From positions 638-64,637 of the forward strand of contig SVFO01000007.1 of the NCBI GenBank assembly GCA_015056795.1: DNA of 64,000 nt. Direction: 5' to 3'. The notes below the pieces were generated by a model. It made no database searches. It had not been told where the DNA came from and worked only from the letters and a program-made list of their open reading frames with translations. The translations under genes and the position numbers were made by a program. Of the stretch, positions 1 to 64,000 are shown one piece after another (the stretch's first letter is position 1; each line of letters opens with the position of its first letter). The DNA is from Lachnospiraceae bacterium. Its GTDB lineage: Bacteria; Bacillota; Clostridia; Lachnospirales; Lachnospiraceae.

Positions 1-210
1 CAAATCTGCTTTCTCGTTAAAACATGCTTGAAAAACAAATGTCTGCTTTGCAGCCGCTTGTTTTTCTATCGCATGTTCTTTTGTCATAAACTCGAAAGCT
101 CGCTGCTTCGCAGCTTTCTTGATTTGCTTCGCAAATCTGCTTTCTCGTTAAAACATGCTTGAAAAACAAATGTCTGCTTTGCAGCCGCTTGTTTTTCTAT
201 CGCATGTTTT
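1..210. repeat. Composite small-hairpin repeat, partial copy (1-77) plus full copy (about 73-208), direct offset 131 bp
   Basis: caaatctgctttctcgttaaaacatgcttgaaaaacaaatgtctgctttgcagccgcttgtttttctatcgcatgtt occurs at 1 and again at 132; contains mini-hairpins gctgcttcgcagc and gatttgcttcgcaaatc. Confidence 0.9.
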
Positions 211-307
211 ATATTATCATAAAAAGTGTGTTGTGCATAGTCTGTTTTTTTGGTATAATGGTTGGAGTAATTGTGAAGAAATTATATGAAAATAAAGGAG
301 AATCATT

Positions 308-1555
308 ATGGCTGACGTGAGACCTTTTCAGGCATTTCGACCCGCACCTGGCAGGGAAAAGGAGATTGCTGCACTTCCTTATGACGTATATAATCGTCAA
401 GAGGCTTGTGATGTAGTAAAAAAGAACCCGGGATCCTTTTTGGCAATTGACAGGGCTGAGACACAGTTCGGACCTGAAGTAGACACCTATGCACCCGAGG
501 TTTATCAAAAGGCAAAAAGCATGCTCCGCGGTTGGATTTCTGAGGGGAGATTTCTTCAGGAAGACAAGCCCTGCTATTACTTATATGAACAGGTTATGGA
601 CGGAAGAAGCCAGACGGGTATTGTCGCGTGCGCGTCCATAGATGATTATCAGAATAATATCATTAAAAAGCATGAGAATACGCGTGCTGACAAGGAGCAG
701 GACAGAATCAATCATGTTGACATTTGCAACATGCAGACGGGTCCTATTTTCCTTGCCTATCGCGCTGGCGGAAAGCTTCGCGAAATTATAGCCGAGGAAA
801 AGAAGAAGGCTCCTGTATATGATTTTATCTCCGAGGATGGCATTACGCACAGAGTTTGGGTGATTGATGAGGCACAGGCCATTTCTGACATTCAGGATGC
901 TTTTTCTAAGATTCCTGCCATTTATATCGCTGACGGTCATCACAGATGCGCCTCCGCAGTGAAGGTTGGACAGAAGAGAAGAGCTGAAAATCCTAACTAT
1001 ACTGGTAAGGAAGAATATAATTATTTTCTTTCCGTTCTGTTCCCTGATGAAGAGCTTAAAATTTTAGATTATAATCGTTTTGTCAAGGATTTGAATGGCC
1101 TTTCCGAGGAGGCGTTCTTAGGTAAGGTTTCAGAATGCTTTGAAATAAGCGATTTTGACAAGGATGGAAAGCCATATGCGCCGCAGGAAAAGGGGACCTT
1201 TGGCATGTACCTTGGCGGTAAGTGGTATGGCTTAAAGGCAAAGAAGGATATCTGCAGTGATGATCCCGTAGAAGGCTTGGATGTTTCCATTTTGCAGAAT
1301 TACTTATTATCTAGCATTCTTGGCATTGGCGATCCTAAGACAGATAAGCGTATTGATTTTATCGGTGGTATTCGCGGACTGAAGGAGCTGGAGAGAAGAT
1401 GCGCGGAGATTCCTGGCAGCATTGCCTTTTCCATGTATCCGACTTCCATCGGCGAGCTCTTTGCCGTTGCAGATGCTGGTAGACTGATGCCTCCGAAATC
1501 AACTTGGTTTGAGCCAAAGCTTCGCAGCGGTTTATTCCTTCATGACTTGGGGTAA
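308..1555 (+). CDS. DUF1015 family protein
   Basis: MADVRPFQAFRPAPGREKEIAALPYDVYNRQEA... and YIADGHHRCASA typical of DUF1015; upstream aaaggag. Confidence 0.85.
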   Translation: MADVRPFQAFRPAPGREKEIAALPYDVYNRQEACDVVKKNPGSFLAIDRAETQFGPEVDTYAPEVYQKAKSMLRGWISEGRFLQEDKPCYYLYEQVMDGRSQTGIVACASIDDYQNNIIKKHENTRADKEQDRINHVDICNMQTGPIFLAYRAGGKLREIIAEEKKKAPVYDFISEDGITHRVWVIDEAQAISDIQDAFSKIPAIYIADGHHRCASAVKVGQKRRAENPNYTGKEEYNYFLSVLFPDEELKILDYNRFVKDLNGLSEEAFLGKVSECFEISDFDKDGKPYAPQEKGTFGMYLGGKWYGLKAKKDICSDDPVEGLDVSILQNYLLSSILGIGDPKTDKRIDFIGGIRGLKELERRCAEIPGSIAFSMYPTSIGELFAVADAGRLMPPKSTWFEPKLRSGLFLHDLG

Positions 1556-1654
1556 CGACTGAATTGTCTGCATCCTTTTACTTTATCATGACAGGGAGCA
1601 GAAAACAGCTTGCATTACAGAAATCACACGGCATGAAAAGGGGAATTATGATAA

Positions 1655-4144
1655 ATGGATAAAAAACTTTATAAACGAATGAATTGGCCCTTAATCGAGG
1701 AGATTGTTTATTCAGAGTCATCGAATCCGCACCGCATTCTTGGAGCACAGAAGGCTGGATCTCAAACCTTAGTACAGGCATTTTTCCCGGATGCGAAGGA
1801 GGTGTACCTTCATTGGACCCAAAAGGAGAAAGATCGTCAGCGGGAAAAGCTTGCAACTTATGCATATGACATAAAGATGGAGCAGGCAGACGAAGTGGGA
1901 TTTTATGCTGCTCTCGTTCCTGCCAAAAAGATTGATAGCTATGTTTATAAGGTGATTTATAAGGATGAAAGGGAAGCAACGGTTGAGGATCCCTATCGCT
2001 TTGATCCCGTAATCACCAAGGAAGACATTGAGCGCTTTAGTAATGGCGTAAATTATGAGATTTATGAAAAGCTAGGTGCTCATCCCATGAAGGTGGATGG
2101 CGTTTGGGGTGTTTTATTTGCCGTATGGGCTCCAAATTGTCTCCGCGTCAGCGTCGTTGGCGATTTTAATGGCTGGGATGGCAGGGTTCATCAGATGAGA
2201 AAGGTCTGGGACAGCGGCGTTTTTGAGCTGTTTATCCCTGACGTATCGATGGGCTCTAACTATAAGTTTGAATTAAAACTGAAAAATGGCCTGACCTACC
2301 TAAAAGCTGACCCTTATGCAAATGCTTGTCAGCTTCGCCCTGAAACGGCATCGGTAGTGACTGATTTAACTGATTTCAAGTGGGAGGATCAGGATTTCAT
2401 CGAGAATCGTGAGGATTATCAGACGGGCAATGTTCCCATGAGCATCTATGAACTCTATTTAGGATCCATCTTGGAGCATAAGGACGGTGGTTTCCCCAAT
2501 TACAAAGAGCTAGCAAAGAAGGTTATCTCCTATGTAAAGGAAATGGGATATACGCACGTGGAATTGATGCCCGTGACGGAATATCCCGTGGATGAATGCT
2601 GGGGATATCAGACGACAGGCTATTTTGCCCCTACGGCTCGATATGGCTCGCCTGAGGATTTTATGTATTTTGTCAATGAATTACATAAGGCTGGCATTGG
2701 AGTCATCATGGACTTTGCCGCACAGCATTTCACGAAGGATGATTTTGGACTTGCTTCCTTTGACGGTACCTGTCTTTATGAGCATCAGGATCCCAGAAAG
2801 GGCGTAAGTCCCAGATGGGGCACCTTGTTATTTAATTATGGTCGTCCTGAGGTATCGAATTTCTTGATTGCAAGCGCCTTGTTTTGGGTAGAAAAATATC
2901 ATATTGACGGCATTCGCATGGAATCCGTGGCGAGTATGTACTATCTGAATTATGATCGCAAGGATGGCGAATGGATTCCGAACATGTATGGCGGAAACGA
3001 AAATCTTGATTGTATTGATATGATCAAGCATTTGAATTCCGTCTTAAAGAAGAGAAATCCTGGTGTGTTATCCATCTCTGATGCACCGATTATGGACGAT
3101 GAGCAGCTTGGATTCGACTTGACCTGGAATCCTGGCTTTGTCAATGGTTATTTGGATTATATTAAATATGATCCGTATTTCCGTGCCCATCATCATGGCG
3201 AATTGACCTTTAGCATGGTTTATGCCTATACGGAAAAATATGTTTTGGCATTTTCCCATCATAATTTCGTTGGTGGTCAGTCCAGTATGCTCGGAAAGAT
3301 GCCTGGCATGCGAGAACAGAAGTTTTCGAACCTGCGTCTCACCTTTGCCTATATGATGGCTCATCCTGGTAAAAAGCTGTTATTTATGGGACAAGACATC
3401 GCAGAATTTGATGAGTGGAATGAAAAGCGTAGCGTAGAATGGAATTTGCTTGACTACCCTGGACATCGCGGTGTAAAGGAGTTGATCAAAGCCTTACATC
3501 AGCTTTATCATGAGCAGAGGGCGCTGTATGAGCTCGATGACGCTCCAGAGGGCTTTGAGTGGATCAACAACATTGCCGCGAATGACTGCTATCTTTCCTT
3601 CGCAAGAAAGGGCAGAAGGCAGGAAGATATGCTGCTAGTTATTGCAAACTTCTCAGGTATTGAAGAGGAGATTACGACAGGCGTTCCTATTCCAGGAAAG
3701 TATAAAGAGCTTTTGAATACGGATGCGAAAGCCTTTGACGGAAGTGGCATGGTTAATACCAAGATGATTTCTTCCAAGGAACAGCCTTGTGATGACAGAG
3801 AAGAATCCATAACGGTTAAGATGGCACCGCTTTCCCTGACGATTTTGCAATATGTACCCTTTACTAAGGCAGACTTAAAGCGTCGGGAAGAGATGAAGGC
3901 CTTGCTTGCCGCAAAGGAAGCACTTCGGGTTCAGCAGGAGGCTGAAAAGGAAGCGCTAGAGGCGGCTGCGAAGGCTGAGGAGCATCAAAAGCTCTTGGAA
4001 AAAGAAATGAAGGAAGCGAAGCTTGCAGCCAAGCAGGCAAAGGAATCCCTCGAGCAGGCGAAGAAGAAGACGGAGAACGCCATGCATCTTGTAGAGGAAG
4101 AATCCTTAAAGCTGGAAGGCAAGAAGACGAAGAAGGTGGAATAA
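1655..4144 (+). CDS. GlgB-family (GH13) protein, 1,4-alpha-glucan branching enzyme-like, predicted catalytically inactive, with C-terminal coiled-coil extension
   Basis: Two N-terminal CBM48-like segments (NPHRILGAQ..., GVLFAVWAPNCLRVSVVGDFNGWDGR), GH13 core homologous to GlgB (LYEHQDPRKG, NYGRPEVSNFLIASALFW, MAHPGKKLLFMGQ) but catalytic motifs altered; ~85 aa Ala/Glu/Lys-rich tail. Confidence 0.88.
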   Translation: MDKKLYKRMNWPLIEEIVYSESSNPHRILGAQKAGSQTLVQAFFPDAKEVYLHWTQKEKDRQREKLATYAYDIKMEQADEVGFYAALVPAKKIDSYVYKVIYKDEREATVEDPYRFDPVITKEDIERFSNGVNYEIYEKLGAHPMKVDGVWGVLFAVWAPNCLRVSVVGDFNGWDGRVHQMRKVWDSGVFELFIPDVSMGSNYKFELKLKNGLTYLKADPYANACQLRPETASVVTDLTDFKWEDQDFIENREDYQTGNVPMSIYELYLGSILEHKDGGFPNYKELAKKVISYVKEMGYTHVELMPVTEYPVDECWGYQTTGYFAPTARYGSPEDFMYFVNELHKAGIGVIMDFAAQHFTKDDFGLASFDGTCLYEHQDPRKGVSPRWGTLLFNYGRPEVSNFLIASALFWVEKYHIDGIRMESVASMYYLNYDRKDGEWIPNMYGGNENLDCIDMIKHLNSVLKKRNPGVLSISDAPIMDDEQLGFDLTWNPGFVNGYLDYIKYDPYFRAHHHGELTFSMVYAYTEKYVLAFSHHNFVGGQSSMLGKMPGMREQKFSNLRLTFAYMMAHPGKKLLFMGQDIAEFDEWNEKRSVEWNLLDYPGHRGVKELIKALHQLYHEQRALYELDDAPEGFEWINNIAANDCYLSFARKGRRQEDMLLVIANFSGIEEEITTGVPIPGKYKELLNTDAKAFDGSGMVNTKMISSKEQPCDDREESITVKMAPLSLTILQYVPFTKADLKRREEMKALLAAKEALRVQQEAEKEALEAAAKAEEHQKLLEKEMKEAKLAAKQAKESLEQAKKKTENAMHLVEEESLKLEGKKTKKVE

Positions 4145-4145
4145 C

Positions 4146-4970
4146 GTGACAAAGGAAGAATTAGATGCTTTTTTTATGACAGGGATTTCAGGCTCTATTT
4201 TTCAGCTGATCCTGCGTGTCCTGATTACGATTTTAATCTTTTTTATTGGTGCGAAGCTAATTAAGGTAGTACTTCGTATCGTGCAAAAGTCCATGGAAAA
4301 GGCCAAGGCGGAAAGAGGCGTCATCACGTTCGTGATTTCGTTCCTGCGCGTGGCTCTCTATGTGGTCTTGGCATTTATGATTGCATCGCGTCTTGGCGTG
4401 GATGCGGCAAGCATTGTTGCCTTACTTGGTTCTGCTGGTGTTGCCATCGGTCTTGCCATCCAGGGAAGCCTTTCCAATTTTGCGGGTGGCGTGCTGATTC
4501 TCCTGTTAAAGCCCTTTAAGGTTGGAGATTACATTATTGATTCCGCGGGGAAGGAAGGATTTGTATCCGAGATTCAGATCTTTTATACAAAGCTGCAGAC
4601 GGTAGACAACAAGGTCGTTATTTTGCCAAATGGCAATCTTGCCAATAACAGCATTACCAACGTGACCGCAGAAAAGACCAGAAGACTGGATATTTCCCTC
4701 CAGATCTCCTATGGCTCTGACATCAAGCTTGCAAAAGAGGTTTTGCAGGACATGTTGACCGAAAGCGATTATACGATCAAAGAGCAGGTAATGCGTGTCG
4801 TTGTTGATGAGCTGGAAGACAGTGGCGTTAAGCTGGTAATCCATTGTTGGGTAAAGAGTGCAGATTACTGGCCTGCCAAGTGGGATTTGACGGAGAAGGC
4901 GAAGTTGACCTTGGATGCGAATGGCATCGAGATTCCTTTCCCTCAGGTGGACGTTCATATGCGTTCCTAA
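4146..4970 (+). CDS. Small-conductance mechanosensitive channel, MscS family
   Basis: GSAGVAIGLAIQGSLSNFAGGVLILLLKPFKVGDYI is the MscS pore-helix/beta-domain signature; GTG start 1 nt after preceding stop. Confidence 0.93.
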   Translation: MTKEELDAFFMTGISGSIFQLILRVLITILIFFIGAKLIKVVLRIVQKSMEKAKAERGVITFVISFLRVALYVVLAFMIASRLGVDAASIVALLGSAGVAIGLAIQGSLSNFAGGVLILLLKPFKVGDYIIDSAGKEGFVSEIQIFYTKLQTVDNKVVILPNGNLANNSITNVTAEKTRRLDISLQISYGSDIKLAKEVLQDMLTESDYTIKEQVMRVVVDELEDSGVKLVIHCWVKSADYWPAKWDLTEKAKLTLDANGIEIPFPQVDVHMRS

Positions 4971-5009
4971 TGTGTTGTTTAAAAATCTTTCAAAGGTTTA
5001 GGGCATACC

Positions 5010-6518
5010 ATGTTTCATTTGTTTGAAAAGTTAAAAAATAAAGAGGTTTACTTTATTGCGGAGATGAGCGCCAATCACGGCGGAAGTCTGGAAAATGCTT
5101 TGGAAATTGTGCGTCAGGCAGCCAAAGCTGGTGCGGACTGTTTAAAAATTCAAACCTATACGGCTGACAGCCTTACCATTGATTGTGACAATGAATATTT
5201 CAAGATTCAGGGAACGCTTTGGGATGGCTACAAGCTCTACGATTTGTATCAGGATGCCGGGACTCCCTATGAATGGCAGGGACGCATCAAGGAAGAATGT
5301 GAGCGCTGCGGTATCGATTTTCTGTCGACACCATTTGACAATGATGCCGTAGACTTTTTGGAAAACTTGGGCTGTGAGGCATATAAGATTGCCAGCTTTG
5401 AGCTTGTGGATATTCCGCTGATTGAATATGCCGCATCGAAGGGCAAGCCAATGATTATTTCCTGTGGCATGGGAAGCGAGGATGAGATTCAGGACGCAAT
5501 TGACGCATGTAAGCGCGTTGGAAATGATCAGATTGTCTTACTGAAATGTTGCAGTGAATATCCAGCCAATTGGAAGGACATGCATCTTTCTAACATTCAG
5601 GACATGATGGAAAGGTATCATGTTCCCGTTGGACTGTCGGATCATAGCGAGGGTCATCTTGCTGACGTTGTAGGGGCTTCTCTTGGTGCATGTGTAATTG
5701 AAAAACATGTTAAGCTGGAAGGTGTGAAGAGCGCTGACAGTGAATTTAGCATGACAATTGCAGAATATGCCGAGATGGTTAACGCCGTCAAAGCAGTTGG
5801 AACGATTATCGGTGAAAAAAAGTATGGACCGACGGAGGGAGAACAGGCACTTCTTAAGTTTCGAAGAAGCTTATTTGCAGTGCGAGACATCAAAAAGGGA
5901 GAGGCCTTTACAAGTGAGAACGTAAGAAGCATTCGTCCTTCGCAGGGCTTGAAACCTAAATATTTTCAGCGAATTCAGGGACATGCGGCATTGACTGACA
6001 TCCCCTATGGCACGCCCGTTTCGATGGAACAGGTAAAGTCCGTGGACGCAATAAAGACTGAGCGTCTTATTCTTCGAGAAATTCGTGAGGAGGATGCGCA
6101 GGAAATTGTGGCACTGAGAAATCATCCAGATATCTTTCGTTACTTTACCAATCCTAAGACTTTGACGTTAGAGGAGCATCTTCATTGGTTTCATGACATA
6201 TATCCCTATGATCCCGATCGTTATGATTGGGTTGCAATCGATGCAAATGGTAAACGAATTGGCCTATTTAATTTAAGAGTTTCGAAGGATGGTTGTGCCG
6301 AGATTGGATATCTGATTGCCCCAGAATATTACGGCAAAGGATTTGCCAGTGAAGCAGTGCAGGCTATGATTGCTTATGCGAAAAAGGCTCGAGGATGTAA
6401 AACGGCAATTGCTGAAATTCATGAAGAGAACCAAAAATCACTCCATTTTATTCAAAAGTTAGGTTTTCAGCTGGAAAAGGCTGAAGGAGTCTATCAGATA
6501 TATAAGAGGTCATTATGA
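5010..6518 (+). CDS. pseI: Pseudaminic acid synthase-like (PseI/NeuB family) fused to C-terminal GNAT acetyltransferase (PseH-like)
   Basis: YFIAEMSANHGGSLENALEIV, KIQTYTADSLTID, PVGLSDHSEGHLADVVGASLGACVIEKHV, SAF domain (DIKKGEAFTSENVRSIRPSQGLKPKY), then GNAT domain from ~ERLILREIREEDAQEIVALRNHPD. Confidence 0.88.
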   Translation: MFHLFEKLKNKEVYFIAEMSANHGGSLENALEIVRQAAKAGADCLKIQTYTADSLTIDCDNEYFKIQGTLWDGYKLYDLYQDAGTPYEWQGRIKEECERCGIDFLSTPFDNDAVDFLENLGCEAYKIASFELVDIPLIEYAASKGKPMIISCGMGSEDEIQDAIDACKRVGNDQIVLLKCCSEYPANWKDMHLSNIQDMMERYHVPVGLSDHSEGHLADVVGASLGACVIEKHVKLEGVKSADSEFSMTIAEYAEMVNAVKAVGTIIGEKKYGPTEGEQALLKFRRSLFAVRDIKKGEAFTSENVRSIRPSQGLKPKYFQRIQGHAALTDIPYGTPVSMEQVKSVDAIKTERLILREIREEDAQEIVALRNHPDIFRYFTNPKTLTLEEHLHWFHDIYPYDPDRYDWVAIDANGKRIGLFNLRVSKDGCAEIGYLIAPEYYGKGFASEAVQAMIAYAKKARGCKTAIAEIHEENQKSLHFIQKLGFQLEKAEGVYQIYKRSL

Positions 6519-7558
6519 TTATTTTTCGCGCGGATGGAAATCGACATATTGGTTCGGGTCACGTGATGCGGTGTCTGTCCATCGCGGATGCTTTTCGTCG
6601 CGCGGGAGAGGAATCCTTGTTTGTCATGGCGGAGGATGCCATGAAGGATGTTGTAGAGAGCCGCGGCCATCAGGTAAAGCTTTTGGGCGGCTCTTTTGAT
6701 CAGACGAAAAAAGAACTTCCCATTTTTCTGTCACTTTTGGATGCTTTAAAGCCAAAGCTGATCGTTGTTGACAGCTATTATGTGACGGAACGATATTTTC
6801 TGATCTTAAGCGAAACCAATCTTCCCATTTGGTATATAGATGATTATGGAAAAACGGCATTTTCCGTGAGAGGCATTCTCAATTATAATGCCTATGGGCC
6901 AGACATCGATTATCGAGGCTTATATGAAGGAGAGGGGCTGTGCGTCCCTAGACTGTTGCTTGGCCCGACCTATGCTCCATTAAGGGATGTTTACAGGGAT
7001 GTTCCGAAGAGAATGGTTGCAAAAGAATGTAAGAATGTATTGATTTCTACGGGGGGATCTGATCCTCTTAGTGTTGCCAAAAGATTGGTGGATCATTTAC
7101 AATCTAATTCAGCAGAAGATAGATTGTGCTTTCATTTTTTAGTTACGCCCTTAAATCGTGACAGGGAGTATCTATTTCAGCTTCCCGTGGATCCTTCCAG
7201 AATCGTCATTCATGATCGTTTAAATTGTCTGAAGGACATTATTCTCGCATCAGATCTTGCCGTATCCGCAGCTGGAAGTACGATGTATGAGCTTTGTGCC
7301 TGCGGTTTGCCGACGATTAACTATATCTTAGCGGATAATCAGATTTCGGGCTGTCAGGCCTTTGCAAGGCTCGGTTACATGGATAGCTGTGGGGATTTGC
7401 GCGGACATGAGGAGCAAATTGGAGGGCTTATTTATACAGCTGTCTTAAAGCTTTCGAAGAACTATGAAGAGCGCAAGAGAATGGCTGAGGCCATGCAATC
7501 CTATGTGGATGGTTTGGGCGCGGACAGAGTCGTAACGGAGCTGATCAAATGCTTTTAA
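6515..7558 (+). CDS. pseG: UDP-2,4-diacetamido-2,4,6-trideoxy-beta-L-altropyranose hydrolase (PseG-like)
   Basis: FRADGNRHIGSGHVMRCLSIADAFRRAG and TGGSDP motif; overlaps pseI stop by 4 nt. Confidence 0.88.
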   Translation: MIIFRADGNRHIGSGHVMRCLSIADAFRRAGEESLFVMAEDAMKDVVESRGHQVKLLGGSFDQTKKELPIFLSLLDALKPKLIVVDSYYVTERYFLILSETNLPIWYIDDYGKTAFSVRGILNYNAYGPDIDYRGLYEGEGLCVPRLLLGPTYAPLRDVYRDVPKRMVAKECKNVLISTGGSDPLSVAKRLVDHLQSNSAEDRLCFHFLVTPLNRDREYLFQLPVDPSRIVIHDRLNCLKDIILASDLAVSAAGSTMYELCACGLPTINYILADNQISGCQAFARLGYMDSCGDLRGHEEQIGGLIYTAVLKLSKNYEERKRMAEAMQSYVDGLGADRVVTELIKCF

Positions 7559-7634
7559 AATGAATTGTTTAAATTGTGCTTGCAATTTTCAACCATATTG
7601 TATATAATAAGCAAGAAGCAACGAAATATGGTAT

Positions 7635-7707
7635 GCTGAAATAGCTCAGTTGGTAGAGCACTTCACTCGTAATGAAGGGGTCGAGGGTTCAAGTCCCTTT
7701 TTCAGCT
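7635..7707 (+). tRNA. tRNA-Thr (anticodon CGT, positions 7668-7670)
   Basis: Cloverleaf by eye: acceptor GCTGAAA/TTTCAGC, anticodon stem CTTCA/TGAAG with loop CTCGTAA, T arm GAGGG-TTCAAGT-CCCTT. Confidence 0.95.
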
Positions 7708-7796
7708 CGGCTGATAAGAGTTCAGCTATAATTACTGGGATAGCTTAACGGCTATCCTAAAATTTTATTAGGGGATAAAAAGGAGGTACACGTAAC

Positions 7797-8732
7797 ATGG
7801 AAGATTTTTTTGAGCGCTTGGGAGAGAACATCAAGTCTCACATCTTAGGATTCTTCAATGCAATCCCTAACGTACTGGCTGCCATTCTTTGGCTCGTTCT
7901 TGCGTTTGTTATTGCAACTGTGGTGAGGAATCTCGTAGTAAAGGTGCTGAAGGCATTAAAGATTGATAAGTATCTGAACAAGTGGAGCATCACGACGGAA
8001 ACGAAGAATACCGCAATTGATTTCATCGGCAAGCTTGTTTACTTTGTTGTATTCTTAATGTTCCTTCCCGTTGCATTTGGTAAGCTTGGCATCAGCTCTC
8101 TGACCAGCCCTATCAACAACCTTGTAAGTTCTTTCCTTGGATTCATTCCAAATCTGATCGGTGCAATCGTGATTCTGTTTGTTGGCTTCTTTATTGCTAA
8201 GCTGATCAAGGATCTGTTGGTTCCCGTTCTGAAGGCTGTCAAGGTTGACACTCTTCAGGAGAAGGCAGGAGTTAAGCTTGGTGAGAACACCACGTTCTCT
8301 TCCCTGATTGCCAACGTTGTTTACGTGATCATCGCAATCATTACGATTGTACAGGCTGTCAATGTTTTGAACCTGGCCGTATTGACCAGAATCGGTACTG
8401 CCATTATTGATTACCTGCCTGAGGTAGTCAGCGTTGTAATCGTAGTTACGGTTGCCCTGTTCTGTGCAAATGCAATAGAGAATATTATCAGCAAGAAGTT
8501 CCCGAAGGCAAAGACCGTTGCTTTTGGCGTAAAGGTTGCAATTTACGTTCTTGCCGCATTCATCAGCCTTAGCCAGTTGAACATTGCTCCCGAAATGGTT
8601 ACTTGGGCATTTATCATGATCATCGCTGCACTTTGCATCGCATTCGCAGTTGCATTTGGTATCGGCGGACGCTTCTTCGCACAAAATCTGTTAAAGAAGC
8701 TCGAAGACAAGCTGAGCAACGACGAGAAATAA
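7797..8732 (+). CDS. Conserved TM-helix repeat membrane protein (mechanosensitive-channel-related, no evident MscS beta-domain)
   Basis: Repeated amphipathic/TM units (NAIPNVLAAILWLVLAFVIATVVRNLVVKVLKAL..., GFIPNLIGAIVILFVGFFIAKLIKDLLVPVLKAV...); RBS aaaaggagg. Confidence 0.8.
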   Translation: MEDFFERLGENIKSHILGFFNAIPNVLAAILWLVLAFVIATVVRNLVVKVLKALKIDKYLNKWSITTETKNTAIDFIGKLVYFVVFLMFLPVAFGKLGISSLTSPINNLVSSFLGFIPNLIGAIVILFVGFFIAKLIKDLLVPVLKAVKVDTLQEKAGVKLGENTTFSSLIANVVYVIIAIITIVQAVNVLNLAVLTRIGTAIIDYLPEVVSVVIVVTVALFCANAIENIISKKFPKAKTVAFGVKVAIYVLAAFISLSQLNIAPEMVTWAFIMIIAALCIAFAVAFGIGGRFFAQNLLKKLEDKLSNDEK

Positions 8733-8776
8733 GTTTTAACACATAAGTTACCGACGATTAGAGGTATCTTTATTAC

Positions 8777-8815
8777 TTCCCACGTTTGATTGATGTCAGG
8801 CGTGGGAAGTTTTCG
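8777..8815 (+). terminator. Candidate intrinsic terminator after the TM-helix gene
   Basis: cttcccacg tttgattgatgtcagg cgtgggaag tttt. Confidence 0.65.
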
Positions 8816-8828
8816 TAAGGAGTCTAGG

Positions 8829-9899
8829 GTGAAAGAAAGAATTTATGTTTGTCACACCTATTATCATGTTTATGTAACTTTTTTGAAGGAATGCAATCTT
8901 CCCGCTGAAAAGAGAGGGCAAGCGACACTTGTGCTCAGCAACCTTTCCAACAATTTTGAACAGTTAAAGGAACGAGTGGAAAATACGGGGATATTTGCGG
9001 AGGTCATTCCCTTTGACGAAAAAAAAGAAACGGATTTTCCTGAGCTTGCAAAATATCGAAAGCCACAGCAGAATTTAGTAAAAAACCTGATTCAGAGAAT
9101 TATCTTTACAAAAAAATACGGAACGCTAGTAGGAAAGAATATTCCCGTTGATTTTAAGCAATATCGGGAGATTTATGTTTATTGTGATTCTGATCCCATT
9201 GGCTATTATTTGAACCGTCGTCACATTTATTATCATGCTTTGGAGGACGGGCTTAACTGCATCAAGAATTTTGATGCTGCCAGATACGACAACAGAGGGC
9301 ATTTTGCGCTGAAGGCATTTCTTTCTGAAAGGTGCAACCTAATCTTTATCCAGAATGGATACGGCCGTTATTGCCTTGACATGGAAGTAAACGACATTGC
9401 AGCGATCAAATATCCCTATCGAAAATACAAGGAGGTTCCTAGAGAGCCTTTGGTAAAGGCTCTGACGCAAGAGGATAAAAACCTTATTTTGCAAGCCTTT
9501 ATCAGAAATCGCGAGGAATTAGAGCGCATCATCAATAACTCCCGTGAGATCAATGATAAAATCTTGATTCTGACGGAACCCTTATGTACCTTGGATATCA
9601 GGGAGCAGATTTTCCGTGATTTAATCGAGACCTATGGCAAGGAGGGCACGGTTTTTTTAAAGCCGCATCCTCGAGACGTCTTAGATTATCAGACTCTTTT
9701 TCCTGACATTCCGCAATTTGACGGTTCGGTACCCATGGAAATGCTTAATTTCTTTCCCAATTTGAGATTTCGTAAGGTCATCTCCGTACTTACCGAGACA
9801 AAAGCAATTCAGTTTGCAGATGAGCTGGTACGATTAGGTCCAGATTTTATGGATAAGTATGAGGATCCGCTGGTTCACAGACAAAACGAACAAATATAA
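8829..9899 (+). CDS. Sialyltransferase-like glycosyltransferase (GT52/polysialyltransferase-type fold), putative nonulosonate transferase
   Basis: E/D-D/E-G-type motif (YYHALEDGLNCIKNF) and HP motif (TVFLKPHPRDVLDYQ) typical of bacterial sialyltransferases; GTG start at 8829 preceded by aaggag; ORF track start 8790 overlaps a terminator-like hairpin. Confidence 0.72.
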   Translation: MKERIYVCHTYYHVYVTFLKECNLPAEKRGQATLVLSNLSNNFEQLKERVENTGIFAEVIPFDEKKETDFPELAKYRKPQQNLVKNLIQRIIFTKKYGTLVGKNIPVDFKQYREIYVYCDSDPIGYYLNRRHIYYHALEDGLNCIKNFDAARYDNRGHFALKAFLSERCNLIFIQNGYGRYCLDMEVNDIAAIKYPYRKYKEVPREPLVKALTQEDKNLILQAFIRNREELERIINNSREINDKILILTEPLCTLDIREQIFRDLIETYGKEGTVFLKPHPRDVLDYQTLFPDIPQFDGSVPMEMLNFFPNLRFRKVISVLTETKAIQFADELVRLGPDFMDKYEDPLVHRQNEQI

Positions 9900-9911
9900 G
9901 GATGGTATTCT

Positions 9912-10598
9912 ATGAAGAAGCTTGCGATCATCACTGCGAGAGGGGGAAGCAAACGAATCCCCAGAAAAAATATTAAGCCCTTTTTAGGGAAGCCCATTAT
10001 CGCTTATTCAATTGAAGCCGCGATGCAGTCAGGTCAGTTTGATGAGGTAATGGTTTCCACGGATGATCAGGAAATCGCTGAAATTGCAAGGAAATATGGC
10101 GCAAAGGTGCCATTCCTTCGCAGTGAGGCAACGTCAAACGACTATGCGACAACGGTGGATGTGCTCTTAGAGGTTATTGATACCTACGAAAAGAGAGGGG
10201 AAGTCTTCGACGTGGCATGCTGTCTTTATCCAACGGCCCCCTTTATTACCGCGGAGCGATTAACAAAAGGCATGGAGCTATTAACCAACTCTGATTGTGA
10301 CGTCGTGCTTCCCGTCGTGGCATTTTCATATCCTCCAAAGAGAGGACTTGTCATTCGAGAGGGTCAGCTTGTGTTTGAGTATCCCGAATACTTAAACACT
10401 CGTTCTCAGGACATTGAAACAAGCTATCACGACGTGGGACAATTTTATTTGTTCCGTGTCCCAAATTTCAAAAAAAATCGCAGTCTGATGCTGGGAAATG
10501 TCTTGCCGCTGCAAATTCCTGAGACAGAGGTGCAGGATATTGATAACGAAACGGATTGGCAACTTGCAGAGATGAAATTTCGCTTGTTGCATTCTTGA
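9912..10598 (+). CDS. pseF: Pseudaminic acid cytidylyltransferase-like (PseF)
   Basis: AIITARGGSKRIPRKNIKPFLGKPIIAYSIEAA; CYPTAPF; family of CMP-NulO synthetases. Confidence 0.88.
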   Translation: MKKLAIITARGGSKRIPRKNIKPFLGKPIIAYSIEAAMQSGQFDEVMVSTDDQEIAEIARKYGAKVPFLRSEATSNDYATTVDVLLEVIDTYEKRGEVFDVACCLYPTAPFITAERLTKGMELLTNSDCDVVLPVVAFSYPPKRGLVIREGQLVFEYPEYLNTRSQDIETSYHDVGQFYLFRVPNFKKNRSLMLGNVLPLQIPETEVQDIDNETDWQLAEMKFRLLHS

Positions 10599-10665
10599 TG
10601 GGACTGTGGTAAAATATTTAACAACATTTTTTAGAATTTGACCTAGAGAGATAAGGAGACGAACC

Positions 10666-12054
10666 ATGGCACAATTATGGGGCGGACGATTTACCAAGGA
10701 AACAGACCAATTGGTATATGATTTTAATGCGTCCATTCGATTTGACAAACGTTTATTTCAGCAGGACGTCGAGGGAAGCCTTGCACATGTTTCCATGCTT
10801 GCGAAGCAGGGGATTTTGACAGAGGCTGAAAAGAACGCCATTACGGATGGCCTGAAAAGTATTTTGGCTGACGTGGAGGCTGGGAAGCTCGAGATTGACT
10901 ACAAATATGAGGATGTTCACAGCTTTGTCGAGGCAAATCTGATTGATCGAATTGGAGATGCAGGAAAGAAGCTTCATACGGGAAGAAGCCGCAACGATCA
11001 AGTGGCTTTGGACATGAGACTCTATACCAGACAAAGGGTTCAAGAGATGGATGTACTGCTTAGGCAGCTCATGGAAGTGATTTTGAAGACCATGGAAGAG
11101 AATCTCGAGACCTATATGCCCGGATTTACGCATTTGCAGAAGGCACAGCCCGTAACACTGGCACATCATTATGGTGCATATTTTGAAATGTTCAAGAGAG
11201 ATCGTCTTCGCATGAAGGATATTTTCGATCGGATGAACTATTGCCCGTTAGGAGCTGGCGCACTTGCTGGTACAACCTATCCTTTGGATCGTGAGGAGAC
11301 GGCAAGACTTCTTGGCTTTTATGGACCTACCATGAATAGCATGGATTCCGTTTCTGACAGGGATTATTTAATTGAGTTTTTGGCAGCTCTTTCCACCGTT
11401 ATGATGCATCTGAGCCGCTTTAGTGAGGAAATCATCGTTTGGAATTCCAATGAATACCAGTTCGTAGAGCTTGATGATGCATATTCCACAGGAAGCAGCA
11501 TCATGCCGCAGAAGAAGAATCCTGATATTGCAGAGCTGGTTCGTGGTAAGACAGGACGCGTTTATGGCGCATTGATGAGTCTTTTGACTACCATGAAAGG
11601 CATTCCCCTTGCATATAATAAAGACATGCAGGAGGATAAGGAAATGGCCTTTGATGCCATGGATACCGTGGCACAGTGCCTGACACTCTTTACTGGCATG
11701 ATTTCCACCATGAAATTCCGCAAGGATCGCATGGCAGTCAGTGCCATGAAGGGCTTTACCAATGCGACAGACCTCGCAGATTATTTGGTGACCAAGGGCG
11801 TTCCCTTCCGTGATGCACATGGAATCGTAGGACGCATCGTCCTGACCTGCATTGATCAGGGAATTTCCATTGAGGAGATGCCATTGCAGGAACTGAAAGA
11901 ATATTCCGAGTGCTTTGAAAACGATGTCTACGAAGCAATTTCCTTAAAGACATGCGTCGAAAAGCGAAATACCATCGGCGGTCCCGGGATCATCGCCATG
12001 AAGCAGGAAATCGCCTCCTGCGAGGAGTATTTAAATACCCATCCCAATTTATAA
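10666..12054 (+). CDS. argH: Argininosuccinate lyase
   Basis: LWGGRFTKETDQLVYDFNASI, GSSIMPQKKNPDIAELVRGKTGR. Confidence 0.97.
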   Translation: MAQLWGGRFTKETDQLVYDFNASIRFDKRLFQQDVEGSLAHVSMLAKQGILTEAEKNAITDGLKSILADVEAGKLEIDYKYEDVHSFVEANLIDRIGDAGKKLHTGRSRNDQVALDMRLYTRQRVQEMDVLLRQLMEVILKTMEENLETYMPGFTHLQKAQPVTLAHHYGAYFEMFKRDRLRMKDIFDRMNYCPLGAGALAGTTYPLDREETARLLGFYGPTMNSMDSVSDRDYLIEFLAALSTVMMHLSRFSEEIIVWNSNEYQFVELDDAYSTGSSIMPQKKNPDIAELVRGKTGRVYGALMSLLTTMKGIPLAYNKDMQEDKEMAFDAMDTVAQCLTLFTGMISTMKFRKDRMAVSAMKGFTNATDLADYLVTKGVPFRDAHGIVGRIVLTCIDQGISIEEMPLQELKEYSECFENDVYEAISLKTCVEKRNTIGGPGIIAMKQEIASCEEYLNTHPNL

Positions 12055-12070
12055 TTATCATATTATATGT

Positions 12071-12247
12071 TTGGATGATCTTTCCAAGTAAAATGATTAT
12101 TGGAGAGACCATTGCCACGATGGGAAGGTTTGGATGATTTTTCCAAGTAAAATGATTACTGGAGAGACCGTTACCTCGAGGGGAAGGGGTGATGGATCTT
12201 TCTAGGTCAAAAGGTTACTAGAAAGATCCTTCACCCCTAGCCCCGAG
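12071..12247. repeat. Three tandem ~59-bp hairpin units; last unit (12175-12247) is a complete CTCGAG...CCCCGAG palindromic element
   Basis: ttggatgatctttccaagtaaaatgattattggagagacc / ttggatgatttttccaagtaaaatgattactggagagacc / gatggatctttctaggtcaaaaggttactagaaagatcc. Confidence 0.9.
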
Positions 12248-12363
12248 TCAAAAATGAATTATTTTGTTAGTTGACGCGCAGCCCGCGTTTACGATAAGAA
12301 ACGGTGAGAGCCGTGAGAAAGGCCGTGGAGCGAAAGAACGCGGCAGAAGGTGAGGAGAAGAAG

Positions 12364-13449
12364 ATGAGTGAGAAATTAAAGGTTGGCGTATTAGGTGCTA
12401 CGGGCATGGTTGGACAGAGATTTATCTCTCTTTTGGAGAATCATCCCTGGTTTGAGGTTGTTGTCGTTGCAGCAAGCCCTCGTTCCGCAGGAAAGACCTA
12501 TGCGGAAGCAGTTGGTGATCGTTGGAAGATGGACACCCCGATTCCCGCAGCAGTGAAAGATCTGATCGTTTTGAACGTTGATGAGGTTGAGAAGGTTGCT
12601 TCTCAGGTTGACTTCGTATTTAGTGCATATGAAGGAACAAAGGAAGCCATCCAGAAGGCTGAGGAAGCATATGCAAAGACCGAGACACCTGTTGTATCAA
12701 ACAACAGCGCACATCGTTGGACGCCTGACGTGCCTATGATGGTTCCTGAAATCAATCCTCAGCACGCAGATATCATTAAGTTCCAAAAGGAGCGTCTTGG
12801 CACCAAGAGAGGCTTCATCGCAGTAAAGCCCAATTGTTCCATCCAGAGCTATGCTCCCGTGCTTACGGCATGGAAGGAGTTCGAGCCCTATGAGGTTGTA
12901 GCAACGACCTATCAGGCAATCTCCGGCGCAGGCAAGAACTTTAAGGAATGGCCTGAAATGGTTGAGAACATCATTCCTTACATCGGCGGAGAAGAGGAAA
13001 AGAGTGAGAAGGAGCCCCTGAGACTTTGGGGCGAGATCAAGGATGGCGCAATCGTTCCTGCAACGAGTCCTGTGATCACCTGTCAGTGCATCCGCGTACC
13101 CGTTCTGTATGGTCATACGGCTGCCGTATTTGTAAAGTTTAAGAAGAAGCCCACAAAGGAACAGCTGATTGAAAAGCTTCGCAGCTTTTCTGGTGTTCCT
13201 CAGGAGCTGCAGCTTCCCAGCGCACCCAAGCGGTTCATCCAGTACCTCGAGGAGGATAACAGACCTCAGGTTTCTATGGACGTTAATTATGAGAATGGCA
13301 TGGGCGTTAGCGTAGGAAGACTTCGCGAGGATACGGTTTACGATTGGAAGTTTGTAGGTCTTTCCCACAACACCATCCGTGGTGCTGCAGGCGGAGCCGT
13401 TCTTTGCGCAGAGCTTTTGAAGGCGCAGGGTTACATCACGAAAAAATAA
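12364..13449 (+). CDS. asd: Aspartate-semialdehyde dehydrogenase (archaeal/fungal-type subfamily)
   Basis: KVGVLGATGMVGQRFISLL, KPNCSIQSYAPVL; ATG at 12364 with ggtgaggag RBS preferred over 12304. Confidence 0.93.
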   Translation: MSEKLKVGVLGATGMVGQRFISLLENHPWFEVVVVAASPRSAGKTYAEAVGDRWKMDTPIPAAVKDLIVLNVDEVEKVASQVDFVFSAYEGTKEAIQKAEEAYAKTETPVVSNNSAHRWTPDVPMMVPEINPQHADIIKFQKERLGTKRGFIAVKPNCSIQSYAPVLTAWKEFEPYEVVATTYQAISGAGKNFKEWPEMVENIIPYIGGEEEKSEKEPLRLWGEIKDGAIVPATSPVITCQCIRVPVLYGHTAAVFVKFKKKPTKEQLIEKLRSFSGVPQELQLPSAPKRFIQYLEEDNRPQVSMDVNYENGMGVSVGRLREDTVYDWKFVGLSHNTIRGAAGGAVLCAELLKAQGYITKK

Positions 13450-13566
13450 AACATTAAAACACTATAAAAGAATCATACTATATCTCGAAGAAATAGTTCT
13501 TTAAGAATCATCTTGTTCTGAAAAAGGGGAATCGTAAGGGAAAAACAAAAAGGTAGGGGTTACTTT

Positions 13567-15291
13567 ATGAACGAAACTCAGTATCAGATGGATTTATTGA
13601 AGGCCATGAATCAGAATTTGAGTACAAGAGACAGGATGTACCGCATGATCTGTGAAATGACAGGCGGCGCATTCCTGTATCTTGATGCGTACAAAAATGA
13701 CGTGGTTACCATCGGAAACTTTGTTTCGTTCTTTGATTTTGAGGTCAAAGTAAAAAGAGACGTGGAAAAAATCTATGAGTTCGTTGATGAGCCTTATGTC
13801 ATGGCGCTTCGCGAGCTGATCAGTCTTGACAAAGCAGGCAAGGAAAAAGCGAGTCTGGAATGCCTTACGCGAAAAAAGAAGACTTGGCTTCAGTTTCAGG
13901 CACTTGCCAATTATGATGAACAGGGCAAGCTGATTGGAAAGGTCATCGGCGTTCTTGACATCACGAAGCTTAAGCTGCAGGCGGAGGAATTAAATTATTA
14001 TTCCTTTTATGACATCATAACGGGCCTTTATAATCGTAATTATTTCGTTCGTCTTTTGGGAGAGTTTGTTCAAAAGGCTAAGAAGATGCAAAAAAAGGTC
14101 AGTGTCATGATGATTGACATTGATGACTTCCACAAGGTAAATGATGGCCTTGGCATGGTTTATGGGGATGAATTGATTCAGCAATTTGCTTCCTTCCTCA
14201 AGGATTTCTGCAGTGAGAATGTGATAGCGTGTCATTTAAACAGTGACGTGTATTGTATGGCCATTTATGATCCGCAATCAAACTATAGCGTTCAGGAGAT
14301 TCATAATGCCATTACGGAACGCTTAAAGCGTCCTTTTGTCCTTGGAAGCCAACAGAGTGCCTCCATTACGGTAACCATTGGCGTCGCAGAGTATCCTGAT
14401 GCTGCTCAGACGGCGCTGAATTTGATTAACTGTGCGGAAATCGTTGCTCTGAAAGGTAAATCGAGTGGCAGGGATGCCTTCCTTTATTTCGACCAGCCGA
14501 TCTTGAAGGAATTCATGATGAGCCTGGATTTGGAATCAAAGCTGAAGGATGCCCTTCACCGAAATCAATTTGAATTATATTATCAGCCACAATATTATTG
14601 CGGAAATAAAAAGCTTCGCGGTATGGAAGCCCTGATTCGTTTTCGCGAAGCCGATAATAAGATGATTAGTCCCAGTGTCTTTATTCCTATTGCCGAAAAG
14701 AACGGGGACATTATTCCCATTGGAAATTGGGTGATGGAGGAGGCCATTCGCCAATATGCGGAATGGCAGGCGATGTACGGCTCTCGATTTATTCTGTCGA
14801 TCAACATCTCAGCTAGCCAGTTTATGCAGGAGGATTTTGTAGATCGTCTGTTCACTACGCTGAAGGAGCACAAGGTAAATCCTTATTTCGTTGAGCTTGA
14901 GATGACGGAAAGTATCCTGATCGAAGACTTTGACAATGTCTGTGCAAAGATGAAATCCTTACAGGAAAAGGGCATTAGAATTTCCTTGGATGATTTTGGT
15001 ACTGGCTTTTCCTCCTTGAGCTATTTGAAAAAGCTACCCATCAATACATTGAAAATTGACAAATCCTTTATCGACACGGTTCTTACGGATTCTACGACTA
15101 GAATCATAACGGAATCCATCATTGGCATGGTAAAATCATTAGGATTTGAATCCGTTGCCGAGGGTGTTGAAGAGGAACAGCAATATAAATATTTACATGC
15201 CATCGGATGTGACGTCATTCAGGGATTCCTTTTAGGAAAGCCTCTTTCTGTTGCAGACGTGGAAAAATTACTAAGGAGTCAGACGAGGTAA
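13567..15291 (+). CDS. PAS-like / degenerate GGDEF / EAL-domain protein, probable c-di-GMP phosphodiesterase
   Basis: GGDEF position reads LNSDVYCMAI; EAL motif GMEALIRF, DDFGTGFSSLSYLKKLPINTLKIDKSFI, AEGVE intact. Confidence 0.88.
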   Translation: MNETQYQMDLLKAMNQNLSTRDRMYRMICEMTGGAFLYLDAYKNDVVTIGNFVSFFDFEVKVKRDVEKIYEFVDEPYVMALRELISLDKAGKEKASLECLTRKKKTWLQFQALANYDEQGKLIGKVIGVLDITKLKLQAEELNYYSFYDIITGLYNRNYFVRLLGEFVQKAKKMQKKVSVMMIDIDDFHKVNDGLGMVYGDELIQQFASFLKDFCSENVIACHLNSDVYCMAIYDPQSNYSVQEIHNAITERLKRPFVLGSQQSASITVTIGVAEYPDAAQTALNLINCAEIVALKGKSSGRDAFLYFDQPILKEFMMSLDLESKLKDALHRNQFELYYQPQYYCGNKKLRGMEALIRFREADNKMISPSVFIPIAEKNGDIIPIGNWVMEEAIRQYAEWQAMYGSRFILSINISASQFMQEDFVDRLFTTLKEHKVNPYFVELEMTESILIEDFDNVCAKMKSLQEKGIRISLDDFGTGFSSLSYLKKLPINTLKIDKSFIDTVLTDSTTRIITESIIGMVKSLGFESVAEGVEEEQQYKYLHAIGCDVIQGFLLGKPLSVADVEKLLRSQTR

Positions 15292-15295
15292 GGTT

Positions 15296-17374
15296 TTGGG
15301 AAAAAACTTATATATTGCGGAAAAACCTAGTGTGGCAAGGGAATTTGCCAATGCCCTAAAGGAAACCATGAGAAATTACGATGGATATGTCGAATCAGAC
15401 AAATCCGTAATTACATGGTGTGTAGGACATTTGGTAACCATGAGTTATCCGGAGGTGTATGACGAGAAGCTTCGTCGTTGGAGCTTTGACACCATTCCCT
15501 TTTTGCCGCAAGAATTCAAATATGAGGTCATTGCCAGCTCGGCAAAGCAATTCGGGGTGGTCAGTGGCCTTTTAAAGCGTCCCGACGTGGAATGCATCTA
15601 TGTCTGCACGGACTCTGGGCGTGAGGGAGAGTATATCTATCGTTTGGTAGAGCAAATGTCAGGCGTCAAGGGAAAGGAACGAAGACGAGTTTGGATTGAC
15701 TCCCAGACGGAGGAGGAGATTCTGCGTGGCATTCGTGAGGCAAAGGATCTTTCTGAATATGACAATCTGAGCAATGCGGCATATCTTCGCGCAAAGGAAG
15801 ATTATCTCATGGGCATCAATTTCTCCAGGGCCTTAACCTTAAAGTATGGAAAGGTCGTAAAGGACTACTTGAAGCGCGATAAGGCCGTCATTAGCGTTGG
15901 CCGCGTGATGACCTGTGTACTTGGCATGGTAGTAAATCGTGAACGAGAGATTCGTAATTTCGTAAAAACGCCTTTTTATCGCGTTGTAGGGAATTTTCTC
16001 CTCGAGGGAAGAACCTTCAGCGGTGAATGGAAGGCAGTGGAAGGATCGCCGTATTATCTGTCACCGCTTCTCTATAAGGAGAATGGTTTTAAGGAAGAAA
16101 AGAGTGCCAAGGCTTTAATCGCTCATCTGGAAGAAGAGCCCGTAGGTCCTGTCATTGTTGAATCCATTGAGAAAAAGAAAGAAAATAGAAATGCACCGCT
16201 TCTTTATAATTTGGCAGAGCTGCAAAATGACTGTTCGAAGTACTTTAAGATTAGTCCTGACCAGACACTGCAGATTGTTCAAGAGCTCTATGAAAAGAAG
16301 ATGGTAACTTATCCTCGAACGGATGCGAGAGTTTTGTCGACGGCCGTAGCTAAGGAGATTCATAAGAATATCGGTGGCCTTCGCGGATATGCGCTTGCGG
16401 CACCTTTTGCAAATGAGATTTTACAGAATGGAAGCTATAAAGGAATTGCAAAGACGAGATATGTCAATGATAAGCAGATCACGGACCACTATGCCATTAT
16501 TCCGACAGGACAAGGCCTTAGTAACTTGAATTCCTTATCAGTTTTAAATGCAAAGGTATATGAAGTCATTGTAAGAAGATTCCTAAGCATCTTTTATCCG
16601 CCAGCCGTTTATCAGAAGTTTGCATTGACTGTCAAGGTCAAAGAAGAGCGTTTTTTTTCAAATTTCAAGGTATTGGTTAAGGAAGGCTTTCTGAAGGTTT
16701 CAACCTTCTCTTTCAAAAAGGATGCAGCGGCTACTAATGATGATAAATCAGCTAAGGATGCGGAGGCTTCTGGCAAGGATGCCGAGAAGGATAGTGACAA
16801 GGATGGCGAAGGGGAACAGGAGCTGAAATGCGACGAAGCCTTCATGAAGCTGCTCATGGGCCTGAAAAAGGGAACGGAGATTGGTGTCAAATCCTATGAA
16901 ATAAAAGAGGGAGAAACCAAGCCGCCCAAGAGATATACCTCTGGAAGCATTATTCTGACCATGGAGAATGCAGGACAATTTATTGAGGATGAGGAGCTTC
17001 GTGCCCAGATCAAGGGTAGCGGCATCGGTACAAGCGCAACCCGTGCAGAAATCTTGAAAAAGCTTGTAAATATCGAGTATTTAGCCCTGAACAAGAAAAC
17101 GCAGGTGTTGACGCCGACTCTGATGGGGGAGATGGTATATGACGTCGTTGAGGGTTCCATTAAGCCTCTTCTTGAGCCTAAGCTGACTGCAAGTTGGGAG
17201 AAGGGTCTTACTATGGTTGCAGATGGCAACATTTCCTCCGATGAATACATGGGGAAACTGACGGATTTTGTCGGCAGAAGAACCAATGCCGTGAAGCAAC
17301 TCAACAATCAGGGGATGCTATGGCAGAAATTCCAGACGGCAGAGCAATATTATAAAACGGGAAAGTCGAAATAA
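15296..17374 (+). CDS. topB: DNA topoisomerase III (type IA), TTG start
   Basis: NLYIAEKPSVAREFANAL, active-site region YPRTDARVLS, GIGTSATRAEILKKL. Confidence 0.93.
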   Translation: MGKNLYIAEKPSVAREFANALKETMRNYDGYVESDKSVITWCVGHLVTMSYPEVYDEKLRRWSFDTIPFLPQEFKYEVIASSAKQFGVVSGLLKRPDVECIYVCTDSGREGEYIYRLVEQMSGVKGKERRRVWIDSQTEEEILRGIREAKDLSEYDNLSNAAYLRAKEDYLMGINFSRALTLKYGKVVKDYLKRDKAVISVGRVMTCVLGMVVNREREIRNFVKTPFYRVVGNFLLEGRTFSGEWKAVEGSPYYLSPLLYKENGFKEEKSAKALIAHLEEEPVGPVIVESIEKKKENRNAPLLYNLAELQNDCSKYFKISPDQTLQIVQELYEKKMVTYPRTDARVLSTAVAKEIHKNIGGLRGYALAAPFANEILQNGSYKGIAKTRYVNDKQITDHYAIIPTGQGLSNLNSLSVLNAKVYEVIVRRFLSIFYPPAVYQKFALTVKVKEERFFSNFKVLVKEGFLKVSTFSFKKDAAATNDDKSAKDAEASGKDAEKDSDKDGEGEQELKCDEAFMKLLMGLKKGTEIGVKSYEIKEGETKPPKRYTSGSIILTMENAGQFIEDEELRAQIKGSGIGTSATRAEILKKLVNIEYLALNKKTQVLTPTLMGEMVYDVVEGSIKPLLEPKLTASWEKGLTMVADGNISSDEYMGKLTDFVGRRTNAVKQLNNQGMLWQKFQTAEQYYKTGKSK

Positions 17375-17431
17375 CGAAAAAAGATGGAGTTTATGCTTGT
17401 TTTTTTCGATGAAACGTGAGAAAATAATTAA

Positions 17432-17443
17432 GATAATGATAAT
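17432..17443. promoter_or_regulatory. Fur-box-like tandem hexamers
   Basis: GATAATGATAAT followed by tttttta, 100 nt upstream of the NifU-like gene. Confidence 0.4.
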
Positions 17444-17542
17444 TTTTTAACTATTCGACAAGAGAGCGATTTCGCGAATTTGTTTTAGAATAGATAAAAA
17501 CATATTTATCATGAAAGACAGAAAATCGAAAGGAGATTTCAC

Positions 17543-18247
17543 ATGATTTACTCAAAGGAAGTTGAAGAAATGTGCCCCGTGGCACAAGGCGTACATCACG
17601 GCTGTGCTCCCATCCCTGAAGAAGCAAAGTGGGTACAGGCAAAGAGAGTGGAAGACATTTCCGGTTTTACGCATGGCGTAGGCTGGTGTGCACCTCAGCA
17701 GGGTGCCTGCAAGCTTTCCCTGAACGTTAAGGAGGGCATCATCCAGGAGGCTCTGGTTGAGACCATCGGATGCTCTGGCATGACCCATTCCGCAGCAATG
17801 GCTGCAGAAATTCTTCCTGGCCTTACCGTTATGGAGGCCCTGAATACGGACCTTGTTTGTGACGCAATCAATACCGCTATGAGAGAACTCTTCCTGCAGA
17901 TCGTTTACGGCAGAAGCCAGAGCGCTTTCTCCGAGGAAGGTCTTCCTGTTGGCGCTGGTCTTGAGGATCTTGGTAAGGGTCTTAGAAGCCAGGTTGGTAC
18001 CATGTATGGTACTCTTGCAAAGGGACCTCGTTATCTTGAGATGGCAGAGGGCTATGTAACTGGTATTGCTCTGGATGCAGACAACCAGATCATTGGTTAC
18101 AAGTTCGTAAGCCTTGGCAAGATGACTGACTTTATCAAGAAGGGTGACGATCCTAACACTGCATACGAAAAGGCTTGTGGTCAGTATGGCCGTGTTGCTG
18201 ATGCCGTAAAGATCATCGATCCCAGAACCGACAAAGAAGTAAAGTAA
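17543..18247 (+). CDS. NifU/IscU-like iron-sulfur scaffold-type protein
   Basis: Three IscU-like cysteine positions: VGWCAPQQGAC, ETIGCSGMTHS, LVCDAINTAMRELF; RBS aaaggaga. Confidence 0.8.
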   Translation: MIYSKEVEEMCPVAQGVHHGCAPIPEEAKWVQAKRVEDISGFTHGVGWCAPQQGACKLSLNVKEGIIQEALVETIGCSGMTHSAAMAAEILPGLTVMEALNTDLVCDAINTAMRELFLQIVYGRSQSAFSEEGLPVGAGLEDLGKGLRSQVGTMYGTLAKGPRYLEMAEGYVTGIALDADNQIIGYKFVSLGKMTDFIKKGDDPNTAYEKACGQYGRVADAVKIIDPRTDKEVK

Positions 18248-18267
18248 GGAAGAGGAGGCAAAATACA

Positions 18268-19278
18268 ATGGCATTATTTGAATCATATGAAAGACGTATT
18301 GCTCAAATCACTAAAGTATTAAACAGCTATGGCATCTCTTCCCTGGAAGAGGCAGAGAAGATCACGAAGGATGCTGGCCTTGACGTTTATGAGCAGGTTA
18401 AGAAGATCCAGCCCATCTGTTTTGAGAATGCTTGCTGGGCATACACCGTTGGTGCTGCCATCGCAATCAAGAAAAACTGCCGCAAGGCAGCTGACGCAGC
18501 TGCAGCCATCGGCGAAGGCCTTCAGGCTTTCTGTATCCCTGGCTCCGTTGCTGATACCCGTAAGGTAGGTCTTGGCCATGGTAACCTTGGCAAGATGCTT
18601 CTGGAAGAGGACACCGATTGCTTCTGCTTCCTGGCTGGTCACGAGAGCTTCGCAGCAGCTGAGGGCGCTATCGGTATCGCAGAGAAGGCTAACAAGGTTC
18701 GTCAGAAGCCACTTCGCGTTATCCTGAATGGTCTTGGAAAGGACGCCGCACAGATCATTTCCAGAATCAACGGCTTCACCTTCGTTGAGACCGAGTATGA
18801 TCCTTACACCAACACCGTTAAGGAAGTATCCCGCAAGGCATATTCCGAGGGACTTCGTGCAAAGGTTAACTGCTACGGCGCGAACTCCGTACCTGAAGGT
18901 GTTGCAATCATGTGGAAGGAGAACGTTGATGTTTCCATCACTGGTAACTCCACCAATCCTACCAGATTCCAGCATCCCGTTGCAGGTACCTACAAGAAGG
19001 AGCGTACCGAGGCTGGTAAGAAGTACTTCTCCGTTGCATCTGGTGGTGGTACTGGACGTACCCTGCATCCCGATAACATGGCAGCTGGTCCTGCTTCCTA
19101 CGGCATGACCGATACCCTTGGAAGAATGCACAGCGACGCTCAGTTTGCAGGATCTTCTTCCGTACCCGCACATGTTGAGATGATGGGTCTGATCGGTATG
19201 GGCAACAACCCTATGGTTGGCGCTACCGTAGCCGTTGCAGTAGGCATTGAGGAAGCTGCAACCGCAGGCAAGTTCTAA
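18268..19278 (+). CDS. GGGtGRT family protein (function unknown)
   Basis: SVASGGGTGRTLHPDNMAAGPASYGMTDTLGRMHSDAQFAGSSSVPAHVEMMGLIGMGNNPMVGA. Confidence 0.9.
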   Translation: MALFESYERRIAQITKVLNSYGISSLEEAEKITKDAGLDVYEQVKKIQPICFENACWAYTVGAAIAIKKNCRKAADAAAAIGEGLQAFCIPGSVADTRKVGLGHGNLGKMLLEEDTDCFCFLAGHESFAAAEGAIGIAEKANKVRQKPLRVILNGLGKDAAQIISRINGFTFVETEYDPYTNTVKEVSRKAYSEGLRAKVNCYGANSVPEGVAIMWKENVDVSITGNSTNPTRFQHPVAGTYKKERTEAGKKYFSVASGGGTGRTLHPDNMAAGPASYGMTDTLGRMHSDAQFAGSSSVPAHVEMMGLIGMGNNPMVGATVAVAVGIEEAATAGKF

Positions 19279-19282
19279 TTTA

Positions 19283-19567
19283 ATGAGTACATTAAAACAG
19301 GATCCCCTTTTCCGAGGGGATCCTGGTATTTATTCCAATCTGGAAATAGCGTCCTTGATCTTTGGAATTCTTTCCATTCCATGCTCCTTGGCATTTGGGG
19401 TCGGACTCATTCCGGGCATTATAGGATTTGTATTCGCTATGAAGGCCAGAAAGGATGCTTATTGTACGGGAATGGCAAACGGAGGATTGATCTGCTCCAT
19501 CATCGGCATGATTTTTTCTGTTGTAGCCATCATCATTATCGGATTTGTAATTTTATCAAAATTATAA
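19283..19567 (+). CDS. Small DUF4190-like membrane protein
   Basis: NLEIASLIFGILSIPCSLAFGVGLIPGIIGFVFAMKARKD; ATG 4 nt after previous stop. Confidence 0.75.
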   Translation: MSTLKQDPLFRGDPGIYSNLEIASLIFGILSIPCSLAFGVGLIPGIIGFVFAMKARKDAYCTGMANGGLICSIIGMIFSVVAIIIIGFVILSKL

Positions 19568-19661
19568 GGACGCGCAACCTGAATTGCACGTCCTTTTTTG
19601 TATTATATCCGTCTGGTTTGAATTCTCTTTTCAAGGTTATTCTTAAGTCAGGCTTCGTTCC

Positions 19662-20165
19662 TTATTCTTCCGGTTCTTCCGACGAACCTTCGTAGGAGAT
19701 GATGATGTCATCGCCGGATGGAGTTTCTCCCTTTAGGAAGGAGATGATGATTTTGATTCTCTTAATGGCTCTGGAATAGTTTTCCTGTGCATAAGCAGCC
19801 GTGTATTCATTATAGGAACCATTGGAAAAGGCCTTATGATAGGAAGTGACTGCTTCGGTCATATATTCGCTGGCTTCATCACCAAGATGCTCGAGATAGT
19901 CAAAGTCGGAAGGAAAATCTAATTCTGCAAAGGTCTTAAAACGCATGTCCACTTCATCCAAATATTCCAGAAGCTGTGCGGGAGCATTTTCTTTGCTCGC
20001 ATCAATCTTATTAATGGAAGCATCCAGCTCCGAGATGCTATTACAGAAATTCTCAACGTCATTCTTAAACTTTACAATCTCTGGATCTGTTTTTTGCGGC
20101 GTACAAGCGCATAAAAAGACGGACAAGAACAGTCCGAGTGCCAGAAACTTTCTATTTTTGTGCAT
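19662..20165 (-). CDS. Putative lipoprotein
   Basis: MHKNRKFLALGLFLSVFLCACTPQ lipobox; ATG at 20165 preferred over 20219. Confidence 0.75.
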   Translation of the reverse strand: MHKNRKFLALGLFLSVFLCACTPQKTDPEIVKFKNDVENFCNSISELDASINKIDASKENAPAQLLEYLDEVDMRFKTFAELDFPSDFDYLEHLGDEASEYMTEAVTSYHKAFSNGSYNEYTAAYAQENYSRAIKRIKIIISFLKGETPSGDDIIISYEGSSEEPEE

Positions 20166-20346
20166 TCCAAATTTCCTCCAATGGAAGTAAATTCTCTCTA
20201 AACAGATATAATTTATCACATTTCCATTTTTTTGGCAACCTCAAAATCGCCATCCGAAGCATTCTTAAAATAATCTTAAGTTTTATAGAAAGTATATTCA
20301 TCACAATACGATTGCCTAAATACTTTCCAATTCCTTGATTTTATAC

Positions 20347-20376
20347 TTTACTCTTTAAAAGAGTATATGGTATGAT
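20347..20376 (+). promoter_or_regulatory. Candidate sigma-A promoter for metH
   Basis: TTTACT - 18 nt - TATGAT, with TGG directly before the -10. Confidence 0.5.
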
Positions 20377-20378
20377 AG

Positions 20379-20473
20379 TCAGGAAATTACGTAGTCATTT
20401 CCTGATCCCGAATGAAATGAGGGACATGCCGTTAGGCATGCCATTACCATCAAAAATATGCCTTTGCAAGGCG
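20379..20473 (+). promoter_or_regulatory. Hairpin-rich metH leader / operator region
   Basis: TCAGGAAAT..ATTTCCTGA; TCCC..GGGA; CATGCCgttaGGCATG; GCCTTtgcAAGGC in succession. Confidence 0.45.
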
Positions 20474-20487
20474 GAATGTGTGTAGCA

Positions 20488-23028
20488 ATGACAAAAGAAG
20501 AATTTAAAAAACTGGCAGAAAAAAATATATTGTATTTGGATGGAGCAACGGGATCTAATCTCGTGAAGGCTGGCATGCCAGCTGGCGTGTGCCCTGAGGA
20601 TTGGATTTTAAAGCATAGTGACGTGATGCTGAAGCTCCAGAAGGATTATGTCAAGGCTGGCTCAGATATCTTATATGCTCCAACATTTACGGCCAATCGC
20701 ATAAAGCTTGCGGAGTATGGCCTGGAAAATCAAATGGAAGAGATGATTCAGGGACTTGTTCAGATATCCAAGGAGGCTGCTGCTTCAGCCGAAGGCAGAA
20801 AGGTTTATGTTGCCGGAGACCTTACCATGACAGGCCAGACCTTAAAGCCCATGGGCACCATGGAATTAGAAGATTTGATTGAAATTTATAAGGAGCAAAT
20901 TCGCATGTTAGATAAGGCCGGCGTGGATCTTTTGATTGTGGAGACCATGATGAGCCTTGCCGAGACGCGAGCCGCCCTGATTGCAGCAAAGGAAGTGACG
21001 GAGCTGCCAGTCATGGTAACACTGACCTTTGAGGCAGATGGAAGGACACTTTACGGAACGGATGCGAAGACAGCTGGAATTGTCACGGAGAGCCTTGGTG
21101 CTTGTGCCATCGGAGCAAATTGCTCCACAGGTCCCGCACACATGGAAAAGGTGATTTCTGACCTTGCATCCGTGACAACCATTCCCGTTATTGCAAAGCC
21201 TAATGCTGGATTGCCTTTTTTGGACGCAGACGGGAAAACCTGCTACAACATGACGGCACCTGATTTTGTGGAGGAGATGGAAATTCTTGTAAAGGCAGGG
21301 GCATCCGTGCTTGGAGGATGCTGTGGTACGGATCCGAGCTTTATTCAAGGATTAAAGGAACGCTTTGAAACTCAGCGCAAGGTCTCTGTTTCTAGAAGAC
21401 CTGAGGGAGTACGCTACCTGTCCAGCGAGCGTCAAACATTAGCTTTTGGCTTAAATGACCTGTTTATGATTGTCGGAGAGCGCATCAATCCTACAGGCAA
21501 AAAGGCATTACAGGCACAGCTTCGCGAGGGCAGCCTAGAAAAGGTATTACAGTTTGCTGAAGAGCAGGAGGCTGCTGGTGCACAAGTGCTTGACGTCAAC
21601 ATGGGCATGAGTGGTATCGACGAAAAGGCCATGATGCTTCGTTGTCTAGAGGAGATCAGTGGTGTGACGAATTTGCCTTTATCCTTGGATTCCAGCCATG
21701 TCTCCGTTTTGGAGGCAGCGCTTCGCCATTACCCCGGCAGGGCGCTCATCAATTCGATTTCATATGAATCTGAGAAGTTTGAAAAGCTCTTACCGATTGC
21801 TGCAAAATATGGCGCGGCATTTATTTTACTTCCTCTGTCAGATGAGGGATTGCCAAAGGATCTGGACGAAAAGAAGGACATTATTGAAAAAATATATGCT
21901 CGTGCCAAGGAGCTTGGCATGCGTAAGGAGGATATCATTGTCGACGGGCTTGTTGCCACCATCGGTGCGAACAAGAAGGCAGCTCTCGAATGCCTGGAGA
22001 CAGTTAGATACGCAAAATCAAAGGGGTTTGCTACCATTTGCGGTCTGTCCAATATCTCCTTTGGCATGCCTGAACGCGGTTATGTTAATACGGCATTTCT
22101 TGCTTTGATGATTGAGGCCGGCCTGACCATGGCAATCTCTAATCCTTCACAGGAAATGCTGGTCAGCTGTGCTTTCGCCACGGATGTCTTGCTAAATAAG
22201 GAGGGTGCGGACCTTCGCTATATTGAATATGCCTCCTTTGTTAAGGAACAGCGGGAAAAGAAGGAAGCAGAATTGCAGGAAAAGCTGCTTGCCGCAAATC
22301 AGGCTACCGTAAATTCCTCAGTTGGCGACGCAGAAAAGACGGTAGAAAGCAAATCAGACAAGCCTTCCGAAAAGTCAAATGGCGTTGGCGGAAATGCAGT
22401 CAGGGAAGCGCTTTATAAGGCCGTCATGAAGGGGAATCGTAATGGCATTGCTAAGCTGACGCAGGATGCGTTAAATGCAGGAGAAGCGCCATCCTCGCTA
22501 TTGAATGAGATCCTTCTCCCTGGCATTAATGAGGTCGGAGAACTGTTTGACAAGGGAAAATACTTCCTTCCGCAGTTGATTGCTAGTGCGGAAGCAATGA
22601 AAAACGCCATTGAGGTCTTAGAGCCCTTACTTTTGTCAGATCAAAAGGGTGAGGACATGCCAGTCGTCGTGATCGCTACGGTGGAAGGAGACATTCATGA
22701 CATTGGAAAGAATCTTGTGGCGCTCATGCTGAAAAACTATGGCTTTCAGGTGATCGATCTTGGAAAGGATGTGCCCGCAAGCGAGATTATTGCTGCTGCC
22801 AAGGAGCATCATGCAAAGATTATTGCCTTGTCCGCACTTATGACAACGACCATGCAGAGAATGCGCGAGGTTGTGGAGGAGGTCAAGAAAATAAAGCTTC
22901 CCGTGAAGGTCATGATTGGCGGTGCGGTCATTACGCAGGAGTATGCTGATGAGATTGGCGCAGACGGTTATTCCAGGGATGCTGCCGATGCCGTGAAATT
23001 AGCAAAACGCTTGAACTCGGAACCGTAA
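20488..23028 (+). CDS. metH: Methionine synthase (cobalamin-dependent), HMT + pterin + B12-binding modules, no C-terminal activation domain
   Basis: LDGATGSNLVKAG, GGCCGTDP, VGERINPTGKKALQ, B12 motif EGDIHDIGKN; protein ends after the B12-binding domain. Confidence 0.9.
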   Translation: MTKEEFKKLAEKNILYLDGATGSNLVKAGMPAGVCPEDWILKHSDVMLKLQKDYVKAGSDILYAPTFTANRIKLAEYGLENQMEEMIQGLVQISKEAAASAEGRKVYVAGDLTMTGQTLKPMGTMELEDLIEIYKEQIRMLDKAGVDLLIVETMMSLAETRAALIAAKEVTELPVMVTLTFEADGRTLYGTDAKTAGIVTESLGACAIGANCSTGPAHMEKVISDLASVTTIPVIAKPNAGLPFLDADGKTCYNMTAPDFVEEMEILVKAGASVLGGCCGTDPSFIQGLKERFETQRKVSVSRRPEGVRYLSSERQTLAFGLNDLFMIVGERINPTGKKALQAQLREGSLEKVLQFAEEQEAAGAQVLDVNMGMSGIDEKAMMLRCLEEISGVTNLPLSLDSSHVSVLEAALRHYPGRALINSISYESEKFEKLLPIAAKYGAAFILLPLSDEGLPKDLDEKKDIIEKIYARAKELGMRKEDIIVDGLVATIGANKKAALECLETVRYAKSKGFATICGLSNISFGMPERGYVNTAFLALMIEAGLTMAISNPSQEMLVSCAFATDVLLNKEGADLRYIEYASFVKEQREKKEAELQEKLLAANQATVNSSVGDAEKTVESKSDKPSEKSNGVGGNAVREALYKAVMKGNRNGIAKLTQDALNAGEAPSSLLNEILLPGINEVGELFDKGKYFLPQLIASAEAMKNAIEVLEPLLLSDQKGEDMPVVVIATVEGDIHDIGKNLVALMLKNYGFQVIDLGKDVPASEIIAAAKEHHAKIIALSALMTTTMQRMREVVEEVKKIKLPVKVMIGGAVITQEYADEIGADGYSRDAADAVKLAKRLNSEP

Positions 23029-23082
23029 AGTGATATAATACTAGCTTAACAACGACGAAAACGCACCAAGGAGGGAACAAAA

Positions 23083-24696
23083 GTGAACGGAGCAGATGCC
23101 ATCATCAAATGTCTGGAAGCGGAGCAGGTTACGACTGTTTTTGGCTATCCTGGCGTTGCAATCTGTCCTTTTTATAATTCCATTTTGGAATCAGACATTC
23201 GCACGATTTTGATTCGCACGGAGCAAAACGCCGCTCATGCGGCAAGCGGCATGGCAAGGATGACGGGGAGGCCCGGCGTATGTGCCGTGACGAGCGGCCC
23301 TGGTGCAACCAATGTCATCACTGGTATTGCAACGGCCTTCGCTGATAGCATCCCATTGATTGTCATTACGGGTCAGGTAAACAGTGAGCTTTTAGGAAGT
23401 GACGTTTTTCAGGAGGCAGACATTACTGGCGCCGTGGAATCCTTTGTGAAATATAGTTATCTTGTTCGTGATGCAAAGGACATTCCAAGAATCTTTAAGG
23501 AAGCATTCCATATTGCAAACACGGGAAGAAAGGGCCCCGTTTTGATTGACGTGCCGATCGATGTGCAAAATGCGCCCGTAGATAAGTTTGCCTACCCTTC
23601 TGAGATCAACATGCGAACCTATAAGCCTACGGTCAAGGGAAATATGGTTCAGATCAAGAAGGTTGAAAAGGAACTGGAGAAGGCTAAGAAGCCCTTACTC
23701 TGTGTTGGCGGAGGAGTTCTTTTGTCCGAGGCAGAAGGAAACATCAGAGAATTTTCCAAGCGCTTTGGCGTTCCGGTAGTTTCTACAATGATGGGGATCG
23801 GCGTAATGCCGACGAAGGATCCTCTCTACTTTGGCATGGTTGGAAACAATGGAAAGCCTTGTGCCAATAAGGCCATTCAGGACTGTGATCTTTTGATTAT
23901 GGTCGGCGCCAGAGTGGCAGACAGAGCCGTAAATCAGCCTGAAATTATTACAAGAAATAAAGTATTGGTACATATCGACGTCGATCCTGCTGAAATTGGC
24001 AAGAATGCCGGACCGACCATTCCTTTGGTTGGCGATGCAAAGCATATTTTTGAAGATTTGCTGGCACAGGACATCAGCTGCGATTGTAAGGATTGGATAA
24101 AGGAGCTTACTGAGTGGCGCGTATCCATGGCACCGAAGAGGAATCCTAATCCTGATTACGTTGATCCAGCTGCTTTTATTACGATGCTTTCCGAGAAGAT
24201 GCAGGATAATGGCGTTTATGTGGCTGACGTTGGACAGAATCAGATTTGGTCCTGCGCGTATCATATTGTAAAAAATGGTCGCTTTATGACCTCTGGCGGC
24301 ATGGGAACCATGGGATATTCCATCCCTGCGGCCATGGGTGCTAAGCTGGCTGCTCCTGATCGTCAGGTCATTGCTGTCTGTGGTGACGGTTCCTTCCAGA
24401 TGTCTATGATGGAGCTTGCAACCATGCGCCAGCACAATGTGCCCGTAAAGATCATTGTCATTAAGAACAATTACCTTGGCATGGTAAGACAGTATCAGCA
24501 TTTTACCTACAAGGATCATTATTCCGTCGTTGATCTTTCAGGAAGTCCTGATTTGGAAAAGCTTGTCAGTGCCTATGACATGAAATATTTGCGTTTGGAC
24601 AACATGAAGAACGCAGAGAAGGTTTTGGATGCCTTCCTTGCGAAGGATGAGTCCATTCTATTGGAAGTAAGCGTTGATCCGATGGATCTTGTCTAG
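23083..24696 (+). CDS. ilvB: Acetolactate synthase large subunit
   Basis: TVFGYPGVAICPFYNSI, TSGPGATNVITGIATAFADSIPLIVITGQV; TPP motif CGDGSFQMSMMELATMRQHNVPVKIIVIKNN. Confidence 0.95.
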   Translation: MNGADAIIKCLEAEQVTTVFGYPGVAICPFYNSILESDIRTILIRTEQNAAHAASGMARMTGRPGVCAVTSGPGATNVITGIATAFADSIPLIVITGQVNSELLGSDVFQEADITGAVESFVKYSYLVRDAKDIPRIFKEAFHIANTGRKGPVLIDVPIDVQNAPVDKFAYPSEINMRTYKPTVKGNMVQIKKVEKELEKAKKPLLCVGGGVLLSEAEGNIREFSKRFGVPVVSTMMGIGVMPTKDPLYFGMVGNNGKPCANKAIQDCDLLIMVGARVADRAVNQPEIITRNKVLVHIDVDPAEIGKNAGPTIPLVGDAKHIFEDLLAQDISCDCKDWIKELTEWRVSMAPKRNPNPDYVDPAAFITMLSEKMQDNGVYVADVGQNQIWSCAYHIVKNGRFMTSGGMGTMGYSIPAAMGAKLAAPDRQVIAVCGDGSFQMSMMELATMRQHNVPVKIIVIKNNYLGMVRQYQHFTYKDHYSVVDLSGSPDLEKLVSAYDMKYLRLDNMKNAEKVLDAFLAKDESILLEVSVDPMDLV

Positions 24697-24706
24697 GAGG
24701 TGCGCC

Positions 24707-25195
24707 ATGAAAAAGAAAATCTATTCCGTATTGGTAGAGAACCGTTCCGGCGTCCTGAGCAAGGTTGCGGGGTTGTTCTCCAGAAGAAATTTCAACATTG
24801 AAAGCCTTGCCGTTGGCGAGACGGATGCAAAGGACGTCTCCTGCATGACCATTGTATCGAGCGGTGATCAACATACGATTGAGCAGATTGAGAAGCAGCT
24901 CAACAAAAAGATCGACGTCATTAAGGTGAAGACCTTTGATGAGAGCCAGGTCATTGCAAGGGAGCTTATGCTGATCAAGGTGAAATATAACAAGACGAAT
25001 CGCCGCGACGTCATGGAGATTTGCGATATCATGAAGGCGCAGATCGTTGACATGTCAAAGCATTACATGATGATTCAATTATGCGACGTGCCCGAGCGTA
25101 CCAGTCTAATGATCAGCATGCTTCAGAGCATCAGCATCGTTGAAGTGGCGAGAACGGGAACCCTGGCTCTCGGAAAATGTCAGGAGAACGACTAG
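24707..25195 (+). CDS. ilvN: Acetolactate synthase small (ACT regulatory) subunit, copy 1
   Basis: YSVLVENRSGVLSKVAGLFSRRNFNIESLAVG; ATG at 24707 after aggagg. Confidence 0.93.
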   Translation: MKKKIYSVLVENRSGVLSKVAGLFSRRNFNIESLAVGETDAKDVSCMTIVSSGDQHTIEQIEKQLNKKIDVIKVKTFDESQVIARELMLIKVKYNKTNRRDVMEICDIMKAQIVDMSKHYMMIQLCDVPERTSLMISMLQSISIVEVARTGTLALGKCQEND

Positions 25196-25331
25196 ATCAG
25201 ATAACGGTTAAATTCCTTAGGTTTTTGTCGCTTGACATTTCCGAAAAGAGTTGTTATATTTAATAAAGACTTTCACAAGTTATTCCATTAAAGTAAAAAA
25301 GCGTTCTGATAAAGAAAGGCATGGTGGAAAG

Positions 25332-25838
25332 ATGCAGAAGAAAGTATTTCAGCTTTTAACAAATAATACCTCCGGCGTGTTGAGCCGTATTACGGGACTG
25401 TTTTCCCGCAGAGGTTATAATATTGAGAGTATTACCGCAGGCGTAACCGCTGATCCCAAGTATAGCCGCATTACCATCGTTACCAGCGGTGATGACGAGA
25501 TCCTGGAACAGATTGAGAAGCAGCTGGAAAAGCTTGTAGACGTCAAGGACATCAAGGAATTAAAGACGGATGAGAGCGTATACCGCGAGCTTGTTTTGAT
25601 CAAAATTCGCGTCACTGCTGAGCAGAGACAAAATGTTTTATCCCTGGTTAACATTTTCCGTGCCAACGTCGTTGACGTAAGCGAGGACGGCATGATCGTG
25701 GAACTGACCGGAAATCAGAGCAAGATTGAAGCTTTGGTAAACCTTTTGGAAAGCTATGAAATTCTTGAAATTGCAAGAACCGGCATCGCAGGCTTAAGCC
25801 GCGGTACGAAGGATGTTGTAACCCTGCCGAGTAAATAA
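25332..25838 (+). CDS. ilvN: Acetolactate synthase small (ACT regulatory) subunit, copy 2
   Basis: FQLLTNNTSGVLSRITGLFSRRGYNIESITAG; ATG at 25332. Confidence 0.93.
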   Translation: MQKKVFQLLTNNTSGVLSRITGLFSRRGYNIESITAGVTADPKYSRITIVTSGDDEILEQIEKQLEKLVDVKDIKELKTDESVYRELVLIKIRVTAEQRQNVLSLVNIFRANVVDVSEDGMIVELTGNQSKIEALVNLLESYEILEIARTGIAGLSRGTKDVVTLPSK

Positions 25839-25966
25839 TCAGGTACAGAGCATCTATTCCGCATTTGCGATTGGTTATAAAAGATCTGAAAATATTGTTA
25901 GCTCTAGGGCCTGCTTTTAGTAAACCCTATCAGTTATAAATGCAAGACGATCCGACAAAAAGATAA

Positions 25967-27031
<1,065 letters not shown>

Positions 27032-27057
27032 TCCAGATTTTTATGACAGAATTTGAC

Positions 27058-27087
27058 GGGGCAGGAAAAATCCTGCCCCATTTTTTT
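27058..27087 (+). terminator. Intrinsic terminator after ilvC
   Basis: GGGGCAGGA aaaa TCCTGCCCC ATTTTTTT. Confidence 0.93.
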
Positions 27088-27161
27088 GTAAGCAAATCAT
27101 TGTCTGTTGATTATGTTTCGTGCCATTTGTTAAATATATTAAAATTTATTTTAATGATATT

Positions 27162-27689
27162 TTATAGATTAATGTTGGAACCAATTAGATCAAAGATATA
27201 CTTCATGATTCCATCCACTAAATAATCTCTGGCATAAGTAACTAGAATTACCCAAAGAATACTGAAAAATAGTACTACAATGCTCAGAACCAATGCTAAT
27301 ATAGCAAAAATCTTCGCATCCTTTTCTTTTCTTTCTCCAATGCACAGCGAAACAATACTGATGACAAATGCAGCTATTTCGGGAAGGAAAATGCCAGCGA
27401 AAATTCCACCAATCGCAAGAGCCAAGGCTAAAAGGCTTAGAATCTTTTTCATAGACATGCCGCCGATGATGGATCCGACAGGTCTCACAAATTCAAAATT
27501 ACAATAGGGACATCTCTGCAGAATTGCATCTACCTTTGATTGACATTTGGGACATGTCTTATTATACATGGGAGCAGCAGAAGGATGTTTCGTATATCCT
27601 GTCGTCGGAAAGCAAGCCTTTGCACCGCATCTTGAGCAAAAGGAATCCTTAGGCTCCATTTTCATTCCGCATTTATTACAAAAAGGCAA
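27162..27689 (-). CDS. Double zinc-ribbon membrane protein
   Basis: MPFCNKCGMKMEPKDSFCSRCGAK and CPKCQSKVDAILQRCPYC, followed by TM segments. Confidence 0.8.
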   Translation of the reverse strand: MPFCNKCGMKMEPKDSFCSRCGAKACFPTTGYTKHPSAAPMYNKTCPKCQSKVDAILQRCPYCNFEFVRPVGSIIGGMSMKKILSLLALALAIGGIFAGIFLPEIAAFVISIVSLCIGERKEKDAKIFAILALVLSIVVLFFSILWVILVTYARDYLVDGIMKYIFDLIGSNINL

Positions 27690-27889
27690 GGTCGCACCTC
27701 CTTAATAAAAGCATGGTCATTGTTTTCTTTTAAATCTACTATAAGTGATTCTATCTTTCGACACTTTTCTTGTCAATCTTCATCACAAAAAAATCCATGA
27801 CCTGATTAAATATATCTATTTTCTTTTTGCTCAATTTGTGTTAGGATACTATCAATGTATGAAAAATGTACGATTTGGAGGAAAAAAGC

Positions 27890-29158
27890 ATGGGTATGAC
27901 GATGACGCAGAAGATCTTAGCGCATGCGGCTGGACTTGATAAGGTAGTCGCAGGGCAGTTGATCGAGGCAAATCTGGATCTGGTGCTGGGCAATGACATT
28001 ACAAGCCCCGTTGCGATCAAGGAAATGGATAAGATGAGGGTAGACGGCGTGTTCAATAAGGATAAAATCGCGCTGGTTCCTGATCATTTTGTGCCGAATA
28101 AGGATATTAAATCCGCTGAGCATTGCAAGTGCGTACGCGAATTTGCGAAGAGAAATGAGATTACCAATTATTTTGAAGTTGGTGAGATGGGTATTGAGCA
28201 TGCACTGCTTCCCGAAAAAGGCCTGACGGTTGCAGGCGACGTGATCATCGGTGCTGATTCTCATACCTGTACCTATGGCGCACTTGGTGCTTTCTCCACG
28301 GGTGTTGGAAGTACCGACATGGCTGCAGGCATGGCAACTGGTAAGGCTTGGTTCAAGGTTCCCTCCGCAATTAAGTTTGTATTGACTGGAAAGCCTTCCA
28401 AGTGGGTAAGCGGTAAGGATGTCATTCTTCATATTATCGGAATGATTGGCGTAGACGGTGCATTGTATAAGTCCATGGAGTTTGTTGGCGACGGAATCGC
28501 AAACCTGACCATGGATGATCGTTTTACCATTGCAAATATGGCAATTGAAGCTGGCGGAAAGAATGGTATTTTCCCTGTGGATGCCCTGGCTGAACAATAC
28601 ATGAAGGAGCACTCCACTAAGAAATATACGATTTACAAGGCAGACGAGGATGCAGTTTATGATGAGACCTATACGATCGATCTGAGCACCCTGCGTCCTA
28701 CGGTTTCCTTCCCTCATCTTCCTGAGAATACGCACACCATTGATGAGATTCATGAGATGGATGACATTGTGATTGATCAGGTTGTCATCGGTTCCTGCAC
28801 AAATGGTCGTCTGGACGACCTGAGAACGGCCGCTGAGATTCTTAAGGGCAGAAAGGTGAAGAAGGGACTTCGCTGCATCGTGATTCCTGCAACGCAAAAG
28901 ATTTATCTGCAGGCCATGGAAGAGGGACTTCTTAAGACCTTTATCGAAGCAGGTGCCGTTGTCAGCACCCCGACCTGTGGTCCTTGCCTTGGCGGTTATA
29001 TGGGCATTTTGGCAGAGGGAGAGAGATGTGTATCTACGACCAACCGTAACTTTGTAGGTAGAATGGGACACATTACTTCTGAGATCTATCTTGCAAGTCC
29101 TGCAGTAGCTGCTGCAAGTGCAGTAACCGGTAAGATATCCTGCCCGTGTGAGTTATAA
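27890..29158 (+). CDS. leuC: 3-isopropylmalate dehydratase large subunit
   Basis: [54 protein letters not shown] 27890 with ggagg RBS. Confidence 0.95.
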
Positions 29159-29170
29159 GTTGAACAGGGT

Positions 29171-29220
29171 ACACCTCATCCGTCAGGCTTCGCCTGACAC
29201 CTTCTCCTCAAGGAGAAGGC
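29171..29220. repeat. Double-hairpin intergenic repeat between leuC and leuD
   Basis: acacctcatcc GTCAGGCttcGCCTGAC a CCTTCTCCtcaaGGAGAAGG c. Confidence 0.85.
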
Positions 29221-29249
29221 TTTAAAGAATTGGAAAGGTAGAGAAGAAT

Positions 29250-29738
29250 ATGAAGAATGCAGTAGGTACTGTTTTTAAGTTTGGTGATAATGTAGATACC
29301 GACGTTATTATTCCTGCAAGATATTTGAATTCCTCTGATCCCGCAGAGCTCGCTACGCACTGCATGGAGGATATTGATAAGGATTTTGTAAAGAATGTAA
29401 AGAAGGGGGACATCATTGTAGCAACTAAGAATTTTGGTTGCGGTTCCTCCAGAGAGCATGCGCCCATCGCCATCAAGGCGGCTGGCGTTAGCTGTGTCAT
29501 CGCTGAAACATTCGCAAGAATTTTTTATCGCAACAGCATTAACATCGGACTTCCCATCGTGGAATGTCCTGAGGCAGCAAAGGGAATAGATGCAGGAGAT
29601 CAGGTTGAGGTTAATTTTGACACTGGCGTGATCACGAACCTGACGAAGGGTACGACCTTCCAGGGACAGGCCTTCCCGGAATTTATGCAGAAAATTATTG
29701 CAGCAGAAGGTTTGGTAAATTACATCAATAACAAGTAA
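29250..29738 (+). CDS. leuD: 3-isopropylmalate dehydratase small subunit
   Basis: [44 protein letters not shown]. Confidence 0.95.
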
Positions 29739-29797
29739 TGTGATATTTTGTAATAGCCCAAAGGCTATCGCATGAATAGAACGTTTTGTCCCCATTG

Positions 29798-29836
29798 ACT
29801 GCTTAGCAAGCTTGTAACTCAGGCTTGCTAAGCAGT
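29798..29836. repeat. Perfect 14-bp inverted repeat with 11-nt loop
   Basis: ACTGCTTAGCAAGC ttgtaactcag GCTTGCTAAGCAGT, no T-run. Confidence 0.9.
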
Positions 29837-29861
29837 TGTGTTTAAGAACGAAGGTGATGAA

Positions 29862-31262
29862 TTGACGGAGCAAATAGAAGGTAAGCAATCTAAGAAAAAA
29901 AGAAGCTATGAAATTGACATGTGCAACGGTCCTCTTTTGGGAAAGATCGTTATGTTTTACTTGCCATTAATGCTGTCCAGCGTCTTACAGCTCCTCTTTA
30001 ATGCGGCAGACGTCATAGTCGTTGGACAGTTCGCGGGTGACGAAGCACTCGCAGCTGTTGGATCTACAAACCCTTTAATCAACCTGCTTGTGAATGTATT
30101 TTTAGGCTTGTCGGTTGGTACAAACGTCCTTGTTTCAAGATTTTATGGAGCAGGGCAGAAAAAGGATTTGGAGGACATGGTACACACCTCCATTATGACC
30201 TCCTTAATCAGTGGTACCGTTTTGGTTTTTGTGGGCTTTTTCCTCGCAAAGCCCGCGTTACAGCTCATGGGCGTTCCTGAGGACGTCATTCACATGTCCA
30301 TTCTCTATCTTAGGATCTATTTCGCAGGCATGCCTGTCATGATGGCATATAATTTTGGCAGTGCCATCTTAAGAGCGGTGGGAGATACAAAGCGACCGCT
30401 TTATTATCTTTTGTGTGCAGGCGTTGTAAATGTCGTTTTGAATCTGATTTTTGTTGTTCCGCTACACATGAGTGTTGCAGGTGTCGCCCTGGCAACCATT
30501 ATGTCTCAGGCACTTTCTGCCTTTTTGGTGCTTCGCTGTCTGATGAAGACGGAATCCGATTACCAGCTTTTCCTGAACAAGCTTCACATTGATAAGGACA
30601 AGCTCATCAAAATGATTCGCATTGGCTTGCCTGCAGGCTTACAGGGCGCGTTGTTTTCCATTTCGAACGTGCTGATTCAATCCTCGGTGAATTCCTTTGG
30701 GAAAATTGCCATGGCTGGAAATACGGCGGCAGGCAATATCGAAGGCTTTGTGTATGTCTCCATGAATGCCCTGCATCAAACGGCCATCAGCTTTACAGGG
30801 CAAAACTATGGCGCTAAGAAATTTGACCGCATTGGAAAAATTCTCTTTATCTGTCTGACGCTGGTCATTGGCGTTGGATTAGTGCTGGGGAATGGTGCCT
30901 TTTTGCTTGGAGGAACCTTACTGAAGCTCTATACAGATAATCCAGAGGCGATTGCTTATGGCGTTTTGAGATTAAGCGTCATCTGCACGACCTATTGTCT
31001 ATGTGGTATGATGGATGTCATCGTCGGATCGATCCGTGGAATAGGGTATGGTATTTTGCCAATGCTTGTTTCTCTTACTGGAGCATGTTTGTTCCGCGTT
31101 GTCTGGATTTTTACCATCTTCCAAAAGGTTCATACCTTGGAATGCCTCTATATGTCGTATCCGATTAGCTGGGCCTTGACGTTTTCCGCTCATGTCATCT
31201 GCTTTTTGATTGTATTTCACATACAAAAGAAAAAACAGCTTGAAACATATGTTCGATTATGA
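29862..31262 (+). CDS. MATE family efflux transporter
   Basis: MFYLPLMLSSVLQLLFNAADVIVVGQFAGDEALAAVGSTNPLINL; probable TTG start at 29862 after aaggtgatga. Confidence 0.88.
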   Translation: MTEQIEGKQSKKKRSYEIDMCNGPLLGKIVMFYLPLMLSSVLQLLFNAADVIVVGQFAGDEALAAVGSTNPLINLLVNVFLGLSVGTNVLVSRFYGAGQKKDLEDMVHTSIMTSLISGTVLVFVGFFLAKPALQLMGVPEDVIHMSILYLRIYFAGMPVMMAYNFGSAILRAVGDTKRPLYYLLCAGVVNVVLNLIFVVPLHMSVAGVALATIMSQALSAFLVLRCLMKTESDYQLFLNKLHIDKDKLIKMIRIGLPAGLQGALFSISNVLIQSSVNSFGKIAMAGNTAAGNIEGFVYVSMNALHQTAISFTGQNYGAKKFDRIGKILFICLTLVIGVGLVLGNGAFLLGGTLLKLYTDNPEAIAYGVLRLSVICTTYCLCGMMDVIVGSIRGIGYGILPMLVSLTGACLFRVVWIFTIFQKVHTLECLYMSYPISWALTFSAHVICFLIVFHIQKKKQLETYVRL

Positions 31263-31355
31263 TACACTAATTATGGTTGGAATTAAATTGCGAAATGATA
31301 GACAAAGGAATGTCATCCAGCGCAAAAATAATGAGACCTAAGAGAGGATGTTTTT

Positions 31356-31970
31356 ATGATCGGATTTGTGCGCGGAATTGTGGATACAATAACGGAGGAT
31401 TGTGCGATTTTGGATGTCAATGGCGTTGGCTATAATGTTCATATCTCGTCTGATACCGTTTCGAAGCTGCCAGGGATTGGGGAAGAGGCAAAGCTTTATA
31501 CCTATACCTCCGTCCGTGAGGATGCGATTTGGCTTTATGGTTTTCTAACCCGAAAGGATTTGGAAATCTTTAAAAAGTGTATTACGGTTAGCGGAATTGG
31601 ACCGAAGGGAGCCTTGTCAATCCTTTCCATTATGGATGCGGATTCTCTGCGATATGCAATTTCATCTGGGGATAAAAAGGCGATCTCAAAGGCGCCTGGC
31701 ATTGGACCGAAGATGGCGGAACGGCTTATCCTGGAGTTGAAGGATAAGGTTGATTTCGATGACGAACTTATAGATCGTGAGATCAGTGCCACGGTTGCTG
31801 GAAATAATGCTTTTGCCATGGATTCTCCTGAAAAGAAGGAAGCCGTGGAGGCATTGGTCGCTTTGGGATATGGTCAAACGGAAAGCTTAAAGGCCGTAAA
31901 TTCCATTCAGGGAATCGAAACAATGGATTCTGGAGCCATTCTAAAGGCTGCATTAAAGAAGATGTTTTAA
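31356..31970 (+). CDS. ruvA: Holliday junction DNA helicase subunit RuvA
   Basis: MIGFVRGIVDTITEDCAILDVNGVGYNVHIS, VSGIGPKGALSIL, APGIGPKMAERLILELKDK. Confidence 0.96.
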   Translation: MIGFVRGIVDTITEDCAILDVNGVGYNVHISSDTVSKLPGIGEEAKLYTYTSVREDAIWLYGFLTRKDLEIFKKCITVSGIGPKGALSILSIMDADSLRYAISSGDKKAISKAPGIGPKMAERLILELKDKVDFDDELIDREISATVAGNNAFAMDSPEKKEAVEALVALGYGQTESLKAVNSIQGIETMDSGAILKAALKKMF

Positions 31971-32018
31971 GAAATCTGGCATTACTAGAAATATGAATTG
32001 CTCAACAGGAGAAGCAAT

Positions 32019-33005
32019 ATGGTAAGACGCATGATTGAAACCACCGCGACAGAAGAGGACGTAAAATTAGAAGGTTCCTTACGTCCTCAGGTCTTAGATG
32101 ATTATATCGGACAGTCCAAGGTGAAGGAAAGCTTAAAAATCTATATAGAAGCAGCCAAAAAAAGAGGCGATGCCTTGGATCACGTGCTATTTTACGGACC
32201 TCCTGGCCTTGGTAAAACTACACTGGCAGGCATTATTGCGAATGAAATGGGTGTACATCTTCGCGTTACCAGTGGACCTGCGATTGAAAAACCAGGAGAG
32301 ATGGCAGCCATCTTAAACAATTTGGACGAAGGCGATCTTTTATTTGTTGATGAGATCCATCGCTTAAATCGTCAAGTGGAAGAGGTATTATACCCTGCCA
32401 TGGAGGATTATTGCATTGACGTCATGATCGGAAAGGGTTCTTCCGCTCGTTCCGTGAGACTAGAGCTTCCGAAGTTTACCTTGGTGGGTGCAACTACCAG
32501 GGCCGGCCTTTTGTCGGCGCCACTTCGTGATCGTTTTGGCATGATTCATCATTTGGAATTCTATGAAGTTCCTGAGCTGCAACAGATTATCATGCATTCT
32601 GCAAGGGTTTTGAACGTGGAGATTGATCCTGCGGGTGCCAAGGAAATGGCAAGACGCAGCCGCGGAACGCCGCGATTGGCAAATCGCATTCTAAAACGCG
32701 TTCGTGATTTTGCGGAAGTTAAATATGACGGCGTCATTACCGAAGACGTTGCGAGAATTGCCCTGGATCTCATGGATGTTGACAAGCTGGGCTTAGACCA
32801 CATCGACCGCAACATCCTGATGACTATGATTGAAAAGTTTGACGGAGGTCCCGTTGGCCTTGATACCCTTGCCGCAGCGATCGGCGAGGATGCTGGCACC
32901 ATCGAAGACGTTTACGAGCCTTACCTCATCAAAAACGGCTTCATTAACCGCACTCCTCGCGGAAGAGTCGTCACCGACTACGCCTACAAACACCTCCTTC
33001 CGTAG
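32019..33005 (+). CDS. ruvB: Holliday junction DNA helicase subunit RuvB
   Basis: [49 protein letters not shown]. Confidence 0.97.
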
Positions 33006-33175
33006 TGGATAACATTTTTGCCAACCTTTTCATAAATAGTAATCTGATAAATCTATTTCGAATAAATTAGTCAATAAAAAATAAAAATCGAAAACCTTAT
33101 ATAGAAATATAAAAAGCACTTGTCTCTAATAAGATTTTAAGATATAATATTTTATGATTTATGAAATGGTTTAGA

Positions 33176-33285
33176 CTCGAGAGGATGGTTTGGGATATGG
33201 CGTGACCTTCGTCACGTCCTTCACTTCGTTCAGGATCGCAAGCATAGCTTGCAACATAGAAAGACTATCCTAACCAAGCCCCGAG
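33176..33285. repeat. CTCGAG...CCCCGAG palindromic element with internal hairpin insert
   Basis: CTCGAGAGGATGGTTTGGGATA ... TATCCTAACCAAGCCCCGAG arms, inner CGTGACcttcGTCACG and GCAAGCataGCTTGC. Confidence 0.85.
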
Positions 33286-33336
33286 TTCTTCAAAATACTA
33301 TACTTGAAAACTTACGAAAGAGAAGGTTGATCGGAA

Positions 33337-33738
33337 ATGGCATCCAAAACAGCTACGGAAGTATTGATTGGTGGAAAAGTATTAAAGCTGAGCGGTTACG
33401 AAAGTGAAGAATATCTTCAGAAGGTCGCAACCTATATCAACAATAAAATCAATGAGTATAATCGTCTGGATGGTTTCCGCAAGCAGTCTATTGACACGCA
33501 GGGAACGCTTCTTCAGCTGAACATTGCAGATGATTATTTCAAAGCAAAGAGGCAAATTGCCATCTTAGAAGCTGAGATGCAGTCTAAGGAAAAGGAATAT
33601 TGTGACCTGAAGCATGAATTGGTATCCTGCCAGATTCAGTTGGACAATGCTAAGAATCAGGTGAAGGAATTGCAAGGCCAGTGTGAAGAGCAGGGACGCA
33701 CCATCTTTAAGCTGGAGACGGAATTAAAGAACAAGTAA
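33337..33738 (+). CDS. zapA: Cell division protein ZapA-like
   Basis: TEVLIGGKVLKLSGYESEEYLQKVATYINNKINEY plus coiled-coil C-terminus. Confidence 0.85.
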   Translation: MASKTATEVLIGGKVLKLSGYESEEYLQKVATYINNKINEYNRLDGFRKQSIDTQGTLLQLNIADDYFKAKRQIAILEAEMQSKEKEYCDLKHELVSCQIQLDNAKNQVKELQGQCEEQGRTIFKLETELKNK

Positions 33739-33750
33739 GATAAAAAGCAA

Positions 33751-33776
33751 GCGTCTGCGAAAGCAGGCGCTTTTTT
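33751..33776 (+). terminator. Intrinsic terminator after zapA
   Basis: GCGTCTGC gaaa GCAGGCGC TTTTTT. Confidence 0.88.
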
Positions 33777-33829
33777 AAGGAAAACCTAAGGTATCCATTT
33801 TTATGGCATTTATTACAAGAGGATATTTT

Positions 33830-35155
33830 ATGAAAAAGAAAGTAGAATTGCTGGCTCCTGCTGGGAATCTTGATGCCTTCTATGGCGCCATTCATGCAGG
33901 TGCGGATGCTGTTTATTTGGCTGGAACGAAATATGGTGCCCGTGCCTATGCGGATAATTTTACGCAGGAGGATCTGGTAAAATGTCTTCGCTATGCACAT
34001 TTACTTCATAAAAATGTATATCTCACGATCAATACGCTTGCCAAGGAAGAAGAGCTCAAGGATCTCCCTGCATTTCTTCAGCCCTATGTAGAAGAAGGTT
34101 TGGACGGAGTCATTATACAGGATTTTGGTGTCTTAAAGACAGTTGCCAAGCATTTTCCTGGCTTACCTCTGCATGCCAGCACGCAAATGAGTGTCTCTGG
34201 CGTCCATGGTGCTAAGTTATTAAAAGAAATGGGTGTCGAGCGTATTGTGCCAGCCAGGGAATTGAGTCTCTCTGAAATTTGTCGCATCAAACAGGAGACG
34301 GGATTGGAGATCGAATGCTTTATTCACGGTGCCATGTGCTATTGTTATTCAGGACAATGTCTGTTCAGTTCCATTTTAGGCGGACGCAGTGGAAACCGCG
34401 GAAGATGTGCACAGCCCTGTAGACTTCCCTATCAGGTTACCATCGGAGGACGAACGGGAAAGGAATGCTATCCCTTGAGCCTTAAGGATATGTGCACAAT
34501 CGAGCTTTTGCCAGAGCTTATTGAGGCGGGAATAGATTCCTTCAAGATTGAAGGCCGCATGAAAAAGGCAGAATATGCAGCTGGCGTAACGGCATATTAT
34601 CGGAAATATATTGATCGGTATGAAAATGGTGAAAAGACCATGCCTTCCAAAAAGGATTTGGAAGACTTAAGCCACCTTTACATTCGCAGCGAGAGAACGG
34701 ATGGGTATTACCACAGACGAAACGGAAAAGAAATGGTGACGATCACAAGTCCTGCGTATCAGGCAAGCGATGAACGGCTCTTAAATACCATTCAGGAAAA
34801 GTATTTATCTGATATTCAAAAGCTTCCAATTCAAATGAAGGCTGAATTTGTGATCGGAAATCCTGCGAAGCTGACGATTTCCACAAAACAGACGTCAGAA
34901 GCTTCCGCTTACGAAGTTATGGTATCTGGAGATATCGTTTCTCCTGCTCAGAAGGCCCCCATTACCATGGAGAATGTCATAAAGCAGCTTCGAAAGCTTG
35001 GGGACAGTAGCTTTACGCTGGAAGATCAGAGCTCAAAAGAATCAAATCTTGAGATTAATTTGGATGACGGCGCATTTTATCCCTTAAAGCAGATCAATGA
35101 TCTGCGAAGGGAAGCGGTTGCAAGGCTAGAGGAGGTGATGCTTCATGGTCAATAA
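33830..35155 (+). CDS. Peptidase U32 family protein
   Basis: VELLAPAGNLDAFYGAIHAGADAVYLAGTKYGARAYADNF, SGQCLFSSILGGRSGNRGRCAQPCRLPY. Confidence 0.92.
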   Translation: MKKKVELLAPAGNLDAFYGAIHAGADAVYLAGTKYGARAYADNFTQEDLVKCLRYAHLLHKNVYLTINTLAKEEELKDLPAFLQPYVEEGLDGVIIQDFGVLKTVAKHFPGLPLHASTQMSVSGVHGAKLLKEMGVERIVPARELSLSEICRIKQETGLEIECFIHGAMCYCYSGQCLFSSILGGRSGNRGRCAQPCRLPYQVTIGGRTGKECYPLSLKDMCTIELLPELIEAGIDSFKIEGRMKKAEYAAGVTAYYRKYIDRYENGEKTMPSKKDLEDLSHLYIRSERTDGYYHRRNGKEMVTITSPAYQASDERLLNTIQEKYLSDIQKLPIQMKAEFVIGNPAKLTISTKQTSEASAYEVMVSGDIVSPAQKAPITMENVIKQLRKLGDSSFTLEDQSSKESNLEINLDDGAFYPLKQINDLRREAVARLEEVMLHGQ

Positions 35156-36002
35156 GAATCCTCGAACATTTCGAATTTCCCTTCGAAGCAGAGAGCAACT
35201 GGAAGCCTTACTGGAATTCACAAAATCAAGGCATTTGGATTTTGAAGTTACAAGAATCTATCTTTTCTCCGATTTTATTATGGAGTCACGCAATTCTTTG
35301 GCATTATGCGAGGAACTCAAGAAATTCCTTCCAAACGCAGAATGGATTCTTTCGTTGCCGGAAATTCTAAGAGAAGGGGACGAAGCTTATTTAGGTCGCG
35401 TAAAAAACTATTTGCTTCAAAATAAGTTATTTTCAGGCGTTTTAGTAGGTAATCTGGAAGGCCTAGGATACTTTTCTGAATTATCAGGGTTAAAGATTTA
35501 CGGGGATCATAGCCTATATTTATGGAATTCTGGTGCCGTAGAAGCTTTCCATGCGAAATTAAATGGTGGTTGCATACCTTTGGAACTACGCGCACAAGAG
35601 CAAAAAAGCTTGCTTTCCTTGGATTTTGATTGGGATAAGATTGTGTATGGCAGAATCCCCATGATGGTGACGGCAAACTGCCTGGCTAAAACGACAGAAG
35701 GTTGTCAGAAGTCTTCAGGGAAAAGAGAGTCTGTTTCTTTGATTGACCGAATGGGTAAACATTTCCCTGTGCTGTTAAATTGTGAGCATTGCTATAATGT
35801 GATCTATAATACCGTGTCGCTTTCCTTACATGGTGAACTGTGGAAATATGAAGACAAGGCTTCCTTGCGTCTGCAAATGACAATGGAAGGAAAGGAAGAG
35901 GCAATACGAATTTTTACTTATTTTTTGACGAATCATGCCGATGAGCAAAAGCCTCCTTTTCAGGATTATACAACTGGCCATGAAAAGCGCGGAGTCGAAT
36001 GA
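35145..36002 (+). CDS. U32-associated C-terminal-region-like protein (separate ORF)
   Basis: Overlaps U32 gene by 11 nt; GRIPMMVTANCLAK...FPVLLNCEHCYNVIYNTVSLSL resembles the second half of long U32 proteins. Confidence 0.6.
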   Translation: MVNKNPRTFRISLRSREQLEALLEFTKSRHLDFEVTRIYLFSDFIMESRNSLALCEELKKFLPNAEWILSLPEILREGDEAYLGRVKNYLLQNKLFSGVLVGNLEGLGYFSELSGLKIYGDHSLYLWNSGAVEAFHAKLNGGCIPLELRAQEQKSLLSLDFDWDKIVYGRIPMMVTANCLAKTTEGCQKSSGKRESVSLIDRMGKHFPVLLNCEHCYNVIYNTVSLSLHGELWKYEDKASLRLQMTMEGKEEAIRIFTYFLTNHADEQKPPFQDYTTGHEKRGVE

Positions 36003-36077
36003 AAATTGCTTGCATAGAATCCTGTTTTAGACTATACTAGACATAGGTTGTGTTTCACGCCGACAGGAGGGATTGCG

Positions 36078-36533
36078 ATGATAGAAGCAACAAGCTGTGG
36101 CGGGGTCGTTATTTTTCGCGGAAAGATTCTACTACTGTATAAAAATGTCCGTAATAAGTATGAAGGCTGGGTTTTGCCAAAGGGAACCGTGGAAGAGGGA
36201 GAGGAATATCCTCAGACTGCCCTTCGTGAGGTTTTAGAGGAATCAGGTGCAAAGGCCGAGATCATCAAGTATATTGGGAAGAGCGAATATTCCTTTACGG
36301 TACCTGAGGACGTAGTCGAAAAAGAAGTCCATTGGTATTTGATGATGGCCGATAGCTATTACAGCAAACCGCAAAAAGAAGAGTATTTTATGGATTCCGG
36401 GTTTTATAAGTATCATGAGGCATATCATTTGCTGAAGTTTGCGAATGAAAAGCAAATTTTGGAAAAGGCCTACGCCGAATATCAGGAATTAAAGAAGAAT
36501 AATGTGTGGGGTAATCACAGACTTGAAGGTTAA
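36078..36533 (+). CDS. NUDIX hydrolase
   Basis: Nudix box GTVEEGEEYPQTALREVLEESGA; ATG 36078. Confidence 0.92.
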   Translation: MIEATSCGGVVIFRGKILLLYKNVRNKYEGWVLPKGTVEEGEEYPQTALREVLEESGAKAEIIKYIGKSEYSFTVPEDVVEKEVHWYLMMADSYYSKPQKEEYFMDSGFYKYHEAYHLLKFANEKQILEKAYAEYQELKKNNVWGNHRLEG

Positions 36534-36885
36534 GGAGTTCTTTCGTGTCAAGAAGAAAAGGGCATTAGAGTTTTCTCCGAATTTATATTTTGGAGAGGGC
36601 ATGCATCCAAAGGATTTCGAACAGATCCGCGAAAAAATCTGTAAGACTCCTTTATTGTCCAATGTCATGCTGTTGGTGCTCCCCGAGAATGATTCGGATC
36701 AGATTGAATTCTTTTCTTCGAGGTATTTAGCCCAAAATTATTATGCAGAGAAAGAGCATGCCTTAAGAATCGTTGGTATCGCCGCAGATTCTGCGGACGC
36801 GACCTCTTTGATCATTAAGATTACGGAGGATTGCCTTGCGATTCGGAAGGATTGTAGGTTAAAGGAGTTTTTGGAATGGCAGTAG
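36502..36885 (+). CDS. Hypothetical protein
   Basis: 127-aa ORF in line with neighbours, 32-nt overlap with NUDIX gene and 10-nt overlap with next gene. Confidence 0.6.
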   Translation: MCGVITDLKVKEFFRVKKKRALEFSPNLYFGEGMHPKDFEQIREKICKTPLLSNVMLLVLPENDSDQIEFFSSRYLAQNYYAEKEHALRIVGIAADSADATSLIIKITEDCLAIRKDCRLKEFLEWQ

Positions 36886-37901
36886 TGGGATGGATTCTAT
36901 TAGGAATAGTGTTGCTGCTGCTTTTCTTGCTTCTTACCGTTCTGTTTTTGCCTATTTGCTACCGCGTAATCGTTAAAATGGATCAAAACGGACTTTCCGT
37001 AAAAGCGAAAGGAAATTGGTTTTTCCATTTGATTCGTATTTATTTTGATTATCCCGAGCCGAAAAAGCCTATCATAAAAATAGCTTGGTTTACGCTTTCG
37101 AAGAAAAAAGAAAAGAAGAAAAAAGAAGCTGATTCAGAAAAGAATGAACCTATCGCGGAACTAACCGCAGCTTCTTCTGAACAAATCAAATCAGATGATA
37201 TCATTTTAGAAGAGAATTCCTCGGAAGAGAACGCTTCGGCCGAAAGCATTCCAGAAGAATCAAAATTCGATGAGAATTCAGATAAAGATGCTTCTTTTGA
37301 AACAAATCCTTCCAAGGAAACAGCTTCAGAGGAGCCTCCTCAGCAAGAAACCTCTTCAGAAGCAGAATCAGATTCTCAAGATAAAGGAAAGAAAAAGAAG
37401 AAGGAAAAGAAGCCCTTCAAGGAGACTATCCAAAAGCTACTTGATGATTTTCGGTATTATAAGGAGCTTTGGGAGGATGGAAATACGAAGCCTTTTGTAA
37501 AGGACGCATTATCGCGAGTGCTTCACATTCTCAAGAACCTCATGCCAAGGAAAATCAAAGGCTATGTTTTGTTTGGGGCAGCCTCGCCGGACGTAACAGG
37601 CTATGTATTTGGAGCCTATAGTGTATGTTCCACCTTATATCCAAAGCGGTTTTTCTTAACCTTAGAACCTGATTTTGAGAAAAAGGTTTTAGAAGGCGAT
37701 CTTATCATAAAAGGTCATTTTTGTATATTCACGCTTTTGTTTGATGCACTACGCATTCTCTTCGATAAGCGGTTAAAGCAATTAAGAAAGAAATTGGATG
37801 CAAGAAAGAATCCAGAGAAGGCGGAGCAAGAGAATTCAGAAGGAAATTCAAAGCGAAAAAGACATCACAGATCAAGTTCGAAACGCAAGGCAAAGAACTA
37901 A
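36876..37901 (+). CDS. DUF2953-like membrane protein with acidic Ser/Glu-rich linker
   Basis: N-terminal TM, KRRFFLTLEPDFEKKVLEGDLIIKGHF-type C-terminal domain; directly upstream of ytfJ as in other Clostridia. Confidence 0.7.
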   Translation: MAVVGWILLGIVLLLLFLLLTVLFLPICYRVIVKMDQNGLSVKAKGNWFFHLIRIYFDYPEPKKPIIKIAWFTLSKKKEKKKKEADSEKNEPIAELTAASSEQIKSDDIILEENSSEENASAESIPEESKFDENSDKDASFETNPSKETASEEPPQQETSSEAESDSQDKGKKKKKEKKPFKETIQKLLDDFRYYKELWEDGNTKPFVKDALSRVLHILKNLMPRKIKGYVLFGAASPDVTGYVFGAYSVCSTLYPKRFFLTLEPDFEKKVLEGDLIIKGHFCIFTLLFDALRILFDKRLKQLRKKLDARKNPEKAEQENSEGNSKRKRHHRSSSKRKAKN

Positions 37902-38023
37902 AGAAAGACAAGACAAAAGACGGAAAGCGTTGACGAAGGAAGTAATTTAGATTCGTAACATAATAAAAATCAGAGAAGGATAGAAATGAAAACAGTGCCG
38001 CATGGCACGGAACGGAGGATCGT

Positions 38024-38440
38024 ATGGCAGAAAACAATCAGATTCAGGGCGTGGTAGAATCCTTGCTGAAGGGCATGAATTCTGTTTTATCCACGAAAAC
38101 CGTCGTTGGTGAGGCAACCAAGATCGGGGATACCATTATTCTTCCCCTGGTGGACGTTACCTTTGGCGTCGGTGCAGGCTCTGGAAACAATAATCAGAAG
38201 GGTAGCGGTTCCGGTGCAGGTGGTATCGGCGGAAAAATGACTCCCAGCGCCGTTCTTGTCATTCAAAATGGCAACGTAAAGCTTGTGAACGTTAAGAATC
38301 AGGATACGGTAACGAAGGTTCTTGACATGGTTCCTGACATGGTGGACAAGTTTTTAGATAAGAAAAAGACAAAGGAACCTGCTGACATAACGGACGAGCA
38401 GGCCTTGGACGCTGCATTTCCTGAAAAAGAGGAGCAGTAA
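38024..38440 (+). CDS. ytfJ: GerW/YtfJ family sporulation protein
   Basis: MNSVLSTKTVVGEATKIGDTIILPLVDVTFGVGAGSG...GGKMTPSAVLVI. Confidence 0.93.
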   Translation: MAENNQIQGVVESLLKGMNSVLSTKTVVGEATKIGDTIILPLVDVTFGVGAGSGNNNQKGSGSGAGGIGGKMTPSAVLVIQNGNVKLVNVKNQDTVTKVLDMVPDMVDKFLDKKKTKEPADITDEQALDAAFPEKEEQ

Positions 38441-38495
38441 ACGAATGCTGACGGGAGGCATATAATGGCATAAGAGCCTTGGAGCCTCCCGCCTT

Positions 38496-38636
38496 ATGAG
38501 AAAAATCGCAGGCATCGGCATTTTTTGCATGGTTTTGGGAATGTTTCTGACACTGCTCATCAGAGATCGGTTGGCCAGCTTTCTTGTGATGGTCGTATTA
38601 TCCGTAGCTGGATATTTTTGTATTTCTGATCGATAG
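38496..38636 (+). CDS. 46-aa small membrane protein, absent from the ORF track
   Basis: MRKIAGIGIFCMVLGMFLTLLIRDRLASFLVMVVLSVAGYFCISDR*, read from the nucleotides. Confidence 0.6.
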   Translation: MRKIAGIGIFCMVLGMFLTLLIRDRLASFLVMVVLSVAGYFCISDR

Positions 38637-38647
38637 CGCAAAACGCA

Positions 38648-38732
38648 CTCGAGTAGGATAAGTAACCCTACTCGAGTGTCGCGTTAGTCGTCAAATGCGC
38701 ATTCGTGCAAGCACGATACGCTCTTGACGACA
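38648..38732. repeat. Two consecutive hairpins between small ORF and rpmB
   Basis: CACTCGAGTAGG ataagtaac CCTACTCGAGTG; then GTCGTCAA ... TTGACGAC. Confidence 0.8.
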
Positions 38733-38741
38733 ATATCGCGC

Positions 38742-38783
38742 ATAAAAAAGCGGGCAGGAGAGTTCTCCAACCCGTTTCTTTTT
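38742..38783 (-). terminator. Intrinsic terminator for rpmB
   Basis: On minus strand: cgggttggaga act ctcctgcccg cttttttatg. Confidence 0.75.
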
Positions 38784-38806
38784 GTTCTTTTAGAATATCA
38801 TTTTGA

Positions 38807-38992
38807 TTAAGCTCTCTCAACAGCACCGGAACGTAAGCAACGGGTGCAAACGTGAAGCTTCTTAGCGCCGCCGTTAACCTTACACTTAACACTCTTAATG
38901 TTAGAATTCCAAATCGCGTTGCTTCTTCTATGAGAGTGGCTTACGTTATTACCAAAATGTACTCCCTTGCCACAAATATCACACTTAGCCAT
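38807..38992 (-). CDS. rpmB: 50S ribosomal protein L28
   Basis: MAKCDICGKGVHFGNNVSHSHRRSNAIWNSNIKSVKCKVNGGAKKLHVCTRCLRSGAVERA. Confidence 0.97.
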   Translation of the reverse strand: MAKCDICGKGVHFGNNVSHSHRRSNAIWNSNIKSVKCKVNGGAKKLHVCTRCLRSGAVERA

Positions 38993-39181
38993 AATGACAC
39001 CTCCCGTCTTAAGCAAATCTATCGCCGCGAATTTTTCACAACATTGTTATCATAACAGAAACCTTCCAGAAAAGCAAGTAAAAAAATCTTTTTTTTGTAA
39101 AAAACAATAATTTTCCATTTTGAACTTTATTTTTTTATAAAAAGACGTTATAGTGTTATAGATAGTGCGTGCTAGTACTAA

Positions 39182-39571
39182 ATGGAAACAGAAAGGTATG
39201 GTGTGACAATGAAGGGATCTTCAATCGATACGCATATGGGTAGTATTTCCATAAACAATGAAGTGATCGCGCAATATGCAGGAAGCGTTGCCGTAGAGTG
39301 CTTTGGCATAGTAGGCATGACTGTAGCCAATGTAAGGGACGGTCTTGCCAGAATCCTAAAGCCCGATAACCTGAGCAGGGGTATCAACGTGACCGTTGGC
39401 GCTAATCATAAACTGACTCTCGACTTTCACGTGATTGTTGCATATGGCGTTAGCATTATTGCCGTATCTGACAATCTGATCGGCAATGTAAAATACAAGG
39501 TAGAAGAGTTTACCGGATTAGAGGTTGAGAAAATTAACATCTACGTCGAAGGCGTTAGGGTGATTGATTAA
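39182..39571 (+). CDS. Asp23/Gls24 family envelope stress protein (YloU-like)
   Basis: MGSISINNEVIAQYAGSVAVECFGIVGM...VEEFTGLEVEKINIYVEGV. Confidence 0.92.
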   Translation: METERYGVTMKGSSIDTHMGSISINNEVIAQYAGSVAVECFGIVGMTVANVRDGLARILKPDNLSRGINVTVGANHKLTLDFHVIVAYGVSIIAVSDNLIGNVKYKVEEFTGLEVEKINIYVEGVRVID

Positions 39572-41246
39572 GGAGGATTTTGTTGTGTCTTACCAAGAGA
39601 TCGATGCAAAAATGCTTTCAAAGATGTTTTTAGCTGGCGCAAAGAATCTTGAGAGCAAAAAGGAATACATTAACGAGTTGAACGTATTTCCCGTTCCTGA
39701 CGGAGATACGGGTACTAACATGACCATGACCATCCTGTCCGCGGCGAAGGAGGTGACGGCCCTTGGAGAGAATCCCTCCATGGAGGATCTCTGCAAGGCG
39801 ATTTCCAGCGGTTCGCTTCGCGGAGCGAGAGGAAATTCAGGCGTTATCTTATCGCAGCTGTTCCGCGGATTGACAAAAGTGATCAAGACTTATCATTCCT
39901 TAAATGTTGCAGTGATCAGCGAGAGCTGTGAAAAAGCAGTAGAGACTGCTTATAAGGCTGTTATGAAGCCAAAGGAAGGTACCATTTTAACTGTTGCCAA
40001 GGGCATCTCCGATAAGGCAAAGGAGCTTGTAAGCGAAGGCGTTACGGATCTGGAAGTGTTTATGGAAAAGGTGCTGGAGCATGGCAAGTACGTGCTGAGC
40101 CAGACTCCTGAATTACTTCCCGTGTTAAAGCAGGCTGGCGTAGTGGACTCAGGCGGACAGGGATTAATTGAAGTGATTTCTGGTGCATATGATGCACTTC
40201 TCGGCAAGGAGATTGACTATTCTTCCTTAGAGGAAGCTCCTGCTGCAAGCCAAAAGCCCTTTGTAGAAGCTACGGAAGAGGCAGAAATCAAGTTTGGTTA
40301 TTGCACGGAATTCCTGATTTTGTTAAACAAAAACTTTAATATCAAGACTGAAATGGACTTTAAGGCTTATTTGGAGTCCATTGGTGATTCTATCGTTTGC
40401 GTATGCGACGGAGAAACCGTAAAGATTCACGTACATACGAACGATCCTGGTCTTGCTTTGCAGAAGGGCTTAAAGTTTGGTCAGCTTTCCAATATTAAGA
40501 TCGACAATATGCGTCTTGAGCATGAGGAAAGAGTGCAGAAGGCAGCGGAAAAGCCCGTGGAAAAGGAAGAGCCCAAGGAGCCTCCCAAGAAGGTTGGTTT
40601 CATTGCAATTTCCGCAGGTGATGGATTAAGCGAAATCTTTAAGAGCATTGGCGTTGACTATGTCATCGAAGGCGGTCAGACTATGAATCCCAGCACTGCA
40701 GACATTTTGGATGCCGTGGATCGTGTCAATGCAGAAAATGTCTTTATTTTACCGAATAATAAGAACATTATTTTGGCAGCAAGACAAGCCGCAGAGCTTA
40801 TGACGGACAAGAATCTGCTTGTCATTCCGACCAAGACGATTCCTCAGGGCATTACGGCAGTCATCAACTACATGGATGGTTCCTCCGTTGACGAGAACGA
40901 AGAAGTGATGATCAGCGAAATCGCAAAGGTAAAAACTGGTCAGATTACCTATGCCGTAAGAGATACCGTCATTGATGACAAGGAAATCAAGAAGGATGAC
41001 TACATGGGCGTTGGTGACAATGGCATTCTTGCGAACGGAAAGGATCTCACGGAGGTTGTTTTGGAGACCGTTGCAGCCATGGCGGATGAGGATTCCGAGC
41101 TGATTAGCGTATATTATGGTTCTGACGTCACGGAAGAGGATGCAGAGGCAATTCGCGGTAAGATCGCGGATGCTTGGCCAAATCTTGACGTAGAGCTACA
41201 AAACGGTGGCCAGCCGATCTATTATTATTTGGTTTCCGTAGAATAA
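39564..41246 (+). CDS. fakA: DAK2/DegV-domain protein, fatty acid kinase catalytic subunit FakA-like (YloV)
   Basis: FPVPDGDTGTNMTMTIL, GARGNSGVILSQLFRG. Confidence 0.92.
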   Translation: MIKEDFVVSYQEIDAKMLSKMFLAGAKNLESKKEYINELNVFPVPDGDTGTNMTMTILSAAKEVTALGENPSMEDLCKAISSGSLRGARGNSGVILSQLFRGLTKVIKTYHSLNVAVISESCEKAVETAYKAVMKPKEGTILTVAKGISDKAKELVSEGVTDLEVFMEKVLEHGKYVLSQTPELLPVLKQAGVVDSGGQGLIEVISGAYDALLGKEIDYSSLEEAPAASQKPFVEATEEAEIKFGYCTEFLILLNKNFNIKTEMDFKAYLESIGDSIVCVCDGETVKIHVHTNDPGLALQKGLKFGQLSNIKIDNMRLEHEERVQKAAEKPVEKEEPKEPPKKVGFIAISAGDGLSEIFKSIGVDYVIEGGQTMNPSTADILDAVDRVNAENVFILPNNKNIILAARQAAELMTDKNLLVIPTKTIPQGITAVINYMDGSSVDENEEVMISEIAKVKTGQITYAVRDTVIDDKEIKKDDYMGVGDNGILANGKDLTEVVLETVAAMADEDSELISVYYGSDVTEEDAEAIRGKIADAWPNLDVELQNGGQPIYYYLVSVE

Positions 41247-41328
41247 GAGTTAGTAATTGTTGTAGAAGTAAGGGGCGATTTTGCGGGATGCAGGAACGCC
41301 CCTGTTTTTGAATAAGCGGGGTGATGGC

Positions 41329-43389
41329 TTGATTCAGTCAGATTCTTCTTTACTGCAAGTCAAAGGAATTGGGGAAAAAAGTTATAAATTATATCAAAAG
41401 CTTGGCCTTTATACCGTTGGAGACCTTCTTCGTTATTATCCAAAGGGCTATGAGCGATTTGACGCACCAAAGAAAATGCAGGAGCTCGTCAGTGGGGAAA
41501 CCTGCGCGGTCTATGGAAGAGTTTTAAATGTTCCTTCCATGCGAAAAACAAACCGTCTGACCATTATTACCGTCAATATAAAGGATGATACGGGTTCCAT
41601 GGCGTTGGTCTTTTTTAACATGCCCTTTTTAACAAAGATCTTAAAGCCTGGCATGGTTTATGTGTTTCGCGGTCTAATTCAGACAAGAGGTCCAGCCTTT
41701 ATCATGGAACAACCGAAGTTTTATTCCCCCGAGGAATATCATAAGCTTTCGGGTGTCCTTATGCCAAAGTATTCCCTTACGAAAGGCCTTACGAATCAAG
41801 CCATTCAAAAGGCCGTCAAATCCGTTTGGAAGGACTATGCGTTTGAAGAGGAATATCTTCCGAAGGAGATTCTGCAGCGCGCCGGAATTCCAGAAGCCGA
41901 GCCTGCGCTATATGAGATTCATTTTCCCCAGGAGGAGGAATCCGCCATTTTTGCGCGAAAAAGACTAGTCTTTGATGAATTCTTTTCTTTTTTGTTTCAG
42001 CTTCGTAAAAATAAAGATCGTTTTTCCGGCATTCCCAATGAATGCCCGATGATCGAAACGGCAGATACGGTTCGCTATGTGGATGCCCTTCCTTTTCGAT
42101 TAACAAAGGGACAAAAGCAGGTATGGCAGGAGATTCGTGAGGATTTAGAGGGCCCTCTTTGCATGAATCGTCTGGTTCAGGGTGACGTCGGCTCAGGAAA
42201 GACCATTGTTGCGTTTCTGGCACTTCTAATGACGGCAGCAAATGGCTATCAGGGTGCCCTCATGGCACCGACGGAGGTTTTGGCCGTTCAACACTTTGAG
42301 TCTGTCATGAAGGATATCAAAAACTATCATCTGTGCTTCAAACCTGTATTATTGGTAGGTTCCATGACAGCCAAGGAAAAGAAGGCTGCATATGAGCAAA
42401 TTGCTTCCGGAGAGGCGAATCTTATCATCGGAACGCATGCATTGATTCAGGAAAAAGTGGTCTATCATAAGCTTGGACTCGTTGTCACGGATGAACAGCA
42501 CCGCTTTGGCGTCAGGCAGAGAGAAACGCTTGCTGAAAAGGGCTTACAGCCCCATGTTCTTGTCATGAGTGCGACGCCGATTCCCAGAACGCTTGCCATC
42601 ATTTTGTATGGAGATCTTAAGATTTCCGTGATTCGAGAGATGCCTGTCGGCAGACTTCCGATCAAAAACTGTGTAGTCAATACGGCCTTTCGTCCGAAGG
42701 CCTATCAATTCATCGCTGATCAGGTTGCCGCAGGACATCAAGCCTATGTCATTTGTCCACAAGTGGAAGAGGGGGAGCTGGACGATGCCGAAAATGTCAT
42801 TGACTATGCAGAAAAGCTTCGAAATGCCCTGCCTTCTGGAATTGTTGTGGCTTATCTTCACGGTAAAATGAAACCCGCAGATAAGAACCGCATCATGGAG
42901 GATTATGCAGCCAAGAACATTGACGTACTCGTTTCTACGACCGTTATTGAGGTTGGAATTAATGTCCCAAACGCTACGGTCATGATGGTGGAAAATGCGG
43001 AACGCTTTGGACTTGCACAGCTCCATCAGCTGAGGGGCCGCGTCGGCAGAGGAGAGGCACAAAGCTATTGTATCTTTATCAGCACGAATGATTCTAAGGA
43101 TACCATGAAAAGGCTTCAGATATTGAATGCCAGCAATGATGGTTTCTATATTGCGTCAGAGGATTTAAAGCTCCGTGGCCCTGGTGATCTGTTTGGCATT
43201 CGACAAAGCGGCGAATTCGCCTTTCGTATTGGAGATGTCTTTACGGATGCGGAACTATTGACTTTGACGAGCGAGATTGTCGATGACCTTCTAAAAAAGG
43301 ATCCTGCGTTGTCGCTCCCTGAGCATAGACCCCTTTTAGAGCACTTTACAAAGGAAACTGCAAATGCAGTTGACTTTAGAAGCATTTGA
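41329..43389 (+). CDS. recG: ATP-dependent DNA helicase RecG
   Basis: VKGIGEKSYKLYQKLGLYTVGDLLRYYPKGYE, QGDVGSGKTIVAFLALL, DEQHRFGVRQRE; TTG at 41329 suggested because ORF start 41281 lies in a terminator-like hairpin (aggggcg...cgcccctgttttt). Confidence 0.93.
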   Translation: MIQSDSSLLQVKGIGEKSYKLYQKLGLYTVGDLLRYYPKGYERFDAPKKMQELVSGETCAVYGRVLNVPSMRKTNRLTIITVNIKDDTGSMALVFFNMPFLTKILKPGMVYVFRGLIQTRGPAFIMEQPKFYSPEEYHKLSGVLMPKYSLTKGLTNQAIQKAVKSVWKDYAFEEEYLPKEILQRAGIPEAEPALYEIHFPQEEESAIFARKRLVFDEFFSFLFQLRKNKDRFSGIPNECPMIETADTVRYVDALPFRLTKGQKQVWQEIREDLEGPLCMNRLVQGDVGSGKTIVAFLALLMTAANGYQGALMAPTEVLAVQHFESVMKDIKNYHLCFKPVLLVGSMTAKEKKAAYEQIASGEANLIIGTHALIQEKVVYHKLGLVVTDEQHRFGVRQRETLAEKGLQPHVLVMSATPIPRTLAIILYGDLKISVIREMPVGRLPIKNCVVNTAFRPKAYQFIADQVAAGHQAYVICPQVEEGELDDAENVIDYAEKLRNALPSGIVVAYLHGKMKPADKNRIMEDYAAKNIDVLVSTTVIEVGINVPNATVMMVENAERFGLAQLHQLRGRVGRGEAQSYCIFISTNDSKDTMKRLQILNASNDGFYIASEDLKLRGPGDLFGIRQSGEFAFRIGDVFTDAELLTLTSEIVDDLLKKDPALSLPEHRPLLEHFTKETANAVDFRSI

Positions 43390-43431
43390 GTGTAACATGA
43401 ACCTATACTGTAGATGGAAAGGCATAACAAT

Positions 43432-44304
43432 ATGAGCAAAATAGCAATTGTCACTGACAGTAACAGCGGCATTACGCAAAAGGAAGCGAAGGAACTCGGC
43501 ATTTACGTACTTCCCATGCCCTTTATGATCGGCGAGGAACTGTACTATGAGGATATTAATCTGACGCAGGAGCAGTTCTACGAAAAGCTTCTTAACGGTG
43601 AAAATATATCGACAAGCCAGCCTTCTCCCGAGGAGGTTTGTAAGCTTTGGGACTCCCTGTTAAAAGAATATGATGAGATTGTCCACATTCCCATGAGCAG
43701 CGGACTTTCTGGTTCCTGTCAGAGCGCGCTCATGCTGGCGCAGGATTATGATGACAGAGTACAGGTCGTAGATAACCAGAGAATTTCCGTTACGCAGCGG
43801 AGATCCTGTCTTGATGCCATGGAGCTTGCCGCAAGCGGCATGGATGCCAAGGCCATCAAGGAATTCTTGATTAACGACAAATTTAACAGTAGCATCTATA
43901 TTATGCTGGATACTCTTCAATACCTGAAAAAGGGTGGAAGAATTACGCCTGCGGCCGCAGCGATCGGAACGCTTTTGAAAATTAAGCCCGTGCTTCAGAT
44001 TCAGGGAGAGAAGCTGGATGCATTTTCTAAGGCTAGAACCACTTCTCAAGGCAAATCCGTGATGATTGGAGCGATCAAGAACGATATTGAAACCCGTTTT
44101 GGCGGCATTACGCCTGCACCTGGCGGCGTTTGGCTCCAGATTGCGCACACGCATAATGAGGAAGCTGCCCTTGCTCTTAAAGAAGAGCTGTTAGAGGTTT
44201 TCCCTGGATATGATATTTTCATTGCACCCTTGTCCCTCAGCGTATCCTGTCATATCGGACCCGGATCCTTGGCAATCGCATGCTGTAAGAAGATTTCGAT
44301 CTGA
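43432..44304 (+). CDS. DegV family protein (FakB-like fatty-acid-binding)
   Basis: KIAIVTDSNSGITQKEAKELGIYVLPMPF, ISTSQPSPEEV, LDTLQYLKKGGRI. Confidence 0.92.
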   Translation: MSKIAIVTDSNSGITQKEAKELGIYVLPMPFMIGEELYYEDINLTQEQFYEKLLNGENISTSQPSPEEVCKLWDSLLKEYDEIVHIPMSSGLSGSCQSALMLAQDYDDRVQVVDNQRISVTQRRSCLDAMELAASGMDAKAIKEFLINDKFNSSIYIMLDTLQYLKKGGRITPAAAAIGTLLKIKPVLQIQGEKLDAFSKARTTSQGKSVMIGAIKNDIETRFGGITPAPGGVWLQIAHTHNEEAALALKEELLEVFPGYDIFIAPLSLSVSCHIGPGSLAIACCKKISI

Positions 44305-44523
44305 TGATTCAGGTGATTTCTTATAAAATTGATCGCTAAAATGTAAATGCGTCATTCAGAAAATGATCTCAGAAATATCATTTTTTGATTGGCGCTTTTC
44401 TTATGCCAATATTACATAAAAATGCTTCAAAAACGGAAGATTTTGTACTTTTTCCTTTGCAAAACCACAACATCTATGATAAAATAGTACTATCTTTGGT
44501 GTATTAGGAGGAATGGCATTACC

Positions 44524-46446
44524 ATGGCAGATGCAAATCAATACGGCGCGTCCAGTATCACCGTCCTAGAAGGTCTGGAGGCTGTCCGCAAGCGCCCCGG
44601 CATGTATATCGGCAGCGTATCCACAAAGGGTCTGAATCACTTAATTTATGAGATTCTTGACAACTCCGTGGATGAACATCTTGCCGGCTACTGTGACGTC
44701 ATTCACGTGACTTTGGAAGCAGACGGATCTGCAACCGTTTCCGATAATGGTCGAGGCATTCCCGTAGGCATGCACGAAAAGGGCATCAGCGCGGAACGTC
44801 TCGTGTTTACAACGCTTCATGCAGGTGGTAAGTTTGACAATACGGCCTATAAAACCAGCGGTGGTTTACACGGCGTAGGTTCCTCTGTCGTGAACGCTTT
44901 ATCAACAAGGCTCACTGTTCGGGTAAAGCTCGGCGGTGCCATTTACGAGGATACCTACGAGAGAGGCATTCCTACGACAGAGCTGATCGACGGCCTTCTT
45001 CCCGTTGTCGGAAAGACAAGGGAAACTGGTACGACCATCAATTTCCTCCCAGATGATACGATTTTTGACCGTACGCGCTTCAAGGAGGATGAGGTTAAGA
45101 GCCGTCTTCATGAAACGGCCTACTTGAATCCAGGCTTGACCATCGTTTATGAGGACAAGCGTCCCGAATCCACGGAAAGCATTACCTATCATGAGCCTGA
45201 AGGCATTGTCGGATTCATCAAGGACATGAACAAGACCAAGGAAACCATTCACGACGTGATTTATTTCTCAGGTGAGAGTGAAGGCATTTCCGTTGAGGTT
45301 GCCTTCCAATACGTCAATGAATTTCATGAAAACGTGCTTGGTTTTTGTAATAATATTTATAACTCCGAGGGCGGCACGCATTTGACCGGCTTTAAGACTA
45401 TGTTTACGACCGTCATCAACAACTATGCAAGAGAGCTTGGCGTGCTCAAGGATAAGGACGTCAATTTTACTGGTGCGGATGTGCGTAATGGCATGACTGC
45501 CGTGGTTTCCCTAAAGCATCCCGATCCTCGATTCGAAGGTCAGACGAAGACGAAGCTGGATAATCAGGACGCGGCTAAGGTAGTCAGCAAAATCACGGGA
45601 GACGAGGTAGTTCATTTCTTTGACAGAAACCTCGAAATTCTAAAAAGCGTAATAGGCTGTGCGGAAAAGGCCGCAAAAATCCGTAAGACCGAGGAAAAGG
45701 CCAAGACAAACATGCTGACCAAGCAGAAATATTCCTTTGATTCCAACGGCAAATTGGCCAATTGTGAGTCCAAGGATCCCTCCAAGTGCGAGATCTTTAT
45801 CGTAGAGGGTGATTCTGCAGGCGGCAGTGCGAAAACCGCAAGAAATCGTATGTATCAGGCAATCCTTCCGATCCGTGGAAAGATCTTGAATGTTGAAAAG
45901 GCCAGCATCGATAAGATTCTTGCCAATGCAGAGATTAAGACGATGATTAATGCCTTTGGTTGCGGGTTTTCCGAGGGCTATGGCAATGATTTTGACATCA
46001 GTAAGCTTCGCTATGACAAGATTATTATCATGGCCGATGCCGACGTGGATGGAGCCCATATTTCTACACTGCTGTTAACGCTGTTTTATCGTTTTATGCC
46101 GGAGCTAATTTTCGAGGGACATGTTTATATTGCAATGCCTCCGCTGTACAAGGCGATGCCAAGCAAGGGCGAGGAGCAATATCTATATGATGATAAAGCC
46201 CTGGAAAAGTATCGCAAGACGCATAAGGGACCGTTTACCCTGCAGCGATACAAGGGACTTGGAGAAATGGATGCGGAGCAGCTTTGGGAGACTACGTTGA
46301 ATCCTGAGACTCGTATGATGAAGCAGGTGGAGATCGAGGATGCCAGAATGGCAAGTGAAATCACCGAGCTTCTCATGGGAACGGAGGTTCCTCCGAGAAA
46401 AGCATATATCTATGACCACGCAAGAGATGCCGAGCTGGATATCTAA
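44524..46446 (+). CDS. Type IIA DNA topoisomerase ATPase subunit (GyrB/ParE)
   Basis: GLEAVRKRPGMYIGSVSTKGLNHLIYEILDNSVDEHLAG, EGDSAGGSAKTARNR. Confidence 0.93.
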   Translation: MADANQYGASSITVLEGLEAVRKRPGMYIGSVSTKGLNHLIYEILDNSVDEHLAGYCDVIHVTLEADGSATVSDNGRGIPVGMHEKGISAERLVFTTLHAGGKFDNTAYKTSGGLHGVGSSVVNALSTRLTVRVKLGGAIYEDTYERGIPTTELIDGLLPVVGKTRETGTTINFLPDDTIFDRTRFKEDEVKSRLHETAYLNPGLTIVYEDKRPESTESITYHEPEGIVGFIKDMNKTKETIHDVIYFSGESEGISVEVAFQYVNEFHENVLGFCNNIYNSEGGTHLTGFKTMFTTVINNYARELGVLKDKDVNFTGADVRNGMTAVVSLKHPDPRFEGQTKTKLDNQDAAKVVSKITGDEVVHFFDRNLEILKSVIGCAEKAAKIRKTEEKAKTNMLTKQKYSFDSNGKLANCESKDPSKCEIFIVEGDSAGGSAKTARNRMYQAILPIRGKILNVEKASIDKILANAEIKTMINAFGCGFSEGYGNDFDISKLRYDKIIIMADADVDGAHISTLLLTLFYRFMPELIFEGHVYIAMPPLYKAMPSKGEEQYLYDDKALEKYRKTHKGPFTLQRYKGLGEMDAEQLWETTLNPETRMMKQVEIEDARMASEITELLMGTEVPPRKAYIYDHARDAELDI

Positions 46447-46503
46447 AGCAGTATCTGTTCGTATCACATGAATTTACAAATAAATTTTGGGTAGGTATGA
46501 TAA

Positions 46504-48747
46504 GTGAACCAGAATGATCGAATCATAAAAACCGAATATTCCGAGGAGATGCAAAAATCCTTTATTGACTATGCGATGAGCGTCATTATCGCGAGGGCAC
46601 TGCCCGACGTCAGGGATGGTTTGAAGCCCGTACAGAGAAGAACGCTGTATGACATGCATGAGCTCGGCATTCGTTATGACAGACCCTATCGTAAGAGCGC
46701 CCGTATTGTCGGTGATACGATGGGTAAATATCATCCCCATGGTGACAGCTCCATCTACGAAGCGCTGGTTGTCATGAGCCAGGATTTCAAAAAGGGAATG
46801 GCGCTGATTGACGGCCATGGTAACTTTGGCAACATCGAGGGAGACGGTGCCGCAGCTATGCGTTATACCGAGGCGAGACTGCAGAAGGTAACACAGGAGG
46901 CTTTCCTTGCTGATCTTGATAAGGATGTTGTCGATTTCATGCCGAACTTCGATGAGACGGAGAAGGAGCCCACGGTACTCCCCGTTAAGATTCCGAACCT
47001 TTTGGTCAACGGATCTGACGGTATTGCCGTCGGCATGGTTACTAGTATTCCGCCGCACAATCTCTGTGAGGTCATTGATGCGACAAAGGCTTATCTAAAT
47101 AACGAAAACATTACCACGCGAGAGCTGATGAAATATATCAAGGGACCTGATTTCCCAACGGGTGGTATCGTCATTAATCAGGACGAGTTACTGGAAATCT
47201 ATGAGACCGGCGTTGGTAAGATCAAGATTCGCGGTAAGGTAGAATACGAGAAGGCAAAGGGTGGAAAGACCAATGTTGTCATCACTGAAATTCCTTATCC
47301 CATGATCGGTGCCAACATTGCAAAATTCCTGACTGACGTGGCTGCACTTGCAGAATCTAAGAAGACGCAGGACATCGTTGATATTTCAAATCAGAGCTCT
47401 AAAGAGGGCATCCGCATTGTCATTGAGCTGCGCAAGGATGCTGACGCGGAAAATTTCGTCAACATGCTTTATAAAAAGACGCGCTTAGAGGACACCTTTG
47501 GCGTCAACATGCTTGCCATTCATGAGGGTCGCCCCGAGACCATGAGCCTTCGAGAAATCATCAAGGCAAGCGTGGATTTCCAATTCCAGATCGCAACCAG
47601 GAAATATACGAACCTTCTTGCCCGTGAAATGGAGAAAAAGGAAATTCAAGAGGGTCTGATTAAGGCCTGCAACGTGATTGACTTGATTATCGAAATTCTT
47701 CGTGGCTCCAAGGATCGTGCCATGGCAAAGGCATGTCTTGTCGAGGGTAAGATTGACGGCATTCGATTCCGTTCCAAGGAGTCAAAAATTATGGCTACGC
47801 AGCTGATGTTTACGGAAAAGCAGGCGAACGCCATTCTGGAAATGCGACTCTATAAATTGATTGGACTGGAAATCGAAGCGTTGATTGCCGAGCATGAGGA
47901 TACGCTTGCCAATATTTATCGCTACGAGGATATTTTGGATCGCAGGGATTCCATGGCACAGGTTATCATCAGCGAGCTGGATGGCTTTAAGAAGGAATAT
48001 GGCAGAAAGCGCCGCACCGTGATTGAGAATGGTCAAGAGGCGGTTTACAAGGAGAAGGAAATCGAAGAGACCGACGTTTACTTCCTGATGGATCGTTTTG
48101 GTTATGCAAAGACCATCGACGTTGCTACCTATGAGAGGAATAAAGAGGCTGTGGACACGGAATTCAAATATGCCTTTGTCTGCAAGAACCTCGGAAAGAT
48201 CTGCCTCTTTACCAATACGGGACAGCTGCATACAATTAAGGTTATGGACCTGCCCGCTGGAAAGCTCCGCGACAAGGGTATTCCCATTGACAATGTCAGC
48301 AACTATAATTCCCAGCAGGAGACGATTGTCTACGTAACTACACAATCTGACCTGAATCTTAGAGAGCTCATTTTTGTCACGAAGCAAAGCATGATGAAGC
48401 TTGTAGATGGCGGTGAGTTCGACGTGCGGAGCCGTACTGTTGCCGCAACGAAGCTTTCTGACGGAGACGAGGTTGTCAGCGTCATGAGCCTGACGGATCA
48501 GAAAAATATGATTCTTCAGACGAAGGATGGGTATTTCCTGCGCTTCCCGTTAGAGCAAATCCCCGAAAAGAAAAAAACGGCCGTCGGTGTTCGCGGCATG
48601 AAGCTTGGCCCGAAGGATGCCGTAGAAGAGGTATATTACACAAGAGCCCAGGACGATACAAGCATTGAGTATAAGGGAAAGAATCTGGTATTAAACGGCT
48701 TGAAGCTTGGTTCCAGAGATTCCAAGGGTGTCAAGGTTAGGGCATAA
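46504..48747 (+). CDS. Type IIA DNA topoisomerase cleavage subunit (GyrA/ParC)
   Basis: [52 protein letters not shown]. Confidence 0.93.
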
Positions 48748-48763
48748 AAAGGAGTGTTGAAAT

Positions 48764-49327
48764 TTGAGAGTCATTGCAGGTACATGCAGAAGCATGCCAT
48801 TAAAAGCCCCGGAAGGCTTAAATACGAGACCGACTACGGACAGAATCAAAGAGACACTGTTTAACATTTTGCAGCAGGAGGTTCCTGGCAGCATTTTTGT
48901 TGATTTGTTCTCTGGAAGTGGTGCCATTGGCATTGAAGCCTTGAGCCGAGGGGCAAAAAAAGCGTATTTCGTAGAGAATGCGCCAGCTGCCCTTCAGTGC
49001 ATCACACAAAATCTTTTGTTTACGAAATTGGTGGATCGTGCTATAGTGATAAAGCAGGATGCCGCGTTGGCAGTTTCTTCCATCCATGAAAAGCATGTAG
49101 ACGTCATCTTTATGGATGCGCCCTACGAGGAGGGGCATGAGGAAAGAGTGTTAGCCGCCCTGGCTTCACAGCCCTATGTGGATGAAGAAACCTTGATCAT
49201 CGTTGAGGAATCCTTGCATGCTGATTTTTCCTTTGTCACCTCGCTTGGTTTTGAAGTTATTAGGGAAAAGAAGTATAAAACCAATCAACATGTTTTTCTG
49301 CGTAAGATCGTTGCAGAAAACGCGTAA
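48764..49327 (+). CDS. rsmD: 16S rRNA (guanine966-N2)-methyltransferase RsmD
   Basis: [45 protein letters not shown]. Confidence 0.95.
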
Positions 49328-49341
49328 AATGGAGGAATGAC

Positions 49342-49830
49342 ATGATAAGAGCCGTTTATCCCGGTAGTTTTGATCCGATGACCTATGGACACCTCGACGT
49401 CATCAAAAGAGCCTCATCCATGTTTGATGAGCTCGTTGTCAGTGTTTTGAACAATAAAGAAAAAAGTGCGTTGTTTTCTGTAGAGGAACGTGTTAATATA
49501 TTAAAGGAAGCCACGAAGGACCTGCCAAACGTGAAAATTGACAGCTTTAGCGGACTCTTAATTAACTATGCTGCAAGCAAAGACATCCACATTGCAGTCA
49601 GAGGTCTTCGTGCAGTAACGGACTTTGAATATGAACTACAGCTTGCTCAAACGAATCGGCAGCTCTCCCATGAAGAACTGGATACCATTTTCCTAACCAC
49701 AAGTTTGGAATATGCCTATTTAAGCTCTTCAGGCGTGAAGGAGATCGCTTATTTTGGCGGGGACATCAGCCCCTGCGTACCTGAATTTGTGGCAAAGCTG
49801 ATTCGCGAAAAATTTGAGGGAAGGGCGTAA
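49342..49830 (+). CDS. coaD: Phosphopantetheine adenylyltransferase
   Basis: [36 protein letters not shown]. Confidence 0.96.
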
Positions 49831-49836
49831 GGAGAT

Positions 49837-50496
49837 ATGAACAGCGTAAATAAAATCGAACAAGTCATCACCGACATTGAGAACTATCTTGCGAACAGCA
49901 AGAATCGTTTGTTTTCTAGCACGGAAGTGATTGTTAATCGTGAAGAAATGATCGATATGCTTGAGGAACTCCGTCGCAAAACGCCTGATGAGATTAAGCA
50001 ATATCAGAAGATCATAGCAAACAAGGATGCCATCCTTGCAGACGCTGCCGAGAGAGCACAGAACGTAAAGGCAGAGGCAGAGCAACAGGCAAAGGCACTT
50101 TTGGAGCAGGCTGCCGTGGAGCACAACCAGATGATCAGTGAGCATGAGATCATGCTTCGTGCACATGCCCGCGCAGATGAATTTGTTAACATGGCCGTCA
50201 ACAAGGCACAGGGCATTATCGATAATGCGACGCTTGAGGCAAATGCCTTAAAGGATTCCGCAAATCAGTACATGGATGACATGCTTGCCCATCTGTCAAA
50301 GATTATCGCAGCGGCAACGCAGTCTGCAACCAACAACTATAACAGAACGCTTCAGTCGACACAGGACAGCTTTGAAAAACTGATTCAGTCGCTCAATGAA
50401 TATCAGGGCATCATTCAAGATAATATCATTCAGCTACACGCTGCCGAGACGCAGGAGGAAGCTCCTGTACAGGAAATGGAAACCTTAGAAGAATAA
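49837..50496 (+). CDS. Hypothetical coiled-coil protein
   Basis: 219 aa with long Ala/Glu/Gln-rich helix; immediately after coaD. Confidence 0.75.
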   Translation: MNSVNKIEQVITDIENYLANSKNRLFSSTEVIVNREEMIDMLEELRRKTPDEIKQYQKIIANKDAILADAAERAQNVKAEAEQQAKALLEQAAVEHNQMISEHEIMLRAHARADEFVNMAVNKAQGIIDNATLEANALKDSANQYMDDMLAHLSKIIAAATQSATNNYNRTLQSTQDSFEKLIQSLNEYQGIIQDNIIQLHAAETQEEAPVQEMETLEE

Positions 50497-50504
50497 GAAG
50501 TTGA

Positions 50505-50539
50505 GATAAACCAGTTTTCTCATGAAAGCTGGTTTATCT
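50505..50539. repeat. Inverted repeat (14 of 15 bp), loop tcat
   Basis: gataaaccagttttc tcat gaaagctggtttatc. Confidence 0.6.
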
Positions 50540-50551
50540 TATAAAGGGGCG

Positions 50552-52006
50552 ATGTCATATGACATTGCCGCAGCGAAGCGTGTGCTTAATGAAAGCGTCA
50601 TATGGTATTGCTGTAGAGAAATAGATTGCAGAAAATGTTCATATGACATTGTAATAGGGAGAGAGAGTTTGAGGGGAAGAGCGTATACATATAAAATATC
50701 TATATTTTATAAAATTGTTGTAGCGGCCGTGATGGTTTGTATGGTATTGGCGGGTATAATTGAGCCGCTTTCCGTGCAGGCAGCAACGAGGGTACAAAAG
50801 ACGAAAAGCCCGATTGTTGTTGTGATTGATCCTGGTCATGGCGGGGAGAATGACGGAACGACGGAAAGTGGATTCTTGGAAAAAAATATGACGCTTGTAA
50901 CCGCCAAGAAGATGGCGGAGGAGCTTTCGAAATTTGATGGCATCAAGGTATATCTTACGAGAGAGGATGACAAGGAGCTCAGTTTAAAGGAACGTGCAGT
51001 CATTGCAGACAATTATCATGCAGATTTCTTAATTAGCCTTCATTATAATGCGTCCGAGAGTCATGAATTATTTGGGAGCGAGGTGTGGGTGTCCTTAAAT
51101 CCACAGTATCATAACGCAGGATATCAGCTTGGAACGATGTTCCTTCGGGAATTCCGTGACATAGGCTTAACGCTGCGCGGCATCAAGACGAGAAGGCACA
51201 GCAAAGGAAATGATTATTATGGCATCCTACGCGAATCCGTAAGCCGTGACGTTCCCGCGATTATTGTAGAGCATTGTCACGTGGATCACGAAAAGGATAA
51301 TGTATTTTGTGATTCCCAGGAGGAATTAGAGCAATTCGGTTTGGCGGATGCCAGAGCTGTTGCAAAGTATTTTGGATTAAAAAGCACGAGTCTTGGAATC
51401 GATTATTCTGAAGATGCCAATACCTTACCAGAGGTTACCTCTGGCGTTTTGGTGGATCGTGCCACGCAGGACCTAACGCCGCCTGAATATTGTCATTTAT
51501 CGCTAAAGGAGGCCTTTTATTCCGATAATCGCGTCAGCGTTGAGATCAGCGGAAAGGATTCTGATTCTAATTTGATTTATTTTGCCTATAGCTTTGACGG
51601 CGGTAAAACCTTCTGCGACAGTATTCCTTGGCCGGAAGGTGATATTTTGACAGGTGAGTTTTCCGGTAGCTTTTCTTATGAAATCGAGATTCCCGATGGC
51701 ACGAAGCCAATGCTTTGCGTGCGTGCCACAAATCCTTATGATTTACATACCTCCAGTAATGTTCTTGAATTTGAACAGGTATTCCATAAGCCTGTTGAGG
51801 TAAAGACAACGGAGGAACCTATTTTTGTAGATGCCACGGACAAATTGATCTCCATGCCAAGTGACGAAGCTGAAAAAACTCCCGTAGCAAAGGCTACTAC
51901 GATATTGATGGTTGTCATACCAGTGGTTCTCGTTTTATTCCTCATCTTTTTCCTTGCCTATCTGATCAAGGAAAAGCGAATGAAGAATAAGGAGAGAGAC
52001 CAATAA
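50552..52006 (+). CDS. N-acetylmuramoyl-L-alanine amidase (Amidase_3) with C-terminal TM anchor
   Basis: VVVIDPGHGGENDGTTESGFLEKNMTL, ISLHYNAS, IIVEHCHVDH; C-terminal LMVVIPVVLVLFLIFFLAYLI. Start uncertain (50552 ATG or a TTG near 50669). Confidence 0.85.
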   Translation: MSYDIAAAKRVLNESVIWYCCREIDCRKCSYDIVIGRESLRGRAYTYKISIFYKIVVAAVMVCMVLAGIIEPLSVQAATRVQKTKSPIVVVIDPGHGGENDGTTESGFLEKNMTLVTAKKMAEELSKFDGIKVYLTREDDKELSLKERAVIADNYHADFLISLHYNASESHELFGSEVWVSLNPQYHNAGYQLGTMFLREFRDIGLTLRGIKTRRHSKGNDYYGILRESVSRDVPAIIVEHCHVDHEKDNVFCDSQEELEQFGLADARAVAKYFGLKSTSLGIDYSEDANTLPEVTSGVLVDRATQDLTPPEYCHLSLKEAFYSDNRVSVEISGKDSDSNLIYFAYSFDGGKTFCDSIPWPEGDILTGEFSGSFSYEIEIPDGTKPMLCVRATNPYDLHTSSNVLEFEQVFHKPVEVKTTEEPIFVDATDKLISMPSDEAEKTPVAKATTILMVVIPVVLVLFLIFFLAYLIKEKRMKNKERDQ

Positions 52007-52881
52007 TAACCTAAGGTCAGTACCGTCAAAAGCATTTTGTGCAGGATATATTCCCGAAAGTAGGTTTTTAGGTCTGTATTTTGGATGGCTCCATAGGTTT
52101 GCGCCATACAAGAAAAGCCTCCAAAGCTTACGGCAACAAGACTTAGAATCGGACATTGTTTCCCTAGCATTTTAAGACCCGTGGTGATTTCAAACAGGAT
52201 TCCACAGTAGATTGCTGCTGATTGCTTTAGGAAAAGACGAGGCAGGAGATTCCAAAGGCAAAAGAAAATTACGTAACCTCCAAGCCAAAGCATGCCATTG
52301 ACCGAACTAACAATGGAATCGGAGAGCGCTTCTGAGAATTCTTGGGAGAAATGCTCTAAATGACAATTGTTTGGTTTTTCCCGACGATAAAGGGTATATC
52401 TCATAAGGATCCCATAAGCAAATGGAATTCCATAGGCTCCTAACAAAATTGGCAAAGGGCTTTGAATCCCTAATAAGGGAATCACATATCCTAAAAGATA
52501 AGCAGGGCCAAGGTTATTGCAAAAGCTTAGTAGCCATCTTGCATCTGTTTTAGTGAGCTTACCTGCCTCATAGAGCTGGGCAACGGTCCTTGCCCCCATC
52601 GGGAAGCCACATAGAAAGCCCATAAAGATGCAATAGCATGCGGAAGGACTGCAATTACAGATATGACCAAGGAAAGGCGCAAACAAACCGGCAAAGCGAT
52701 CGGCAAGTCCCATTCGGATCACGATCCCTGACAGAATCATCATGGGGAGCAATGCCGGAATCATATGATAAAACCATACCTCAAGTCCTGCCATGGCATA
52801 TTCCTGACAGATTCCCGCATGGGAAAGAAGCCCTAAGATGGCGGCAAAAAAGAGACAGGCTAAGAGCATAAATTTACCCAT
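51958..52881 (-). CDS. ylbJ: YlbJ-like sporulation integral membrane protein (nucleoside recognition domain)
   Basis: GLEVWFYHMIPALLPMMILSGIVIRMG, GFLCGFPMGARTVAQLYEAGKLT; near coaD/rsmD as in Bacillus ylbH-ylbI-ylbJ. Confidence 0.85.
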   Translation of the reverse strand: MGKFMLLACLFFAAILGLLSHAGICQEYAMAGLEVWFYHMIPALLPMMILSGIVIRMGLADRFAGLFAPFLGHICNCSPSACYCIFMGFLCGFPMGARTVAQLYEAGKLTKTDARWLLSFCNNLGPAYLLGYVIPLLGIQSPLPILLGAYGIPFAYGILMRYTLYRREKPNNCHLEHFSQEFSEALSDSIVSSVNGMLWLGGYVIFFCLWNLLPRLFLKQSAAIYCGILFEITTGLKMLGKQCPILSLVAVSFGGFSCMAQTYGAIQNTDLKTYFREYILHKMLLTVLTLGYYWSLSLFFIRFSLIR

Positions 52882-52956
52882 CGTACTAATTTTGAAATAC
52901 TATACGCGCGGCATTTCAGTTCCATTCCATAAATACCGTAAAAGAAAGAGTTTTGT

Positions 52957-54354
52957 ATGAGATTAGATAAGTATCTTTCATCCCAGACACAGGAAAGTCG
53001 CAGTCAAGTAAAGGAATTCATTCGGAAAAAGCTTGTCAGCGTCGGCGATCAAATCATTACAAGTCCTGAGTTTCAGGTGGATCCTGAAAAGGATGTTGTT
53101 CGTCTTCAAGGAAATGTCATTGGATATTCTCAATATCAATATTTTCTGTTAAACAAACCCGCAGGAGTCATTAGTGCCACAAAGGATCGATTGTCTGAAA
53201 CGGTGCTTAGCCTTTTGCCAAAGGATCATAAAAAGGATTTGTTCCCCGTAGGCAGATTGGATAAGGATACGGAGGGGCTTTTACTCATTACGAATGATGG
53301 CGCATTGGCTCACTCCCTGCTTTCTCCCAAAAAGCACGTGGCAAAGACTTATTTGGTCAAGCTCAAAAAGCCATTGACCGATGAGGATATTGTTAAATTA
53401 GAACAGGGTGTAGACATTGGAGATGACGATTTGACGCTCCCTGCATATGTAACTAGAATTTATGATCCCAATCTAGAGGGTGACTGGATTCATCTAACGA
53501 TTAGTGAAGGTAGATTTCATCAGGTGAAAAGAATGCTGGAGGCCGTACAAAATGAGGTTCTTTTCCTAAAACGTATTCGATTTGGAGGTCTTTCCTTAGA
53601 TTCTTCCCTTAAGGCTGGTGAATGCCGCGAGCTGACGGAAGAGGAACTACAGCTTCTAAAAAGATCTCACAATGTCGCTGAAGAAAAAAGGAAGCTTTTG
53701 GAGGGGAAAAAGGCTGTGATCTTTGACCTAGATGGTTCCTTAATCGATTCCATGTGGATTTGGGGAAAAATTGACGAAGAGTACTTAGGACGCTTTGACA
53801 TCCACCTAAAAAGTCGTGAAGAGCTTCGAATGAAGATTGAAGGCATGAGCTTTTATGAGACAGCCATCTTTTTCCAAGAGTATTTTCAGCTTCCTGATAC
53901 CATAGAAAAAATGACCTCTGACTGGAACCAGATGGCATGGGATAAGTATGAAAGGGAGGTTCCGCTAAAGTCCGGAATTCCAGATTTCTTGGAAGGCTGT
54001 CGAAGAAACGGAATCAAGTTAGGTATTGCCACCAGCAATTCCAGAGAGCTTGTAGACAATGTATTATCCGTTCATAAGCTTCAGAATAAATTTATATCCA
54101 TTATTACAGGCAGTGAAATCATGAAAGGGAAGCCTGCGCCGGACGTTTATCTTGCCGTTGCGAAAGCACTTGACGTCTCCCCTTCGGAATGTTTGGTGTT
54201 TGAAGATATTGTAAAGGGCATTATGGCAGGAAAGAATGCAGGCATGACCACCTGTGCCGTTGCAGATGAAGATTCCGCGTCAACATGGGAAGATAAGAAG
54301 GCAGTTGCGGATTATGCCGTTTATGATTTTTATGATTTCTTTGGGAGTATTTGA
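52957..54354 (+). CDS. RsuA/RluB-type pseudouridine synthase fused to HAD hydrolase (beta-PGM-like)
   Basis: MRLDKYLSSQTQESRSQVKEFIRKKLVSV S4 domain, FPVGRLDKDTEGLLLITNDG; from ~aa 245 KKAVIFDLDGSLIDSMWIWGKIDEEYL HAD motif I, ATSNSRELVDNVL, GKPAPDVYLAVAKALDVSPSECLVFED. Confidence 0.92.
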   Translation: MRLDKYLSSQTQESRSQVKEFIRKKLVSVGDQIITSPEFQVDPEKDVVRLQGNVIGYSQYQYFLLNKPAGVISATKDRLSETVLSLLPKDHKKDLFPVGRLDKDTEGLLLITNDGALAHSLLSPKKHVAKTYLVKLKKPLTDEDIVKLEQGVDIGDDDLTLPAYVTRIYDPNLEGDWIHLTISEGRFHQVKRMLEAVQNEVLFLKRIRFGGLSLDSSLKAGECRELTEEELQLLKRSHNVAEEKRKLLEGKKAVIFDLDGSLIDSMWIWGKIDEEYLGRFDIHLKSREELRMKIEGMSFYETAIFFQEYFQLPDTIEKMTSDWNQMAWDKYEREVPLKSGIPDFLEGCRRNGIKLGIATSNSRELVDNVLSVHKLQNKFISIITGSEIMKGKPAPDVYLAVAKALDVSPSECLVFEDIVKGIMAGKNAGMTTCAVADEDSASTWEDKKAVADYAVYDFYDFFGSI

Positions 54355-54356
54355 GT

Positions 54357-55136
54357 ATGAAAAAAATTGCATTGATTACGGGTGCATCCTCTGGTATGGG
54401 CAGGGAATTTGCCCTGCAGATGGATTATCATTTTAAGAATATTGATGAATTTTGGCTTGTTGCCAGAAGAGAAGAAGAGTTAAAGGCTTTAGCAGATTGC
54501 CTGCAGCATCCCTGCCGCATCTTCTCCATGGACATCACGAAGATCGGCCAATTGGAGCGTTTGGAATTTGCCCTGCGATTAGAGAAAGCCAAACTTTGTA
54601 TTTTAATTCAATGCGCAGGCTATGGCATTATGGGGGATTTCGAGCATGCGGATCGTAAGGAAACCCTTGGCATGGTACGACTGAACTGCGAAGCATTGAC
54701 GGAGCTGACACATCGCCTGCTTCCCTACATGACACGAAACGCTCGCATTATTTTTCTTGCATCCTCTGCCGCCTTTTTACCGCAAGCTGATTTTGCAGTT
54801 TATGCTGCGAGCAAATCCTTTGTATTAAGCTTTGGCAGGGCGCTTGGCGCTGAATTAAAGGATCAAGGAATCTATGTTACCTCCGTATGTCCAGGGCCCG
54901 TCGACACACCGTTTTTTGACAGGGCGGAGAAGAACGGAAGCACGCTCGCGATCAAGAAATATGTGATGGCAGCACCTGAGGAAGTTGTTGCGAAGGCTTT
55001 GCGAGATTCCTATTACAAAAAGCCTGTTTCCATCTATGGCGGAGCCATGCAGGCATTTTGTGTCATGACGAAGCTGATGCCCCACGGTGCCATCCTTTCT
55101 CTTGCAAATATTTTGAAAAATGCCGAAAGAAAATGA
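54357..55136 (+). CDS. Short-chain dehydrogenase/reductase
   Basis: KKIALITGASSGMGREFALQM, YAASKSFVLSFGRALG. Confidence 0.9.
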   Translation: MKKIALITGASSGMGREFALQMDYHFKNIDEFWLVARREEELKALADCLQHPCRIFSMDITKIGQLERLEFALRLEKAKLCILIQCAGYGIMGDFEHADRKETLGMVRLNCEALTELTHRLLPYMTRNARIIFLASSAAFLPQADFAVYAASKSFVLSFGRALGAELKDQGIYVTSVCPGPVDTPFFDRAEKNGSTLAIKKYVMAAPEEVVAKALRDSYYKKPVSIYGGAMQAFCVMTKLMPHGAILSLANILKNAERK

Positions 55137-55210
55137 GTTGTTGTTTTTCTTATTCGCAATATTTCTCACTTTAACGTGATAATCATTCATTCTCATGGAG
55201 AGACTTTGAT

Positions 55211-55795
55211 ATGAGCTTGGTTCGTATTTTTTCCGGTGATGGCTGGAAGGGAACAAAAAATTACTTAAAAACACAGAGAAGTTACGAAATCATTCGGACG
55301 ATTCTATTTTTTTCCATTTCGGGGGCATTGTTTGCCGCTGGATGGATCAGCACGGGAAGTCGCCTAAATTTACTGACCATCGTTGCCGTGTTGGGAATCC
55401 TGCCCGCAAGCAAGGCGCTCGTCAGCGTTATCATGTTTTGTCGTTATCAAAGCCTATCAGAGGACAGAGCAAAGCAAATTGAAGCGCACGTCCAGGGGCT
55501 GACTTGCCTTTACGACATGGTTTTTACTGGAAGGGACAAGAATTTCCCCGTAGGGCATATGACAATCAAGGGCAACACGGTATGCGGCTACACGGAAGCC
55601 TCAAAGTTTGATGAACAGGCTTTTTATCAGCATTTGGATCAGCTTCTCAAGGTTGATTCCTTTAAAAACGTCAATGTAAAGATCTTTACAGATCTCAAAA
55701 AATATACGGACCGTCTAGTACAGATGCAGGAGCTTTCCTGTGATGAGACCAATACGAAAGGAATTGCGGACACGCTGAAAAGCGTCAGTCTGTAG
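55211..55795 (+). CDS. Hypothetical membrane protein
   Basis: 194 aa, two N-terminal TM-like segments; 5 nt before next gene. Confidence 0.7.
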   Translation: MSLVRIFSGDGWKGTKNYLKTQRSYEIIRTILFFSISGALFAAGWISTGSRLNLLTIVAVLGILPASKALVSVIMFCRYQSLSEDRAKQIEAHVQGLTCLYDMVFTGRDKNFPVGHMTIKGNTVCGYTEASKFDEQAFYQHLDQLLKVDSFKNVNVKIFTDLKKYTDRLVQMQELSCDETNTKGIADTLKSVSL

Positions 55796-55800
55796 CTGTC

Positions 55801-56826
55801 ATGCAAGAGTTAAACATAGGTGCAAACGAAGCTGGTCAACGCTTCGATAAATATTTGAAAAAACTCTTTCCAGAAGCTCCCTCTGGGTTACTTTATGGTC
55901 AGCTGCGCAAAAAGAATCTCACCTTAAACGGAAAAAAGGCGGAAGGGAAGGAAATCCTAAAGGAAGGCGACCTTGTACAATGCTTTTTTAGTAAGGATAC
56001 CTTTGATAAATTTCGTGGACTTGCCGCAAAAGAGCACGAGACAAACGCCTACCAAAAGGCCTATCAGAAGCTTCGAGGCATTCAAGTTCTATACGAGGAT
56101 TCCAATTTCCTATTCTTAAATAAGCCTGTTGGCATTTTGACGCAAAAGGCCACACCAGAGGATCTCAGCCTAAATGAATGGATGATCGGTTATCTATTGC
56201 AAAGCGGAGCTTTTACTGAGAAGGAATTGGCAACCTTTTGTCCCTCCGTGGCCAATAGACTGGATCGTAATACAAGCGGCCTTGTACTTTGCGGAAAATC
56301 GCTCGTAGGGCTTCAGGTATTAAGCGAATTAATTCGAGATCGTAAGATACAGAAGTTTTATCATTGTATATGCCACGGGACGATTCAAACTCCTAAGACC
56401 TTGGAGGGGTATTTATCCAAGAATGAGACGACAAATCAAGTAACGATCTCTGCAAGGGCCATGGCAGGCGCAACACCGATCTGCACTAAATATCGCCCCT
56501 TGGCAACCACGATGGATTATACGCTGTTAGAAGTCGAACTGATCACGGGAAAAACGCATCAGATTAGGGCGCATTTAGCATCCGAAGGACATGCGCTTTT
56601 GGGTGATGCAAAATATGGCAATGTAGATCAGGTAAAAGAAGACCAGCGAGAATTTGGATTAAAATCGCAGCTTCTCCATGCGCATCACGTTGTTTTCCCG
56701 AAGGAAGGAGAGCAGACGATGGAGGCCAGGGATTGGCAAAGAGTTTTAGCTCCCCTGATGGGCAAGACTATCTCCGCACCATTGCCATCCAAGTTCCAAC
56801 AAATTCAGGCAACTATTTTTCAATGA
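55801..56826 (+). CDS. RluA family pseudouridine synthase
   Basis: FLFLNKPVGILTQK, ANRLDRNTSGLVLCGKS, GKTHQIRAHLASEGHALLGDAKYG. Confidence 0.93.
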   Translation: MQELNIGANEAGQRFDKYLKKLFPEAPSGLLYGQLRKKNLTLNGKKAEGKEILKEGDLVQCFFSKDTFDKFRGLAAKEHETNAYQKAYQKLRGIQVLYEDSNFLFLNKPVGILTQKATPEDLSLNEWMIGYLLQSGAFTEKELATFCPSVANRLDRNTSGLVLCGKSLVGLQVLSELIRDRKIQKFYHCICHGTIQTPKTLEGYLSKNETTNQVTISARAMAGATPICTKYRPLATTMDYTLLEVELITGKTHQIRAHLASEGHALLGDAKYGNVDQVKEDQREFGLKSQLLHAHHVVFPKEGEQTMEARDWQRVLAPLMGKTISAPLPSKFQQIQATIFQ

Positions 56827-56853
56827 TCCTTACATATTGGGAAGGAGAACGAC

Positions 56854-57396
56854 ATGGCAACATGGAATTCCCGGGGACTTCGCGGTTCCACCCTGGAGGA
56901 AATGATCAACCGCACAAATGAACGATATGACGAGCTTGGCCTTGCCTTAATCCAGAAGGTACCCACACCGATTACACCCGTCAAAATGGACGCGGGCAAG
57001 AACCAGATCACGCTTGCCTATTTTGACCAGAAGAGTACCGTGGACTATATTGGCGCCGTACAAGGAATTCCTGTCTGTTTTGACGCCAAGGAATGTGCCG
57101 TGGATACCTTTAACCTGCAAAACATCCATGCCCATCAGGTAAAATTCATGGAGAAATTTGAAAAGCAGGGGGGTATCGCTTTTTTTCTGATCTTTTATTC
57201 TCATAAGGACATTCTCTATTATCTGCCCTATGAAATGCTGAAATTCTTCTGGGCCAGGGCGGAAAACGGCGGAAGAAAGAGCTTTCGATATGACGAGCTC
57301 AATCCAGCCTATGTTCTTCCGAAGGTCAGCGGACTTCTGGTTCCTTACCTAGAAGGCATGAAAATCGACCTCGAAGACCGTGACGGACTAGATTAA
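56854..57396 (+). CDS. recU: Holliday junction resolvase RecU
   Basis: NSRGLRGSTLEEMINRTNERY, VDYIGAVQGIPVCFDAKE, HQVKFMEKFEKQGGIAFFLIFY. Confidence 0.92.
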   Translation: MATWNSRGLRGSTLEEMINRTNERYDELGLALIQKVPTPITPVKMDAGKNQITLAYFDQKSTVDYIGAVQGIPVCFDAKECAVDTFNLQNIHAHQVKFMEKFEKQGGIAFFLIFYSHKDILYYLPYEMLKFFWARAENGGRKSFRYDELNPAYVLPKVSGLLVPYLEGMKIDLEDRDGLD

Positions 57397-57436
57397 ATAA
57401 GGAATCAGAAAAGATTAATATTTTCAAAAATTATGG

Positions 57437-57487
57437 TTGACAAGGATATTTTAGTGTGGTAGTATGGTAGCACGCTACCACGCTAAA
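57437..57487 (+). promoter_or_regulatory. his operon promoter with overlapping palindromic operator
   Basis: TTGACA (57437-57442), 17-nt spacer, TAGTAT (57460-57465); TTTAGTGTGGTAG (57450-57462) inverted against CTACCACGCTAAA (57475-57487). Confidence 0.75.
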
Positions 57488-57528
57488 GTATTTTTATGTG
57501 TGTAACTTACATTTAGGAGATTTCATCT

Positions 57529-58668
57529 ATGAATCAAAGATTATTACATACGCCAGAAGGCGTGAGAGATATTTACGGAAAAGAATATGCCAGAAAGCTT
57601 AGCATTGAGAAAACGCTTCATTCCCTCATTGCCGGCTATGGATATGAGGATATTCAGACACCAACCTTTGAATATTTTGACGTGTTCTCCAAAGAGATCG
57701 GAACGATTCCCAGTAAGGAGCTATACAAATTCTTCGACAAGGAAGGAAACACCTTAGCGCTTCGTCCTGATTTTACGCCTTCCATGGCCAGATGTGCAGC
57801 AAAGTATTTCATGGAGGAAAAGCATCCCATCCGTTTTGCTTATCAGGGAAACACCTTTATCAACACCTCGAATCTTCAGGGAAAGCTAAAGGAAATCAAG
57901 CAGATGGGTGCGGAGCTGATCAATGATCCCAGCGTTGAAGCGGATGGCGAGATCATCGCATTGATCGTAGAATCCTTGAAGGCAGTTGGACTAAAGGAAT
58001 TTCAGGTTAGCATCGGTATGGTGGAGTATTTTAAGGGCCTGTGTCAGGAGGCTGGTTTGGATGAAGAGACCGAAATGGATCTTCGCGCCTGCATCTCTGG
58101 CAAGAACTTCTTTGCAGCGCAGGAGCTTTTGATGGAGCGCAATGTGTCTGACCCTTATCGCGAGATTTTATTAAAGGTGGCTGATTTGTTCAACAGCATG
58201 ACCTCCTTCGAGGATGCGAAAAAGCTGGTCAACAATGAAAGATCCCTTTCCGCGATTGAGCGTTTGGAAAAGCTGGATGCCGTATTAAAGCTCTATGGCG
58301 TCGCAGATTATGTTTCCTATGATCTTGGCATGCTGAGTAAGTATAATTATTATACTGGTGTCATTTTCAAGGCATATACCTATGGTGTCGGCAATGCCAT
58401 CATCACGGGCGGTCGTTATAACACCTTGCTTTCCCGTTTTGGTAAGGATGCACCTGCCGTTGGGTTTGCCATTGTGATTGACGATCTGATGGAAGCTCTG
58501 TCAAGACAACAGGGTCCGCTTCCCGATACCAAAGAAATCACAACCATGTATTATGATGCTAACACCGAGGGAGACTTCGCTAAGGTTCTGAAGGAAGCCC
58601 AGAAGCTTCGTGCGGAAGGCCATAAGGTTGCCTTGCTTGCGAAAGAGAACGGCGAAGGAAAGGAATAA
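57529..58668 (+). CDS. hisZ: ATP phosphoribosyltransferase regulatory subunit
   Basis: LLHTPEGVRDIYGKEYARK class II aaRS-like fold, directly upstream of short-form hisG. Confidence 0.92.
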   Translation: MNQRLLHTPEGVRDIYGKEYARKLSIEKTLHSLIAGYGYEDIQTPTFEYFDVFSKEIGTIPSKELYKFFDKEGNTLALRPDFTPSMARCAAKYFMEEKHPIRFAYQGNTFINTSNLQGKLKEIKQMGAELINDPSVEADGEIIALIVESLKAVGLKEFQVSIGMVEYFKGLCQEAGLDEETEMDLRACISGKNFFAAQELLMERNVSDPYREILLKVADLFNSMTSFEDAKKLVNNERSLSAIERLEKLDAVLKLYGVADYVSYDLGMLSKYNYYTGVIFKAYTYGVGNAIITGGRYNTLLSRFGKDAPAVGFAIVIDDLMEALSRQQGPLPDTKEITTMYYDANTEGDFAKVLKEAQKLRAEGHKVALLAKENGEGKE

Positions 58669-58674
58669 CGAACG

Positions 58675-59346
58675 ATGGATGCAAAATTTAACGATGAAAG
58701 ATATTTAACCTTTGCCCTAGGCAAGGGAAGACTTGCCAATAAAACCTTGGAAATCCTCGAGAAGATTGGCATTACCTGCGAGGAAATGAAGGATAAGAAT
58801 TCCAGAAAGCTCATTTTTGTCAACGAAGAGCTCAAGATGAAATTTTTTTTGGCCAAGGGACCTGACGTGCCTACCTATGTTGAGCTTGGCAGTGCGGACG
58901 TCGGTGTCGTAGGATATGATACCGTTTTGGAGGAGAATCGTAATGTTTACGAGGTATTAGATCTTGGCTTCGGGAAATGCCGCATGTGTGTCTGCGGTCC
59001 CGAGAGTGCAAAGGAGCTGTTACGACACCATGAGAGAATTCGCGTGGCAAGTAAATATCCCAACATTGCCAAGGATTATTTTTATAACAAAAAGCACCAA
59101 ACCGTTGACATCATCAAATTGAATGGTTCCGTGGAGCTAGGACCCTTGGTTTCCCTGTCCGATGTCATTGTTGACATTGTAGAGACAGGTTCCACACTGA
59201 AGGAAAATGGTTTGCAGGTTTTGGAAGAGGTATGTCCCTTGAGTGCCAGAATGATCGTCAATCCCGTAAGCATGCAGATGGAAAAGGCAAGAATTCGGGA
59301 TTTAGTGCTTCGCATTCGGGAATATCTTGATTCCGAAAAGGCTTGA
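58675..59346 (+). CDS. hisG: ATP phosphoribosyltransferase (short form)
   Basis: YLTFALGKGRLANKTLEILEKIGI, DIVETGSTLKENGL. Confidence 0.95.
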   Translation: MDAKFNDERYLTFALGKGRLANKTLEILEKIGITCEEMKDKNSRKLIFVNEELKMKFFLAKGPDVPTYVELGSADVGVVGYDTVLEENRNVYEVLDLGFGKCRMCVCGPESAKELLRHHERIRVASKYPNIAKDYFYNKKHQTVDIIKLNGSVELGPLVSLSDVIVDIVETGSTLKENGLQVLEEVCPLSARMIVNPVSMQMEKARIRDLVLRIREYLDSEKA

Positions 59347-59378
59347 AAAGATTAGCATGAAAATGAGAGGTGAATCCT

Positions 59379-60668
59379 ATGAGAATCGTAAATTTAACAC
59401 AGGAAACAAAGAAGAATATTTTAGGGGATTTATTAAAGAGAAGCCCCAACAATTATGGAAAATATGAAGATACTGTCAATGAAATTCTTGCAAACGTCAA
59501 AGCGAACGGTGATCAGGCATTGTTTGAGTACACAAAGAAATTTGATCGTTTTGATTTGTCCGCAGAGAATATTCAGGTAACTCGTCAGGAGATCGACGAA
59601 GCCTACAAGAAATTGGATCCTGCTTTGATCGAGGTCATTCGGAAGGCTGCGGAAAATATTCGTGTTTTCCACAACAAGCAGCTTCGTACCAGCTGGTTTG
59701 ATGCAAAGCCCGACGGAACCATTCTTGGCATGAAGATTACGGCATTAGAGAAGGTTGGCGTTTATGTTCCTGGTGGAAAAGCCGCTTATCCCAGCAGCGT
59801 TTTGATGAATGTTGTTCCTGCGAAGGTTGCAGGAGTGGATCAGGTCATCATGACGACCCCTCCCGGAGCTGACGGCACCGTAAATCCAGGAACTCTCGTG
59901 GCTGCCGATATTGCAGGCGTTGACGTCATCTACAAGGTTGGTGGTGCTCAGGCGATCGCAGCGCTTGCTTATGGCACGGAGTCCATTCCGAAGGTGGATA
60001 AGATTACTGGACCTGGAAATATTTTCGTTGCCTTGGCAAAGAAGGCCGTTTATGGCTATGTCAGCATTGATTCGATTGCTGGTCCCAGTGAGATTTTGGT
60101 TCTTGCTGACGAGACTGCAAATCCTCGTTATGTTGCCGCAGATTTGCTTTCCCAGGCTGAACATGATGAGCTGGCCAGTGCCATTTTGATCACGACCTCA
60201 AGCGAGCTGGCAAAGAAGGTTTCTGAGGAAGTCGATGGCTTTGTAGCAATCCTGGAGCGTAAGGAGATCATTCAGAAGTCCTTAGATAATTATGGTTACA
60301 TTTTGGTGGCAGATAACATGCAGGATGCGATTGACGCGGTGAATGAAATTGCATCTGAGCACTTGGAAATCCTAACCAAGAATCCCTTCGATATTATGAC
60401 GAAGATTCGAAATGCAGGAGCCATCTTCCTCGGCGAGTATGCTTCGGAGCCTCTGGGCGATTATTTTGCAGGTCCGAACCACATTCTTCCGACTAATGGA
60501 ACGGCAAAGTTCTTCTCGCCTGTAAACGTAGATGACTTCATCAAGAAGAGTAGCATTATCTCTTATTCCAGAGAGGCACTGGAGAAGGTTAACAAAGATA
60601 TTATCATGTTTGCGAAGAGCGAGGGCTTGACGGCTCACGCCAACAGCATTAAGGTTCGGTTTGAATAA
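59379..60668 (+). CDS. hisD: Histidinol dehydrogenase
   Basis: EKVGVYVPGGKAAYPSSVLMNVVPAKVAGV, DLLSQAEHDELASAIL; ATG 59379 after gaggtg. Confidence 0.97.
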   Translation: MRIVNLTQETKKNILGDLLKRSPNNYGKYEDTVNEILANVKANGDQALFEYTKKFDRFDLSAENIQVTRQEIDEAYKKLDPALIEVIRKAAENIRVFHNKQLRTSWFDAKPDGTILGMKITALEKVGVYVPGGKAAYPSSVLMNVVPAKVAGVDQVIMTTPPGADGTVNPGTLVAADIAGVDVIYKVGGAQAIAALAYGTESIPKVDKITGPGNIFVALAKKAVYGYVSIDSIAGPSEILVLADETANPRYVAADLLSQAEHDELASAILITTSSELAKKVSEEVDGFVAILERKEIIQKSLDNYGYILVADNMQDAIDAVNEIASEHLEILTKNPFDIMTKIRNAGAIFLGEYASEPLGDYFAGPNHILPTNGTAKFFSPVNVDDFIKKSSIISYSREALEKVNKDIIMFAKSEGLTAHANSIKVRFE

Positions 60669-60684
60669 AAGTGTAACAGAAGAA

Positions 60685-60758
60685 CTCGGGGCTTGGATGG
60701 GATAATCTTTCTGGTAGACTTTAATACCCAGAAAGATCACCCCATCCATCCCCTCGAG
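60685..60758. repeat. CTCGAG...CCCCGAG palindromic element, reverse orientation, between hisD and hisB
   Basis: CTCGGGGcttGGATGGGataATCTTTCTGG...CCAGAAAGATcacCCCATCCatCCCCTCGAG. Confidence 0.9.
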
Positions 60759-60879
60759 GTATGTGAAATTATAAATGTATGAATAGGCGTATAGTATATT
60801 AGGGTTTTATTCCAACTTGATTTGTGCCAGGAATTTTGTGTTAGAATGTGCTTAGAGATGACAGAAAGGAAAGTGGAGT

Positions 60880-61470
60880 ATGGAGAAGAGGGTTGCGGAG
60901 ATTGCGCGGAAGACGAAGGAGACGGATATTAATATCAAGCTGGATCTGGATGGAGCAGGAAAGAGCAATATTTGTACGGGAATTGGTTTTTTTGACCACA
61001 TGCTGGAGGGATTTTCAAAGCACGGTTTTTTTGATCTAGACGTTTCCGTAAAGGGTGATCTTCAGGTTGACGGACATCACACAGTTGAGGATACTGGCAT
61101 TGTGCTCGGCAAGGCGATTGCAAACGCTGTTGGAGACAAGCATGGGATTCGCCGCTATGGTTATTTTATCCTTCCCATGGATGATGCGTTGTGCCTTTGC
61201 GCCATTGATCTTTGTGGTCGTCCCTACTTAAATTTTGAATGTGAATTTCCTACGGAAAGGGTTGGTGAATTGGAGACGGAGCTTGTAAGAGAATTCTTCT
61301 ATGCCATCAGTTATTCCGCCGGCATGAATTTACACATTAAAATGCTCTCTGGCGTAAATACGCATCACATGATTGAAGCGATGTTTAAGGCCTTTGGAAA
61401 GGCTCTTGACGTTGCAACCAGCTATGACGAAAGAATTACAGGTGTGCTTAGTACAAAGGGAGCACTGTAA
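60880..61470 (+). CDS. hisB: Imidazoleglycerol-phosphate dehydratase
   Basis: TGIGFFDHMLEGFSKHGFFDLDVSVKGDLQVDGHHTVEDTGI. Confidence 0.97.
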   Translation: MEKRVAEIARKTKETDINIKLDLDGAGKSNICTGIGFFDHMLEGFSKHGFFDLDVSVKGDLQVDGHHTVEDTGIVLGKAIANAVGDKHGIRRYGYFILPMDDALCLCAIDLCGRPYLNFECEFPTERVGELETELVREFFYAISYSAGMNLHIKMLSGVNTHHMIEAMFKAFGKALDVATSYDERITGVLSTKGAL

Positions 61471-61560
61471 TTAAACATTTCGAATAGTATAAGCAAATGA
61501 AGGAATCCTTTGTTGCTTGCTTGAGAACGATAGACAAAAAAGAAAAGATGGGACATTAAC

Positions 61561-62844
61561 ATGAAAAAGAAATTTGTAGGTTGCATTTATTTATGGCAGG
61601 GGCATGCTGTAAAAAACTTAAATGATTTATCCATTCGGGAGACGGATCCCGTTCGTCTAGCAAAGCAGTATGATGAGCAGGGGATTGATGAGCTGATTGT
61701 TTTTGATCTTTCCAAGGGTGACCAGGAGCATGAGGCGGCCTTGGACATCATCAAGGAAATCTGCTCCGCGATTGAATCAGACGTCATTGGCGCTGGTAAC
61801 ATCAAGCGCATGGAGGATGTCAAGAAGCTCCTGTATGCAGGATGTAAAAAGGTTATCCTCAACTATGAGCTGGAAAGCAATGTCGCCCTGACCCAAGAGG
61901 TTTCTCAGAAATTTGGAAAGGATAAGATCCTTGCTTGCTTTGGCAAAGTAGAGACCATCTTTGACAACCTAAAGGTAGCAGAGGAGTTCTTATCAGGACT
62001 TGTGCTATTAAATCCTCACATCATTCGTGAGGTGGCTGAAATTACAAAGCTTCCCTGCATCGTCTTTATCAATCAGATTGCTCTGAATAAGCTCATAGAG
62101 ATCTTTGGACAGGAGAATGTCTGCGGCATCACCGGAAATACGATCAACGATAATGTCAAGGAGATCCCTAGTCTTAAGGAGCTTTGCAAGGAAAATGGCA
62201 TTGCCATCGAAGCTTTAGAACCCGCCTTTTCTTGGGAGCAGCTGAAAAAAGGAGTGGACGGTCTTGTTCCCGTTGTCATTCAGGACTATCGCACGCTTGA
62301 GGTTTTGATGGTTGCCTACATGAATGAGGAGGCCTATTACGAGACCTTAAAGACCGGAAAGATGCATTATTACAGTCGTTCCCGTCAGTCGCAGTGGTTG
62401 AAGGGGGAGACCAGTGGTCATTTCCAGTATGTTCGTAGTCTTACGGCGGACTGTGATTTAGACACCATTCTTGCAAAGGTAAATCAGGTCGGCGTTGCCT
62501 GCCATACAGGCGCAAGAAGCTGCTTCTTTAATGAGATCGCGAAGAAGGACTATGAGGAGGCAGATAATCCGTTACAGGTGTTTGAGGAGGTCTTTGGAGT
62601 CATCAAGGATCGCAAGGCGCATCCAAAGGAAGGCTCCTACACCAATTACCTTTTCGACAAGGGCATCGACAAGATTTTGAAAAAGCTCGGAGAGGAAGCA
62701 ACGGAGATTGTCATTGCAGCTAAGAATCCCAATCCGAACGAAATCAAATATGAAATTAGCGATTTCCTGTATCATATGATGGTACTGATGGCCGAAAAGG
62801 ACATCACCTGGGAGGAAATTACTACAGAACTCGCAAATCGTTAA
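61561..62844 (+). CDS. hisI: HisF/HisA-like (degenerate) barrel fused to bifunctional HisIE
   Basis: N-term VIGAGNIKRMEDVKKLLYAGCKKVILN HisF-like; then PRA-CH DYRTLEVLMVAYMNEEAYYETLKTGKMHYYSRSRQSQWLKGETSGH and PRA-PH LGEEATEIVIAAKNPNPNEIKYEISDFLYHMMVL. Confidence 0.9.
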   Translation: MKKKFVGCIYLWQGHAVKNLNDLSIRETDPVRLAKQYDEQGIDELIVFDLSKGDQEHEAALDIIKEICSAIESDVIGAGNIKRMEDVKKLLYAGCKKVILNYELESNVALTQEVSQKFGKDKILACFGKVETIFDNLKVAEEFLSGLVLLNPHIIREVAEITKLPCIVFINQIALNKLIEIFGQENVCGITGNTINDNVKEIPSLKELCKENGIAIEALEPAFSWEQLKKGVDGLVPVVIQDYRTLEVLMVAYMNEEAYYETLKTGKMHYYSRSRQSQWLKGETSGHFQYVRSLTADCDLDTILAKVNQVGVACHTGARSCFFNEIAKKDYEEADNPLQVFEEVFGVIKDRKAHPKEGSYTNYLFDKGIDKILKKLGEEATEIVIAAKNPNPNEIKYEISDFLYHMMVLMAEKDITWEEITTELANR

Positions 62845-62851
62845 AGCTTAG

Positions 62852-62901
62852 GGGCGATATGAATGTTTTCTGATCAAGATAATATCCATATCGCCCTTTT
62901 T
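62852..62901 (+). terminator. Intrinsic terminator after the his genes
   Basis: GGGCGATATG ... CATATCGCCC TTTTT. Confidence 0.85.
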
Positions 62902-62960
62902 CTATTCAATGCTTCATAACTCCGATGTTTTACATGATTTCCGAAGGGTCTCATCTTGTC

Positions 62961-63176
62961 CTAAGGGAGCTTTCCTATGTTGATGTTTGCCAGAAGCTCC
63001 TGTCCACCCATGACAAGGATTTCCTCATAATCCGTTGCCATGCTTTCAAAAATCGCCTCTGTCTGAAAACCATCCTTCGCTAAAATATTACTTCGATCGC
63101 AGTACAAAATTCCTCCTACACACAGCAATGTCAAAATGACTCGAATCCATTCTTTTCCTGAAAGCTTCATAAGCAT
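62961..63176 (-). CDS. Small hypothetical membrane-anchored protein
   Basis: 71 aa with one TM-like segment (WIRVILTLLCVGGILYC); no recognised family. Confidence 0.4.
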   Translation of the reverse strand: MLMKLSGKEWIRVILTLLCVGGILYCDRSNILAKDGFQTEAIFESMATDYEEILVMGGQELLANINIGKLP

Positions 63177-63264
63177 ACCAATCTCGCTTTTTAATCATAT
63201 TTACGCTGCAAACGGAAAGCTAGAACATTTGCATTGTGTAATAAGCCGATTTGTGATAAAATAA

Positions 63265-63437
63265 AACATGCATAAGAAAAACAAGCGGCTGCGAAGCAGA
63301 CATTTGTTTTTCATGCATGTTTTAACGAGAAAGCTGATTTGCGAAGCAAATCAACGAAGCTGCGAAGCAGCGTGCTTTCGAGTTTATGAAAAAATAACAT
63401 ACAAACAAAACAATTGGCTGCGAAGCAGACATTTGTT
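63265..63437. repeat. Composite small-hairpin repeat, inverted relative to the copy at 1-210
   Basis: Reverse complement of 63265-63399 aligns closely with 73-208; partial second unit at 63401-63437. Confidence 0.9.
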
Positions 63438-63455
63438 CGGGAGGTTTAGCAAGCT

Positions 63456-64000
63456 ATGGCAAATCACGGAAATGAATTTTATCAAAAGCTTTTGGGCAAT
63501 ATGAATCAGGTCATTGTCGGCAAGGAAAAGGTGCTGACGCTCTTATTTAGTGCCCTGATTGCAGGTGGTCACGTGCTTTTGGAGGATGTCCCTGGTACTG
63601 GTAAGACGAAGCTTGCTAAAGCTTTGGCAAAATCCTTTGATCTGTCATTTTCTCGTATTCAGTTTACGCCTGACCTTTTGCCTAGCGATATTACTGGTTT
63701 GAACGTATATGATCCGAAGACAGGCGAATTCGTTCTTAGAACGGGTCCCGTGTTTACTAACATTCTTCTTGCGGATGAAATCAACCGTGCTACGCCGAGA
63801 ACGCAGGCTGGTCTTTTGGAGGTTATGGAAGAGAAGCAGGTAACCATTGACGGTCAAACCTACCTCCCTGGTTCTCCCTTCTTTGTTATTGCGACGCAGA
63901 ACCCTGTTGAGACCGCAGGTACGTTCCCTTTGCCTGAGGCACAGCTGGATCGTTTTATGATGAAGCTTTCCGTCGGTTTCCCCACGCACGAGGAGGAAGC
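63456..64000 (+). CDS. MoxR-family AAA+ ATPase, truncated by window end
   Basis: Read from the nucleotides (not in ORF track): MANHGNEFYQKLLGNMNQVIVGKEKVLTLLFSALIAGGHVLLEDVPGTGKTKLAKALAKSFDL...FFVIATQNPVETAGTFPLPEAQLDRFMMKL. Confidence 0.93.
   Translation, partial: MANHGNEFYQKLLGNMNQVIVGKEKVLTLLFSALIAGGHVLLEDVPGTGKTKLAKALAKSFDLSFSRIQFTPDLLPSDITGLNVYDPKTGEFVLRTGPVFTNILLADEINRATPRTQAGLLEVMEEKQVTIDGQTYLPGSPFFVIATQNPVETAGTFPLPEAQLDRFMMKLSVGFPTHEEE

Follow-up and report, generated by a model that had tools for sequence, protein, structure and literature searches.

The catalytic triad of the glycogen branching enzyme GlgB of Escherichia coli consists of the nucleophile D405, the acid/base residue E458 and the transition-state stabiliser D526. 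Outside the active site, E. coli GlgB has surface glucan sites, including site IV (Trp159, in the CBM48 domain) and site VI (Trp628, in the C domain), at which mutation lowers activity (PMC10254366). Conserved inactive paralogues are already known in glycogen and starch metabolism, namely GlgD and plant ISA2. GlgD is an inactive paralogue that modulates GlgC within the ADP-glucose pyrophosphorylase of Firmicutes (PMC9093745). ISA2 is a conserved GH13 paralogue of the isoamylase class, which has no functional catalytic site, is complexed with ISA1 and is thought to act via its glucan-binding sites in that complex (PMC12510319). A GlgB domain without branching activity has been described in the GlgA-GlgB fusion of Waddliaceae and Criblamydiaceae within the Chlamydiae (reviewed in PMC11046441). 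A review of gut commensals mentions multiple glgB homologues in some species, e.g., Blautia obeum and Dorea longicatena, an observation that was not pursued (PMC10395257). Our literature search, which was thin on subscription papers, found no report of a free-standing GlgB pseudoenzyme under selection and none describing a single bacterial GlgB paralogue in which catalysis was lost repeatedly and independently.

Here we describe a GlgB homologue from a gut Lachnospiraceae bacterium that has lost its catalytic triad. The window, by which we mean the whole stretch of 64,000 nucleotides that was analysed, encodes this protein at 1655-4144 on the forward strand, the strand of all features given below. 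The frame runs from ATG to TAA without interruption and specifies 829 amino acids, as a preliminary description of this DNA had correctly reported. Its Pfam domains occur in the order GlgB_N, CBM48, Alpha-amylase and Alpha-amylase_C: the GlgB N-terminal domain (PF22019; residues 14-114, 1694-1996) is followed by CBM48 (PF02922; residues 139-222, 2069-2320), a TIM barrel (approximately residues 236-625, 2360-3529) and a C-terminal all-beta domain (PF02806; residues 636-733, 3560-3853). The protein scores 790 bits against the NCBIfam GlgB equivalog (NF003811/TIGR01515), above the cut-off of 741, which indicates that automatic annotation would list it among active branching enzymes. AlphaFold2 modelled a complete branching-enzyme fold (pLDDT 85.2, pTM 0.83), and the best matches of the model among PDB structures were all branching enzymes, with TM scores up to 0.93. 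The protein therefore shares domain order and fold with bacterial GlgB (GH13_9), at about 35-43% identity to the solved GlgBs, but differs in having its triad replaced, its acid/base loop shortened and its gene in a ser-DUF1015-mscS array instead of a glg operon. Like the GlgA-GlgB fusion, it represents a bacterial GlgB predicted to be without branching activity; whereas inactivation in that case is tied to the fusion, the window protein is free-standing and full-length and carries point changes plus a small deletion. Its fold and descent make it a GlgB; judged by the triad that defines the enzyme, it is no working branching enzyme.

We located the triad by aligning the protein with Cyanothece GlgB structures and, in an alignment of 112 sequences, with the GlgB of E. 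coli MG1655. The window protein has E, D and H at the positions of D405, E458 and D526: the nucleophile Asp is replaced by Glu423 (codon 2921-2923), the acid/base Glu by Asp476 (3080-3082) and the stabilising Asp by His536 (3260-3262), which agrees with the preliminary description that all three catalytic motifs are substituted. Its account of the acid/base segment stands as to the change and is refined as to the register, since E458 is the first E of I-A-E-E-S-T, so that E458 became D and E459 became A. S460 and T461 are missing within a deletion of about eight residues after the acid/base residue, which that description had not included. Also lost are K480, M483, M486 and D488; Asp335 of region I, His340, Arg403, His525 and Tyr300 are kept (all E. 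coli numbering). We evaluated the extent of the damage using a near-invariant set of 120 columns that are at least 99% conserved among the 199 homologues with an intact triad. Changes were found at 22 of the 120 positions in the window protein and at 23 in a relative that is 91% identical to it, as compared with a mean of 0.2 and a maximum of 4 in intact GlgBs. The barrel contains all 22, and none falls at the 28 near-invariant positions of the N, CBM48 and C domains (hypergeometric P 0.0015). The low-confidence segments of the AlphaFold2 model include residues 480-483 and 538-541, which are the damaged acid/base and D526 loops. Taken together, these results indicate that the three catalytic acidic residues have all been replaced along with the surrounding loops, and that the protein is otherwise kept. 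The E/D/H triad and the 22 near-invariant changes give good support to a loss of catalysis and bear out the earlier proposal of a probable pseudoenzyme; weak residual activity may persist, because D-to-E and E-to-D changes retain the negative charge. A literature search returned no usable study in which triad residues of E. coli GlgB were substituted.

The 91% relative, protein L115 of genome G336, is encoded on contig L034 of a sheep-rumen assembly from the same genus and has the identical E/D/H residues and deletion, which suggests most simply that the loss is older than the split between the two. Over 735 core codons, this pair shows a dN of 0.051 and a dN/dS of 0.042 at a dS of 1.22, which is near saturation. 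Similar ratios were obtained for the tail of the two proteins (0.040) and for an intact comparison pair, G337 and G386 (0.030). The two proteins differ at 8% of positions in the barrel, 12% in the N domain and 10% in the C domain, and at only 2 of 36 positions in the remodelled acid/base loop. The low dN/dS indicates that strong purifying selection went on after the loss and that the gene is not decaying, which had earlier been argued from the open frame. These comparisons argue strongly that the protein has remained necessary after the loss of its triad, and a pseudogene is rejected for this pair. In the terms used for pseudoenzymes, essential catalytic residues are lost and selection has been maintained after the loss, within the limit set by a dS of 1.22. 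Evolution was about 1.3-2 times faster in 10 of the 11 damaged copies than in their intact sisters, which indicates that some constraint was relaxed; most damaged lineages, taken singly, yield weak or uninformative dN/dS values, with dS saturated or high.

We also investigated how widespread the loss is by reading triad residues across 210 distinct homologues; these came from the genus and the family of the window and from a small number of distant genomes. The triad is D/E/D in 199 and damaged in 11: EDH in the window protein and L115, DEE in L122, NED in L188 and L210, DDR in L211, NAG in L222, TEA in L223, DS- in L225, GDQ in L248 and MDA in L096. With the motif columns left out of tree building, two trees require eight changes, of which at least seven are forced by well-supported branches. 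Thus, the catalytic residues of the long, tail-bearing GlgB paralogue of Lachnospiraceae, to which the window protein belongs, were lost independently at least seven to eight times. Within the genus, the long GlgB is damaged in 9 of 104 proteins and the short GlgB in 0 of 74 (Fisher P 0.011, with rows that are not independent); two short GlgBs from outside the genus are likewise intact (76 of 76). M486, in the loop after the acid/base residue, and the neighbouring M483 are altered in all 11 damaged proteins, which suggests that damage to this loop goes along with triad loss. The preliminary description had raised the question of whether the substitutions are fixed or random among orthologues. 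They are fixed in the window/G336 pair and different in each other lineage. A family-wide fixed substitution is rejected, since only one close relative has E/D/H, orthologues at 73-74% identity to the window protein retain an intact triad and the other damaged relatives are substituted differently. The differing substitutions combined with purifying selection still support repeated loss of catalysis rather than decay.

Several of the homologues are of separate interest. L200 (genome G421) has an intact triad with changes at M486, V337, F509 and E527, and possibly represents an early stage of the same triad loss. The independently damaged GlgB of L096 groups with those of Lachnospiraceae, so the species name looks misleading on this record, which has the title Fusobacterium naviforme ATCC 25832. 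L077, from a metagenome-assembled genome titled Gastranaerophilales, and L105, from one titled Muribaculum, are long GlgBs of the Lachnospiraceae type at 61-64% identity, and L077 also lies in a DUF1015-glgB-mscS array; both are probably from mislabelled or mixed bins.

The window genome encodes a separate, intact GlgB of 635 amino acids, which settles whether a second intact glgB is present, together with glgA, glgC and glgD. Wherever a damaged genome has a short GlgB, that protein is intact; G332, a 73%-complete assembly, is without one. A glgA gene and a glgC/glgD pair are present in each of the 12 genomes examined for them, 11 of which have a damaged long GlgB and one an intact one. These findings indicate that the pathway is alive and that only the long paralogue drops catalysis repeatedly. 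From its sequence, the separate intact GlgB is the protein that keeps the branching capacity of the genome, and the window protein thus has a predicted active paralogue in the same genome, as a regulatory subunit of the ISA2 or GlgD kind would.

The long glgB belongs to a conserved array, serC-serA-DUF1015-glgB-mscS (serC and serA named from their translations), which differs from the glg operons of other bacteria. In the window, the DUF1015 gene lies upstream at 308-1555, and the gene for an MscS-family mechanosensitive channel lies downstream at 4146-4970, starting 1 nt after the glgB stop; in 43 of 49 loci, no more than 100 nt separate the mscS start from the glgB stop. Both DUF1015 and mscS adjoin the damaged glgB in G336, G319, G418, G411, G332 and G342, mscS is kept in G087, where the upstream flank is short, and DUF1015 is kept in G415. 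Neither neighbour was found at the damaged locus of L096, and L314 is a short contig. Damaged long glgB genes are thus mostly still in their operon. Scans for promoters and terminators returned no more than chance, and a literature search on glycogen branching and mechanosensitive channels found no relevant paper. Across this family, DUF1015 stands in line after serC and serA (window, 308-1555; L319, 521-2763; L075, 794-4962), which suggests a link to serine synthesis. Directly downstream of mscS, the window contains a nonulosonic-acid-type cluster (5010-10598) with genes for NeuB fused to SAF and GNAT domains, a GT52/polysialyltransferase-like protein and a CMP-sugar cytidylyltransferase, as well as a gene without a Pfam match whose product looks PseG-like; the loci of the 74% orthologues have NeuB-like neighbours in a different arrangement. 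A second protein near mscS (7797-8732) has the repeated mechanosensitive-channel transmembrane helix PF05552, and a PF05552 protein is encoded right after mscS or glgB in two loci with damaged glgB (L312, 8171-9391; L314, 2555-3748).

We also examined the surfaces through which GlgB contacts glucan. W159 of site IV, within CBM48, and W628 of site VI are kept in all 11 damaged proteins and in all intact long GlgBs, and the window protein also keeps Trp586 of site I; at several other E. coli glucan sites, conservation is lacking even among intact long GlgBs. The retention of the site IV and VI tryptophans, together with a CBM48 that is unchanged at near-invariant positions, suggests that the window protein likely binds glucan. 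The preliminary description is thereby upheld in stating that the glucan-binding parts are kept, and the binding half of its proposed glucan-binding or scaffolding role is supported at the level of residues; the scaffolding half is an inference. The Lys/Glu/Ala-rich tail that it had noted is real, in that AlphaFold2 predicts one helix of 80 residues (residues 738-817, 3866-4105). It had also implied that the tail is connected with the loss. However, tail length varies from 0 to 235 amino acids across homologues, tails are common in intact orthologues, and the damaged proteins L223 and L225 have tails of 0 and 7 amino acids. The tail was therefore rejected as the reason for catalytic loss, and on these sequences it is a property of the long paralogue that is unrelated to the loss.

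These observations are consistent with a pseudoenzyme under selection that would bind glucan without cutting it and would serve glycogen metabolism as a scaffold or as a regulatory partner, an interpretation that we hold to be somewhat likelier true than false. The protein would fold as a branching enzyme and hold glycogen via CBM48, the C-domain surface site and the non-cutting cleft. While bound, it would act on a partner, most likely the active GlgB, GlgA or GlgP, and the helical tail would provide the contact arm. Alternatively, it may still be an enzyme that uses Glu423 and Asp476 as nucleophile and acid/base for slow glucan hydrolysis or transfer, or for a new specificity. Both replacements are acidic, the five active-site residues listed above are kept and the acid/base loop has hardly changed since the split from G336, yet this is unlikely: D526 is His in both proteins, seven further residues from E459 to D488 are lost, and AlphaFold2 is among its least confident at residues 480-483 and 538-541. 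His536 and the lost loop make residual chemistry by the E/D pair less likely, and other lineages have Asn, Thr, Gly, Ala or Met at the triad, which are chemically incapable. An assembly or sequencing artefact would be conceivable given that many relatives are metagenome assemblies, but is close to negligible, because the independent sheep-rumen assembly has the identical changes and deletion and because the changes are numerous and clustered in one functional site.

The intact short GlgB would make the activity of the long copy redundant, and the faster evolution of damaged copies is what a paralogue in early decay, with its frame open by chance, might show. We consider such decay improbable. 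The dN/dS of the window/G336 pair already contradicts it, the damaged copies that were retrieved have long open frames, and by our own estimate more than 100 stop codons would be expected neutrally in 829 codons at a dS of 1.22, whereas none is seen. The 1-nt spacing to mscS, which places any mscS ribosome site inside glgB, raises the idea that the frame is kept only through translational coupling and that the protein is irrelevant. This is very improbable, since coupling does not account for low dN/dS along the whole protein or for the fully conserved near-invariant positions of the CBM48 and C domains. The same proximity, which is retained in most damaged loci, and the long charged helical tail are compatible with a role tied to the neighbours, in which glucan stores would be linked with MscS to the membrane or to an osmotic response. 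We doubt this, in that adjacency does not equal interaction, serC, serA and DUF1015 share the array without an evident link to osmosis, and some damaged copies have no tail or no mscS. A general non-catalytic role for the tail-bearing GlgB of the array, in which even intact members would be glucan-bound and structural or regulatory, with catalysis optional and repeatedly lost and with possible osmotic or membrane functions via MscS, is conceivable but tentative, and we think it clearly less probable than its converse.

The selected pseudoenzyme would probably have a scaffold or regulatory role comparable with that of GlgD or plant ISA2, by analogy with these proteins. Like GlgD, it is a predicted inactive paralogue, and the two share pathway and phylum. 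However, GlgD has long existed as a separate family, has a subunit role of its own and is encoded beside glgC, whereas the losses in the long GlgB are recent and multiple and its gene is not beside the active copy. ISA2 differs in deriving from a debranching rather than a branching enzyme and in having a known partner, ISA1. Annotation at the level of NCBIfam counts genes of this kind as active GlgB, which inflates the branching capacity predicted for gut metagenomes. Furthermore, catalysis has been repeatedly dispensable and the protein has not, which suggests that the non-catalytic role is probably older than the losses. The recurrent loss provides a natural replicate series for what branching enzymes do besides branching, and suggests that the second GlgB copy has a job that is independent of catalysis.
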